IMG/VR virus record: IMGVR_UViG_3300009155_000101
Location: 1-43,077 of that record
Length of the DNA: 43,077 nt
Origin: a virus
Reading direction: 5' to 3' (one strand)
Each line of letters starts with the position of its first letter. The first letter of the stretch is position 1. A model generated the notes under the pieces. The model was not told the origin of the DNA. It saw nothing but the letters and a program-made list of their open reading frames with translations, and made no database searches. Below, one piece after another: positions 1-43,077 of this stretch. Made by a program: the position numbers and the translations under genes.

Positions 1-302
1 GGCATTGCAGCGTGATTCTTCACAGGGGCAGAGTAGTCGCGGTAGGCACCAATCAGATGAAGACTCATCCGATTGCCAAGCGATACGGCTACTTGTTCGA
101 TGAAATGCACTCTGAACTTGATGCCTTCCGCAAGTGCGAAGGCAGGGCGGGGCTTGAGTTGTGGAACTTCCGTTTCAATCGGTTTGGGCAGGAACGCATC
201 AGCCGACCCTGCCCCAAGTGCCTACCGTGGTGCGTTGAAGTTTTTGATGGGATTCACTTCACCACGGGCGAAGGCATCAAGCGTATGCGAGGCAACACAT
301 GA
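1..302 (+). CDS. Zinc-dependent deaminase-fold protein (cytidine/deoxycytidylate deaminase-like), 5' end missing
   Basis: The reading frame is open to the left edge of the window, so the N-terminus is cut off; a GTG at 12 is unlikely to be the true start because the codons before it (H-C-S) read on naturally into the first beta strand. The visible part has the two zinc-site motifs of the deaminase superfamily: HSELDA (His33, Glu35 counted from the GTG), a variant of the usual HAE with Glu as proton shuttle, and PCPKC (Cys67, Cys70). By family knowledge such enzymes deaminate dCMP, cytidine or related bases. The substrate cannot be read here; a role in the phage nucleotide pool is likely but inferred. 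Its stop overlaps the next start as ATGA, so the two genes are translationally coupled. Confidence 0.75.
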   Translation, partial: HCSVILHRGRVVAVGTNQMKTHPIAKRYGYLFDEMHSELDAFRKCEGRAGLELWNFRFNRFGQERISRPCPKCLPWCVEVFDGIHFTTGEGIKRMRGNT

Positions 303-772
303 CACCAAGACTCCACATCCTCACGACCGCGCACGGTGACAATGTCATACTTGCAATCTATGACTCCGAGAAGGTCTACATCCGTGGTGCCGAGCGCACC
401 ATGGGCAGCAAGTGGGTTGATGGAAAGTACACCGCAAAGGACGCTCGTTCCCTGTGGGAGCATATCGTCTATGAGGGTGGCAGGGTTGTTGAGTTGCCGA
501 TGCTTCACGGCTTGCTCACCATGATCATGGCTGAGTCGGAGATTGATCTATCTCTCAAGGTAGACGAGTCGGAGAAGAAGATCGCTAACCTGAGCAAGAC
601 TCTTACCGAGGTGCAGAACGAACGCGACGAGTGGAAGAGAGTCAACGCCGATCAGGTGCAGGAGATTTTTGCGCTGAACGATCAGGTGACCCTGCTGAAG
701 TGTGATCTACAGGACTTGTTGACTCCGATTTATAGTCAGGAGGCTGTATTTGATGCATTCGACACCGAGTGA
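299..772 (+). CDS. Hypothetical protein with C-terminal coiled coil
   Basis: This 157-codon gene starts at the ATG that overlaps the upstream deaminase stop (ATGA). I do not recognise the family. The first half (about 1-80) looks globular with alternating beta-type segments. Residues about 85-140 are rich in Glu, Lys, Asn and Leu with a heptad-like spacing typical of a coiled coil, suggesting an oligomeric protein. The last codons overlap the ribosome binding site and start of the next gene, so it belongs to the same rightward operon. No catalytic motif or signal peptide is visible. Confidence 0.65.
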   Translation: MTPRLHILTTAHGDNVILAIYDSEKVYIRGAERTMGSKWVDGKYTAKDARSLWEHIVYEGGRVVELPMLHGLLTMIMAESEIDLSLKVDESEKKIANLSKTLTEVQNERDEWKRVNADQVQEIFALNDQVTLLKCDLQDLLTPIYSQEAVFDAFDTE

Positions 773-1055
773 CCGATGGTCTCTTAAGTGGGATCACCAC
801 CCGACCAAGCACATCTTCTTTGAAAAGGACTACAGCGGTCTTAAGCCATTCATGAAAGTGTGGGGCGGGGGCTTCCAAGGTCTGGACGATCCGCCACCCG
901 AGGTATTTGTACCGAACACATCCTTGGGAAATTGGCGCATCCCCCTGAACAATGAGGACGCATCTTATGTTATCGGTCTTGAATATGCCCGAGAGATTTG
1001 GGGGCGACTGATCGATATGGGATGGGTGGCAGATCAGCCGTTATCGGACTTGTAA
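753..1055 (+). CDS. Hypothetical protein, 100 codons
   Basis: I chose the ATG at 753 because an ideal AGGAGG lies at 738-743, nine bases upstream; a TTG at 750 directly before it is a poorer choice. The start lies inside the end of the preceding gene (20-base overlap), consistent with a compact phage operon. The protein is rich in Trp, Gly and Pro in its N-terminal half and ends with a short helical segment. It has no recognised domain, signal peptide or membrane segment. Its role is unknown. Confidence 0.6.
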   Translation: MHSTPSDRWSLKWDHHPTKHIFFEKDYSGLKPFMKVWGGGFQGLDDPPPEVFVPNTSLGNWRIPLNNEDASYVIGLEYAREIWGRLIDMGWVADQPLSDL

Positions 1056-1066
1056 GCAAGACTTAC
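1052..1066 (+). promoter_or_regulatory. Short inverted repeat upstream of a promoter
   Basis: GTAAG (1052-1056) and CTTAC (1062-1066) form a 5-base-pair inverted repeat with a 5-base loop. It starts at the stop codon of the upstream gene and lies just before the -35 box at 1070. It could be a weak hairpin or an operator half-site pair, but is short enough to be chance. Confidence 0.2.
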
Positions 1067-1069
1067 CAC

Positions 1070-1097
1070 TTGACTTTTCCCGAGGGTTTGGTATTCT
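1070..1097 (+). promoter_or_regulatory. Putative sigma70 promoter
   Basis: TTGACT (1070-1075) is followed after 16 bases by TATTCT (1092-1097), a fair match to host -35 and -10 boxes. It lies in the only gap of this part of the operon, 24 bases before the ATG at 1121. It is unlike the TAAATA motifs that precede the late genes. Confidence 0.45.
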
Positions 1098-1120
1098 TTA
1101 GGTGTAAGAGGTAACCCCCA

Positions 1121-1324
1121 ATGAGTACTAATGACCGCGAATTTTACACCCTAACGCATCCCGCCCACCGAGTCTCATATGAGTTCAATGAGAAGAACGG
1201 TCAGTACACCGTAACTCGCATGTGGCTGAACGACAGCGAACGCGAGTTCATGGGAATCTTCGACATTCGCTCCGCTCGAAATTATTGGTATGGTCTCGTA
1301 GCCGATGGATTTGTGATGGCTTGA
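1121..1324 (+). CDS. Small hypothetical protein, 67 codons
   Basis: This short gene starts at an ATG preceded by a purine-rich AAGAGG about ten bases upstream and by its own sigma70-like promoter. The product is acidic to neutral, with several aromatic residues and alternating strand-like segments (tyrosine-rich in the first half, Asn-Tyr-Trp-Tyr near residue 57). It has no membrane segment and no recognised domain. The stop TGA overlaps the -35 box of the next promoter. Function unknown; the position suggests a small early host-takeover protein, which is inference only. Confidence 0.55.
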   Translation: MSTNDREFYTLTHPAHRVSYEFNEKNGQYTVTRMWLNDSEREFMGIFDIRSARNYWYGLVADGFVMA

Positions 1325-1349
1325 CAGCAAGCACTCGATACGATACCAT
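1321..1349 (+). promoter_or_regulatory. Putative strong sigma70 promoter
   Basis: A perfect -35 box TTGACA (1321-1326) is followed after the optimal 17 bases by TACCAT (1344-1349). It overlaps the stop codon of the previous gene and sits 21 bases before the ATG at 1371. Confidence 0.55.
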
Positions 1350-1370
1350 TCAGATGTCAAAGGAGACACC

Positions 1371-1757
1371 ATGACAGTCACTCCGATCAACCTCCTCACC
1401 GTCAAGACAAACCTCCCCTCCTCCGTGTGGAGTGCAGACAAGACGGTATCCCTAGAACGACTAGACCGTTGGCTGAACGCCGCACAGGCGATCATCAACG
1501 AGAACTACGCATCCAACTTTCCCACTCTCACACCGACCGTCCTAGAGATGACTGACGGTCGCCGCTACATCCGCATCGACGGCATCGTAGACAATGGGCG
1601 TGGGCAGCGATCTGTGTGGGCATTCATCGACAAGCAGACGGGAGGCATCCTGAAGCCCGCAGGGTACAAGGCTCCCGCCAAGCACGAACGCGGGAACCTG
1701 TTCGATGCCTACAACGGTGTTGGCTCCCTGACTCCATACGGACCCGCCTACCTCTAA
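1371..1757 (+). CDS. Conserved phage protein of unknown function
   Basis: This 128-codon gene starts with an ATG preceded by AAAGGAG (about 1360-1366). The C-terminal half carries a pattern I associate with small conserved phage proteins: a charged strand region GRRYIRIDG, then a tryptophan and FIDKQTGGILKPAGYKAPAKH, ending in a Gly/Asn-rich tail. I know of no established function for these proteins. No nucleotide-binding or catalytic motif is visible. It is driven by the TTGACA promoter just upstream and is followed after 12 bases by a small membrane protein gene. Confidence 0.6.
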   Translation: MTVTPINLLTVKTNLPSSVWSADKTVSLERLDRWLNAAQAIINENYASNFPTLTPTVLEMTDGRRYIRIDGIVDNGRGQRSVWAFIDKQTGGILKPAGYKAPAKHERGNLFDAYNGVGSLTPYGPAYL

Positions 1758-1769
1758 TAAGGAACACCC

Positions 1770-1979
1770 ATGAAAGACCGCAACGAAGTTCTAACCATAG
1801 TGCTAGTCGCTTGTACCATCTCATTCCTGCTAACCTCCTGCCTAGCAGCCCTGTGGCTGTCTCTCTATGACTTCCTGCGAAGTCATGGCATGGGGTTTTG
1901 GCAGATCGTGTTTCTGTATGCAGCGTTTGCAACCACACTCAGCACGGCAACTGTGCTGACCCGCAACCGTGACTCCTGA
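1770..1979 (+). CDS. Small membrane protein, two predicted transmembrane helices
   Basis: The gene starts at an ATG preceded by AAGGA at a proper distance. The 69-residue product has two hydrophobic stretches (about residues 8-34 and 41-62) joined by a short polar loop, with a charged N-terminus and an Arg-containing C-terminus. A Cys in LLTSC near residue 24 resembles a lipobox, but the segment is long enough to be a membrane span. It could be an inner-membrane early protein such as a superinfection-exclusion factor or a holin-like protein; neither can be shown. The stop overlaps the ribosome binding site of the next gene. Confidence 0.55.
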   Translation: MKDRNEVLTIVLVACTISFLLTSCLAALWLSLYDFLRSHGMGFWQIVFLYAAFATTLSTATVLTRNRDS

Positions 1980-1992
1980 AAGGAGACTCATC

Positions 1993-2376
1993 ATGACAAG
2001 TTTCAATACGCTATCGAAGAAAGCCCGTACCGCCGCTGTTGGTCATGCCAAGCGCACCGAGAAGCGCAGCAACAAGTTGCTGTATGATGTCCGCAACGAC
2101 AAGGAGTTGGGTGAACTCCTGATCAAGGCATGGGACAAGAATCGCAAGGTGAAACTGCCCGTGGGTGCCTACCTGTACGAAGAGTGGGAACCCGTGGACA
2201 ACTGCTATGTCGGCGGTTGCACCTACCTCATCGTCAACGCCAAGGGTGAGATCCTCAACGCCAAAGACGAATGGCTCCACGAAAATCCGATCAACGAATG
2301 GAGTGATGAAGTTCAGGTGTGGCTTGGTCTGAAGGAGCCGAAGCCCACCAAGAAGAAGGGCAAGACCAAGAAGTGA
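1993..2376 (+). CDS. Hypothetical basic protein with Lys-rich tail
   Basis: The ATG at 1993 is preferred over one at 1969 because AGGAG lies at 1981-1985, seven bases before it. The 127-residue product is basic at both ends: the N-terminus has repeated Lys/Arg and the last 20 residues are mostly Lys, Pro and Thr. The centre is a small globular domain with two Cys (YVGGC region) and several Trp residues. It is the last gene of the rightward block and is followed by the hairpin terminator at 2399. The lysine tail suggests nucleic-acid contact, which is inference. Family not recognised. Confidence 0.6.
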   Translation: MTSFNTLSKKARTAAVGHAKRTEKRSNKLLYDVRNDKELGELLIKAWDKNRKVKLPVGAYLYEEWEPVDNCYVGGCTYLIVNAKGEILNAKDEWLHENPINEWSDEVQVWLGLKEPKPTKKKGKTKK

Positions 2377-2398
2377 CATCAATAAATCGGTAAACAAA

Positions 2399-2433
2399 CA
2401 GGGGAGGCTTTCGCCTCCCCTGCTGTATTTTTG
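2399..2433. terminator. Bidirectional intrinsic terminator
   Basis: AGGGGAGGC (2400-2408) pairs with GCCTCCCCT (2413-2421) around a TTTC loop, and C2399/G2422 extends the stem to ten pairs. On the plus strand a T-rich run (TGTATTTTTGT) follows. On the minus strand the sequence after the stem reads TGTTTGTTTACC. It separates the convergent rightward block and the leftward structural gene, so it likely stops transcription from both sides. Confidence 0.85.
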
Positions 2434-2447
2434 TACACCTCTTTGTA

Positions 2448-3896
2448 TTAGGGGCGTATCGTCTCTTCCTGAGCAACGAGAACTGGATATGCGTATTCTC
2501 CTTGCAGACCAGCCTGTGTCACCAAGGTCTGACCATTGAAGCATCTGACATCAACAGCACTACTGTCAATACGAATACCTGGATCTGTAGCAACTGTTGG
2601 ATCTCCCAACTTGAAGTTTTGCCATGCTTGATTTGTGGGGTGGTACATCAACAAATTTCCCTTACGAAGATACCCATCGCGGATGATTACCTGATCCGTC
2701 GATGCTGCGTTTTCATGCACACCAATGTTGCCGTCATTTCCAAGCAAAGCGTTCACCTTTGCGGAACCAAACTTGATGTATGGGCTATTGTTTGCAGTAC
2801 CACCACCAAGAGTCACCGTTGAGAAAATTGGCTGTGTACCTTCGTGCAGCGAACCGAGGGTAACTGCATGGTTAAAATCAGCACCTTGATAGCCATTTAC
2901 TGTCACAACTGCGCTTGTAAATGCCTGTGCTGTTCCGCCATAGTTTCCCCAAATATAAGCATCTTCCACCAACTTATCGCAAGAGATATTGAAGAACTTG
3001 GTCTTGTTGGTATTGCTAGAGATTATCTTCGTGCAGTTCGATCCCGCGTACCAAGATGCACCAGTCGTACTAATTGTGCTTTGGGTTGAAAGCACATTAC
3101 TGCCATATTGGTAGATGTATGGCCAGTTGCCCAACAGAGCAATTATGCTGTATGTCGGCTGCGGCACCTGAGGGTAAGTAGCGAGGGCGTAAGTATAGAA
3201 TTTTGGTGCAGTCAAACCAGCGGAGGTTGACAAATTCTTACACACAATCGTCGCTCCAGAACCATATCCGTTGGTCGCGTAGTCGTTATTTTGCATAACT
3301 GCTGTGCGAATGTTCAACGCAGTCAGACCTGATTCCAGCCCGATACTTGTTGCACCCTGTCCAATCTCACCTGTTCTGATATCCCAGCCATAGTATCCTT
3401 TGGCTCCTGCTGCATCTGGATAGAATCCCCGATCCGTCACACCAATATAGAAAGTTATGTCCTGATATCGGTTTCGTGGATTGCCAGTTGTGCCGTTCTG
3501 TGCGCCAGTTGCACCAAACCAACCAGTCTGACCGCTAGCAACGAATCCATCACCAGACATTCCTCCATACAGCAACGATACACCGTATCTACTTGTGTAC
3601 GAATTTGTCATGTAATTGACGATATACTTGTTGCCAATGTACACCGTATCGCCGCCCTGCGGTGTGAAATTCGTTGTGTTGTAGTACCAGGTGTTGCCGA
3701 TTGGAGTTGCAGATCTCCAGTTTTTGGGGTTGCCCCAAAAGTATGGGCCAAATACAAAGTCTCCTGATGTGGAGACCGATCCATCAATACCCGATACCCA
3801 AGCAGGAGAGCCTGATGGGCCTCCGTATTGAGCGGTGTAACCGCTGTTCGTTCCTGTGTAGCCTGTGTGGCCGCCAAACCATGCATAGATTGCCAT
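2448..3896 (-). CDS. Putative virion structural protein (fibre- or decoration-like)
   Basis: This 482-residue protein is rich in Gly, Thr, Ser, Asn and Tyr with few charged residues and regular strand-like repeats, the composition of extended phage fibre or surface proteins. The N-terminus has repeated Gly-Tyr-Thr-Gly type segments (about residues 9-30). I see no signal peptide, membrane segment or known enzymatic motif. An AGGAG lies upstream of the ATG, and a TAAATA late-type motif at 3951-3956 precedes the gene, so it forms the last leftward late unit before the terminator at 2399. Function beyond structural is unknown. Confidence 0.6.
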   Translation of the reverse strand: MAIYAWFGGHTGYTGTNSGYTAQYGGPSGSPAWVSGIDGSVSTSGDFVFGPYFWGNPKNWRSATPIGNTWYYNTTNFTPQGGDTVYIGNKYIVNYMTNSYTSRYGVSLLYGGMSGDGFVASGQTGWFGATGAQNGTTGNPRNRYQDITFYIGVTDRGFYPDAAGAKGYYGWDIRTGEIGQGATSIGLESGLTALNIRTAVMQNNDYATNGYGSGATIVCKNLSTSAGLTAPKFYTYALATYPQVPQPTYSIIALLGNWPYIYQYGSNVLSTQSTISTTGASWYAGSNCTKIISSNTNKTKFFNISCDKLVEDAYIWGNYGGTAQAFTSAVVTVNGYQGADFNHAVTLGSLHEGTQPIFSTVTLGGGTANNSPYIKFGSAKVNALLGNDGNIGVHENAASTDQVIIRDGYLRKGNLLMYHPTNQAWQNFKLGDPTVATDPGIRIDSSAVDVRCFNGQTLVTQAGLQGEYAYPVLVAQEETIRP

Positions 3897-3950
3897 TCTG
3901 TTTTTCTCCTGTGGAAAGGTTTGCGTAGATGCCTAGTATTTCAGTAGCGA

Positions 3951-3956
3951 TATTTA
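3951..3956 (-). promoter_or_regulatory. Putative late promoter core (ATAAATA)
   Basis: Read on the minus strand this is ACATAAATATC. It lies 54 bases before the start of the 482-codon gene and contains the TAA stop codon of the upstream 313-codon gene. Confidence 0.6.
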
Positions 3957-4895
3957 TGTCTTGGGGGATTCTGACTCTTTTGTTGCCTGCGCGGTCTTCC
4001 GCGCGGCTTCCAATTTCTTGAAGCCGTTCTGCTCCTTGATCTTGGCAATGATTTCTTTCGTCAGATCCGACTGCACAGTTGCTGCAATACCGCTCTCACC
4101 AAAGATCCGCTCCTTTTCGCTGTCGGTCATCGACTCCTTGAGGATCTGTATCATCTCCACAATCTCACGGATGGCTGTTGCGTTTCGCTTGCTGTTGATC
4201 GTAGACCATGCAACCATGCCCACAGCAATTACAAACCCAACGATGAGCAGTATCGCACCGACCATTGCGATCTGATCCATGTAACGATGTGCCGCTGATG
4301 CAAATCCAAGCATCAGCGCACCAAGCAGCGCGAGTGTTCCACCGTATCCCTTGTTCAAGAAGAACGCGACTGCTGCCCCCGCTGCAATCAGAAGAAAGCC
4401 AATGACCCAAAACATGCTGATGTAGCCGTACAATTTCTCCATGGCTTTCGCCTTGGTCTGATCCAATGCGATCTGTAGACTCGTCAGCGACTTCTCAAGT
4501 CGATTCACCTCTGCGGTCAGCGATTGCAGTTTGCCCACTTCTTTGCCGATGCTGTCTGCTGATTCAATGATGTTCGCTGCCTTGCTGTCTACACGATCAA
4601 GGAATTGCGATGCCCGATCTGTCTCCACTCCACCAGAATCGACAGCATTTTCAGACATCGGCGTATCCTCTTTCACGGATTCGATGTTGTAGATCTGTCG
4701 AATGCTCTGTGTCTCAAGCAGTATCCGCCCTGCATCTCGTTTGATGAGGGTCACCGAATCCGTAGTGTGATCCACCACGGAAGTGATTGCTGCGGATGAT
4801 GCGCCCGTGGAAGGCTGAACAGGCGGTACGGTTTTGCAACCGTGGGCTAGGGCTAGAACTGCCGCTGCGAGTGTAAAGATACGCAATGATTTCAT
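3954..4895 (-). CDS. Membrane protein with lipoprotein-like N-terminus, coiled coil and three transmembrane segments
   Basis: The 313-residue product begins with a charged n-region and a hydrophobic segment ending in AHGC, so Cys20 may be lipidated, although the lipobox is not canonical (His at -2, Ala at -3). Residues about 95-155 look like a coiled coil. Three hydrophobic spans follow (about 157-181, 185-203 and 208-230), then a charged C-terminal region. The mixture of lipoprotein-like start and inner-membrane spans is odd. A role in lysis (spanin- or holin-like) or in the envelope is possible but unproven. There is no ribosome binding site: a TAAATA motif ends five bases before the ATG. 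Confidence 0.6.
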   Translation of the reverse strand: MKSLRIFTLAAAVLALAHGCKTVPPVQPSTGASSAAITSVVDHTTDSVTLIKRDAGRILLETQSIRQIYNIESVKEDTPMSENAVDSGGVETDRASQFLDRVDSKAANIIESADSIGKEVGKLQSLTAEVNRLEKSLTSLQIALDQTKAKAMEKLYGYISMFWVIGFLLIAAGAAVAFFLNKGYGGTLALLGALMLGFASAAHRYMDQIAMVGAILLIVGFVIAVGMVAWSTINSKRNATAIREIVEMIQILKESMTDSEKERIFGESGIAATVQSDLTKEIIAKIKEQNGFKKLEAARKTAQATKESESPKT

Positions 4896-4900
4896 ATGGG

Positions 4901-4906
4901 TATTTA
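4901..4906 (-). promoter_or_regulatory. Putative late promoter core (CTAAATAC), leaderless arrangement
   Basis: On the minus strand GCCTAAATACCCAT runs straight into the ATG of the 313-codon gene, with five bases between the last A of the core and the ATG. T4 late transcripts begin about six bases after the core, so the mRNA would start at the AUG. It is back to back with a plus-strand copy at 4926. Confidence 0.6.
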
Positions 4907-4925
4907 GGCTAGTGACCCCTTGCCA

Positions 4926-4931
4926 TAAATA
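4926..4931 (+). promoter_or_regulatory. Putative late promoter core on the plus strand (ATAAATAC), leaderless arrangement
   Basis: CATAAATACTCTT is followed by the ATG at 4937, again with exactly five bases between core and start codon and no Shine-Dalgarno sequence. It is the only plus-strand copy I found in front of a gene. Confidence 0.55.
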
Positions 4932-4936
4932 CTCTT

Positions 4937-5260
4937 ATGTTCCGTGAGCAGCCCGACGAAAAGCGCGAGTTCATCAGGACGCACATCTACAGATTAGGTG
5001 AAGAGATCTCGCCAACGCTCCTTTTTCAGATCACCGCGAAAGATAGTCATAGGTATCAGGGCGAGGGGTGGCGTGAAGTCATGGTGTCGATTCAGCACCA
5101 CCGAGACAAGTTGTACATACGCTACACGGGTATCAATACAGGAGGGATACGATATGCCACGCAGAAACGCGATAGTGAAGCCGAAAAGACCTCAGAAGTC
5201 AACCCCATCTTTAAAGCCTTCGGACAAGCGTTCAAGGTATTCCGTAAAGGGCCCTCGTAA
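4937..5260 (+). CDS. Hypothetical protein, rightward late island
   Basis: This 107-codon gene is on the opposite strand to its neighbours. The ATG follows the ATAAATAC motif by five bases. The product has a charged N-terminal helix, a likely beta-rich middle (about residues 25-75, with paired Val, Tyr and Ile strands) and a basic C-terminus. I do not recognise it. Its last 107 bases overlap the 45-codon reading frame that starts at 5154 in another frame. The late-type promoter suggests it is made with the virion genes. Confidence 0.55.
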   Translation: MFREQPDEKREFIRTHIYRLGEEISPTLLFQITAKDSHRYQGEGWREVMVSIQHHRDKLYIRYTGINTGGIRYATQKRDSEAEKTSEVNPIFKAFGQAFKVFRKGPS

Positions 5261-5291
5261 GCCCGCTGCACCACGGAAGCCCCGTCCTTAA
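5154..5291 (+). CDS. Very small, highly basic Pro/Lys/Arg-rich protein, overlapping frame
   Basis: An AGGAGGG (5140-5146) lies seven bases before the ATG at 5154, the best ribosome binding site in the island. The 45-residue product is almost half Lys, Arg and Pro with no acidic residue except one Asp, like a nucleic-acid-binding tail or protamine-like peptide. It overlaps the end of the 107-codon gene in another frame. A longer frame exists upstream from 4998, but it only shadows the first gene. The stop TAA overlaps the stop of the convergent leftward gene in the palindrome TTAA. Role unknown; DNA condensation or packaging is speculation. Confidence 0.5.
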   Translation: MPRRNAIVKPKRPQKSTPSLKPSDKRSRYSVKGPRKPAAPRKPRP

Positions 5292-5836
5292 GCCTTGCTG
5301 ACATCGAAAACATCGAATACGAAATTGACTGTCGCTGTCAAGACAGACGGTTCGTTTTCAGTATGCGATAGGGTGAATCCCGATATCTGCGTGGGGATCA
5401 GGTTCTGAAAATTCATGACCAACACGGGCACCTTCTTGTTGTCTAGAAAGAACAGTTTGCCGTAGTTGATCGTGGTATCAGTATCTGGCGCAATTTCCCT
5501 GAAGTCGCGGTAGGGTACTCCCGACCGCATCCACCTGACCATCTCCATGTAATTGCGGAAGTTCTCATCGATGATGAATCGGATCGAGATGTCCGAGGAT
5601 GCCCTGCCACCTGGAAACTTGATGTCGTTGGCGGCAAACAGATGGTTGTATACGCTTGGAGTGGATGTCAGATTCGGTGTCTGTGCCGATGTGCAGAAGT
5701 AAGTGACATTCGGAATCTTCTCGCACACGAAGCGGTAGTTGGTGCTTGCCGCCAGATTAGTGTTGATCGGATTATTGGCAAGCGAACCGAAGTTGGTCAG
5801 TTCGGGCAACCAGTTTTTTGCATTGGGTGATGCCAT
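5288..5836 (-). CDS. Tail-tube-like virion protein, paralogue 2
   Basis: The 182-residue product is clearly related to the 179-residue product of the gene just upstream: both have an NTN...STN(Y/F)R start, a YFCT strand, FI(V/I)(N/D)E(D/N)F followed by an EM..W helix, and LDNKK.PV near residue 135. I associate this pattern with tail-tube or baseplate-tube type structural proteins of T4-like phages, though the exact T4 equivalent is not certain. The ATG has AAGGAG upstream and is immediately adjacent to the stop of paralogue 1. It ends in a TTAA shared with the convergent island gene. Confidence 0.65.
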   Translation of the reverse strand: MASPNAKNWLPELTNFGSLANNPINTNLAASTNYRFVCEKIPNVTYFCTSAQTPNLTSTPSVYNHLFAANDIKFPGGRASSDISIRFIIDENFRNYMEMVRWMRSGVPYRDFREIAPDTDTTINYGKLFFLDNKKVPVLVMNFQNLIPTQISGFTLSHTENEPSVLTATVNFVFDVFDVSKA

Positions 5837-6375
5837 CAGAACTCCTTGATGTCGAACGAGGTGAACTGGAAGGTTGCATCACATGTGATGAACGGTGCGT
5901 CAGCCACCGCAGAGTTCATCGGGATGTTGCTCAAGCCCGTGATCATCAATCCATCAAACATGACACGCGCCACGGGATGCTTCTTGTTGTCCAGTATCAG
6001 CAACTGACCCGAATCCGTGATGAGATTCATCATGCGGGCTTGCGAATTGTCCTGAAAGAACCCGTAGTAATTGAGCGATTTGCGGAACCAATCGGACATC
6101 TCAAACCAGTTGCTGAAGTCCTCGTTCACGATGAACTTGACCGATAGGTCGCCATGCTCAATCTTGTTCCCAAAAAACTTGGCTTGGGCTGCAAGGGGAA
6201 TCGGAACCCGAATCGGTTCCATCGTCATGGATGGGAACGATACCTCAGTACAAAAGTAGACCGCCGACCTTACCTTCGGAATCATCAATCGAAAGTTGGT
6301 AGAGAACGCAGGGTTCGTGTTCAACGGCTGTCGATTGATCCCACCATGCACGATGTCATCGGGTATGTTGTTCAT
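5836..6375 (-). CDS. Tail-tube-like virion protein, paralogue 1
   Basis: This 179-residue protein is the first of two tandem paralogues. It has the same strand-helix-strand pattern as its neighbour (YFCT at about 42-45, the FIVNED segment and EM..W helix near 83-96, LDNKK.PV near 128-135) and resembles gp19-type tube subunits or related baseplate-tube proteins. It differs in a longer N-terminal lead and in the loop after the EM..W helix. It has no ribosome binding site; a TAAATA motif lies six bases before the ATG. Together the pair forms a two-gene unit just downstream of the capsid terminator. Confidence 0.65.
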   Translation of the reverse strand: MNNIPDDIVHGGINRQPLNTNPAFSTNFRLMIPKVRSAVYFCTEVSFPSMTMEPIRVPIPLAAQAKFFGNKIEHGDLSVKFIVNEDFSNWFEMSDWFRKSLNYYGFFQDNSQARMMNLITDSGQLLILDNKKHPVARVMFDGLMITGLSNIPMNSAVADAPFITCDATFQFTSFDIKEF

Positions 6376-6381
6376 CGGATG

Positions 6382-6387
6382 TATTTA
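6382..6387 (-). promoter_or_regulatory. Putative late promoter core (CTAAATAC), near-leaderless
   Basis: GTCTAAATACATCCG lies six bases before the ATG of tube-like paralogue 1, with no Shine-Dalgarno sequence. It directly follows the capsid terminator's T-rich run. Confidence 0.6.
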
Positions 6388-6389
6388 GA

Positions 6390-6423
6390 CCCAAAATGAA
6401 AGAGTGGGGTCTTTCGACCCCAC
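6390..6423 (-). terminator. Intrinsic terminator after the major capsid gene
   Basis: On the minus strand GTGGGGTC pairs with GACCCCAC (6404-6423) around a stable GAAA tetraloop, followed by TCTTTCATTTTG. It lies 32 bases after the gp23 stop codon and just before the next late promoter. Confidence 0.85.
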
Positions 6424-6455
6424 CCTTCTGTGTGTAACACTCTCTCTACTAGGTA

Positions 6456-7814
6456 TCAGAACAGGTTGGTGACCTTCACGATGCGGTAGTAGATGTTCTT
6501 GCGCGTAGCGTTCGACGAGTACGGATCGGAAACCGATGCGCCGTCCTTGATCGTAGCGAAAGGGTTGTTGACAAGACCGTAACGGGTCTTGAAGCCAATC
6601 TTCGGCTGGAACGAGTTCTCACCGACTGCGCGTACCATCTGTAGGGGGACATATGGGCAGTAGAACATGCCTGCGTCATATGCGCTGGAACCCTTATAGC
6701 CCGCCATGAAGAAGTCATACGAAGTGGTCATGGACGAGTACGGATCAATGTAGACGCGCAACTTGCCGTTCAGCACACCAGCGAAGGTGTTGCCTGTGTC
6801 ATCGACATTCAGGTTGGTGCTGAGGGCGGGAGCATAGTCCAGAACGCCAGCCATGCTCAGAGCCGAAGCAACATCCGAGGAGCAGACAATGAAGTTGCCC
6901 TTTCCACGGCGTGTTTCCTTGGCGATCTGATTGCACTCACGCTCAATCTGGAACAGCAGACCCTTGAACTTCTCAACGCTCCAACGACCGTTGGAGTCAA
7001 CATTGAGGTCGAAGACACCCTGTGTCTGAGTCGTGCCGCTCTTTGCACCCAACTTGGCGTTGTTGTAGATCACGCGAACGACTTCGCGGTTGATCTCAGC
7101 AAGGATTTCGCTGGACAGGATGTTGGCGAGTTCGGTCTCAGCGTCGAGGCCGTGGATCGCCTTGAGATCCTGAGCGAGTTCCATCGTGTACTCAGCCTTG
7201 AGGGCGCGGGTCTTTGCTTCGACCGTTGTCTTCTCGATGCTGAATGCCATCTGTGGGAACGGGTTGGCTGCGCTATCACCGAGTGCTTCACCCTTGTAGG
7301 TGGTGTAGCCAGGTGTACCAGCAACGCCTGCGGGAGTGCCGAGACCGCTGACTGGATCAACGCCAGCCTGCGAGAACGGATCGGTTGTGTCACCGAAGCC
7401 CTGAGCGGTCGAACCGCTGGAACCCGAGCCACCGAAAGCGGTATCGGCTTCCTGATAGAGGGCTTCCGATCCACCCTGATTGATGTAGCGCGAACGCATT
7501 GCGAAGATAAGCCCTGTCGGGCCGCTCATCGGCTGAACGCCGCAGATGTCATAGGCGATCAGGTTCGGCATTGCGCGACGAACGAGGCTGATCAGGATCG
7601 GATCCCAACGAGCAACATTGCCGCCGCCTTCTTGACCGACCGACTGTGCGCCGCTGAAGTTGGAGGGGGCTGCTTCCTTGAGGTACTGCTCCTGGTTTTC
7701 CAGTAGCATGGTTGTAACTACCTTACGGTAGTTGTCCTTGATTGCGGGTAGATCCGCATGCTCAAGGATGGGTTGCCACTTCTTCTGAAGGGCTTCTGAA
7801 ATGGTGAGTTCCAT
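6456..7814 (-). CDS. 23: Major capsid protein gp23
   Basis: The 452-residue product matches the T4 gp23 family in length and pattern: an N-terminal helical lead (about 1-65) that the prohead protease would remove, then the conserved ARWDPILISLVRRAMPNLIA region and QPMSGPTGLIFAMRSRY, and a C-terminal segment with IGFKTRYGLVNNPFA. It forms the hexamers of the HK97-type capsid shell. The ATG has AAGGAG ten bases upstream, inside a leader of about 35 bases behind two TAAATA motifs. The scaffold gene gp22 precedes it, as in T4. It lacks any sign of truncation, and a strong terminator follows. Confidence 0.95.
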   Translation of the reverse strand: MELTISEALQKKWQPILEHADLPAIKDNYRKVVTTMLLENQEQYLKEAAPSNFSGAQSVGQEGGGNVARWDPILISLVRRAMPNLIAYDICGVQPMSGPTGLIFAMRSRYINQGGSEALYQEADTAFGGSGSSGSTAQGFGDTTDPFSQAGVDPVSGLGTPAGVAGTPGYTTYKGEALGDSAANPFPQMAFSIEKTTVEAKTRALKAEYTMELAQDLKAIHGLDAETELANILSSEILAEINREVVRVIYNNAKLGAKSGTTQTQGVFDLNVDSNGRWSVEKFKGLLFQIERECNQIAKETRRGKGNFIVCSSDVASALSMAGVLDYAPALSTNLNVDDTGNTFAGVLNGKLRVYIDPYSSMTTSYDFFMAGYKGSSAYDAGMFYCPYVPLQMVRAVGENSFQPKIGFKTRYGLVNNPFATIKDGASVSDPYSSNATRKNIYYRIVKVTNLF

Positions 7815-7855
7815 TATGGATTCTCCTTATTGGTGTTGAAAGTGAAACTAACGGA

Positions 7856-7861
7856 TATTTA
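7856..7861 (-). promoter_or_regulatory. Putative late promoter core for gp23 (CTAAATAT)
   Basis: ACGCTAAATATCCG lies 41 bases before the gp23 ATG, leaving a leader with an AAGGAG site. This is the proximal of two copies. Confidence 0.65.
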
Positions 7862-7871
7862 GCGTTGTTGC

Positions 7872-7877
7872 TATTTA
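7872..7877 (-). promoter_or_regulatory. Second putative late promoter core before gp23 (GTAAATAG)
   Basis: AGGTAAATAGC lies 16 bases upstream of the proximal copy and contains the TAA stop codon of gp22. The flanks fit the consensus less well than the proximal copy. Confidence 0.35.
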
Positions 7878-8969
7878 CCTTTTGGAAATGCGGCTGAGTG
7901 TGTTGGCGTATGCCTTCATCGACTCGCTGAGATTTTCAATCTGACCGCCGATTGAGGTCTCATCAATGGTCTCTTCAGCAGTAGCAGCAATTTCCTCGGT
8001 GAGGACAGGTTTGCTCTTTCCGCTGAAGTACGACTCCTTGATGATCTCCAACTTGCTGCGGACATCTGTCTCCTCGCCATCAAGGGTAACCCCTTCAGCG
8101 AGAGTGCGGAAACGCTCCTTCTGAGTGACTGTCAGGTCAGAAGCCATCTCATCGAGAATTTGCTCCCGACGATAGTCCTTGACCTCTTCAGCCAACTTGA
8201 CATTCTTCATGATCTCCTCGTCAAGACGAGCCTTCAACTGCTCGGCAGTCTCTGCCATCTTGTCAGCCAAGTCAACCTTGGCTTCGGGAACCATGATGTC
8301 ATGCTCAACGAACAGGCTGCGTAGACCGCTCATGAACTCTTCAGCGACCTCGGTGCGGATGCCCTTCTCGACAGCGAGACGGTTCTCACTCAGCCACTCT
8401 TCGATGACATAAGAGAGATACGAGTCCAACTGCTCGGTGAGGGCAGTCTTGCTCTCTTCGATGCTTGTGGTGAGACGGTTGCTGTACTCCTCTTCCAACT
8501 CAGCACGGATCTCTTCAACGCGCTCATTGAGAGCAGCCTCAAAGATGGTCGATGCCTTGGTCTTGAAGTTCTCGCTCAGTTCTTCGCCATCGAACATGGC
8601 AGTCATGTGGACATCGATGTCCTCACGCATAGCCTTCTTCGCCTTGACGCTGGCGGTCAACTTAGCCTTAGAGTCGCCGTTGGCGGCACCAACATCGACG
8701 GGGCCTGGAATGGATGCACCCTTGCCTGTGCCATCCTTGTAGAGTCCAGCGAACTTGCCGCTGCCTGCACCCGCCTTGGATGCATTGGCGACCTTGCTGG
8801 TCTCCTCTTCTTCCTCTTCCTCTGCCATGCCCTTCTTGGAAGCAAGATTCTTCATCTGCTTGTTCTTTGCGCTATTCGCATCGTCTTCGGTGAGGGAATC
8901 GGTTTCCTCTGCGGTGACCTCTTCCTCATCGAGGATGACTTCTTCGATTTCCTCGTTCTGATAATCCAT
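7875..8969 (-). CDS. 22: Prohead core scaffolding protein gp22
   Basis: The 364-residue product is acidic and almost wholly alpha-helical with long coiled-coil stretches (about 120-280), as expected for the T4-type scaffold that fills the prohead and is later cut up by gp21. Position between the protease and gp23 genes supports this. The N-terminal 60 residues are extremely Glu-rich. Residues 75-92 carry a Gly-rich motif GLYKDGTGKGASIP that recurs in another core protein in this window. The ATG has AAGGAG upstream behind a TAAATA motif; the stop codon lies inside another TAAATA. Confidence 0.85.
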   Translation of the reverse strand: MDYQNEEIEEVILDEEEVTAEETDSLTEDDANSAKNKQMKNLASKKGMAEEEEEEETSKVANASKAGAGSGKFAGLYKDGTGKGASIPGPVDVGAANGDSKAKLTASVKAKKAMREDIDVHMTAMFDGEELSENFKTKASTIFEAALNERVEEIRAELEEEYSNRLTTSIEESKTALTEQLDSYLSYVIEEWLSENRLAVEKGIRTEVAEEFMSGLRSLFVEHDIMVPEAKVDLADKMAETAEQLKARLDEEIMKNVKLAEEVKDYRREQILDEMASDLTVTQKERFRTLAEGVTLDGEETDVRSKLEIIKESYFSGKSKPVLTEEIAATAEETIDETSIGGQIENLSESMKAYANTLSRISKR

Positions 8970-8990
8970 GGGGTTCTCCTTGGTATTGGT

Positions 8991-8996
8991 TATTTA
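8991..8996 (-). promoter_or_regulatory. Putative late promoter core for gp22 (ATAAATAA)
   Basis: TGCATAAATAACC lies 21 bases before the gp22 ATG, in the short gap after the protease gene, followed by an AAGGAG site. Confidence 0.6.
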
Positions 8997-9015
8997 TGCA
9001 CCTGTAACATTAGGC

Positions 9016-9660
9016 TTACAACTTATCGATGAATCGCTTGAATGCGTTCACCATCTGCTCCTCCAACTTCCGAGAGGAAGCCTTGCGGATGGACTGCTTG
9101 ATTTCATCAATTTCTTTTGCGACGAGCAGCCCGTTTTCAAAGATCCATTCACGACCTTCCATCACGCCCCGCACAAATGCCTCGGGAGCGGAGGGATCAG
9201 CGACAATGTCTGCTGCTGTGGAAATACGGAAATCGTCCTTCACATAGTTCGCGCCATTCTTCTCTTCAAGTGAGCCTACGCCACGGGACGAGACACCCAA
9301 CTTGGCACCCTCGTCCATAAGATTCTTTACGATCTTGCCATATGGGGTATCCATGATTTTGGCTTTGCCGTAGAAGTTCTTGCCATCAGGAGCGAGTTCC
9401 GAGATCATGTGCGAGACGCGCTCTAGGTTGATGGTCGGCCCTTCGGGGTGACCCAACTCACCGAACGCTCTCTTTTGCTCAACGAACTCTTTGCGGTACT
9501 GTTCGACCTTGTCCTTGAGCATCTTGAACTCATAGACACGACCGTTACGGTTCTTGATGTCGCCCTGTAGGAAGGTGCCTTCGATGAAATATGACTTCTG
9601 ACCGTTCTTTTCCTCGGTCAGGATCTCGATGCTCTCGTTGACTTCGCAGATGAGTTTCAT
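9016..9660 (-). CDS. 21: Prohead maturation protease gp21
   Basis: The 214-residue product fits the T4 gp21 / herpesvirus-type serine protease fold. It has GELGHP with the catalytic His71, and GVSSRG with Ser124 or Ser125 as nucleophile, in the expected order and spacing. It cleaves scaffold and capsid proteins after assembly. AAAGGAG lies at a good distance before the ATG. There is no late motif in front, so it is probably expressed as part of the portal-to-protease unit. The C-terminus is a charged helix. Confidence 0.93.
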   Translation of the reverse strand: MKLICEVNESIEILTEEKNGQKSYFIEGTFLQGDIKNRNGRVYEFKMLKDKVEQYRKEFVEQKRAFGELGHPEGPTINLERVSHMISELAPDGKNFYGKAKIMDTPYGKIVKNLMDEGAKLGVSSRGVGSLEEKNGANYVKDDFRISTAADIVADPSAPEAFVRGVMEGREWIFENGLLVAKEIDEIKQSIRKASSRKLEEQMVNAFKRFIDKL

Positions 9661-9672
9661 CCGAATGCTCCT

Positions 9673-10152
9673 TTAGATGGTGAATTCCACAAACATGCAG
9701 CCATATCCATAAAGACCAGAATTGTTTGCCGCCTGATTATCTAGGGTTACGGTTACTTTTCCGTCTGACAATACCTGTGGGATCGAATATTTGGGATATG
9801 CATGCTCATCATTACCAACTGGGGTGCGAACCATGAGCATGAGGTTGCTCTTATCTGCCGAGTTCGTATGGATTGCAGTTCCACCCGATGCAATCGACCA
9901 ACAGGTATAGTTCGCTGCGCCCGCAGCAACACCACCCGATGACACCCATATGGCACCAAGTTTTGCGGTTCCTGCCGTAATGCCGCTACTTCCCGACAAA
10001 TCGCCAAATGCGGAGGCTGTCACCCCGATGGTGATTGGCAAATACCCCGTGATGGCATCTCCCGATACACCGCCTGCGCTGATCAGAAAAACCGAACGGT
10101 TGTTCTTACGCACAATATTGTTTACGGAGATGTACTGAAATACGCCTGCCAT
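9673..10152 (-). CDS. Hypothetical structural protein, between portal and protease genes
   Basis: This 159-residue protein is rich in Gly, Ala, Ser, Thr and Val and poor in charged residues, with many predicted beta strands, which fits a virion surface or decoration protein. It ends with aromatic and hydrophobic strands (CMFVEFTI). No ribosome binding site is obvious. It starts nine bases after the stop of the next upstream gene and probably relies on coupling. T4 has no equivalent at this spot. A capsid decoration role is inferred from its place among head genes; family not recognised. Confidence 0.55.
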   Translation of the reverse strand: MAGVFQYISVNNIVRKNNRSVFLISAGGVSGDAITGYLPITIGVTASAFGDLSGSSGITAGTAKLGAIWVSSGGVAAGAANYTCWSIASGGTAIHTNSADKSNLMLMVRTPVGNDEHAYPKYSIPQVLSDGKVTVTLDNQAANNSGLYGYGCMFVEFTI

Positions 10153-10161
10153 TTGTTCAGT

Positions 10162-10563
10162 TCAAAGTACGAATTCAAGAATGATCGTTCCCGTTACCGT
10201 CGATGGAGTGATGGTGATATTTCCTGTCGGAGTGGTTGCGGTATTGGGAATGGTGAATCGTTCAAAAATGAAATCGATGTTTCCTGCCGCACCAGAATCG
10301 AACGCAGTCGCTCCAGGGGTTCCTTCGTATGTCAGCAAATATCGTGCGTTACATGAAGATCTGATGGATGCGATCTTTGCCGTATTTGCCGTGATGCCTG
10401 TGGTCATCTGGTAGAACACATCATTCACACCACCAGCGGTTGCACCATTTGCAAATGCGCTACCCGTGATACTAGATGTGATAGCCGTAGTGTGTGCTGA
10501 CAATTGCCACTTCTTCACCAACCGCTTCTGCGTGTTGACTAGTGTCTGCTCTGTGTAAGACAT
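10162..10563 (-). CDS. Hypothetical structural protein, between portal and protease genes
   Basis: The 133-residue product has a polar helical N-terminus (about 1-22) and a Thr/Ala/Gly-rich beta-type remainder ending in FVL. The end (TITPSTVTGTIILEFVL) resembles the end of the neighbouring 159-residue protein (VEFTI) in character, so the two may be distant relatives or partners. An AAAGGAG lies about 13 bases upstream, and the start overlaps the previous stop as TAATG. Likely a minor head protein; no known family recognised. Confidence 0.55.
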   Translation of the reverse strand: MSYTEQTLVNTQKRLVKKWQLSAHTTAITSSITGSAFANGATAGGVNDVFYQMTTGITANTAKIASIRSSCNARYLLTYEGTPGATAFDSGAAGNIDFIFERFTIPNTATTPTGNITITPSTVTGTIILEFVL

Positions 10564-11006
10564 TAGACGATCTCTCCTTTGTCGTTTGCCCGTGCGAAAT
10601 TGACTGCCTGTTCGTAGCCCTGCTTGCTTTCGACAGCAAAGACGAGGAAGGCAGTCTGTTTTGCTTCGCTCAGGGTGTCATGCATCAAAGCGAGTGCCCG
10701 CGCATGTCTTGGGTTGATTGGCTGAAGATCGCCGTTCATCATTCGGAACTCCACCGTGCTTTCGCTTGTGATGGATTCGGTAATTGCCTTGAGAAGACGA
10801 TTCGCCCCATTGATGCACATGATCTCTTCCTTGATCTCGTCCACCATGTTTTTGGCGAAAGCCATTGCAAGGGTATCGTTGGATGTGATCACAACGGAAC
10901 CGCCATCAATCACAGCGACATCCGCTCTTCCTTCAAGGACAGATAGGTTGGTTGCGAATTCACTCGCAGCCTTGTCGCTCTTGAACTTGATGGTGATCTT
11001 GCCCAT
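10563..11006 (-). CDS. Hypothetical protein in the prohead core cluster
   Basis: I place the start at the ATG at 11006, which overlaps the upstream stop as TAATG and has GGAAGGG just before it, rather than at a TTG twelve bases further out. The 147-residue product looks alpha/beta: a strand-rich N-terminal 45 residues, then helices around 50-65 and 98-145. No domain is recognised. Its place between portal and protease is where T4 carries small core genes (67, 68), so a prohead assembly role is possible. Confidence 0.55.
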   Translation of the reverse strand: MGKITIKFKSDKAASEFATNLSVLEGRADVAVIDGGSVVITSNDTLAMAFAKNMVDEIKEEIMCINGANRLLKAITESITSESTVEFRMMNGDLQPINPRHARALALMHDTLSEAKQTAFLVFAVESKQGYEQAVNFARANDKGEIV

Positions 11007-11734
11007 TAGCCCTTCCAATTCGCCTTGACATAGGAGAAGAATTCCTTCTTCTTGGAATCGTCCATCTTGGCAGGGGAAGATGCCCCGAATTTCTTGAGAG
11101 CCTTGTCAAAGAAAGCACGGTATTCCTTCTGCTTCTTCGACAGTTCCTCTTCATCTAGCATCTTGCCATGTGGTGGCAGGATGTCGTGATCCTCTGCCTT
11201 GTAGTTCTTCTTGACATAGTTGAACAGTTCCTTCTTCTTGGCATCGTCCAAGTCGGCGGGCGAGTCAGCCCCGAACTTCTTGAGTGCCTTGTTGAAGAAA
11301 GCGCGGTACTTCTTCTGCGCGGGCGATAGGTCTCCCTCGCTCATTGCGAACTTGTCCTTGATCAGGATTGCACCCGCTTCGACAACAGGCTCTGCTGCCT
11401 CGTCAACGGATTCCTTGACATTACCCATCAGCGTCTTCTTCTTTGCCTCGCGCAACTTCTTGTACATCTCCACGCGCTGCATGGCTTCGCGGAAACCACG
11501 GGTGCGACCGTCGATCTCGACGCTGTATCTCTGACGATTCTCCTTGTTGAAGTCGATTGGCTCGGGCACCGATGCACCCTTGCCGCTGCCATCATCGTAG
11601 AGACCATTCCATTTGTTGCCCTTTGTCTTTGCTTCACGCATCTGACGGGCTACGGACAGTCTTTCGACTGTGCGGTGGTACTCTCCCTTGCGGGCATCGA
11701 CATCTACCTTCTCGTTGAGATTCTCGTCTGACAT
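11006..11734 (-). CDS. Prohead-cluster protein with tandem KFG-SPA repeats and scaffold-shared motif
   Basis: The 242-residue product has two parts. Residues 44-61 carry GLYDDGSGKGASVP, nearly the same as residues 75-92 of gp22. The C-terminal half has two copies (about 136-179 and 198-241) of a helical unit with FF(N/D)KALKKFGA.SPA followed by a KKKE(L/F)F.YVK.N helix. I have the impression that this unit recurs in proteins of marine T4-like phages, but I cannot verify that here. No enzymatic motif is seen. AGAGAGGA precedes the ATG. The place between portal and protease suggests a prohead core or capsid assembly protein. Confidence 0.65.
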   Translation of the reverse strand: MSDENLNEKVDVDARKGEYHRTVERLSVARQMREAKTKGNKWNGLYDDGSGKGASVPEPIDFNKENRQRYSVEIDGRTRGFREAMQRVEMYKKLREAKKKTLMGNVKESVDEAAEPVVEAGAILIKDKFAMSEGDLSPAQKKYRAFFNKALKKFGADSPADLDDAKKKELFNYVKKNYKAEDHDILPPHGKMLDEEELSKKQKEYRAFFDKALKKFGASSPAKMDDSKKKEFFSYVKANWKG

Positions 11735-11745
11735 GGATTCCTCTC

Positions 11746-12447
11746 TTACTTTCCACCGAATGACGGCTTCTTTTTCTTTGGATCGACGGGTGGCTTGCCA
11801 CCCTCCAATTCTTTCTTCTTGAGATCGGCATCCGCGACCTCGTTTGGCTTACCCGCATCGACAGGCGCAGCGACCTGTGCAACACCAGCATTCTTGTCCT
11901 TGTTGATCTGCGCGGTCATGTTCGCAGCCAACTGCGGATCCTTCTTGACATCCTTCACCATACCGTCAAGATATTCCTTGGTTGCCTTCATTGCTGCCTT
12001 CGGGCCTGGGAAGAACTCCCAACGCCGACCGTTGATATAGACACGGACAGGCTTACCAAATCCCGTACCCAACTGCTTGATGATGATGTCCTGACCCTTG
12101 TACTTCTGCGAGGAGTGGTAAAACTCCTTTTCAAAGTTGGGGTCAAGTGACATGTCATCCTTGGCAGATCCTGCTGCCGTAGGAACGATCTTGAGATCAC
12201 CAGCCTTCATGGGTGTGGTGACGGGGGGTGCAGATGGTGCGCCAGGCAGATTCTCGGGAAGAGGCTGTGGATCTTCCTTCACACCCGTGACGATCTGACC
12301 AGAGAGAGCCTTCTTCAGTTCCTCTATCTTGCTGTGAATACGAGAGGCCAACTCTTTCTGAATGAGGCTCTTGAACTTCGGAGCCTCCTTTCGAATGAGG
12401 GTCTCAATGACCGACTTGAGGAGTTTGTCTGTTTCGCTCTCTTCCAT
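11746..12447 (-). CDS. Hypothetical protein in the prohead core cluster
   Basis: The 233-residue product has a helical N-terminus (about 1-50), a Pro-rich linker (55-80), a small beta-rich domain (about 108-150, with YINGRRWEFFPG), and a Lys/Pro-rich C-terminal tail after about 190. The linker-domain-tail layout suggests a flexible scaffold-associated protein. It follows the portal gene directly (9-base gap) with AGAGGGG before the ATG. The position matches that of T4 gp67, but it is much longer, and I see no convincing similarity. Confidence 0.55.
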   Translation of the reverse strand: MEESETDKLLKSVIETLIRKEAPKFKSLIQKELASRIHSKIEELKKALSGQIVTGVKEDPQPLPENLPGAPSAPPVTTPMKAGDLKIVPTAAGSAKDDMSLDPNFEKEFYHSSQKYKGQDIIIKQLGTGFGKPVRVYINGRRWEFFPGPKAAMKATKEYLDGMVKDVKKDPQLAANMTAQINKDKNAGVAQVAAPVDAGKPNEVADADLKKKELEGGKPPVDPKKKKPSFGGK

Positions 12448-12456
12448 GTGCCCCTC

Positions 12457-13959
12457 TTATACGAGACCGAACTGCGTGTTGTCGGGTTCGATCTTGCCTT
12501 GATTGCGTTCACGCTCAATCTCCCGATCCATCTGCTTGATCTCGGCTTCATTGAAGCCAAGCACATTTTTGCGTACCCATTCGTGAGAATAGTACTTACC
12601 TATGTATGGTTTAATATTCCCCAACTCTTCGATTTGCTGCCGCCGAACCTCGGCGTTCTTGAGTTCCGTGAACAGGTTGTCCTTGAGGAAGTCGAAGTAA
12701 ATCGCCTCCTTCATCTCGTTCCACTCCTCAGAAGTGATGACCTTCTTGAGGATCAACTGCTTCTTGAGGACATCGAAGAAGAACTCGCAGAACTTGGTGC
12801 GAAGCCTGTGGATGTATTTGGTGAATCGCACTTCGTCGCGGGTGATCTCGGTTGAGCGACCAAGCATGAACTGCTTGTCTTGCTCCAAGCGGCTCACGGG
12901 GACAGACAGGGCACGATACAGTTTCTTTTGGAAATACACGACATCCGTCAGTTCTCCAAGATTCTGACCACCCTGCAAGGTGGTGATCTCGGTACCACGG
13001 CTACCTTCACGGCGGGGGAGCCAATAGTCCTCAAGCATGCTCATGAACTTCTTGTCATCGCGTACCTCACCCGTGCCTGCGTCATAGACGAGACGATTGC
13101 GGTAGCGGTTCATGAGATCCTTGACATACTGCTCTGCCTTGTTCTTCGGGAGGTTACCAACATCGATGTAGAAGATGCGGCGTTCAGGCGCACGGCTCAT
13201 GCGATAGATGACGATGGCATCCTCAAGCATGCGAAGTTGGTTCAGGGGCTTGATTGCCTTGTGCAGGAAGCCGACCGTTCTCTTGTAGCGGCTGTCCATG
13301 AGACCCGACGAGCAGAATGCGATTGCATCCTCGCTAATCTTGATACCCGATGGGTTGCCTCCTGCACGGGGATTGTCCTTGTTGTACAGGTAGAAATCGC
13401 GGTACCCCGTGATGATCTTGGTACCGTTCTTCATCGTTTCCTTGGTGTACTCACGGATCTTCTGAATGTTCATCGGATCGACATAGCGCAGTTCAAGGAG
13501 ACCCTTCTGCGGGTTCTCTTCATCGATGATCAGGTGGAAGAATATCTTGCCATCGACATACCAACGGCGGAAGATCTCCGTGCCCTTGGTCTCAAACTGC
13601 ATGACACGAAGGATATTGCGGAACTCTTCGTGAATGCGCTCCTTAACATTGTCGCTTGCCTTCAGGCGGTCAAGGACAATCTTCACGGGTGACTTCTTCT
13701 CACCCACGACGATGGCTTCGTTTATCACATCATCGACTGCTACCTCGACAACGGGATCCTGTGCCATCTCGCGGTACTTCATGGTCAGTTCGAAATCGTT
13801 GCGGACGGTGCCGTCAAGATCGACATACTGACCATAGAAGCCACCCGCTTCAACAGGAATGGCTCCGTCATCGAATGTCGGAACGACAAACGACTTGAGA
13901 GCCTTTTCCTGCTGCTTCTCTTTCTTAGAACGCTCTAGGCGAAATCCGAAAAGTTCCAT
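12457..13959 (-). CDS. 20: Portal vertex protein gp20
   Basis: The 500-residue product is a T4-type portal protein, close to the usual length (T4 about 524). Recognisable features are the N-terminal helix-rich part with DPVVEVAVDDVINEAIV (about 70-86), the RRWYVDGKIFFHLIID strand region (about 130-145), the PERRIFYIDVGNLPKNKAEQY stretch near 258, and the DEVRF..YIHRLR helix (about 370-385) of the clip and stem. It forms the dodecameric ring that nucleates the prohead and through which gp17 moves DNA. A TGAGGAA precedes the ATG. No late motif is found in the 26-base gap after gp19. Confidence 0.95.
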   Translation of the reverse strand: MELFGFRLERSKKEKQQEKALKSFVVPTFDDGAIPVEAGGFYGQYVDLDGTVRNDFELTMKYREMAQDPVVEVAVDDVINEAIVVGEKKSPVKIVLDRLKASDNVKERIHEEFRNILRVMQFETKGTEIFRRWYVDGKIFFHLIIDEENPQKGLLELRYVDPMNIQKIREYTKETMKNGTKIITGYRDFYLYNKDNPRAGGNPSGIKISEDAIAFCSSGLMDSRYKRTVGFLHKAIKPLNQLRMLEDAIVIYRMSRAPERRIFYIDVGNLPKNKAEQYVKDLMNRYRNRLVYDAGTGEVRDDKKFMSMLEDYWLPRREGSRGTEITTLQGGQNLGELTDVVYFQKKLYRALSVPVSRLEQDKQFMLGRSTEITRDEVRFTKYIHRLRTKFCEFFFDVLKKQLILKKVITSEEWNEMKEAIYFDFLKDNLFTELKNAEVRRQQIEELGNIKPYIGKYYSHEWVRKNVLGFNEAEIKQMDREIERERNQGKIEPDNTQFGLV

Positions 13960-13985
13960 TATGTAGATTCCTCATGACCTTTCAA

Positions 13986-14612
13986 TTAGGTGGTTACATT
14001 TTCAATTTCGAAGTACTGATATGAAATGGTCACATCAAATGTGGAAGGCTCGGATTGCGCTGCCATGTCCATGGTTGTCTCAGCGATGGTTGTTGGCCAG
14101 CATCCAACCATCTTGTATCTGGCAATTGGATTGCCTTCACGGGTTAGGGGGGTAATCGTCCAGTCGGTCATGAACTGATTCATACTATTTGGGCCGACAT
14201 TGGTGCGATTCGTATTCATGAGGTTCATCCACGCCTCAAACGACTTACGCAAGCCATAGGTACCATCGTTGTAGCAGGAGATCGACCAATCTGCGAAGGT
14301 ACGGTCTCCTGGATACTTGAATGGGCGACCCATGTAATAGGCTTGGTTGACATTGAGGGTGGATGATGGGATCTTGGAAGCCTTGCACAGGAACGAAACC
14401 TGTGAAGAGGGATTTCCACCACCAACGGCTGCTGCGACAGCGTTGATGGCTCCACCGACCGCCCCACCGAACAGGGCACCCGCTACTGCGGCAGCACCCT
14501 GAATGGATTGAGTGCTGTTGCCTGGGAAGTTGCCTTGGACAAGGAACAGGTTGTTTCTTGCAAGACCATTGATGAGGTTAGCGCGAAATGCGTCGATGCT
14601 GAACTGTGACAT
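13986..14612 (-). CDS. 19: Tail tube protein gp19
   Basis: The 208-residue product matches T4-like gp19, which stacks as hexamers to form the inner tail tube. The conserved core runs from about residue 70 (FLCKASKIP) through the YYMGRPFKYPGDRTFADWSI strands to the C-terminal YQYFEIENV. It is longer than T4 gp19 (163) because of a Gly/Ala-rich insertion at about residues 38-66. It directly follows the sheath gene, as in T4. AAGGAG lies before the ATG behind a TAAATA motif. Confidence 0.92.
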   Translation of the reverse strand: MSQFSIDAFRANLINGLARNNLFLVQGNFPGNSTQSIQGAAAVAGALFGGAVGGAINAVAAAVGGGNPSSQVSFLCKASKIPSSTLNVNQAYYMGRPFKYPGDRTFADWSISCYNDGTYGLRKSFEAWMNLMNTNRTNVGPNSMNQFMTDWTITPLTREGNPIARYKMVGCWPTTIAETTMDMAAQSEPSTFDVTISYQYFEIENVTT

Positions 14613-14629
14613 TTAGGACTCCTTGTGGG

Positions 14630-14635
14630 TATTTA
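14630..14635 (-). promoter_or_regulatory. Putative late promoter core for gp19 (CTAAATAC)
   Basis: CCACTAAATACCCAC lies 17 bases before the gp19 ATG, with AAGGAG between. This may give extra tube protein relative to sheath. Confidence 0.65.
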
Positions 14636-14656
14636 GTGGGTTTCCTGCATCACAAA

Positions 14657-16546
14657 TCAGGCACCGACCTCGCTGAAGTTCACGCCAGTACGAGTGGCGA
14701 TGAAGTTCAACTGGATGAAGTTGATGCTGCGGGCGGGCTTGATGTAGATGTCAGCCACGAAGCGATTGCTATCAATTACTTCAGGCGTGTTGTTCTTCTC
14801 GTCGCACACGACCTTGAAGTCGATGATACCGCGACGAGCCTGAACATCACGCAGGAATGGTTCAACAAGTGAACGGAACTGTGCGCGTGTGAAGGCATCG
14901 TTGAACTCAAACAGCGAGTACTTCGAAGCCGTGGCAATTGCCTTCTCAAGCACGATGAACAGACGGCGCACATTGATGCGGTCGAATGCCGAGGGCTTGG
15001 CTTGGGCAGTCTTGTCTCCGTAGAGAACGGTGCCTTCGCCCGAGAAGGTAGCAACAGGATTGATGCCGTTCTTGTACAGCGTGTCTCTTGCTGTCTGACG
15101 GGGTTGGAACGCCAACTTGATGACACCACGAACCTGACCACGATTGAAGCCTGCGGGGCTGTACCAAGGATCGAAGTTGGTATCGGTGCGGGCACAGAGA
15201 CCAGCAATGTCGCCGTTCAGGGGAATCCAACGGTTCGTATCGTTGTAGATGTCGTATTGATACTTGTAACCGCTATCGATCACGACATATGAGGACGATC
15301 CGATGTTGTTGCGATACTGTACTGCACGATCCAACTTGACCTGATCGGTCTCATTCGGATCCTTGTTCGGTGCAGACAGGAATGCAACGCAGTCCTTACG
15401 GGCATCGACAAGATCCTTGAGCATCGGGCCTACAAGTCCGCTGATTGTGTCCGTCGAGTTTCCAGGCGTGAATGTCTTCTCTGGGCCGCCGATGAGCAGA
15501 TTGACATCTACCGTTTCGGCATCTTCGAACATGCGGTATCCCTCTGGATCCGAATCAAGATCCTGACCAAATGCAACCTTGCTGTAATTGGTGAGATCTG
15601 CTGCTACACCATTCGATCCACCGCGAAGATTCCAAATACCCACACCGAAAGAGGTATTGGTTGCGGTTATACCCGTTCCAGTAGCACCAAGCGTATTGGT
15701 CAGGTACCAGTTTTGCGAGTTCACAGTTCCCCATGGGCCAGTTGCTCCCTTGAGCAAATCTGCATATGCATTTGCACCACTCTTCGGAAGAGCAGCGATA
15801 TACTTCGATGTTCTATTGATGACATCGACATAGTAGAGACTCTGACCTTGAGACGAAGTGACCGTGGGAAGAACCGACATTCCGCTGAACTTCTCAAGAA
15901 TGGATCCACGGGTACCCGAGAACAAGCCACCACGGTCAATCACGATAGCATGGAACTCGTCATTCGAACCGCCAAGAGATTCGACATAGGTGGTCGTATT
16001 GGGAGCAGCATCAAACTGCGATGCATATGTCCAATCCGAGAAACTGTGACCATATGCGGTAACACCAGCAACACCAGTTGCGTCAACCGCCTTGCTTCCG
16101 CAGATCTGTACCTCTAGGGTATTGCCGATTGCACCAGGGTAACGAGCAACGAATGCGCCCAGGTCGGCAATGTATACATTTCCAGCATCGAACTTGTCAT
16201 CGTTCTCCAACAGGGCATAGTCCTGTGACCATGCGCCACCATGAGATGCTCCCGTGGCACCAAATCCGTTGGCATTCACCATTCCGCTGATCTTGGAGCG
16301 AACGACCTGTAGGTTGTTGCCGTATCCAAGGAAGTTGGCGGCAGGGAACCACCATTCGGCTACCACATCATCGGGGGTGCCGAACAGTTGGACTAGGTTG
16401 TTTTCGCTGTCAACGAGAATACGCTTATTGCAGGGGCCCCAATTGAATAGGCCCACGATGCCTGCATTGGTTGTCGCAACAGCAGGGACGATTGTGGTCA
16501 AGTCCTTTTCTGTTACATTTACGCCTGGGGAAAGTTGGAATGCCAT
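14657..16546 (-). CDS. 18: Contractile tail sheath protein gp18
   Basis: The 629-residue product matches the T4 sheath family in length (T4 659) and pattern. The N-terminus FQLSPGVNVTEKDLTTIVP is the typical sheath start; the C-terminal domain has DKTAQAKPSAFDRINVRRLFI..EKAI (about 505-530) and the end FIATRTGVNFSEVGA. The middle is a large variable domain on the outside of the sheath. AAGGAG lies before the ATG behind a TAAATA motif, so sheath has its own late promoter separate from the terminase genes upstream. Confidence 0.95.
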   Translation of the reverse strand: MAFQLSPGVNVTEKDLTTIVPAVATTNAGIVGLFNWGPCNKRILVDSENNLVQLFGTPDDVVAEWWFPAANFLGYGNNLQVVRSKISGMVNANGFGATGASHGGAWSQDYALLENDDKFDAGNVYIADLGAFVARYPGAIGNTLEVQICGSKAVDATGVAGVTAYGHSFSDWTYASQFDAAPNTTTYVESLGGSNDEFHAIVIDRGGLFSGTRGSILEKFSGMSVLPTVTSSQGQSLYYVDVINRTSKYIAALPKSGANAYADLLKGATGPWGTVNSQNWYLTNTLGATGTGITATNTSFGVGIWNLRGGSNGVAADLTNYSKVAFGQDLDSDPEGYRMFEDAETVDVNLLIGGPEKTFTPGNSTDTISGLVGPMLKDLVDARKDCVAFLSAPNKDPNETDQVKLDRAVQYRNNIGSSSYVVIDSGYKYQYDIYNDTNRWIPLNGDIAGLCARTDTNFDPWYSPAGFNRGQVRGVIKLAFQPRQTARDTLYKNGINPVATFSGEGTVLYGDKTAQAKPSAFDRINVRRLFIVLEKAIATASKYSLFEFNDAFTRAQFRSLVEPFLRDVQARRGIIDFKVVCDEKNNTPEVIDSNRFVADIYIKPARSINFIQLNFIATRTGVNFSEVGA

Positions 16547-16580
16547 CTCAGTCTCCTTGGATTGGTTTGATAGACGGGGG

Positions 16581-16586
16581 TATTTA
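16581..16586 (-). promoter_or_regulatory. Putative late promoter core for gp18 (ATAAATAC)
   Basis: CGAATAAATACCCCC lies 34 bases before the gp18 ATG in the gap after the terminase gene; an AAGGAG follows in the leader. Confidence 0.65.
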
Positions 16587-16608
16587 TTCGTTTGCCCATT
16601 TCACGCAT

Positions 16609-18285
16609 TCAAAGGATCTCATTCGCATCGTCAAGCCAAGACTTGTCCCGCCTAGATTGTTTATGTTCTGCGCTAGGTTCGCTTGCCAGCATCCGTGATG
16701 CCTCTGCCATCTCATCTTCGGAGGTGTCAAAGAATCCAAAGGGGGTGAGATCCTCCTCCAGTTTCTTCAGTTTTTCCTCAAATAGTCGCTTGCGGACATC
16801 TAGGTTGACCAAGTCCTTGAAATACTCCTGCGTGGTCAGCCACCCGAACATGACAAGGCATGCCACCAGATCGTCGTTGTAGCCTTCCTGTGCCTCGTAA
16901 GAACCTGCCCTGGAGACATAGGTACTGATTTCAGCAATGATGTCGAAATCGTTTACTATCAATTTGTCCCCTTCGATCATCTCCTTGATGATAGAGCAGC
17001 CTGCCTTCTTGACTTGACTGCTCATCTTGATGCCGTTGTATGTCCTGCCTCCACCAAAGCCTTCACCGACCTTCTGACCCTTCTTGCCCTTGATGGAGAT
17101 CGTGATGATGTTCTCGTACTCCAACTCATCCTTTAAGATGTCTGCTACCTGTTGCCCCGTGTCGTTGATTTCGACAAGAATATACGATTCGTTGTATTTT
17201 TCAGCAATGTTTTTGATCAGATTCGGGAACACGGGGATCGGAATGGTGTTATTGCGATATCTTGCGACCACTCTGTATGGCATGGCGGTTACATCGACCA
17301 CCACCATGGCGTTGTAGTCCTGTCCGATGGCACGGCTTGAATCGACAAGGGTGGCATAGATGTTGCCCTTCTTCGGATTCTCGTAAATTGCCAATCCGTC
17401 TTCGCTCTCCATGATCGGTGTCTGAAATGCCAGCGAAGCAATCTTGGACGGTCTGATCAGCGTCTCTTGTGAGCCTAGGAATTGACACTCATACTCGGAG
17501 ATCCATTGCCGTTCCGATGTGTTCTTGATCGTGGTCTCTTTGAATTTCTCGTCACGACCTGGTACTTGCCACCAATGCGCCTCTACAGGTACGAATTCAG
17601 ACTTGCCGTTCTTGGCATTCTGCCACATCTTATAGAACAGGTTCAGCCCGTTCGGCGTGGAGACAATGACAGTCTTGGAAGTCTTTCCCGATGTGATGGT
17701 CGGGTATACGGATGTGAAGAACTCTTCCGCGATCTGCTCGGGGACGAACGCAAACTCATCAAGCATCAGGAAGTTGTAGGACGAACCACGAACGGCACTT
17801 GATGAGGTGGATGAACAGATGACCTTCGATCCATTCTCCAAGGTGATGCTCGTCTTATTCCACTCAATAATGCCTTGCTGCAACCACTTCGGAAGGTTTT
17901 CGTATGCAACCTTGAACCGATCCATGATGTCTGTCGCGGTCTTGAGTTTGTTGGCGAGAATTGCCGCCTTGTAACTCGGATTGAACAGTACCATGTGCAG
18001 GATGCATGCAATCAGGGTGGCTGTCTTTCCGCTCTGACGGGGAATCTTACAGATCGTAAATCGGTTGTCGAACACCGAACGAGCAATGTCTTTTTGGAAG
18101 TCATAGAGCGCGAAGGGCATCAGCCCCTCATCGATGGTGATTACCTTGATGTATGTCTCAATGAAATAGATCGGATCTTCGGAGCATTTGATGTACTCAG
18201 CCAACTGCTCCTTGCTGAACTCTTGCTTGACATAGGCTCCCTTGAGAAGGGGGTTGCCTAGGTATGTTTCATGATCATGGCTCAT
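16609..18285 (-). CDS. 17: Terminase large subunit gp17
   Basis: This 558-residue protein is the packaging motor ATPase and nuclease. The ATPase half has a Walker A RQSGKT at 83-88, a Walker B LMLDE at 173-177, and the coupling motif VSTPNG at about 208-213. The nuclease half has the expected acidic residues: Asp315 in LVDSSR, Glu372 in LVEIND, and Asp471/Asp472 in NDDLV. It is slightly shorter than T4 gp17 (610). It overlaps gp16 by 11 bases and has GAGG before the ATG. The protein works with gp16 at the portal. Confidence 0.96.
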   Translation of the reverse strand: MSHDHETYLGNPLLKGAYVKQEFSKEQLAEYIKCSEDPIYFIETYIKVITIDEGLMPFALYDFQKDIARSVFDNRFTICKIPRQSGKTATLIACILHMVLFNPSYKAAILANKLKTATDIMDRFKVAYENLPKWLQQGIIEWNKTSITLENGSKVICSSTSSSAVRGSSYNFLMLDEFAFVPEQIAEEFFTSVYPTITSGKTSKTVIVSTPNGLNLFYKMWQNAKNGKSEFVPVEAHWWQVPGRDEKFKETTIKNTSERQWISEYECQFLGSQETLIRPSKIASLAFQTPIMESEDGLAIYENPKKGNIYATLVDSSRAIGQDYNAMVVVDVTAMPYRVVARYRNNTIPIPVFPNLIKNIAEKYNESYILVEINDTGQQVADILKDELEYENIITISIKGKKGQKVGEGFGGGRTYNGIKMSSQVKKAGCSIIKEMIEGDKLIVNDFDIIAEISTYVSRAGSYEAQEGYNDDLVACLVMFGWLTTQEYFKDLVNLDVRKRLFEEKLKKLEEDLTPFGFFDTSEDEMAEASRMLASEPSAEHKQSRRDKSWLDDANEIL

Positions 18286-18727
18286 CTATGACCTCGCCCC
18301 TGTCGAGAGCCTTTCGCTGCTCACGAATCATCTTCTGCAAGTCAGCCGTGCTACCAACATAGATTGAGTTATTGGTCACAGTCGTGGTCTTGCTCTTCTC
18401 TTCCCGCTTGATGTCCTTCATGCGGCGGTGGAGATCCATGAGTTTGTTATTTGCCTCTAGGGACGATTGGATGAGTTGCGCCACCACTTCATAGGCTCGG
18501 GGCTGCTGACTCTCCTGTGCAAGTTCAATAATCCCCTCAATCGCCTCCTGCGATTTTTCGATGATGCACTTGAGGTTTGTCCGAACTTCCTTGTAGTCCT
18601 TATCCGCGTCTATGGGGGCGTATTCGCCACTCGGGATAGTCTTGACGGGCAGAATCTCTGTCTTCTGCTCCTCGGGCGTAGGATCGATTCCTAGGGTCTT
18701 GGCGATGTTCAGGTCAATTTCACTCAT
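18275..18727 (-). CDS. 16: Terminase small subunit gp16
   Basis: The 150-residue product fits T4 gp16 in size (164) and place directly before gp17. It has a helix-rich centre (about 48-120) with coiled-coil spacing, and an N-terminal Pro/Glu region. gp16 forms a ring that recognises DNA ends and stimulates gp17. The ATG has only a weak AGAAAG upstream. The end overlaps the gp17 start, supporting coupled translation. Confidence 0.85.
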   Translation of the reverse strand: MSEIDLNIAKTLGIDPTPEEQKTEILPVKTIPSGEYAPIDADKDYKEVRTNLKCIIEKSQEAIEGIIELAQESQQPRAYEVVAQLIQSSLEANNKLMDLHRRMKDIKREEKSKTTTVTNNSIYVGSTADLQKMIREQRKALDRGEVIDEP

Positions 18728-18748
18728 TATCAGGGCTTTCTGTAGTTA

Positions 18749-19588
18749 TCAGAACACGAATGGTGTCGGCGGGTATTCTCGGACATAGACCTCTGCTTGC
18801 GTGGCTCCTGTGAACCCTGCGGTCAGAGATGGTGCATAACCACCAGCAGTAACACCCGCCGCTGCGGATGCACCAATGTCGGCAAATGGAGGAATCGTTG
18901 TCCGATCTTTGCCGTAGTCCTTGATGTCAAAGATGTTGACATTCGTGTTCGTGATGAGCGGTGCGGTCTTGACAGGCCCGTAGAGGTACATCTTGGCGAC
19001 GAATTGAATCGTGGCAAAGTTCGTCTTTCGGGTGGCATAGTCACCATACGAACCATCGTCACCTTCGCCCATCGTGATTGATGAAAGCACGATTGGGATG
19101 TCCACATTCGTATCCAACCCATCGATTGCCTTGATGCTGAACACATATTCGGGGGTGAAGTATGGGAGGATCTGCTCGACAATTTGCAAGCAATCATCCA
19201 TGCTCTTCGTCATGGCACTCAGGGTGAGATTCATGTTGTACGGTACGCGCTCGTACCGTCTCTTCAATGAGCCTCTGTCTGCTGCGTTGTATCCAACGGT
19301 CTGCTGTATGCTGTTCAACTTGCGCGACGAGTCATATTGCAAAGATGTGATTTCGAATCCCATTCTCGGAAGATACGATTCCAAACGCACTTGCTGTTGA
19401 TCGAAGTCCGTTCCAATTCTGTCAAGACGGCGCAAGAACTTTTGCTGTGGGCCATACGCAATCGGAATGCGAATGCGCTCCTTTTCATTTCCATTCTCGT
19501 CATTGCGAACGACATGGATGTCGTTGAAAAGGGAGGCGAACCCAACGACCACCTTGCGTACCGTGCCGTGATAGAAGTACTCAAGCAT
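18749..19588 (-). CDS. 15: Tail sheath stabiliser / connector protein gp15
   Basis: The 279-residue product matches the T4 gp15 family, which caps the tail and binds the neck. The N-terminal EYFYHGTVRK..VGFASLFNDI region and the following RIRIPIAYGPQQKFLRRL (about 39-56) are characteristic, as is QRVPYNMNL-type RVPYNMNLTLSAM near 133. The C-terminus after about 230 is Ala/Gly/Thr-rich and looks variable. Order gp13-gp14-gp15-gp16 is as in T4. The start overlaps the gp14 end; GGAG lies upstream. Confidence 0.9.
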   Translation of the reverse strand: MLEYFYHGTVRKVVVGFASLFNDIHVVRNDENGNEKERIRIPIAYGPQQKFLRRLDRIGTDFDQQQVRLESYLPRMGFEITSLQYDSSRKLNSIQQTVGYNAADRGSLKRRYERVPYNMNLTLSAMTKSMDDCLQIVEQILPYFTPEYVFSIKAIDGLDTNVDIPIVLSSITMGEGDDGSYGDYATRKTNFATIQFVAKMYLYGPVKTAPLITNTNVNIFDIKDYGKDRTTIPPFADIGASAAAGVTAGGYAPSLTAGFTGATQAEVYVREYPPTPFVF

Positions 19589-19591
19589 GAA

Positions 19592-20485
19592 TCATGGATC
19601 TCCGAACGGATTCTTCTCGTCAAAGTTGAAGACCGTGTCTGCCTCTATCTGTATGGCTTCGTTCTTCGCTTCGTCTAGGATGCCCATCGTGTCCGTCTTG
19701 CTCACGATTGGCGCATACAGGTTTCTGCCTGCCTTGGCTATGTAGGCGGTTGTTCCCGCCTCCGTCTCTTCGATCCAAGTGCCAACAACATTGGATAGAG
19801 ATATTCGGTTCGGATCGTTGTTAGGCTCATACGAGTAGACCACCGCCCGCGCAGACGCTCCCGTAGTTGCCCCTGTAACTGATCCATCCGCGTATTGATA
19901 AACGCTGTCGCCTTCTGCGAAAGATCCTGATCCATAGATTCCTCCAAGGTTGAGGTTGACCTTGAACCCTGTTTCGTCGTTGATTGCATCGATCTCGGGG
20001 ATGCCCGTGTCGAAATCTTCCTCCGAATACTGAAACAGTTCGCATGTAAGTTGGTACGAGTAGAGTTTGCCCAATTGATAGAATGGGTTCTCATGCTCGA
20101 CAAACTTAACCTCAAACAGACCCTTGCTGATCGGTAGGTACAGCAAGTCTCCTTCCAAAGGTCTGCCCATAGTGGTTTCGCGCTGAAAACGCTTCTTGGA
20201 TACCGTGAACTTCACGCTGTCCCGAATCTCAAAGCCAAACTTGGTGAATGTATCGCCACCCTCAAATGCGGTGGTAGTGTCCATGTACATCTCCACCATC
20301 TTGAACGAGGTGAATCGTGAGTACTTGGACTCACCAAACAGATCATCCCGCTTGAGCATGCTCCGAGGGATGTAGTACATCTCATGACCGTATATTTTGA
20401 TGGCCTCAATGGTCAGATCCTCTACGAGATTCTGCTCGGGGAGGTATGTCTTGTTGTTGACTCTGATGTATGGATTGAGTGCCAT
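19592..20485 (-). CDS. 14: Neck protein gp14
   Basis: The 297-residue product fits the T4-like gp14 neck family: EQNLVEDLTIEAIKIYG (about 18-34), YYIPR, DDLFGE, and the RPLEGDLLYLPISKGLFEVKFVEHENPFYQLGK block (about 107-140). With gp13 it closes the filled head and forms the tail-docking site. AAAGG is upstream of the ATG. The gene follows gp13 with nine bases between and runs into gp15, in T4 order. Length is near that of T4 gp14 (256), with extra residues in the C-terminal third. Confidence 0.9.
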   Translation of the reverse strand: MALNPYIRVNNKTYLPEQNLVEDLTIEAIKIYGHEMYYIPRSMLKRDDLFGESKYSRFTSFKMVEMYMDTTTAFEGGDTFTKFGFEIRDSVKFTVSKKRFQRETTMGRPLEGDLLYLPISKGLFEVKFVEHENPFYQLGKLYSYQLTCELFQYSEEDFDTGIPEIDAINDETGFKVNLNLGGIYGSGSFAEGDSVYQYADGSVTGATTGASARAVVYSYEPNNDPNRISLSNVVGTWIEETEAGTTAYIAKAGRNLYAPIVSKTDTMGILDEAKNEAIQIEADTVFNFDEKNPFGDP

Positions 20486-20494
20486 GGTTTGCCT

Positions 20495-21349
20495 TTATCC
20501 CATGATGAAATCGACGGGCAACTCGCCCTTCAGGATGATTTCTTTCTCGATGTCTTCCTTCTGCTGCCATGATTCCTTCATCATCGACTGACCGTCGAGG
20601 GTGATGTCACCAGGCAACTTGATGCCGTTGTACTTGGAGAGATTGACTCCCCATTGCCAACGAACGAGCGCAACCAAATACTTCTTGAGAAGACGGTCGT
20701 TGTAGACCTCGGGATATACGCGGGGGTCTAGGATGCGATATGCCTCAATGATGAGATACATGCCTGGGTTCAACTGCCGCTTGTCCGAATCCAGATACAA
20801 CTTGTTCGCCACGCGATTGAATCGAATGCTCTTGTCGGGAGACAGGAACTGACGCAGCAACTGTAGGTATTGCTGCGTCATGTCGTATTGGACGAGATCA
20901 ATCGTGCCGAATGTGTACAGGTCGTTCAATGCATACTGATAGCGAACATCGAACATGCCTACTGACTGCTGCGTGAACGGGAAGATGCGAGTGACGCTAA
21001 CGATCAGGTTCTGCAAAAGGACATTTTCGGGGCAATCAGGATCCTGACTCGTCTGAATTGCTTCGCTATCTTCGAAGCCGTGCCCGTCTGCATTTTTGTT
21101 GATCGTGTTATCTGCCGTAAAGGTAATGTACCCGTTGTTGATGTCTTGTTGGGACACCTTGTACTTCAGGTAGACCTTTTCCACCCCGTCGAAGTGGTAT
21201 TCGGAGAAGAATTGGAGTGCGTCATTGACACGATCCTCCAACTGCTCATCCGCTATGTTGATCTCCACTACGGGGTGACCGTTCGCCCGAAGCGCGTACT
21301 CTTTTAGTTCGCTTCGGCTTGAGATCATTCCGCTGCTGCAACTCGACAT
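20495..21349 (-). CDS. 13: Neck protein gp13
   Basis: The 284-residue product resembles T4-like gp13: SRSELKEYALRANGHPVVEIN (about 11-31), DRVNDALQFFSEYHFDGVEK, a central FDVRYQYALNDLY, and the C-terminal VALVRWQWGVNLSKYNGI.LPG near 225-248. With gp14 it forms the head-completion neck. I use the ATG at 21349, which has GAGGAGG upstream and a TAAATA motif. An ATG seven codons inside would also work. The first 104 bases overlap the end of the preceding gene in another frame. Confidence 0.9.
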   Translation of the reverse strand: MSSCSSGMISSRSELKEYALRANGHPVVEINIADEQLEDRVNDALQFFSEYHFDGVEKVYLKYKVSQQDINNGYITFTADNTINKNADGHGFEDSEAIQTSQDPDCPENVLLQNLIVSVTRIFPFTQQSVGMFDVRYQYALNDLYTFGTIDLVQYDMTQQYLQLLRQFLSPDKSIRFNRVANKLYLDSDKRQLNPGMYLIIEAYRILDPRVYPEVYNDRLLKKYLVALVRWQWGVNLSKYNGIKLPGDITLDGQSMMKESWQQKEDIEKEIILKGELPVDFIMG

Positions 21350-21683
21350 TTGGTGTATCCTCCTCGGGATATTTAGCCTTTATGTCGGGTTCCGCAAGCC
21401 GCTTTGCCTCCTCGACAGCCGCCTCGACTTCCAGGTTCTCGTTGTTCTCTTCTGCAACCAATCTCGAAAACTCAGAAATGCGGCTCAGATACCGATCCCC
21501 ATCTTCCCATTTTCCCGAAACACTCCACGATCCATGTCGGGTTCTATAGTGCCTTCGAGAACCATCATAGAACATGACAGCCAGTTGACTTGGATACTGA
21601 TATGTTGGCTCAAGAACGAGGAAAATGTTCAATGAAACCTGAAGCCCATCCAAGAAAATTCGATCACCCTCATGCTTGAACAT
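21246..21683 (-). CDS. Hypothetical protein with frame-overlapping C-terminus
   Basis: The 145-residue product starts with AGAGGGAG at a proper distance. The first ~65 residues look like a small beta-rich domain with aromatic residues; residues 70-100 look helical; the last ~40 are charged and low in hydrophobics. That last part is read from the same DNA as the gp13 promoter, ribosome binding site and N-terminus, which suggests the original stop was lost and the tail is not selected. I do not recognise the family. It follows the big fibre gene by one base and is likely a minor structural or chaperone protein. Confidence 0.6.
   Translation of the reverse strand: MFKHEGDRIFLDGLQVSLNIFLVLEPTYQYPSQLAVMFYDGSRRHYRTRHGSWSVSGKWEDGDRYLSRISEFSRLVAEENNENLEVEAAVEEAKRLAEPDIKAKYPEEDTPNVELQQRNDLKPKRTKRVRASGERSPRSGDQHSG
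21370..21375 (-). promoter_or_regulatory. Putative late promoter core for the neck-terminase unit (CTAAATAT)
   Basis: AGGCTAAATATCCCG lies 20 bases before the gp13 ATG, with GAGGAGG in the leader. Unusually it is inside the coding frame of the upstream 145-codon gene, whose tail overlaps gp13. Confidence 0.6.
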
Positions 21684-21684
21684 A

Positions 21685-24600
21685 TCAGACTCCCTCTTCT
21701 ATTGCACCCTCTACTGCAAGTGGTGCATCGTTCGCCATAATGGACTCTGCGATAGTGATCGTATCAACCACGACTGTAAAGTTTGTCTTCTTGGCGGTGA
21801 CGATGATGTGCGAGTTGATGCCCTGAACAGTTCCCTGACCGCTCAACTTTGCAGTTGACGCAAGACTAACGGGATCGGTTGCATTCAGAGCAGAAACACC
21901 ATACATGTCGGGTGTCTTGATGTTTCCATTGACAGAGAGCATTGCAAATTTGTTGTCGCTAACGGCTGTAGATCTTCCAGTTGCACCTGATGCACCAACA
22001 GCGGTAGCACCCTGATCGCTCAAGATCATGGTGAATGGCTTGATCTGAATATTACCATTCTGCACAAATACGCCTGGGCCGATGATGTTGGTGCTGCCAA
22101 TATCGGCAGATCCATTGACAACACTCACAGGTGCGCGATTTCCAACGATGGTGGCTTTGCCCATCTGCTCTAGGTTGTGGGTTACCTTCGTGAAACTTGC
22201 ACCGTCCGTAATGATCGGGAATGCGTTTCTGCTGAAGATGCCACCAGAGATCTTGAGGTTTGCACCATCCTCCGCACTTGCACCGTAATAGGAATTTGAG
22301 ATTACGGGATACTCAAGCCATATCGTGCCGCCATTATATGCATGAGTGGCAACTGGATAGTTCAGGAACATGCAGTTCGTTGCCCGAATGGTTCCCCCAT
22401 CTGTCTGAAGTGCTGTTGCATTGCTGTATGCCCCACCCGAGATATACGGTGTCATGCTTCTATCGTTGAGTGAAGCCGTAGCAGAGTGATTGATGAACGC
22501 GATACCATCACCCTGTACACCACCGACTGTGTGTTCACCGAGATATGTGCGCGTGTTTTTGTTCGTAAACAATGCGCCACCTTGACTTGTCGTATGGACG
22601 GTGACCCTATAGACATCCATCGTGTTGACATAGTTGGTGAATGTCTTGTTGAGATAGGCTGCGAACGACAGGCCTGCTTCATTACGGACATTCATAGTAA
22701 GGTACGGGCCGCTTATGCCAACGACTTCGTGACCACCCACAATCAATCGGTTGAAGATGCTGCCGCTGCCACCTGTCACTCCGTATAGACTTCCAGACAG
22801 ACCGTATGTACCTGTGATTCCATCCACTAGGGTTAGAGGAGGAGAGATTCGAACAGCGGAACCTGTTGCGGCAATCATCGACTGACCTGTGCCGATGTTT
22901 ACTTGCAGTTTGAACTGATTGGTATCAGTTGCACCCAATGCGGTATACAGGGGCAGGAGTGTTACACCCGTGACTGTCTGTGTGACTACGCTGTTTGCCT
23001 CTGCTCGGATATACAAATCACGATTGATGTAGTTGTACCACGGATTGTCGAGCGTATAAACGCCAGGTGTCAACACGATATCAAACGGCAGGAAGAAGGC
23101 TGATGCCGAATCATTGATCACCGACAGGTTGTATACCGTGGGACGGCTGATCTTCACATTCGGATTTGGAGGCGTAGCCAGCGTCTTGCCGTATTGGTAT
23201 GCAGCCTCGTTCACGACATTATACGGATCGCGGTAGTAGAATGCCGCAGAAGCCCTAGGTGCGGTATTCACAGACTTGAACGAGTTCATCATGTACGAGA
23301 AGTCTGTCGGATAGAGCGGATCCATGGACAGATTCGTGGGTAGGAATGTTGCCTCTGGGTTTCCTGCAATTCCATCCTTGTATGGTGAGGTGGGTGCAGC
23401 CCATACGGTATACGATTGACTGCCATCTCCGAAATTAGAGCATTGGCAATCTGCTCCAGCATTACCTTGCTGGCCTTGTGGCCCCGCGGGGCCTGCTGGG
23501 CCTGCGGGGCCTTGTGATCCCGCAGCACCGTCAGTTCCTGGAGTGCCCTGTGCGCCATCGCAGGCTGTAACGCCAAAGGTCACACCGCTGCAATTGTCCG
23601 ACCCCGTATATCCAAACACCACTTGGTAGCAAGTGCCTGTCTTGGTGTTGCTCACCACATAGATGCCACATCCAGTCAAGCCTTTTTGTCCTGCTGGCCC
23701 AATCTCGATGCCAGGGCCTTGGAACTGCTTGTGTCTGATGATCCAGTTCGTTGCCACATATGGGGGCATCATCGAAATCGCTTCGTTGTCAGCCGTGAAC
23801 GATGCTGCCCGAGCGGTGACATTCGTGATGCTTGTGCTTACGGGTGTGGTAAATGCAAGAACATTTGTCCCACCGCTAGTAGAGAAGGTAGATGCGCTGT
23901 AAATTGTGTTGTCGTGGTCTGGAATCTCGTTGGTTGTGAGAAGATGGGTATCATCTCCACCGATTGAACCACGATTGAGTTCAGACAAACCCGACGAATA
24001 TCCCACACCGAAGACCGTTCTTGCCCGCAGATCGGGGATGAAGAAGCGATCCGATGTGCAACCTGTTGCCTCGTTGGAACTCAAAGACTGAATCGTGACA
24101 AGGCTGCTTGGAGAGACTCCGCTGAAATTGACGGGAGTTGCACCTGGATACCCGCGCTTGAACTGAAAGCGGGCACTTGTCGTGTTGGCGGCAGTCAGGC
24201 TACCGATTGCATAATCGTTAGTACCACCCCAACCGATTTTGTATTCCTTGTAAGTATCCGACAGGGCATCAACGAGACCGTGAGCAGTCGTTCCCGTGTA
24301 GTCCTCATGCCCCTCGCTGGAGAAGGAGACAATGACATCTCGGGCGGTGTTGCCCGCAGGGCCAGTCGTACTTGATGCAAGACTTGTGACGCGATATTTG
24401 TCACCGATGATGGAATACAGATAAGAGTAATTAACCCCATCCATCGGGGTGCTTCCAGACTTGCGTACTCCTGCGCCATCACAGATACGCCATGTGCTTG
24501 GTACTGTGTTGTAACTTCCTGCCCACGGAACGATGGAGCCTACGGGAGTAAAAAGGGATGCCGTTGTCGGTGCCGATGGCAACGAATTGATGACAAGACC

Positions 24601-25002
24601 CTTCTTGCTGTCTGTTCCAACGAGGATGCCCTGAATGTAGGAAGTGCTGTCGGTTGGACGAACAGGAGTTAGTTTGCCCGCATTCGTCGGAGATAGATAG
24701 TAAACGGTTCCTGCGGTGAGCGAAACCGCACCACCATCGATGGGGAGAGTGCCCGTGAAATCGATCTCGCCCTGATAGATGACCTTGATTGACGATGGCG
24801 TGGTGCTTTCGACAACACCGACTGTCTGCGTAGTAGACAGATCGTTTGCCAATGCGAGGCTGAATCCTGTCGTTCCCCCTGTATAGAGAACGATATTGCC
24901 TTCCACGAACGAGTGCCCAATAGGCACCGACCATGTGTTTAGGATTCTTCGGCCGTCACTTCCGCCGCCGCCGCCAACAAGAGGGATTGCGCTAAATGCC
25001 AT
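21685..25002 (-). CDS. Tail fibre-like protein with tail-collar domain, collagen-like segment and beta-helix-like C-terminal part
   Basis: The 1105-residue product is modular. Residues about 40-140 form a strand-rich module. A tail-collar domain follows (about 160-420) with the starting IVPWAG..IPDGW-type WRICDG, a FFIPDLRARTVFG strand and the end MPPYVATNWIIR. A collagen-like Gly-X-Y run (about 495-520) includes repeated GPAGPAG. Between about 690 and 1020 short repeated strands with Asn and Gly turns suggest a beta-helix of the adhesin or depolymerase type. Such proteins bind host surface; no catalytic site can be assigned. It shares modules with the 1121-residue fibre downstream in sequence. 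Confidence 0.8.
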   Translation of the reverse strand: MAFSAIPLVGGGGGSDGRRILNTWSVPIGHSFVEGNIVLYTGGTTGFSLALANDLSTTQTVGVVESTTPSSIKVIYQGEIDFTGTLPIDGGAVSLTAGTVYYLSPTNAGKLTPVRPTDSTSYIQGILVGTDSKKGLVINSLPSAPTTASLFTPVGSIVPWAGSYNTVPSTWRICDGAGVRKSGSTPMDGVNYSYLYSIIGDKYRVTSLASSTTGPAGNTARDVIVSFSSEGHEDYTGTTAHGLVDALSDTYKEYKIGWGGTNDYAIGSLTAANTTSARFQFKRGYPGATPVNFSGVSPSSLVTIQSLSSNEATGCTSDRFFIPDLRARTVFGVGYSSGLSELNRGSIGGDDTHLLTTNEIPDHDNTIYSASTFSTSGGTNVLAFTTPVSTSITNVTARAASFTADNEAISMMPPYVATNWIIRHKQFQGPGIEIGPAGQKGLTGCGIYVVSNTKTGTCYQVVFGYTGSDNCSGVTFGVTACDGAQGTPGTDGAAGSQGPAGPAGPAGPQGQQGNAGADCQCSNFGDGSQSYTVWAAPTSPYKDGIAGNPEATFLPTNLSMDPLYPTDFSYMMNSFKSVNTAPRASAAFYYRDPYNVVNEAAYQYGKTLATPPNPNVKISRPTVYNLSVINDSASAFFLPFDIVLTPGVYTLDNPWYNYINRDLYIRAEANSVVTQTVTGVTLLPLYTALGATDTNQFKLQVNIGTGQSMIAATGSAVRISPPLTLVDGITGTYGLSGSLYGVTGGSGSIFNRLIVGGHEVVGISGPYLTMNVRNEAGLSFAAYLNKTFTNYVNTMDVYRVTVHTTSQGGALFTNKNTRTYLGEHTVGGVQGDGIAFINHSATASLNDRSMTPYISGGAYSNATALQTDGGTIRATNCMFLNYPVATHAYNGGTIWLEYPVISNSYYGASAEDGANLKISGGIFSRNAFPIITDGASFTKVTHNLEQMGKATIVGNRAPVSVVNGSADIGSTNIIGPGVFVQNGNIQIKPFTMILSDQGATAVGASGATGRSTAVSDNKFAMLSVNGNIKTPDMYGVSALNATDPVSLASTAKLSGQGTVQGINSHIIVTAKKTNFTVVVDTITIAESIMANDAPLAVEGAIEEGV

Positions 25003-25038
25003 AAGTGGAGTTCCTACCTTTAGTAGTCAGACTGCCAC

Positions 25039-25044
25039 TATTTA
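25039..25044 (-). promoter_or_regulatory. Putative late promoter core for the large fibre (CTAAATAG)
   Basis: ACGCTAAATAGTGG lies 36 bases before the ATG of the 1105-codon fibre gene, in the gap after the glycosyltransferase; a TAGGA follows in the leader. Confidence 0.6.
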
Positions 25045-25055
25045 GCGTCAATTGG

Positions 25056-26267
25056 TCACCCCTCGCCCTCATTGACGATAGCATCGGTTGCAAACTTGAG
25101 ATTCGCCTCAATCCGCTCCCGCTGATCCGCAGGAAACTTATTTTCGTTTAGGAGTTGAATGCTGGCGGTACGGGACTCTCTGTAGTGACCCGTCCAGAAG
25201 GCATGGATAGCAAACTCATCCAAGATCGCCCACTCATAGATGCCCTGACCCACGAAGAGCGCACCCTCGGGATAACGAATCTTAAGAGCCTGTTTTCCAA
25301 AGCGGTAACCCTGATCAAACCGCGAGAATGCACGGCAGAGGCGGGCAGCAGCCCACAGACTCTCTGCTCTCCACGGAGCGACCTGATACGCCTTGAAGTA
25401 GATCTGAATGATGTTGTCAACGGGCTTCTCCAGAATCTCCATGATTCGACCCGCCTGATAGAGGCTGTAGAAGACCTCCTCGTTCCAACCGCCAAGATCA
25501 GCCCGCTTGAGATACGCCTGAAGGGCGGGTTCCCATTGGTTCGAATCGCGGTAGGACTGTGCGAGATAGAAGTGGTAGCGATTGAAGTCTTTCTCGTCAA
25601 CCGTGCCCGATGCAAGAGCCTCCTCAAATCTGACCGCATCCTTCTTGTACTTCTCGGGATCCGACGAACGGGCACCATCCTGAATCGGGGTGTTCATGAA
25701 CCCACGCGCAAAGTCACGGGTGCCGATTGGCTCCTTACAGTCCACATACTCATGGAGAACCCCACGATAATAGAAGGGCTTCTTGTTGCTCGTCATCTGC
25801 GGACGGTGATACCGCGTCTGACCGAACTGTGCAAAGATGTTGTAGAGATCGGCGGTCAGGTTATCCTTGAACTTGACGGGATCGAAACCTGGCTCAAATA
25901 CGAGGATCTCGTCTGCGTCAATCATGAAAGCATAATCGGTATCGGTCTTCTGTGCGAGTTCAAGAGCCTCGCTGCGGTTGTGACCGAAGTCCTTCCACGG
26001 ACGCTCAAAGAGTTCGCCAGGAATGCCGTTGCGGTCAAAGAAATCCTTGATCTTCTGCTGTGTACCGTCAGTCGAACCCGTGTCCACCACGACCCAACGA
26101 TCAATGATGGGAAGAACAGACGAGAGGCAACGCTCGATGACATGCGACTCGTTCTTCACGATCATGCATAGGGTGATCGTCTTGGTTTTGTTTGGGGCAG
26201 CGACCGTATTTGTGGTGCTTGCTGCGGGGGCGACAACGGGCTTTTCAACTGTCAGGGTCTGGCTCAT
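25056..26267 (-). CDS. Family 2-type glycosyltransferase with helical-repeat C-terminal half
   Basis: I start at the ATG at 26267, which has GGAG six bases upstream, rather than at 26279. The 403-residue product has a short Ala/Thr linker (1-28), then a GT-A fold: LCMIVKNESHVIERCL (33-48), DTGSTDGT (62-69) and the metal-binding Asp-Ala-Asp (117-119) in FMIDADE. The second half (about 205-390) consists of helix pairs like tetratricopeptide repeats. It probably transfers a sugar to a phage or host target; the acceptor is unknown. It sits between fibre genes behind a late-type promoter, so a virion protein acceptor is plausible. Confidence 0.88.
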   Translation of the reverse strand: MSQTLTVEKPVVAPAASTTNTVAAPNKTKTITLCMIVKNESHVIERCLSSVLPIIDRWVVVDTGSTDGTQQKIKDFFDRNGIPGELFERPWKDFGHNRSEALELAQKTDTDYAFMIDADEILVFEPGFDPVKFKDNLTADLYNIFAQFGQTRYHRPQMTSNKKPFYYRGVLHEYVDCKEPIGTRDFARGFMNTPIQDGARSSDPEKYKKDAVRFEEALASGTVDEKDFNRYHFYLAQSYRDSNQWEPALQAYLKRADLGGWNEEVFYSLYQAGRIMEILEKPVDNIIQIYFKAYQVAPWRAESLWAAARLCRAFSRFDQGYRFGKQALKIRYPEGALFVGQGIYEWAILDEFAIHAFWTGHYRESRTASIQLLNENKFPADQRERIEANLKFATDAIVNEGEG

Positions 26268-26299
26268 ATCAATCTCCATGATAAAGAGGTTGTGTCAGG

Positions 26300-26305
26300 T
26301 ATTTA
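26300..26305 (-). promoter_or_regulatory. Putative late promoter core for the glycosyltransferase (CTAAATAC)
   Basis: CGCCTAAATACCTGA lies 32 bases before the ATG at 26267. It matches the consensus well. Confidence 0.65.
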
Positions 26306-26334
26306 GGCGAATCATATCCACTCACCTGTCCCTG

Positions 26335-26676
26335 TCAAGGAATTTTCGTCACTTCGGGATAGACATTTATCATGCCTTGCACAAGGCGTTGGACATTTTT
26401 GCTGCCATTGGAATGCAGTTCCAAATCATAAAACCACACCCCTGCCTTGATTCCTGCCGTTCCTGTGGCACCCAAAGAAACTCTAATGTTCCCCGTTGAT
26501 CCTGTAATCGATGCATTCAGGGTAGTTGCGCTTGAGGATGAGTAGAACTTACGCATCTGCGCGTAGGCGGTATAGCCACTTCCGATGTTGGTCGGTGTGC
26601 CGTCATCACCCTTCACCACATAGGAGAAGGAGAAGTCTGCGCCCTGATCCATGTCTCTGTTGATCGTCTGTGCCAT
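26335..26676 (-). CDS. Small virion protein, beta-rich (BppU-like N-terminal type)
   Basis: The 113-residue product has the pattern QGADFSFSYVVKGDDGTP.....YTAYAQMRK, a run of Thr/Ser-rich strands, and a final GVWFYDLELHSNGS..RLVQGMINVYPEVT. I associate this pattern with small baseplate or fibre-linked proteins of T4-like and other phages that look like the N-terminal domain of upper baseplate proteins. The start overlaps the fibre stop as TAATG, so it is translated by coupling. No ribosome binding site is visible. It likely decorates or attaches the fibre encoded just before it. Confidence 0.65.
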   Translation of the reverse strand: MAQTINRDMDQGADFSFSYVVKGDDGTPTNIGSGYTAYAQMRKFYSSSSATTLNASITGSTGNIRVSLGATGTAGIKAGVWFYDLELHSNGSKNVQRLVQGMINVYPEVTKIP

Positions 26677-29600
26677 TACAGTTTACCGATTGCAATCCAA
26701 GATAGAGTTTTAGCCACATTTGCTACATCGCCCGATGATGCCTGAGCGATCACATACATTCCCGTAGCAGTTGGGAGTTGATACTGTCCCGAGTAGTCAA
26801 ACGAACCAGAAGACCAAGGTTCAGCGGGATCAGATTGGTGATTTTTGGGGGTGACAGTAACAGACCACGGAGTTGCCGAGAATGGCTTGGGGAAAGTTAC
26901 TGCCACTCTATTGTCATTGCCACTAGGCGTAGTCACAGTTCCCCATTGCATGAGAATGCCACCTGGCAATACAACATAACCATTGGTTGCTGCCAAAGAG
27001 TCAGTCTCAACGCCAGTACCCGTCTGATACCAAACGAAGCCTTCGGGGTATCCCGATGTGGTTGTGGGAGGAGCATTTTCGCTGACTGTGTGCAGAGGTC
27101 GAACGCTGACTTCGCCTGTGCTGTGATCCACCACAAGGTTTCTGCTGTTTGCGCTACGCTTTGTCTGATCGTATGTCTTGGTTCCACCCGTGAGACCGTA
27201 GTTCAGGGCAGGATACATCTTCACGGTGGTGTTTGACCCACCCGTAATGTTCAGCAACTGTGCGCTTGCCAACTTGACAACGGCAGACTGGTTGATATAT
27301 GCGCGATTCGTGTTGATGTAATCAGCACTCATACCACCAACGATGGTTGCATCGACCGTGTCGCCACCAACACCCTGCACAAATAGGTTGCCCGTGATTG
27401 TCAGCGTACCTCTGAAGGTGTCATCTGCATCATTACGAAGCACCTTGGCATTAGAACGGAACTGAATGCGATCCGAATCAGTCAGGGTACGCGCAGCACC
27501 CGCCACAGTCGTGTGTGGAATGTCATATCTGATGTAGAAGTTGTCGTGGTTGTGTCCCGTCAGGATCGTTGCCGACAGACCCTTCTTGGAACGAATAATC
27601 CAATGCATCGTGACATATGGCGGTAGCGTATCAAACGATGCGGGGGTATCGCCCGTCTCTTCAAATTCACCCGTCTGATCAGTCGAAGATGCATTTGCCG
27701 CACCAAAGGGATCGGATGGAACCTTTGCATCCAAGCCATGAGTGTGCTGTGGGATGTTGCTTGGCAGAAGCGTAACAGTATCCTGACCACCAACTGCACC
27801 AAGTGAAAGAGATGGTGACAGGCTGCTGTATTCAGACGAGGTGCCGAATACGGTTCGTCTGCGTAGGTCTGGCAGGAAGAATACAGATCGACCGACTGTT
27901 GATGCAACGGTGCGCCCGTAAACCTTGACAGAGATGTTGGCATCAAGGGTCGAAAATGCGGTTGTTGTCGCAACGACTCTTCGTGTGGTTGTGTTTACCG
28001 ACTGCACGATGATGTCTGCGCTTCCCGTAGCCCATGTGACTGTCAAAGCATCGCCTGATGCAATACCTCGCGTATCTCCCTCAAGGGTGATAGTGGACGA
28101 ATCGTAGACGGTTGCAATCGCGTAGTGCTTCTGTCCGATTGCAGAGAACAGATCGCTCCACTCATCCTGTTCCTTTGCAGCACCATCGCAGAGCAACCAG
28201 CCATCGGGAATTCCCGAGGTTGCGCCCGCAAACGGGTGAACGCTTCCGATTGGGGCTACCGAGCGGAGATATACGAGATCTGTGGGTGTGTCACCAACTA
28301 CGATACCCGTGTAGTTTACAACATATCCCGATCCGACTCCTGTGGAAACCAAGATCGCCTTACGAACCTCTCCTGCCAGTACTTCATATGCGCCCGAGTC
28401 TGGGTTGGCAATCATGCTACCCGCGACATCAGGAGACAGGAAGTATGCATTGCCCGTAACGAGCGGATAGATTGAAGCAAGACCACCCGTTGCGGTGAGT
28501 CCAGAGATGAAGCCCTTCGTGACTACGCTGAAGCAAGATCCCGTGACGCTTTCTACAATACCAACAGCCTCTGCATTACCGACTGTGTTTGCCCGAGCAA
28601 ATGTCAGAGAGCCATCGAAATCGAAACGAACGACATGCCCCTTAGCAAACCCGTGATTGGCTTGGCAGAATGTCTTTCGGAGCGCATCGGCGCGAATCCA
28701 ATCGGGATGCAACTTGCCATCATCCAACGAAACGGGAATAGACCAAGGAGTCGATGTGGTCAGGGCATGTGCCCCGTCTAATTGATCTGCATTATAGTAT
28801 TTGACCCAATCGTACACAGGGACATTTGGATAAACTGCTGGCCCCGTGCTTCCCGTATAAACGATACCGAAGGTGATGCCAGCCGAACCCGTTGGGCTGT
28901 GTCGCATCGTCAGGGCGGTTCCGACATCGTAACGAGTGAACGAGTTCGATGACCCATAGAAAGTGAACGAGTTGTTCACGCTGGAATCGCTGTAGCCAAA
29001 TGCCTTGAAGTTGGGAGACAGGATGTAATTCGTCGAACCCGTAACACCCAAGTTGGTGTTGGTGACGAATGCATTCCATGTCTGCATGTCGGGCGATCTG
29101 AGATTCCACAGGAATGTCTTGTCTGCCGATGCACCCTTAATGTCGATGCCTGCGGGTGTGAGCAGTTCATCATTGAAGAAATCGGTTCCTGCAACAGGGG
29201 TGCTGCTTAGTGTAAGAACTCCTGTATAGGACTGTCCCGTAACAACCAACTTTCCACCACTAATCAAATCATCCACACCACCGAGTGCAAACGAGTGAAG
29301 TTGGATGGAGCCTGTGGTGCTTGATCCGTAAGTCCAATTACGAACTTGACCAATAGTCGTTGCGCTTCCTGCTGTGGGTGTTCCGCTATCGGTATAATAT
29401 GCCGTGGCACCTACTGCAAAGGTTCCTGCCGTTAAACCAGCACCAGTCACCACAAAATCGGAGTACCGATTGTATGCAAGTTCGATGATCTTGTCTTCGA
29501 TGCGGAGGTCGTTTGAATCGATGTAGGCAACCGTGTTGGACACATTCAGGTTTCCAACTACATTCAGATTTCCCTGAATGGTGAATGTTCCCTCGCCTGA

Positions 29601-30041
29601 GTTTCCGAATGTCACAACAGGTGGCAGCATTCTGTGCGCCCATGTGCGCTTGGGCGTTCCCGCAGAACCCTGACGAGTATCGCTGACATCGCTGACGATG
29701 TAGTAATCATCCATCATCGGGTTGGCAGAGGCACCTGTTCCTAGATTCTCAAGCCGTACCGCATCGATGATCACCTTGTTATAGTTGTTCGTGAATGCGG
29801 GTACCCCAATACCAATTCCCGCACCAGGATTGACCGAGATGGTTGCCACTCCGTTGTAATATCCACCCGAGCAGCCAGTTTCCTTGATAAGACCGCTGTT
29901 TGTAGGGCCAACATCGATGTCAAAGATATTGATCGCGCTTGCGGCGGCAATGATCTCATTCGTTCTGTCGAACCATGTATTAAAGGTGTCCGATAGAACG
30001 AGTGGTTGGATGTTGATCAGGTCTGCTGCGGTACAGGACAT
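26676..30041 (-). CDS. Tail fibre protein with tail-collar domain and gp53-like C-terminal tip
   Basis: The 1121-residue product has an N-terminal part (about 1-210) containing a repeated NLNVVGNLNV.NTVAYIDSNDLRIEDKIIELA strand unit, common in fibres of marine T4-like phages. A strand-rich module (about 460-590) is shared with the 1105-residue fibre. A tail-collar domain follows (about 597-815), from IGSVHPFAG..PDGWLLCDG through FLPDLRRRTVFG to LPPYVTMHWIIR. The last ~100 residues (GGILMQWGTV, VTFPKPFS, SWIAIGKL) resemble the C-terminal domain of gp53-like tail fibres, the receptor-binding tip. GGTGA precedes the ATG. Confidence 0.82.
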   Translation of the reverse strand: MSCTAADLINIQPLVLSDTFNTWFDRTNEIIAAASAINIFDIDVGPTNSGLIKETGCSGGYYNGVATISVNPGAGIGIGVPAFTNNYNKVIIDAVRLENLGTGASANPMMDDYYIVSDVSDTRQGSAGTPKRTWAHRMLPPVVTFGNSGEGTFTIQGNLNVVGNLNVSNTVAYIDSNDLRIEDKIIELAYNRYSDFVVTGAGLTAGTFAVGATAYYTDSGTPTAGSATTIGQVRNWTYGSSTTGSIQLHSFALGGVDDLISGGKLVVTGQSYTGVLTLSSTPVAGTDFFNDELLTPAGIDIKGASADKTFLWNLRSPDMQTWNAFVTNTNLGVTGSTNYILSPNFKAFGYSDSSVNNSFTFYGSSNSFTRYDVGTALTMRHSPTGSAGITFGIVYTGSTGPAVYPNVPVYDWVKYYNADQLDGAHALTTSTPWSIPVSLDDGKLHPDWIRADALRKTFCQANHGFAKGHVVRFDFDGSLTFARANTVGNAEAVGIVESVTGSCFSVVTKGFISGLTATGGLASIYPLVTGNAYFLSPDVAGSMIANPDSGAYEVLAGEVRKAILVSTGVGSGYVVNYTGIVVGDTPTDLVYLRSVAPIGSVHPFAGATSGIPDGWLLCDGAAKEQDEWSDLFSAIGQKHYAIATVYDSSTITLEGDTRGIASGDALTVTWATGSADIIVQSVNTTTRRVVATTTAFSTLDANISVKVYGRTVASTVGRSVFFLPDLRRRTVFGTSSEYSSLSPSLSLGAVGGQDTVTLLPSNIPQHTHGLDAKVPSDPFGAANASSTDQTGEFEETGDTPASFDTLPPYVTMHWIIRSKKGLSATILTGHNHDNFYIRYDIPHTTVAGAARTLTDSDRIQFRSNAKVLRNDADDTFRGTLTITGNLFVQGVGGDTVDATIVGGMSADYINTNRAYINQSAVVKLASAQLLNITGGSNTTVKMYPALNYGLTGGTKTYDQTKRSANSRNLVVDHSTGEVSVRPLHTVSENAPPTTTSGYPEGFVWYQTGTGVETDSLAATNGYVVLPGGILMQWGTVTTPSGNDNRVAVTFPKPFSATPWSVTVTPKNHQSDPAEPWSSGSFDYSGQYQLPTATGMYVIAQASSGDVANVAKTLSWIAIGKL

Positions 30042-30048
30042 TTGGTGT

Positions 30049-30255
30049 TCACCGTTTCTCTATAAGTTTCGATACAAGTTCCTTCAGATCGGAGACCTCT
30101 TGCTCCAGCCTATTTATCCGATCCCTCTGCGCTTTCTGCTCTTGCTTTTTGCGCTCATATGCCATAACCGCATCTCTGTCAGTTGAGAGCAAGGCACCTG
30201 TTTTGGTGTCTCGCACCATGCTCTCATTCTTGACACGAATGCGGTTGGGCATCAT
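30049..30255 (-). CDS. Small coiled-coil protein
   Basis: The 68-residue product begins with NRIRVKNESMVRDTKTGALLSTD (starting at residue 4), then a helix with heptad spacing (about 29-68) that includes DRINRLEQEVSDLKELV. I associate this pattern with small proteins placed between baseplate and fibre genes in T4-like cyanophages. The role is unknown; it could be a fibre chaperone or trimerisation helper. The start overlaps the upstream stop (ATGATG), and two Met codons in a row make the exact start ambiguous by one codon. Confidence 0.65.
   Translation of the reverse strand: MMPNRIRVKNESMVRDTKTGALLSTDRDAVMAYERKKQEQKAQRDRINRLEQEVSDLKELVSKLIEKR
30111..30116 (-). promoter_or_regulatory. Possible late promoter core inside the small coiled-coil gene
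   Basis: GGATAAATAGGC lies 69 bases before the start of the 1121-codon fibre gene, but within the small upstream coding region. It might be coding sequence only. Confidence 0.3.
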
Positions 30256-33200
30256 GTGGCAATGATCCTCAGATTCTTGAGGTGTGGTACCGCCTCACCT
30301 GTCGGGCTTCCAAACATGACGATCTTGACCGAGAAGGTCTTGAACTTGGTAAGGGCGGTGTACCCAATGTTTGTGAATGAAACCTCACGATAGTCTGTAT
30401 CCGAGGAGGACACGCCTGAGTCGCTTGTGGTCAACTCGACATAATCTGTGTTTTCAAAGTCAACCTCACCGACAGGAATCGGACGAATGAACACCTTTAC
30501 TGAGGACGCAATACTGCTGTTCTTCTTTGGGTTGCACAGCGACATGGCAACCGTCAGATTTTCTGCCTCCATGCCCTCATCAAGCGTCACCTTCTTGGTG
30601 ATGTACCGTGCAACGGTCTTGTAATTGGAACCCGAGTTGGTTGGATCCAATTCGCCGTTGTATTGCGAATCGCCCCGCGTTGTTATGGTATTGTTGTTGA
30701 TGGTATTGGATACTGTGACAAGGCTTGACTTCTCCAAGTCAAAGACAGGCGACACCATTCCGTCTGTGCTTGAACTCATCGTGACATCAACCGATGCTAC
30801 GCCGCCCTGAGAGGTTCCCGATGTGATCAGGTGGTATCCAGTTGCGGGCACAATGTTCTTGTTCGGCAAGAACTGCGTGTAGTTCGTGACGCTTGGGCTG
30901 CTCTGTACGATGGAAGAATATGAAATTGCAGAGCCTTCTGGTGCAATGTCCACGGCATTGAGTCGCATCTCGTTGATGTAGAACTGTGTGTCACCACTTC
31001 CACTACCGTTCACGAAACGAATGCTTCCCGTGCTGCTGAAGTGACAGAGATGCAGACGGAACGCCAAGGTCTCGTTGTCGTTCTTCACCATTTTGCCCGT
31101 ATTCTGAGCCTTGAAGATCGACCGCATCATCGGCTGCTTTGTGATGTTGTACTTCGGATCCTGCTCATTCGCAAGCAACACGCTGCTGCCAACCGATCCC
31201 GAGAATAGAGAGTATTCCGAGGAGTTGGTCAGGATACTGATTGCATATTCCTGACCAGGCAACAGATACACGGGGCTGCTAAAGGCGAAGTTCGTTTGAT
31301 TGGAACCGCCCGATGTGATCAGATCGCCTGTGCTGATGCTGTCCGAATACAGCGTTGAAGATGCAAAGGGCAGAACCTTCGATGGGTGGGGATACCCCGC
31401 CATCGTTGGACGAATCTGTACGGTGACAGGAATCGTCGTTAGGCTGTCCTTTGTGTTGAAGTATAGATCGACAGCCTTGACGAAGATACCGCTTGGGTAC
31501 TTGGTGGGATCAACATAAAAGGTCTGCGAAACTGGCTCTGTATAGCCACGAATCTCCCCCGCGGCCGTCAAGATCTCAGAAAGGTTTGAAACAACCTTGG
31601 AGGATTTGACAGATTTGCGACGAGTCTCTGGCAAACGGGTTGCGAGATGCCCATCTTCCGACAGCGAATTATATGTGCCTTCGACCGCATAGACTGCTTC
31701 CGCCGACATCGTCCATGTGCTTGGATCATCGATGTTGGTGCTGTCAATGATACGGATCACATGGCGACCCACAAGGAAGTTCTGCGCGACATAGTTGTTG
31801 TTCACCAAGTTGAAGGAGTAGTCGGTAGCGACCTCTCCCTTGCTGCTGGTCTTCTGTCCGTTGTATGCCGTGCAGTACGGGGTCACATTGACATCATCAC
31901 AGAACACAAAGAAGGTTGTATTGGGCTTGAGACCCTTGGCAGAGATGGAGATTGTCTGTGCGCGGGCAACAGGAAGCACATCACGGGCGATGGTCTTGTT
32001 ATTGACCGTCTTCTTCATCGTCTCGGGTGCCACCGATGAATTGATTGCGTTCAGCGATACGCCTTCCGACTTCGCAGACAGCAACTTGTTCCGCACCAAG
32101 TTGGGGCGGGTGTTCTTTGCATTCTGATTGTCCTTGCCGAACCAAATGGCTTCCCAATCGTTGTAGCGTGTACCGAAGCCGTAGTTGCTGTTCTGCTGCC
32201 AGTTGTCATTCTCACCCTCGACATTGACGATGACCTTTGGCTGCTTAGTCGTGTCGAACCATGTATCGGTAGCGGGGCTGATAGACATGCTACCCAAGTA
32301 GTTGATGATATTGAACGGATTGATTGTCACCGATCCGCTTGCAAGCAGATTTGAAATATCCGCCGATGTCGTATAGGACAGCGTATACAGTTTATCAGCG
32401 GTAGCACCAGACACATTGGTAATGTTTGTGGCTCCAGTCAACTTATACGAACGAGTAGTGAAGGGAGGACGAACCTCGTTGTTCTCATAATCGACACTTG
32501 CGGCAAACAGCGTATCTGTATTGTCTGCGACTGCGTGACCCTTGAACTGATCGACAAGGATACCGCGCTTGGGCATCTCCGTGTCGTTTGTATCAAGGAT
32601 GCTCTTCGCCTTGGCTTCTTGCTCAAGAAGATTCAGCGTGGTGTAGTACTCAACAGCCTCGATGCGCTTCTCAAGGTCACCGATGTCGCGCATTGTATAA
32701 CGCTTGTTTTCGACATAACGAATAGAAGCATCATCGCTGTTGAGTGTGTACGGATTGACCCTCACCGTATAGAGAGTCATTGCATTTGGATCGTCTACGG
32801 GGATATCCGCATTTACAGACGGTATACCCGAAATGACCGAGAACTTGCGATCACGGGTCAGAACGATCTTGTCGGTTCTTGGCAGGAAATGGGTGTATGT
32901 GAAATCGTCGGAGTTTGCATTCGTATTTGTGGGTACCCATGTGGTGGTACTCATATCCCCACCGACACCCCTGTCGGGACGGAAATCAATGCAGTCACGC
33001 AGACCGTATGTCGTTGCCGTTGTTTTGCTTGTGTACGAGGGAATGTTTTCGTAGTCGGGGTACGATTGTGCCGTGTACGGGCCGAGTCCTGCGCTGTGGC
33101 TGTAGTATTTGAATGTTGCGGTGTATGGGCCTGTGATACCCGTGACACCTGGGTTCAGCGTCAACCGAGACCAATCATAGTGGGCATCGCGCTGACCCGA

Positions 33201-35207
33201 GTCAAACGAGAAGTATGGAAGCAAGTTGAACCCCGAACTTGCTCCGATGGTTCCAGTAAGAGACAGGACTTGCGTGACATCATTATAACCGTTGAAATAC
33301 AGAGTGTCTGAAGTTGACCCCCTACCGTCTCCCGTGAGCGCACCAGCCCATTGACCCGTGAGAGATGTACTGACGGTATTCAGCGTCTTCGACCGTCTGA
33401 ATGAAGTCATGGAAGTAGCGGTATTTGCGAACTCCTGCGTGGCGATCACCGTCAACTTCTTGCCCGCGCTTGTGCCAGTAACCGTGACTGACAATTGATT
33501 TGCGCCCGACCCACGCGCTGCCGTGCCTCCAAGAACCTTGCCGTCATTGTCAAATACCACCACATCTGCATTAGGCAATGCTACTGTTGTGGCTGCGGGA
33601 ATGGGGAACTGCATACCAACGGGATCATATGAGTTGATCGTGAAGGCATAAGTCGATGAGGAAGCAGTCTGTGTCGAGTACGAAACGATTGCGTAGTTGC
33701 CTGCCGTGAATGCCGTGACACCCGATCCTTCGGGAATCTGATACAGCAAAGATCCCTGATCTTGCAACTCAAGATTGGCACTCCCGCCCGTGATGCTGAA
33801 CAGGTGAGAGGTCGTGCCAGTTTTGTTTGGCATGAACACGCGGGTGATGTTCGAGAATGCGCCACCCGTGAGGTTGATGTCATATAGCGACAGGTTGTAT
33901 ATCGGCGGGGAGTACGGCTCCGTCCAACGAATTCTTGCAGTACCGATTGCACTACAGGCTGCGCCGCTTGCTCCTGTGGATAGTACGACCTTTGGATGGG
34001 TCGAAAGCGATGCGGTTGTACCGAATGAATCGGGGATTCCCGAGAAGGTGACCTTTGTGTAAGGCCCAACCGAGCGATTGAAATCTCGGGTAATTGTACG
34101 CTCATGGCTCGATCCACGCGCACATGGAATGTTCAACTTTGTCTTGCCCTGCGTCTCAAACTCGTATCCGAAGACATATGCCTTGCCAGGAGACAACTCT
34201 GCTTTCAGGACAGTATTGCTTCCGCTAGCAGTTGGGCCTTTCAGAGTGAGTTCAAATGGGGTTACGGTATAGTTGCCCGATTCGTCATAGGTACGCCGTG
34301 CAAGGGTATCCTCAAGCATTGCGTAATCTGGATACTTTTCTACCTTGACAATGTCCCCATCAACCACGCGCATGAATTCAACGAAGCCTACCCGCGAGAA
34401 GTTGTCAACCGATTGCGTGTCGGATGCCGTGAATCCGCGCTGCGATGCAACAAGATCGATCACAAATCGATCAGAACCAGGTGCTGCATAGTTGTAGAAT
34501 CCGAATGCAGGATCGTTCAGCGAGGTATCATCTGTAGCAGTAACGAATGACTTGTCTACCGAGAAACCAATCGATGTGGTTGGATTGTCGTAGACGCGAA
34601 CCTGACTCCCTGCGGCACCTGTGAGGTTGTATGCGCCGATGGACTGTGCCGTGTTGAGTACAAAGAACCCCTCGATGAATCGCACTCCGCGATCAACCGA
34701 TGCTACGATTGCATCACCAGTTGTGTTATATCCCGCTGGGCCTGTGACGGCAGCGGTAATACCAATACCATTTGCTGCGGTTGCAGCGAGAATATCATTT
34801 GCAGCAAACGAACTCAACCCATCCATGTATTCAAAGAACAGGACAGGATACGGGTCTGTCGTATTTGCAAGACCACTTTCTGCGTGTACAACGCGGGCAT
34901 TTGCCTTGCCCGAACTGCCCACGACTGTACCGATGAAGTCGCTTGGGCTTACGCCCGTGCCAAGACTAACCTTTGCATACTTAACACGATTTTCGCTGAT
35001 CTGACCATCAAGGACAATGCTGCCCTCCTCAAAGATATGGGAGCCTAGTCGCTCAATTTGATTCTGAAGCAAGGTCTGAATCTGCGTCAGTTCTATTGCC
35101 TGAACGCCATATCCTGGACGGAACATCAAACGAAGAAACTTCTTGTCCTCGCTGAAGTCATCGTAATAGGGGTCTACATTGAACAGGCTTGGGTCGTATG
35201 ATGGCAT
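30252..35207 (-). CDS. Very large tail/baseplate protein with DUF4815-type N-terminus
   Basis: This is the longest gene here, 1651 residues. The N-terminus (about 9-65) has FNVDPYYDDFSEDKKFLRLMFRPG and then ELTQIQTLLQNQIERLGSHIFEEGSIV, characteristic of the DUF4815 family of phage baseplate or tail proteins. A long Thr/Ser/Gly-rich middle and a charged segment (about 830-900) follow. The C-terminal third holds strand-rich modules that look like sugar- or protein-binding domains. It lies between gp8 and fibre genes, where T4 has gp9 to gp12, so a baseplate-to-fibre connector is likely. GAGGTAGGA precedes the ATG. Confidence 0.8.
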   Translation of the reverse strand: MPSYDPSLFNVDPYYDDFSEDKKFLRLMFRPGYGVQAIELTQIQTLLQNQIERLGSHIFEEGSIVLDGQISENRVKYAKVSLGTGVSPSDFIGTVVGSSGKANARVVHAESGLANTTDPYPVLFFEYMDGLSSFAANDILAATAANGIGITAAVTGPAGYNTTGDAIVASVDRGVRFIEGFFVLNTAQSIGAYNLTGAAGSQVRVYDNPTTSIGFSVDKSFVTATDDTSLNDPAFGFYNYAAPGSDRFVIDLVASQRGFTASDTQSVDNFSRVGFVEFMRVVDGDIVKVEKYPDYAMLEDTLARRTYDESGNYTVTPFELTLKGPTASGSNTVLKAELSPGKAYVFGYEFETQGKTKLNIPCARGSSHERTITRDFNRSVGPYTKVTFSGIPDSFGTTASLSTHPKVVLSTGASGAACSAIGTARIRWTEPYSPPIYNLSLYDINLTGGAFSNITRVFMPNKTGTTSHLFSITGGSANLELQDQGSLLYQIPEGSGVTAFTAGNYAIVSYSTQTASSSTYAFTINSYDPVGMQFPIPAATTVALPNADVVVFDNDGKVLGGTAARGSGANQLSVTVTGTSAGKKLTVIATQEFANTATSMTSFRRSKTLNTVSTSLTGQWAGALTGDGRGSTSDTLYFNGYNDVTQVLSLTGTIGASSGFNLLPYFSFDSGQRDAHYDWSRLTLNPGVTGITGPYTATFKYYSHSAGLGPYTAQSYPDYENIPSYTSKTTATTYGLRDCIDFRPDRGVGGDMSTTTWVPTNTNANSDDFTYTHFLPRTDKIVLTRDRKFSVISGIPSVNADIPVDDPNAMTLYTVRVNPYTLNSDDASIRYVENKRYTMRDIGDLEKRIEAVEYYTTLNLLEQEAKAKSILDTNDTEMPKRGILVDQFKGHAVADNTDTLFAASVDYENNEVRPPFTTRSYKLTGATNITNVSGATADKLYTLSYTTSADISNLLASGSVTINPFNIINYLGSMSISPATDTWFDTTKQPKVIVNVEGENDNWQQNSNYGFGTRYNDWEAIWFGKDNQNAKNTRPNLVRNKLLSAKSEGVSLNAINSSVAPETMKKTVNNKTIARDVLPVARAQTISISAKGLKPNTTFFVFCDDVNVTPYCTAYNGQKTSSKGEVATDYSFNLVNNNYVAQNFLVGRHVIRIIDSTNIDDPSTWTMSAEAVYAVEGTYNSLSEDGHLATRLPETRRKSVKSSKVVSNLSEILTAAGEIRGYTEPVSQTFYVDPTKYPSGIFVKAVDLYFNTKDSLTTIPVTVQIRPTMAGYPHPSKVLPFASSTLYSDSISTGDLITSGGSNQTNFAFSSPVYLLPGQEYAISILTNSSEYSLFSGSVGSSVLLANEQDPKYNITKQPMMRSIFKAQNTGKMVKNDNETLAFRLHLCHFSSTGSIRFVNGSGSGDTQFYINEMRLNAVDIAPEGSAISYSSIVQSSPSVTNYTQFLPNKNIVPATGYHLITSGTSQGGVASVDVTMSSSTDGMVSPVFDLEKSSLVTVSNTINNNTITTRGDSQYNGELDPTNSGSNYKTVARYITKKVTLDEGMEAENLTVAMSLCNPKKNSSIASSVKVFIRPIPVGEVDFENTDYVELTTSDSGVSSSDTDYREVSFTNIGYTALTKFKTFSVKIVMFGSPTGEAVPHLKNLRIIAT

Positions 35208-35218
35208 TTATTCCTACC

Positions 35219-37555
35219 TCAGAAGTCGATAACGATCTTGATCTCTTCCTTTTGCTCAAAGCCGCGCTGAATCGGCTTCATATTCTGTATGTATAGGATC
35301 TCTCCAGACCTATATTTCAGTTCGCCCGTGTGGAGAACTTTACTCACGGTGGCAAATCCCTCTGTATAAGATGAGGTCATTCCCGCATAGAATCTCCCCT
35401 GCGTACCCGACAGGCGAAGTGTTCCTGTTGTTCCAGAGGCACCCACCGACCAATCCATCACATAGCCATTGGCTGACCCCGTGCTTCCGTATGCAAAGGA
35501 CTGATAGTTATCCTTGCTGAAGGAGTAGGTGTCGAAGGGATGCGTATCGTCCCACGACATCACCAGCGAAGTAGTCTGATCATATGCGTCAACTCCTTCT
35601 CTGATGAGGCTGTCAATTGCAGAGATCTCACCAATTCCACTCAATCCGCGCGACGAAAAGCCCGAATAAAACGGATCTGTTTCTGTTACACATTCAAGGT
35701 GCTTGAACTTGCCCTGCACATTTTCCAAATACAAGAATCCATTTTTGTTGGTTCCCAGTTGAGGTTCCCATGCGTAGACTTCGCCTGTTGCCCTTGATGG
35801 CGAGATTGATGATTTCCAACTTCCAATTCCATGAGCAATATAGCCGCGCACGAAATCGCCACCGCTTCCAGAGAATGAGACATCGGTTGGTGCTACCGTA
35901 AGTTTGAGGAGTCTGCGAGATTCGGAACCCGCATAGATTCGCTCATCAACATTCATAACCTTCAATCCGTTGATCTGACTGCCATATGCGAATGTACCGC
36001 CCCTGATGTAAGAGAGAACCAACTCGCTTGTTCCGCTATGTCCCGATACTCCCTGTGTCCAAGAAGACACCGTTCCATATGCAGCGTCATACCCACCGAC
36101 TGTGGATTGCTGTGCAGTCGCACCAACCACAAACGATCCTGTGAGACCGCTTCCAAAGAAATTCAGGCGAACCTGTTTCTCAGTTAGCACAGGATTGAGG
36201 ATCAGCGCGAACTGACGGTAGTCGTTATCTGTGCTTATTTTGCCGCCTTCGCCACGATCAAATTGCTTCACGACCATGAGAGAGGACGCACCCAATTCCT
36301 TGACGGGATTCGATCCATGCCCACCAGGTGGAGACATGATTGGGGTAGCAAGATTTGCTAGGTTTGCCTTACCTGTCGGAACAGCAAATCCATTCACATA
36401 CTCCAAGGATGCGAAGGTGTAATCCTTGCCCCCATCGACCAACTCAATGGAATCGATCAATTTGGTCACTTCGAAGAATTCATTGCAGGCGGTGACACCA
36501 TTCACGCGAAGAACATCAGTTCCTGCCGTTCCGCCAAATCGTACCGAGACTTCTGCTGCCTGTGCATATGGATTACCCGAATTCGCATATGCGGAGCCAT
36601 CACCGACCACTCTGATGTTGGGAACGATGGAGAATGTGCATGCGTTTGCACCACCAGAGATGCTGCTTGAGAACGGTTGGTCTACCGCTATAAATGCGGC
36701 GTTTCCGCCACCACTCGGAACGAACGATGCAATTGCTCTTCGCTGACCTAGACCATAGCCGCTGTCGATGGACAAAACCATGTCCTTGTAGTAATCGGTC
36801 TGCAAGAACAAATAGGGAGATGCAAGGGTGATGCCCGTTGTTCCCATAGGGACATCTGCAACAACCGTATTGTTTCCAGCAGGGAATACGCAGCGATCAG
36901 ACACGACAAAAGGTACGACATCTGGATTGATTTGCACATATGCAATCTCACCATCTACCGCTGCTTCTTGCACAGTCCATTGAAGAATCCGCTCATCGCT
37001 TGTCCGCAAGTAATCGATGAACTCTACGGGCATGTAGCCAATGCTGTTGCCTTGCGTCTTGGTCAGGAACTTGCGCTTCGATTCAGGAATCTGATAAAGG
37101 AACTTCCACCGATAGCCATCCCCCAATTTGCGAATTCTTGGGTCGGTGTGCATGGGGGCAACTGAAGATACTGCACCACCAGCATTATCGATGCATTTGT
37201 AGACCCGCTCCTCATCGACCAAAACATAGAACGGGGATGGATCGAGATCATCGAAAAGATCGATGTTGTCCCTGTAGGGAGTGTATACGGTACCAGGCGT
37301 CCAGTCGAATCGTCTGACAACGATTGAGACATCCGATCTATCGATGCGCTTATGGGCAAACGCAGACTTCCAGAAATCCGTATCGTCCTTTACACTATCA
37401 ACACTCGGCGGTGGGGCGTTGTCATCACCCCACCCAACGATCCTGCCGATTGACAGGAAAAGATTGCTATCATCGACATCTCCATAGATGCCAAGCAGCG
37501 CATCTGCTGCGATGCGCTTGTGGTTTTGACGAAATGGGTCGCAGGATCCAGCCAT
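35219..37555 (-). CDS. 8: Baseplate wedge protein gp8
   Basis: The 778-residue product has an N-terminal part (about 1-250) resembling gp8 of T4-like cyanophages: an IGRIVGWGDDNAPPP segment, a DVSIVVRRFDWTPGTVYTPY strand, FYVLVDEERVYKCIDN and DGYRWKFLYQIP. gp8 is a wedge component that holds gp7 and gp10 in T4. It is far longer than T4 gp8 (334), with a Gly/Ser-rich C-terminal extension of about 400 residues that contains repeated GATAQQSTVGGYDAAYGTVSS-like strands. There is no ribosome binding site; a TAAATA motif lies seven bases before the ATG. Confidence 0.8.
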   Translation of the reverse strand: MAGSCDPFRQNHKRIAADALLGIYGDVDDSNLFLSIGRIVGWGDDNAPPPSVDSVKDDTDFWKSAFAHKRIDRSDVSIVVRRFDWTPGTVYTPYRDNIDLFDDLDPSPFYVLVDEERVYKCIDNAGGAVSSVAPMHTDPRIRKLGDGYRWKFLYQIPESKRKFLTKTQGNSIGYMPVEFIDYLRTSDERILQWTVQEAAVDGEIAYVQINPDVVPFVVSDRCVFPAGNNTVVADVPMGTTGITLASPYLFLQTDYYKDMVLSIDSGYGLGQRRAIASFVPSGGGNAAFIAVDQPFSSSISGGANACTFSIVPNIRVVGDGSAYANSGNPYAQAAEVSVRFGGTAGTDVLRVNGVTACNEFFEVTKLIDSIELVDGGKDYTFASLEYVNGFAVPTGKANLANLATPIMSPPGGHGSNPVKELGASSLMVVKQFDRGEGGKISTDNDYRQFALILNPVLTEKQVRLNFFGSGLTGSFVVGATAQQSTVGGYDAAYGTVSSWTQGVSGHSGTSELVLSYIRGGTFAYGSQINGLKVMNVDERIYAGSESRRLLKLTVAPTDVSFSGSGGDFVRGYIAHGIGSWKSSISPSRATGEVYAWEPQLGTNKNGFLYLENVQGKFKHLECVTETDPFYSGFSSRGLSGIGEISAIDSLIREGVDAYDQTTSLVMSWDDTHPFDTYSFSKDNYQSFAYGSTGSANGYVMDWSVGASGTTGTLRLSGTQGRFYAGMTSSYTEGFATVSKVLHTGELKYRSGEILYIQNMKPIQRGFEQKEEIKIVIDF

Positions 37556-37562
37556 TGCTTTG

Positions 37563-37568
37563 TATTTA
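37563..37568 (-). promoter_or_regulatory. Putative late promoter core for gp8 (CTAAATAC), near-leaderless
   Basis: CTCTAAATACAAAGCA precedes the gp8 ATG by seven bases after the core, with no Shine-Dalgarno sequence. The core contains the TAA stop codon of the upstream 712-codon gene. Confidence 0.6.
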
Positions 37569-39704
37569 GAGTGCTTCCGCTTCCATCAGATAAGAGAACT
37601 CATATGCAAACGGCACGATCTTCTGTGTGCCTCCGATCAGTCTCTGCTGATCGTCATACATTTCCATCTTCAATGTGTGTCGCCCGTCCTTGATCCCATT
37701 GATAGAAACCTTGCGGGTATTGATTCCCACGGTTGCCTTTAGGACATTGTCGAGGTAGATACGAATCTCCTTCGCTTTGTAGTATGCAAGATTTTCTTCA
37801 TGGGTTATGCCGAACTGCACGATTGCCCGTCTAAAGAATTCATAATCTGATCTTAGGGTGTTCGCGGGAAGCGGCAAATTGCTCATTACTTGACCCGCGA
37901 TTGGGCTAATCGGACTGAATTGTGGTAGGGCCACATTAACGATATTTTCATCCCGACAGTCGAAATGCTGACCCTGTGGCATATTGAAGAATGCACGGGC
38001 GGTAATTTTTCGGAACTCGCTAGTCTCGTCGTATTCAAGGAGGGCATACTTGAAATCATATGGCTCGGTGTAAAGAGGAGCATGAGGCCCTATAGTTGAC
38101 CGAAGATCGCTCTCCCAATCACGCATAGCAGTCAATCCATTCTCACGCCTATATGACCACTCGCCCCACCCACCGTCTGTGGAAACGAAATCGTCTATCT
38201 GTGTGTTCCATATCTTGGCGATATGGTATCCACGCTCAACCATCTTGTTGGCATGTGGGTATACGATCCAGAATGGATCTGCATTTGGGAATCCCGACTG
38301 ACTCAGTATTCCCGTAGTGGCAGTCACAAATGAAATGTTGTTGCTGATTGGGTTTCCAATGACAGCCAAACCATTTCCAGAACCCTGTATCAAGATGTCG
38401 TGGGTGTCGGGTGAATATCCCGCAGCAGTAAGACCGCCGCCTGTGACACCCGAGAGAAACCACACCGACAGATCGTCAAAAGTCTTGAATGTATATGGCA
38501 CATAGTGCCCAATGATTGGAATACGAAACGACATCAGGGCTGATGAGTTGTCGAGATCTTCCTTCGCACATCGCTTGATCAGAACCGATCCAAACATGCC
38601 TGTACCAATAGGGTGAACGAGGCGACGAATTACTTCGCGGTAGCGATCAATCACTACCTCACTCTTCAACACATACGACCAATTCTGATAGAAGTGATTG
38701 TCTTGAAGCACCTTGTTTGTGCTAAGACGACCGTCATTGTTTGCATAGTATCCCGCAGACTGACAGAGTGATCCAACAGTAACGGTTCCGTTGAAACCCG
38801 ATCCGCGAACGGAATTGATTGCTATCGTGGGTGCTTTTGTATAGTTGATTCCGAAATCGTCAATGTTGATCTTTCTGATTCCACCCGTGCTGTTGACTTC
38901 GACAACTGTACCAGTTCCCCGTTGACCGCTGTCACCATTGGCAACGAACTTGATTCTGTCACCAATCTGATAGTCGCTGCCAGCGTTATTGATCGTTACC
39001 GAAGACACCACGCTGTAAACCGTGACTTCATGGAAATCTGCTGCCCCACTATTGAAGTCGATTCCGAGGTTTCCTGTTCTGAATGTACCGTTTCTTCCCG
39101 TTATCAGGAGTTCTGCCACGGGGAAGTTACCGATCTGATAGACCGTTACATCGATGACCCTAGCAGTTGCAACGATGTTGCCCCCCGAATCATACTGCAC
39201 TATGTTATTGCCAGCCGCTTCGTAGATCTGATCACCAAGGCTGTTTGAAATTCGGAGGTAGTTGTTCTGTGTCCAACGACCCGATGACAAGCGCATGATG
39301 TCCTTCTTGGGATAATAGAACTCGACCGATGCATCGTAAAGGATGCGGAAGAGGAACTCATAGGACTTCTCTGTGCCCTTTGCGAGATAGAATTGCTTGA
39401 TGTTCTTGATCAGGCGGCGAGGATCGACAGGCTCATCGGTGGTCTTGTTGACCGCAAGCGTCTCTGGAAAGTTCAGCAGATACTCTGACTTGAAATGATC
39501 AACAAACTGATCCAATGTGGTGTCGATATCGGGGATGTCATTCATCTCCAACGGCGACAGTATTTTCCCCGAGTTTCGGCGCAAGCCAAGCCACTCGTAG
39601 TAGGCAGACAGAAATGCCACCAAGGTCGGATGATCGACACGGACAAACTCAGGAAGCCTGTCGGGAACAAAGTTTGAGAGTTGTCGATCACCTTCGATTG
39701 TCAT
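37566..39704 (-). CDS. Baseplate wedge protein in the gp7 position
   Basis: The 712-residue product carries an N-terminal block (about 98-144) with RRLIKNIKQFYLAKGTEKSY and ILYDASVEFYYPKKDIMRLS, a pattern I know from baseplate or structural proteins of T4-like cyanophages. The middle (about 145-330) is strand-rich. The C-terminus (about 640-700) looks like a small beta-sandwich (IRIYLDNVLKATVG). It lies between gp6 and gp8, where T4 has gp7 (1032 residues), so a wedge role is likely, although similarity to T4 gp7 itself cannot be judged by eye. Only a weak GAAGAA precedes the ATG. Confidence 0.75.
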   Translation of the reverse strand: MTIEGDRQLSNFVPDRLPEFVRVDHPTLVAFLSAYYEWLGLRRNSGKILSPLEMNDIPDIDTTLDQFVDHFKSEYLLNFPETLAVNKTTDEPVDPRRLIKNIKQFYLAKGTEKSYEFLFRILYDASVEFYYPKKDIMRLSSGRWTQNNYLRISNSLGDQIYEAAGNNIVQYDSGGNIVATARVIDVTVYQIGNFPVAELLITGRNGTFRTGNLGIDFNSGAADFHEVTVYSVVSSVTINNAGSDYQIGDRIKFVANGDSGQRGTGTVVEVNSTGGIRKINIDDFGINYTKAPTIAINSVRGSGFNGTVTVGSLCQSAGYYANNDGRLSTNKVLQDNHFYQNWSYVLKSEVVIDRYREVIRRLVHPIGTGMFGSVLIKRCAKEDLDNSSALMSFRIPIIGHYVPYTFKTFDDLSVWFLSGVTGGGLTAAGYSPDTHDILIQGSGNGLAVIGNPISNNISFVTATTGILSQSGFPNADPFWIVYPHANKMVERGYHIAKIWNTQIDDFVSTDGGWGEWSYRRENGLTAMRDWESDLRSTIGPHAPLYTEPYDFKYALLEYDETSEFRKITARAFFNMPQGQHFDCRDENIVNVALPQFSPISPIAGQVMSNLPLPANTLRSDYEFFRRAIVQFGITHEENLAYYKAKEIRIYLDNVLKATVGINTRKVSINGIKDGRHTLKMEMYDDQQRLIGGTQKIVPFAYEFSYLMEAEAL

Positions 39705-39716
39705 GGGTATTCTTCA

Positions 39717-41645
39717 TCAGCCGTTGAATGCTGCGTCACTTGCGTTTTTCTTGATTGCAGTCTTTTCTGGGATTGCAGTAACCGAGATGCCCGTGGAATC
39801 AATCATCAAGATCTGATTTCTGCGACCGAAGATGTCCTTCTTCTTGGGTACAACCGTCAGCGACAAGGTTGTTGCACCATCAGCCAAATATTCTGCCTTG
39901 AAGTTACGAAGGGTGACCAAGCCCGTGGTGTAATCAATAGTGCCGATGTTCTTGATGACAACGATCTTGTTTGCACCATCGAGTTTGTAGATACGCACAA
40001 CACCGTAACCATCATCATCCATATAGCAATCAACGATTGGCTTGGTCACCGCGCTAGATGTCAAGTCTTGATATCCAAACACGCTGCTCGACAAAATTGG
40101 CGAGTATCCATCAATTGGATGCAGCAGTTCGTTGTCAAACTTGATGTTGTATGGAGCAGCCCTACCTAGGTTTGGCTCAAACATCTTGGACAAAGTGATA
40201 TCTACTGTGTTTGAATTGACCGCAGGCGACGATCCATCGATGATGGACGAGAACTTTGACTGTCTAAAATCCCGCTCAAACATTCCTAGGTAGGAATTGT
40301 TGAACGACTTGATGAATGTCGATGCTCTTGACTGCACACCCTCTGCATTCATGGTTGTCTTGGACTCATCGTAGTAAATGGTCACCGATGGGTTGATATA
40401 AAGGATTTCGGGATCTACCACTTCGGGAGTGATTGTGACAAGGTTCCGCTGACCGAGAATGGTCTTTTCGATTGCTTGCTTTTCCGACAGGGAAAGCCGC
40501 GAACCAACCTTGGGCTTAATGCTGATGTACACCTTGCCATACTGCGGGGGGTCATTTTCCTCGCCTCCCCAGATAAAGAAAGCATCAGCCCGATCCGAGT
40601 ATTCGCGCCCAAGCAATGCCTTATAATCGTCAGCGGTGACTGCGCGATCCTGTGCCTGATAGTTTCGGGGGGCATAGTAACGAATCGATTCCGTATCTTC
40701 GGGATTCTGACCACCAAAAGAAGACAGCACCTTTCCATTTGCATCCGTCTTGACCCTGACTTCATATACCGTGTTGTCGCTGCATGTAATCACGCGCTTC
40801 GTCGGTGTATCGTTGAATCCAATACCATTACCCGCTGCACCGTTGGTGTTGACATAGAGAATCGTCACAAGGTTGCCGTTTTCAATTGCCTTGCCGACCA
40901 CGCCATCACCGAAATAGACTTCCCACAAGCCATCCCGACCCTGTTGTGTAAAGAATACCGTGGAAGTCGAGTCCAACTTGTTTACATCTGTGGATCTCTT
41001 CCATATCTGTGCAGTTCCCGTGCTGTCGGTCTGTGACCGCTGAACGACCACACCCACAGTATCGATATCGACACTCAAGTCGGGGATGGTGAACCGAGCA
41101 GCGGTTCCCCCCTGTGTATTTGCCACATAAGACAACCGCTTCTGATACCCCTGATAGAGCGTCACATTCTGTACGATGTTTTCACCATTGACCCGCGCTG
41201 CCTTGTATGTGTCTAGAGTGACGAAATTGACTGCCTTGCCCTCCAAATCCTTACCACGGAAAATCGATCCCTTTTCAAGGAACTTCTTGCCTTGAACGAC
41301 TGACTGTGTGAACGCATCGGTGGCTGGATTGCCAGGTGTCAGCACGACATCAACGACCAACTGCGATGCCTTCCTAGAACGAGGGGTATAGTTTAGGTGC
41401 TTCGCAAGAGAGACCACGGATTGCCGCATGACTGCCGAGTCCAAGAACGACTCGTTTGCCACCATGTTGGCGTAAAACGCCTGATAGTGGGTGTTGTATG
41501 CGAGGAGGTCAAGTACGATTGACAGAGCAGATCCCTCAAAGTCATAGTCTTTGAACTGCTCCTGTCCGCGCAAGTACTCCTTGAGGTTCGTCTTGATCTG
41601 ATCGAACTCAAGCGAATCAATTGGGGTGTTTGAGGTATTGCTCAT
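39717..41645 (-). CDS. 6: Baseplate wedge protein gp6
   Basis: The 642-residue product matches T4 gp6 in length (660) and pattern. The N-terminal region has the typical DYDFEGSALSIVLDLLAYNTHYQAFYANMVANESFLDSAVMRQSVVSLA block (about 38-86). The centre contains DGVVGKAIENGNLVTILYVNTNGAAGNGI (about 250-280), shared with J-type baseplate proteins, and YYAPRNYQAQDRAVTADDYKALL. gp6 forms the ring that links the six wedges. It overlaps the gp25 gene by four bases and precedes the gp7-position gene, in T4-like order. Confidence 0.93.
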   Translation of the reverse strand: MSNTSNTPIDSLEFDQIKTNLKEYLRGQEQFKDYDFEGSALSIVLDLLAYNTHYQAFYANMVANESFLDSAVMRQSVVSLAKHLNYTPRSRKASQLVVDVVLTPGNPATDAFTQSVVQGKKFLEKGSIFRGKDLEGKAVNFVTLDTYKAARVNGENIVQNVTLYQGYQKRLSYVANTQGGTAARFTIPDLSVDIDTVGVVVQRSQTDSTGTAQIWKRSTDVNKLDSTSTVFFTQQGRDGLWEVYFGDGVVGKAIENGNLVTILYVNTNGAAGNGIGFNDTPTKRVITCSDNTVYEVRVKTDANGKVLSSFGGQNPEDTESIRYYAPRNYQAQDRAVTADDYKALLGREYSDRADAFFIWGGEENDPPQYGKVYISIKPKVGSRLSLSEKQAIEKTILGQRNLVTITPEVVDPEILYINPSVTIYYDESKTTMNAEGVQSRASTFIKSFNNSYLGMFERDFRQSKFSSIIDGSSPAVNSNTVDITLSKMFEPNLGRAAPYNIKFDNELLHPIDGYSPILSSSVFGYQDLTSSAVTKPIVDCYMDDDGYGVVRIYKLDGANKIVVIKNIGTIDYTTGLVTLRNFKAEYLADGATTLSLTVVPKKKDIFGRRNQILMIDSTGISVTAIPEKTAIKKNASDAAFNG

Positions 41646-42034
41646 CGTAGTCTCTGTAGTGCAACAGTTGTCGAGAACAACCGCTGCACATTTTTGATGG
41701 TGAAATGGATTGTAATGCGGATCTCGTTTTTATCTAGCACATCCACTATGTCTATTGTTGCAGCATTGACCCGAGTTTCATACACCCGAATCATGTTTGC
41801 AATTCGCTTTTTCAATTCCACGACAGCGATTGGATCTACGAGTTCGAACAGAATGTCTTGAACTCCTGAACTGATTTCTGGGTGGAAAGGCTTCTCATTC
41901 TTGCGTAGCAGGATCAAGTTCCGAAGAGACCGCTTGATCGCTTCCTCGTCGCGGCGAAGGGCAACATCATTCGACAAAAGATTGCGGTCGAAGTTGATGT
42001 CAAGATCGATGGATGTATTGGTTGCTTTTGCCAT
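41642..42034 (-). CDS. 25: Baseplate wedge protein gp25 (GPW/gp25 family)
   Basis: The 130-residue product has the GPW/gp25 pattern: SIDLDINFDRN near the start, DEEAIKRSLRNLILLRKNEKPFHPEISSGVQDILFE (about 29-64), and a central ELKKRIANMIRVYETRV helix followed by two strands. Length matches T4 gp25 (132). It joins gp6 in the wedge core and contacts the sheath. The start overlaps the stop of the upstream gene as TAATG, and the end overlaps gp6, so the whole group is translationally coupled. Confidence 0.93.
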   Translation of the reverse strand: MAKATNTSIDLDINFDRNLLSNDVALRRDEEAIKRSLRNLILLRKNEKPFHPEISSGVQDILFELVDPIAVVELKKRIANMIRVYETRVNAATIDIVDVLDKNEIRITIHFTIKNVQRLFSTTVALQRLR

Positions 42035-42672
42035 TATCGCAATGCCAGTTCAAGTTCGATGTAATCACGCGATTGCTCAAAATGATGAGCCATGAGTCGT
42101 TCGTGTTCTCCCGTGGGGATCTTCTCTTCGTCAAACCATTCCAACTCCACAAATCCAATGTATAGTTCCTGCTTCATGATCGGGAGGATTGCGTATCCAA
42201 CGATACCGTTTGACTTGTTGTATGATCGGAAATACCCATCGGGCATGATCTCTGTGTGATAGACCCTTGGGTCGTTATCGCGCATCGTTTCGATGAGGTT
42301 CCAGAACATGGTGACAAGGATGTTCTGCAAATTGCCGCCGTCATACGGAACGCCTCGCTCACACGATTCATGAGTGATGCTGAACTTCTTCATCGGGGTT
42401 CCATCAAGGAATTTTCCACCGTTGTGAAAATGGGCAATACGCGCTCTATCGGCCTTGACCTTAATCCGCAGATCGGTCAATGTTTCATGAATGACGGTGT
42501 GCTTTGCCTGATATGTGGATCCCTTGATGCTGATCGATGCTTCTTCGATCTGCTTCTTTTCCTCGCTTGCCGCGCGGGTGCGGGCATACACGATGCCCGT
42601 GATGATTCCACCAATCATGCTTGAGAGGGCAATCCCGAGTTCAAACCAACCTTGAATTAGCGATGAGAACAT
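42034..42672 (-). CDS. Membrane-anchored protein with a GAF-like domain
   Basis: The 212-residue product has an N-terminal hydrophobic segment (about 8-30), a basic/acidic helix (31-75), and a globular domain (about 76-205). The domain has RARIAHFHNGGKFLDG (76-91), a SITHES turn, a pair of helices and a closing LYIGFVELEW strand, resembling GAF-type sensor domains in order of elements; the resemblance is by eye only. GGAGG precedes the ATG. It lies between PAAR and gp25 in a tightly overlapping operon. A late membrane or injection-related role is possible; no function is known to me. Confidence 0.6.
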   Translation of the reverse strand: MFSSLIQGWFELGIALSSMIGGIITGIVYARTRAASEEKKQIEEASISIKGSTYQAKHTVIHETLTDLRIKVKADRARIAHFHNGGKFLDGTPMKKFSITHESCERGVPYDGGNLQNILVTMFWNLIETMRDNDPRVYHTEIMPDGYFRSYNKSNGIVGYAILPIMKQELYIGFVELEWFDEEKIPTGEHERLMAHHFEQSRDYIELELALR

Positions 42673-42675
42673 CCA

Positions 42676-42963
42676 TCAACCTCCACAGTAGACATTGGTG
42701 CTGCCCCTAGCACAAGCGGAGCCGCAATGGACAGGATCAGCCACCCGTGCTGCGGGACGGCTGTTGATAAAGACCGATGAGGAACCCATTGCGGTCTTGC
42801 TTTGGTGACAAGACGGGCCGCAGCAATGCGTTGCCCAACCGTCTCCCTTTCGGTGCCAGCCAAGACTGTTTACGAATACATTCTTTGACCCCTCCAAGTT
42901 TCTACGGGGTGGGAAGCATCCGTGACCTGAGCAAATATCGGTATGTCTGTGGGCGGCTGGCAT
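42676..42963 (-). CDS. PAAR-domain baseplate spike tip protein
   Basis: The 95-residue product is a compact PAAR protein: MPAAHRHTDICSGHGCFPPR at the start, then several Gly-turn repeats with conserved His and Cys (ATHCCGPSCH, PVHCGSACA) that would bind a metal ion at the needle tip. It caps the central spike like T4 gp5.4 and helps pierce the outer membrane. AAGGAG lies six bases before the ATG. It is followed after three bases by the GAF-like protein gene and preceded by a short reading frame behind a late motif. Confidence 0.88.
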   Translation of the reverse strand: MPAAHRHTDICSGHGCFPPRRNLEGSKNVFVNSLGWHRKGDGWATHCCGPSCHQSKTAMGSSSVFINSRPAARVADPVHCGSACARGSTNVYCGG

Positions 42964-42971
42964 ATAACTCC

Positions 42972-43052
42972 TTAGCAGTCTTTGAAATAACCCCGATCCT
43001 TCATTGTGGCAAGATACTCCTTATTTGTCACGGGCTTGCCATCTATGAACAT
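42972..43052 (-). CDS. Very short reading frame (26 codons) or C-terminal end of a cut-off gene
   Basis: From the ATG at 43052 the frame encodes MFIDGKPVTNKEYLATMKDR plus six more residues ending in Cys, with AGGAA upstream and a TAAATA motif at 43064-43069. Because the frame stays open to the window edge, it may instead be the C-terminal end of a larger gene that starts beyond 43077. The motif favours a small gene, since nearly all other copies lie between genes. Its stop is directly before the PAAR ribosome binding site. Confidence 0.4.
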   Translation of the reverse strand: MFIDGKPVTNKEYLATMKDRGYFKDC

Positions 43053-43063
43053 CTGATTCCTGA

Positions 43064-43069
43064 TATTTA
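43064..43069 (-). promoter_or_regulatory. Putative late promoter core for the PAAR-gp25-gp6 operon (CTAAATAT)
   Basis: ATCCTAAATATCAGGA fits the consensus. It lies 11 bases before the 26-codon frame and about 100 bases before PAAR. Confidence 0.55.
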
Positions 43070-43077
43070 GGATGAAC

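Follow-up and report, generated by a model that had tools for sequence, protein, structure and literature searches.

Back-to-back T4-type late promoters predicted to give leaderless mRNAs, and a wider class of such late genes in an uncultured phage group and pelagiphages

Results

A divergent pair of predicted leaderless late promoters

Positions 4893-4939 of the viral DNA analysed here (the window, 43,077 nt) are predicted to hold two back-to-back T4-type late promoters with gp55-type −10 boxes and no −35 element. On both strands transcription would start at the A of the start codon or at most one base away, and the mRNAs of a 313-aa lipoprotein gene and a 107-aa gene would consequently be leaderless and translated without a Shine-Dalgarno (SD) sequence. 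The same design appears to serve a class of late genes in the window's phage group and in pelagiphages. Judged from sequence comparisons, this reading, for both the pair and the class, was given a probability of about 80%. The features of the pair are as follows.

3954..4895, minus strand, 313-aa gene with a lipoprotein-type signal peptide, a coiled coil and predicted membrane helices
4895-4893, minus strand, start codon ATG of the 313-aa gene, the A at 4895 being the predicted mRNA 5′ end
4896..4900, minus strand, 5-base spacer CCCAT of the 313-aa gene, predicted −5 to −1
4901..4906, minus strand, late promoter core TAAATA of the 313-aa gene, predicted −11 to −6, with CC before the core
4907..4925, no strand, interval of 19 bp between the two back-to-back cores
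4926..4931, plus strand, late promoter core TAAATA of the 107-aa gene
4932..4936, plus strand, 5-base spacer CTCTT of the 107-aa gene
4937-4939, plus strand, start codon ATG of the 107-aa gene, the A at 4937 being the predicted mRNA 5′ end
4937..5260, plus strand, 107-aa gene of unknown function, oriented opposite to the late genes

According to the original prediction, TAAATA ends five bases from the ATG on each strand, and neither gene has an SD sequence. The spacing is exact, SD is missing at both genes, and neither 5-base spacer can hold one. The full T4 octamer TATAAATA is absent from the window; the cores at the pair are CCTAAATA and CATAAATA, in which the TAAATA hexamer of the T4-type late box is kept, with CC or CA in place of the 5′ TA. 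The T4 late box is numbered from −13 and runs from −13 to −6 (Geiduschek and Kassavetis, PMC2988020), which places TAAATA at −11 to −6, so that a 5-base spacer puts the A of the ATG at +1. The proposal that both mRNAs begin with AUG is supported by this numbering, by the conserved spacing, by the two-peaked distribution of core-to-ATG distances and by the absence of SD at the short spacings described below, and stands as a prediction. Translation would most likely be carried out by 70S ribosomes recognising the 5′-terminal AUG. As the cores are 19 bp apart and the predicted starts 42 bp apart, mutual exclusion of RNA polymerases is to be expected: each promoter would exclude the polymerase of the other, and the two would fire alternately.

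Conservation of the pair in related contigs

The lipoprotein had no PHROG match, and Pfam gave only DUF2207_C, below the cut-off. Searches among sequenced phages found neither protein relatives of the lipoprotein nor DNA-level relatives of the window, and the structure model of the protein was poor (pLDDT 61, pTM 0.30). The lipoprotein is, however, encoded by 23 viral contigs, with protein identities of 58−100%. All 23 carry a core exactly five bases before the ATG (TAAATA in 18, TAAGTA in 5), with 11 different spacer sequences. Comparison of the spacing in related genomes, which had been proposed as a check, thus found the length conserved and the spacer sequence changing. The signal peptide starting at this ATG, together with its Cys, was conserved in 11/11 aligned relatives and fixes the start, so that the lipoprotein start is not shifted downstream in relatives. 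Conserved use of downstream, SD-bearing start codons, named at the outset as an outcome that would tell against leaderless mRNAs, was not found: the starts were not shifted in relatives and no SD-bearing alternative was conserved.

Homologues of the 107-aa protein (71−107 aa, 34−48% identical, plus one at 97%) have the same start and the same divergent position. TAAATA or TAAACA stands five or six bases before the divergent gene in L006, L007/L008, L009/L010, L015 and L018, with cores 15−25 bp apart, and the divergent pair is kept in about six lineages. The core-to-core interval is 19 bp in the window, L005, L007-L010, L018 and L027, and 15, 21 or 25 bp elsewhere. In most relatives the divergent core is TAAACA. 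For the variant cores TAAACA and TAAGTA there was no genome-wide enrichment in the group concerned, and their support is their conservation. In L016/L017 a different gene, with an SD leader, follows the divergent core. In contigs resembling G002, a close relative of the window, a co-directional subtilase gene replaces the divergent gene; its stop overlaps the lipoprotein core, and the 5-base spacing is kept.

A secreted subtilase (PF00082) carrying two dockerin-like repeats at its C-terminus adjoins the lipoprotein gene in L012 (2571-3989), L011, L014 and L019. We take these repeats as a hint of a planctomycete-type host. A search of genome contigs with the subtilase for a clue to the host found no relative.

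Late promoter cores elsewhere in the window

The window covers 43 kb of the structural region of a T4-like phage, and its gp23 is 60−63% identical to those of Melnitz, Mosig, HTVC008M and cyanophages. The window holds 15 copies of TAAATA where 7.2 would be expected, a count reached by 0/100 shuffles. The minus strand, which carries the late genes, has 14 of them, nearly always immediately 5′ of a gene start, and the sole plus-strand copy stands before the plus-strand 107-aa gene. With N denoting the number of bases between core and ATG, TAAATA was found without SD at N=5, 5, 6 and 7 before the lipoprotein, 107-aa, tail-tube-like and baseplate wedge genes, respectively; permuted hexamers gave 0.07 such genes against these four. 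It also precedes the SD-bearing starts of gp23, scaffold, sheath, tail tube and other genes by 15−60 nt. The short-spacing features outside the pair are:

6382..6387, minus strand, late core TAAATA, N=6 before the ATG at 6375 of the tail-tube-like gene after gp23 (5836-6375)
6399..6428, minus strand, terminator hairpin separating gp23 from the 6387 core, with a 13-bp stem, folding at −25.9 kcal/mol with its neighbours
37563..37568, minus strand, late core TAAATA, N=7 before the ATG at 37555 of the baseplate wedge gene (35219-37555)

The TAA of the 37563-37568 core is the stop of the upstream gene, and the promoter of the wedge gene is an identical TAAATACAAAGCAATG in G001, another close relative, and G002. 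Because short spacings also occur at 6387-6382 and 37568-37563, the divergent pair is not unique in the window. The description of the pair as an unusual control element therefore needs to be divided. That both arms are predicted to be leaderless is special, but the leaderless spacing belongs to a genome-wide class, and T4 and KVP40 have back-to-back late promoters too, with leaders after the cores.

Several further arrangements were noted. Two tandem TAAATA cores, 16 bp apart, precede gp23 on the minus strand of the window (7877-7872 and 7861-7856) and are conserved in G001 (15178/15162) and G002 (25038/25022). At 43069-43053 (minus strand) the sequence TAAATATCAGGAATCAGATG has a short SD-bearing leader (N=11) and may serve a very short gene upstream of the PAAR gene; near-identical elements lie at G001 51084 and G002 60074. 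In L032 (9035-9066, equal to G001 89035-89066), a pair of TAAATA cores point towards each other, about 20 bp apart, where no gene was called, and a similar core with a CATATGG motif lies at G002 97412.

Genome-wide core-to-ATG distances

Distances from TAAATA to the first ATG of mechanically called genes were measured in the window, G001, G002, the pelagimyophages HTVC008M and Mosig, and the OM43 phage Melnitz. The pooled distances were two-peaked, with 43 genes at N=5−7, 13 at N=8−14 and 107 at N=15−45. SD was present in 0/43 genes at N=5−7 compared to 76/107 at N=15−45. About a quarter of the recognisable late promoters belong to the short-spacing class. Permuted hexamers at N=5−7 averaged 0.07−1.6 per genome, and, together with the shuffles, ruled out a chance origin of the spacing. 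A strong signal came from the window's group and from HTVC008M; Mosig and Melnitz, each on its own, gave a modest one (Poisson 0.007 and 0.014). The start codons at N=5−7 were ATG (4, 11, 7, 12, 6 and 3), with one TTG and no GTG, a result that calling from ATG favours.

In HTVC008M, Mosig and Melnitz, the short class fell almost entirely at exactly N=5 (11, 6 and 3 genes, respectively), whereas N=6 and 7 were also common in the window's group. In the pelagiphages, a pyrimidine preceded the ATG in 19/21 genes of the leaderless class compared to 112/258 SD genes (p=4e-5), giving the pyrimidine-purine step expected of a transcription start site; a pyrimidine at −1 was not enriched in the window's group. 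At N=6 and N=7 the predicted leaders are of 0−2 nt; in the window's group these spacings would tend to give leaders of 1−2 nt in place of a strict 5′ AUG, a point against the leaderless reading.

These N=6 and N=7 cases, which need a start one or two bases off or a leader of 1−2 nt, lend something to the idea that TAAATA is a promoter whose transcripts start upstream by slippage or inside the gene, with translation at another codon. A start inside the gene would lose the AUG, however, and wrong start codons were ruled out for the lipoprotein by its signal peptide, for UvsW, whose N-terminus matches that of T4 UvsW within one residue, and for RefSeq-annotated genes, since the HTVC008M RefSeq starts agree with the N=5 ATGs. 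We consider this explanation quite unlikely.

The A/T-rich hexamer might instead be an SD-independent, bS1-type ribosome-binding element and not a promoter at the short-spacing genes, given that it occupies the usual place of an absent SD. Against this, the identical hexamer lies 15−45 nt upstream of SD-bearing late genes, TAAATA alone among its one-base variants is clearly in excess at N=5−7, and the spacing obeys promoter geometry, being almost exactly 5 in pelagiphages, all of which makes such an element very improbable. Phage bS21 was likewise rejected as an explanation: it is encoded by HTVC008M, Melnitz and Mosig (W03 91237, W04 35461 and W10 9983, respectively) but is missing from G001 and G002.

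The gene after gp23

The gene after gp23 was gathered from 80 contigs and, with TAAATA, TACATA and TAGATA accepted as cores, 60 distinct loci were counted. N was 5−6 at 27 loci (0 with SD), 8−14 at one and 15−27 at 24 (18 with SD). N=6 is conserved in G001, G002, L124, L126 and L128, and the genes of HTVC008M and Mosig also belong to the N=5 class. On a quick tree with weak deep branches, the N=5−6 and N=15−27 states require at least six changes. The sisters L139 (TAGATA-CTATT-ATG) and L146 (TAGATA-CTTTAAAGGAGTTCTC-ATG) differ by a short SD leader. Apparent variant cores TACATA and TAGATA at N=5 spacing were seen in L132, L134-L137, L139, L141 and L160, which suggests that these cores co-vary with the late sigma factor.

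In the window and the 15 other N=5−6 loci that were folded, a terminator hairpin, in most cases with a T-rich tail after it, precedes the core by a short distance, making it unlikely that read-through transcripts supply a leader. This bears on a further explanation, in which longer read-through transcripts carry the short-spacing genes, their translation depends on coupling to, or reinitiation after, an upstream gene, and TAAATA near the ATG reflects a stop TAA plus tight packing. A stop codon on the same strand does lie 8−24 nt upstream of about half of the N=5−7 genes, in some cases formed by the TAA of the core, and at these genes coupling could contribute. Yet within 60 nt of either gene of the divergent pair no gene ends on the same strand, terminators separate gp23 from the core of the next gene, permuted hexamers show no such excess, and the exact N=5 of the pelagiphages is left unexplained. 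As a general account, read-through is unlikely, and promoters giving leaderless mRNAs remain the preferred reading.

Discussion

T4-type late promoters depend on gp55, gp33 and gp45, with the consensus TATAAATA, or NATAAATA in cyanophages. The promoters described here resemble them in having the core at predicted −11 to −6, no −35 element, late structural genes downstream and, in close relatives, a gp55 homologue. The latter is present in G001 and G002 (49% identical to Mosig gp55); the window is a fragment without gp55. The gp45 profile (Pfam PF02916) gave sub-threshold candidates only in G001/G002. The short class is not a general T4 property, because it is missing in T4, KVP40, Syn9 and S-SM2, in which no called gene has a core at N=5−7 before its first ATG, whereas here about a quarter of the cores stand there without SD. 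HTVC008M, Mosig and Melnitz share the TAAATA-N5-ATG class with the window's group. HTVC008M also has a divergent pair of its own, predicted to be leaderless, at the DNA end protector and head closure genes, with cores 4 bp apart (L075 18914-18945 = HTVC008M 18914-18945).

The lambda cI mRNA transcribed from PRM is a leaderless phage mRNA. The genes described here resemble cI in lacking SD and in having the start codon as their predicted 5′ end; cI, however, is one gene with a sigma-70 promoter, while here a gene class is served by phage-sigma late promoters, presumably in lytic phages. A study of the cI leader and work on 5′-AUG recognition by 70S ribosomes are cited in PMC4631060. Late-promoter prediction was reported as unsuccessful in pelagimyophages (PMC7029224). 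The leaderless class goes unmentioned in the published promoter analyses of pelagiphages that we examined, and in the open-access literature searched, leaderless late mRNAs of T4-like phages were not described. The variant of the T4-type late promoter described here is real and new.

The leaderless candidates include genes for a tail-tube-like (gp3-like) protein, baseplate wedge, tube cap, tail-fibre assembly, UvsW and a Dps-like protein (G001) and, in HTVC008M, the DNA end protector, head closure, tape measure, tube cap and baseplate initiator. Other late genes, among them those for the abundant capsid, scaffold, sheath and tube proteins, have the same box followed by a leader of about 15−60 nt with SD; in the window, capsid, scaffold, sheath and tail tube are all SD-led. 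We suggest that the leaderless genes are the low-copy ones, and lower expression would be expected of them. Tentatively, and at slightly less than even odds, a single late sigma factor in pelagimyophages, OM43 phages and the window's uncultured group may drive two translation classes across this large branch of T4-like phages, with SD leaders on the mRNAs of high-copy virion proteins and no leader on those of low-copy ones; genes would switch class by gain or loss of a short leader, and the core-to-ATG distance would set protein stoichiometry.

Late expression in T4-like phages has served as the model of clamp-activated transcription, and a leader follows the late box in the genomes of T4, KVP40 and the cyanophages studied here. 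If abundant marine phages do conserve a leaderless class of late genes, late box and start codon would form a single element in them, a fusion that may help to explain the undetected late promoters of pelagimyophages. Such a class would also provide a natural system, with a gene that is leaderless in one lineage having an SD-led orthologue in another, and the cultured phages of abundant ocean bacteria (HTVC008M, Mosig and Melnitz) open the class to direct test.
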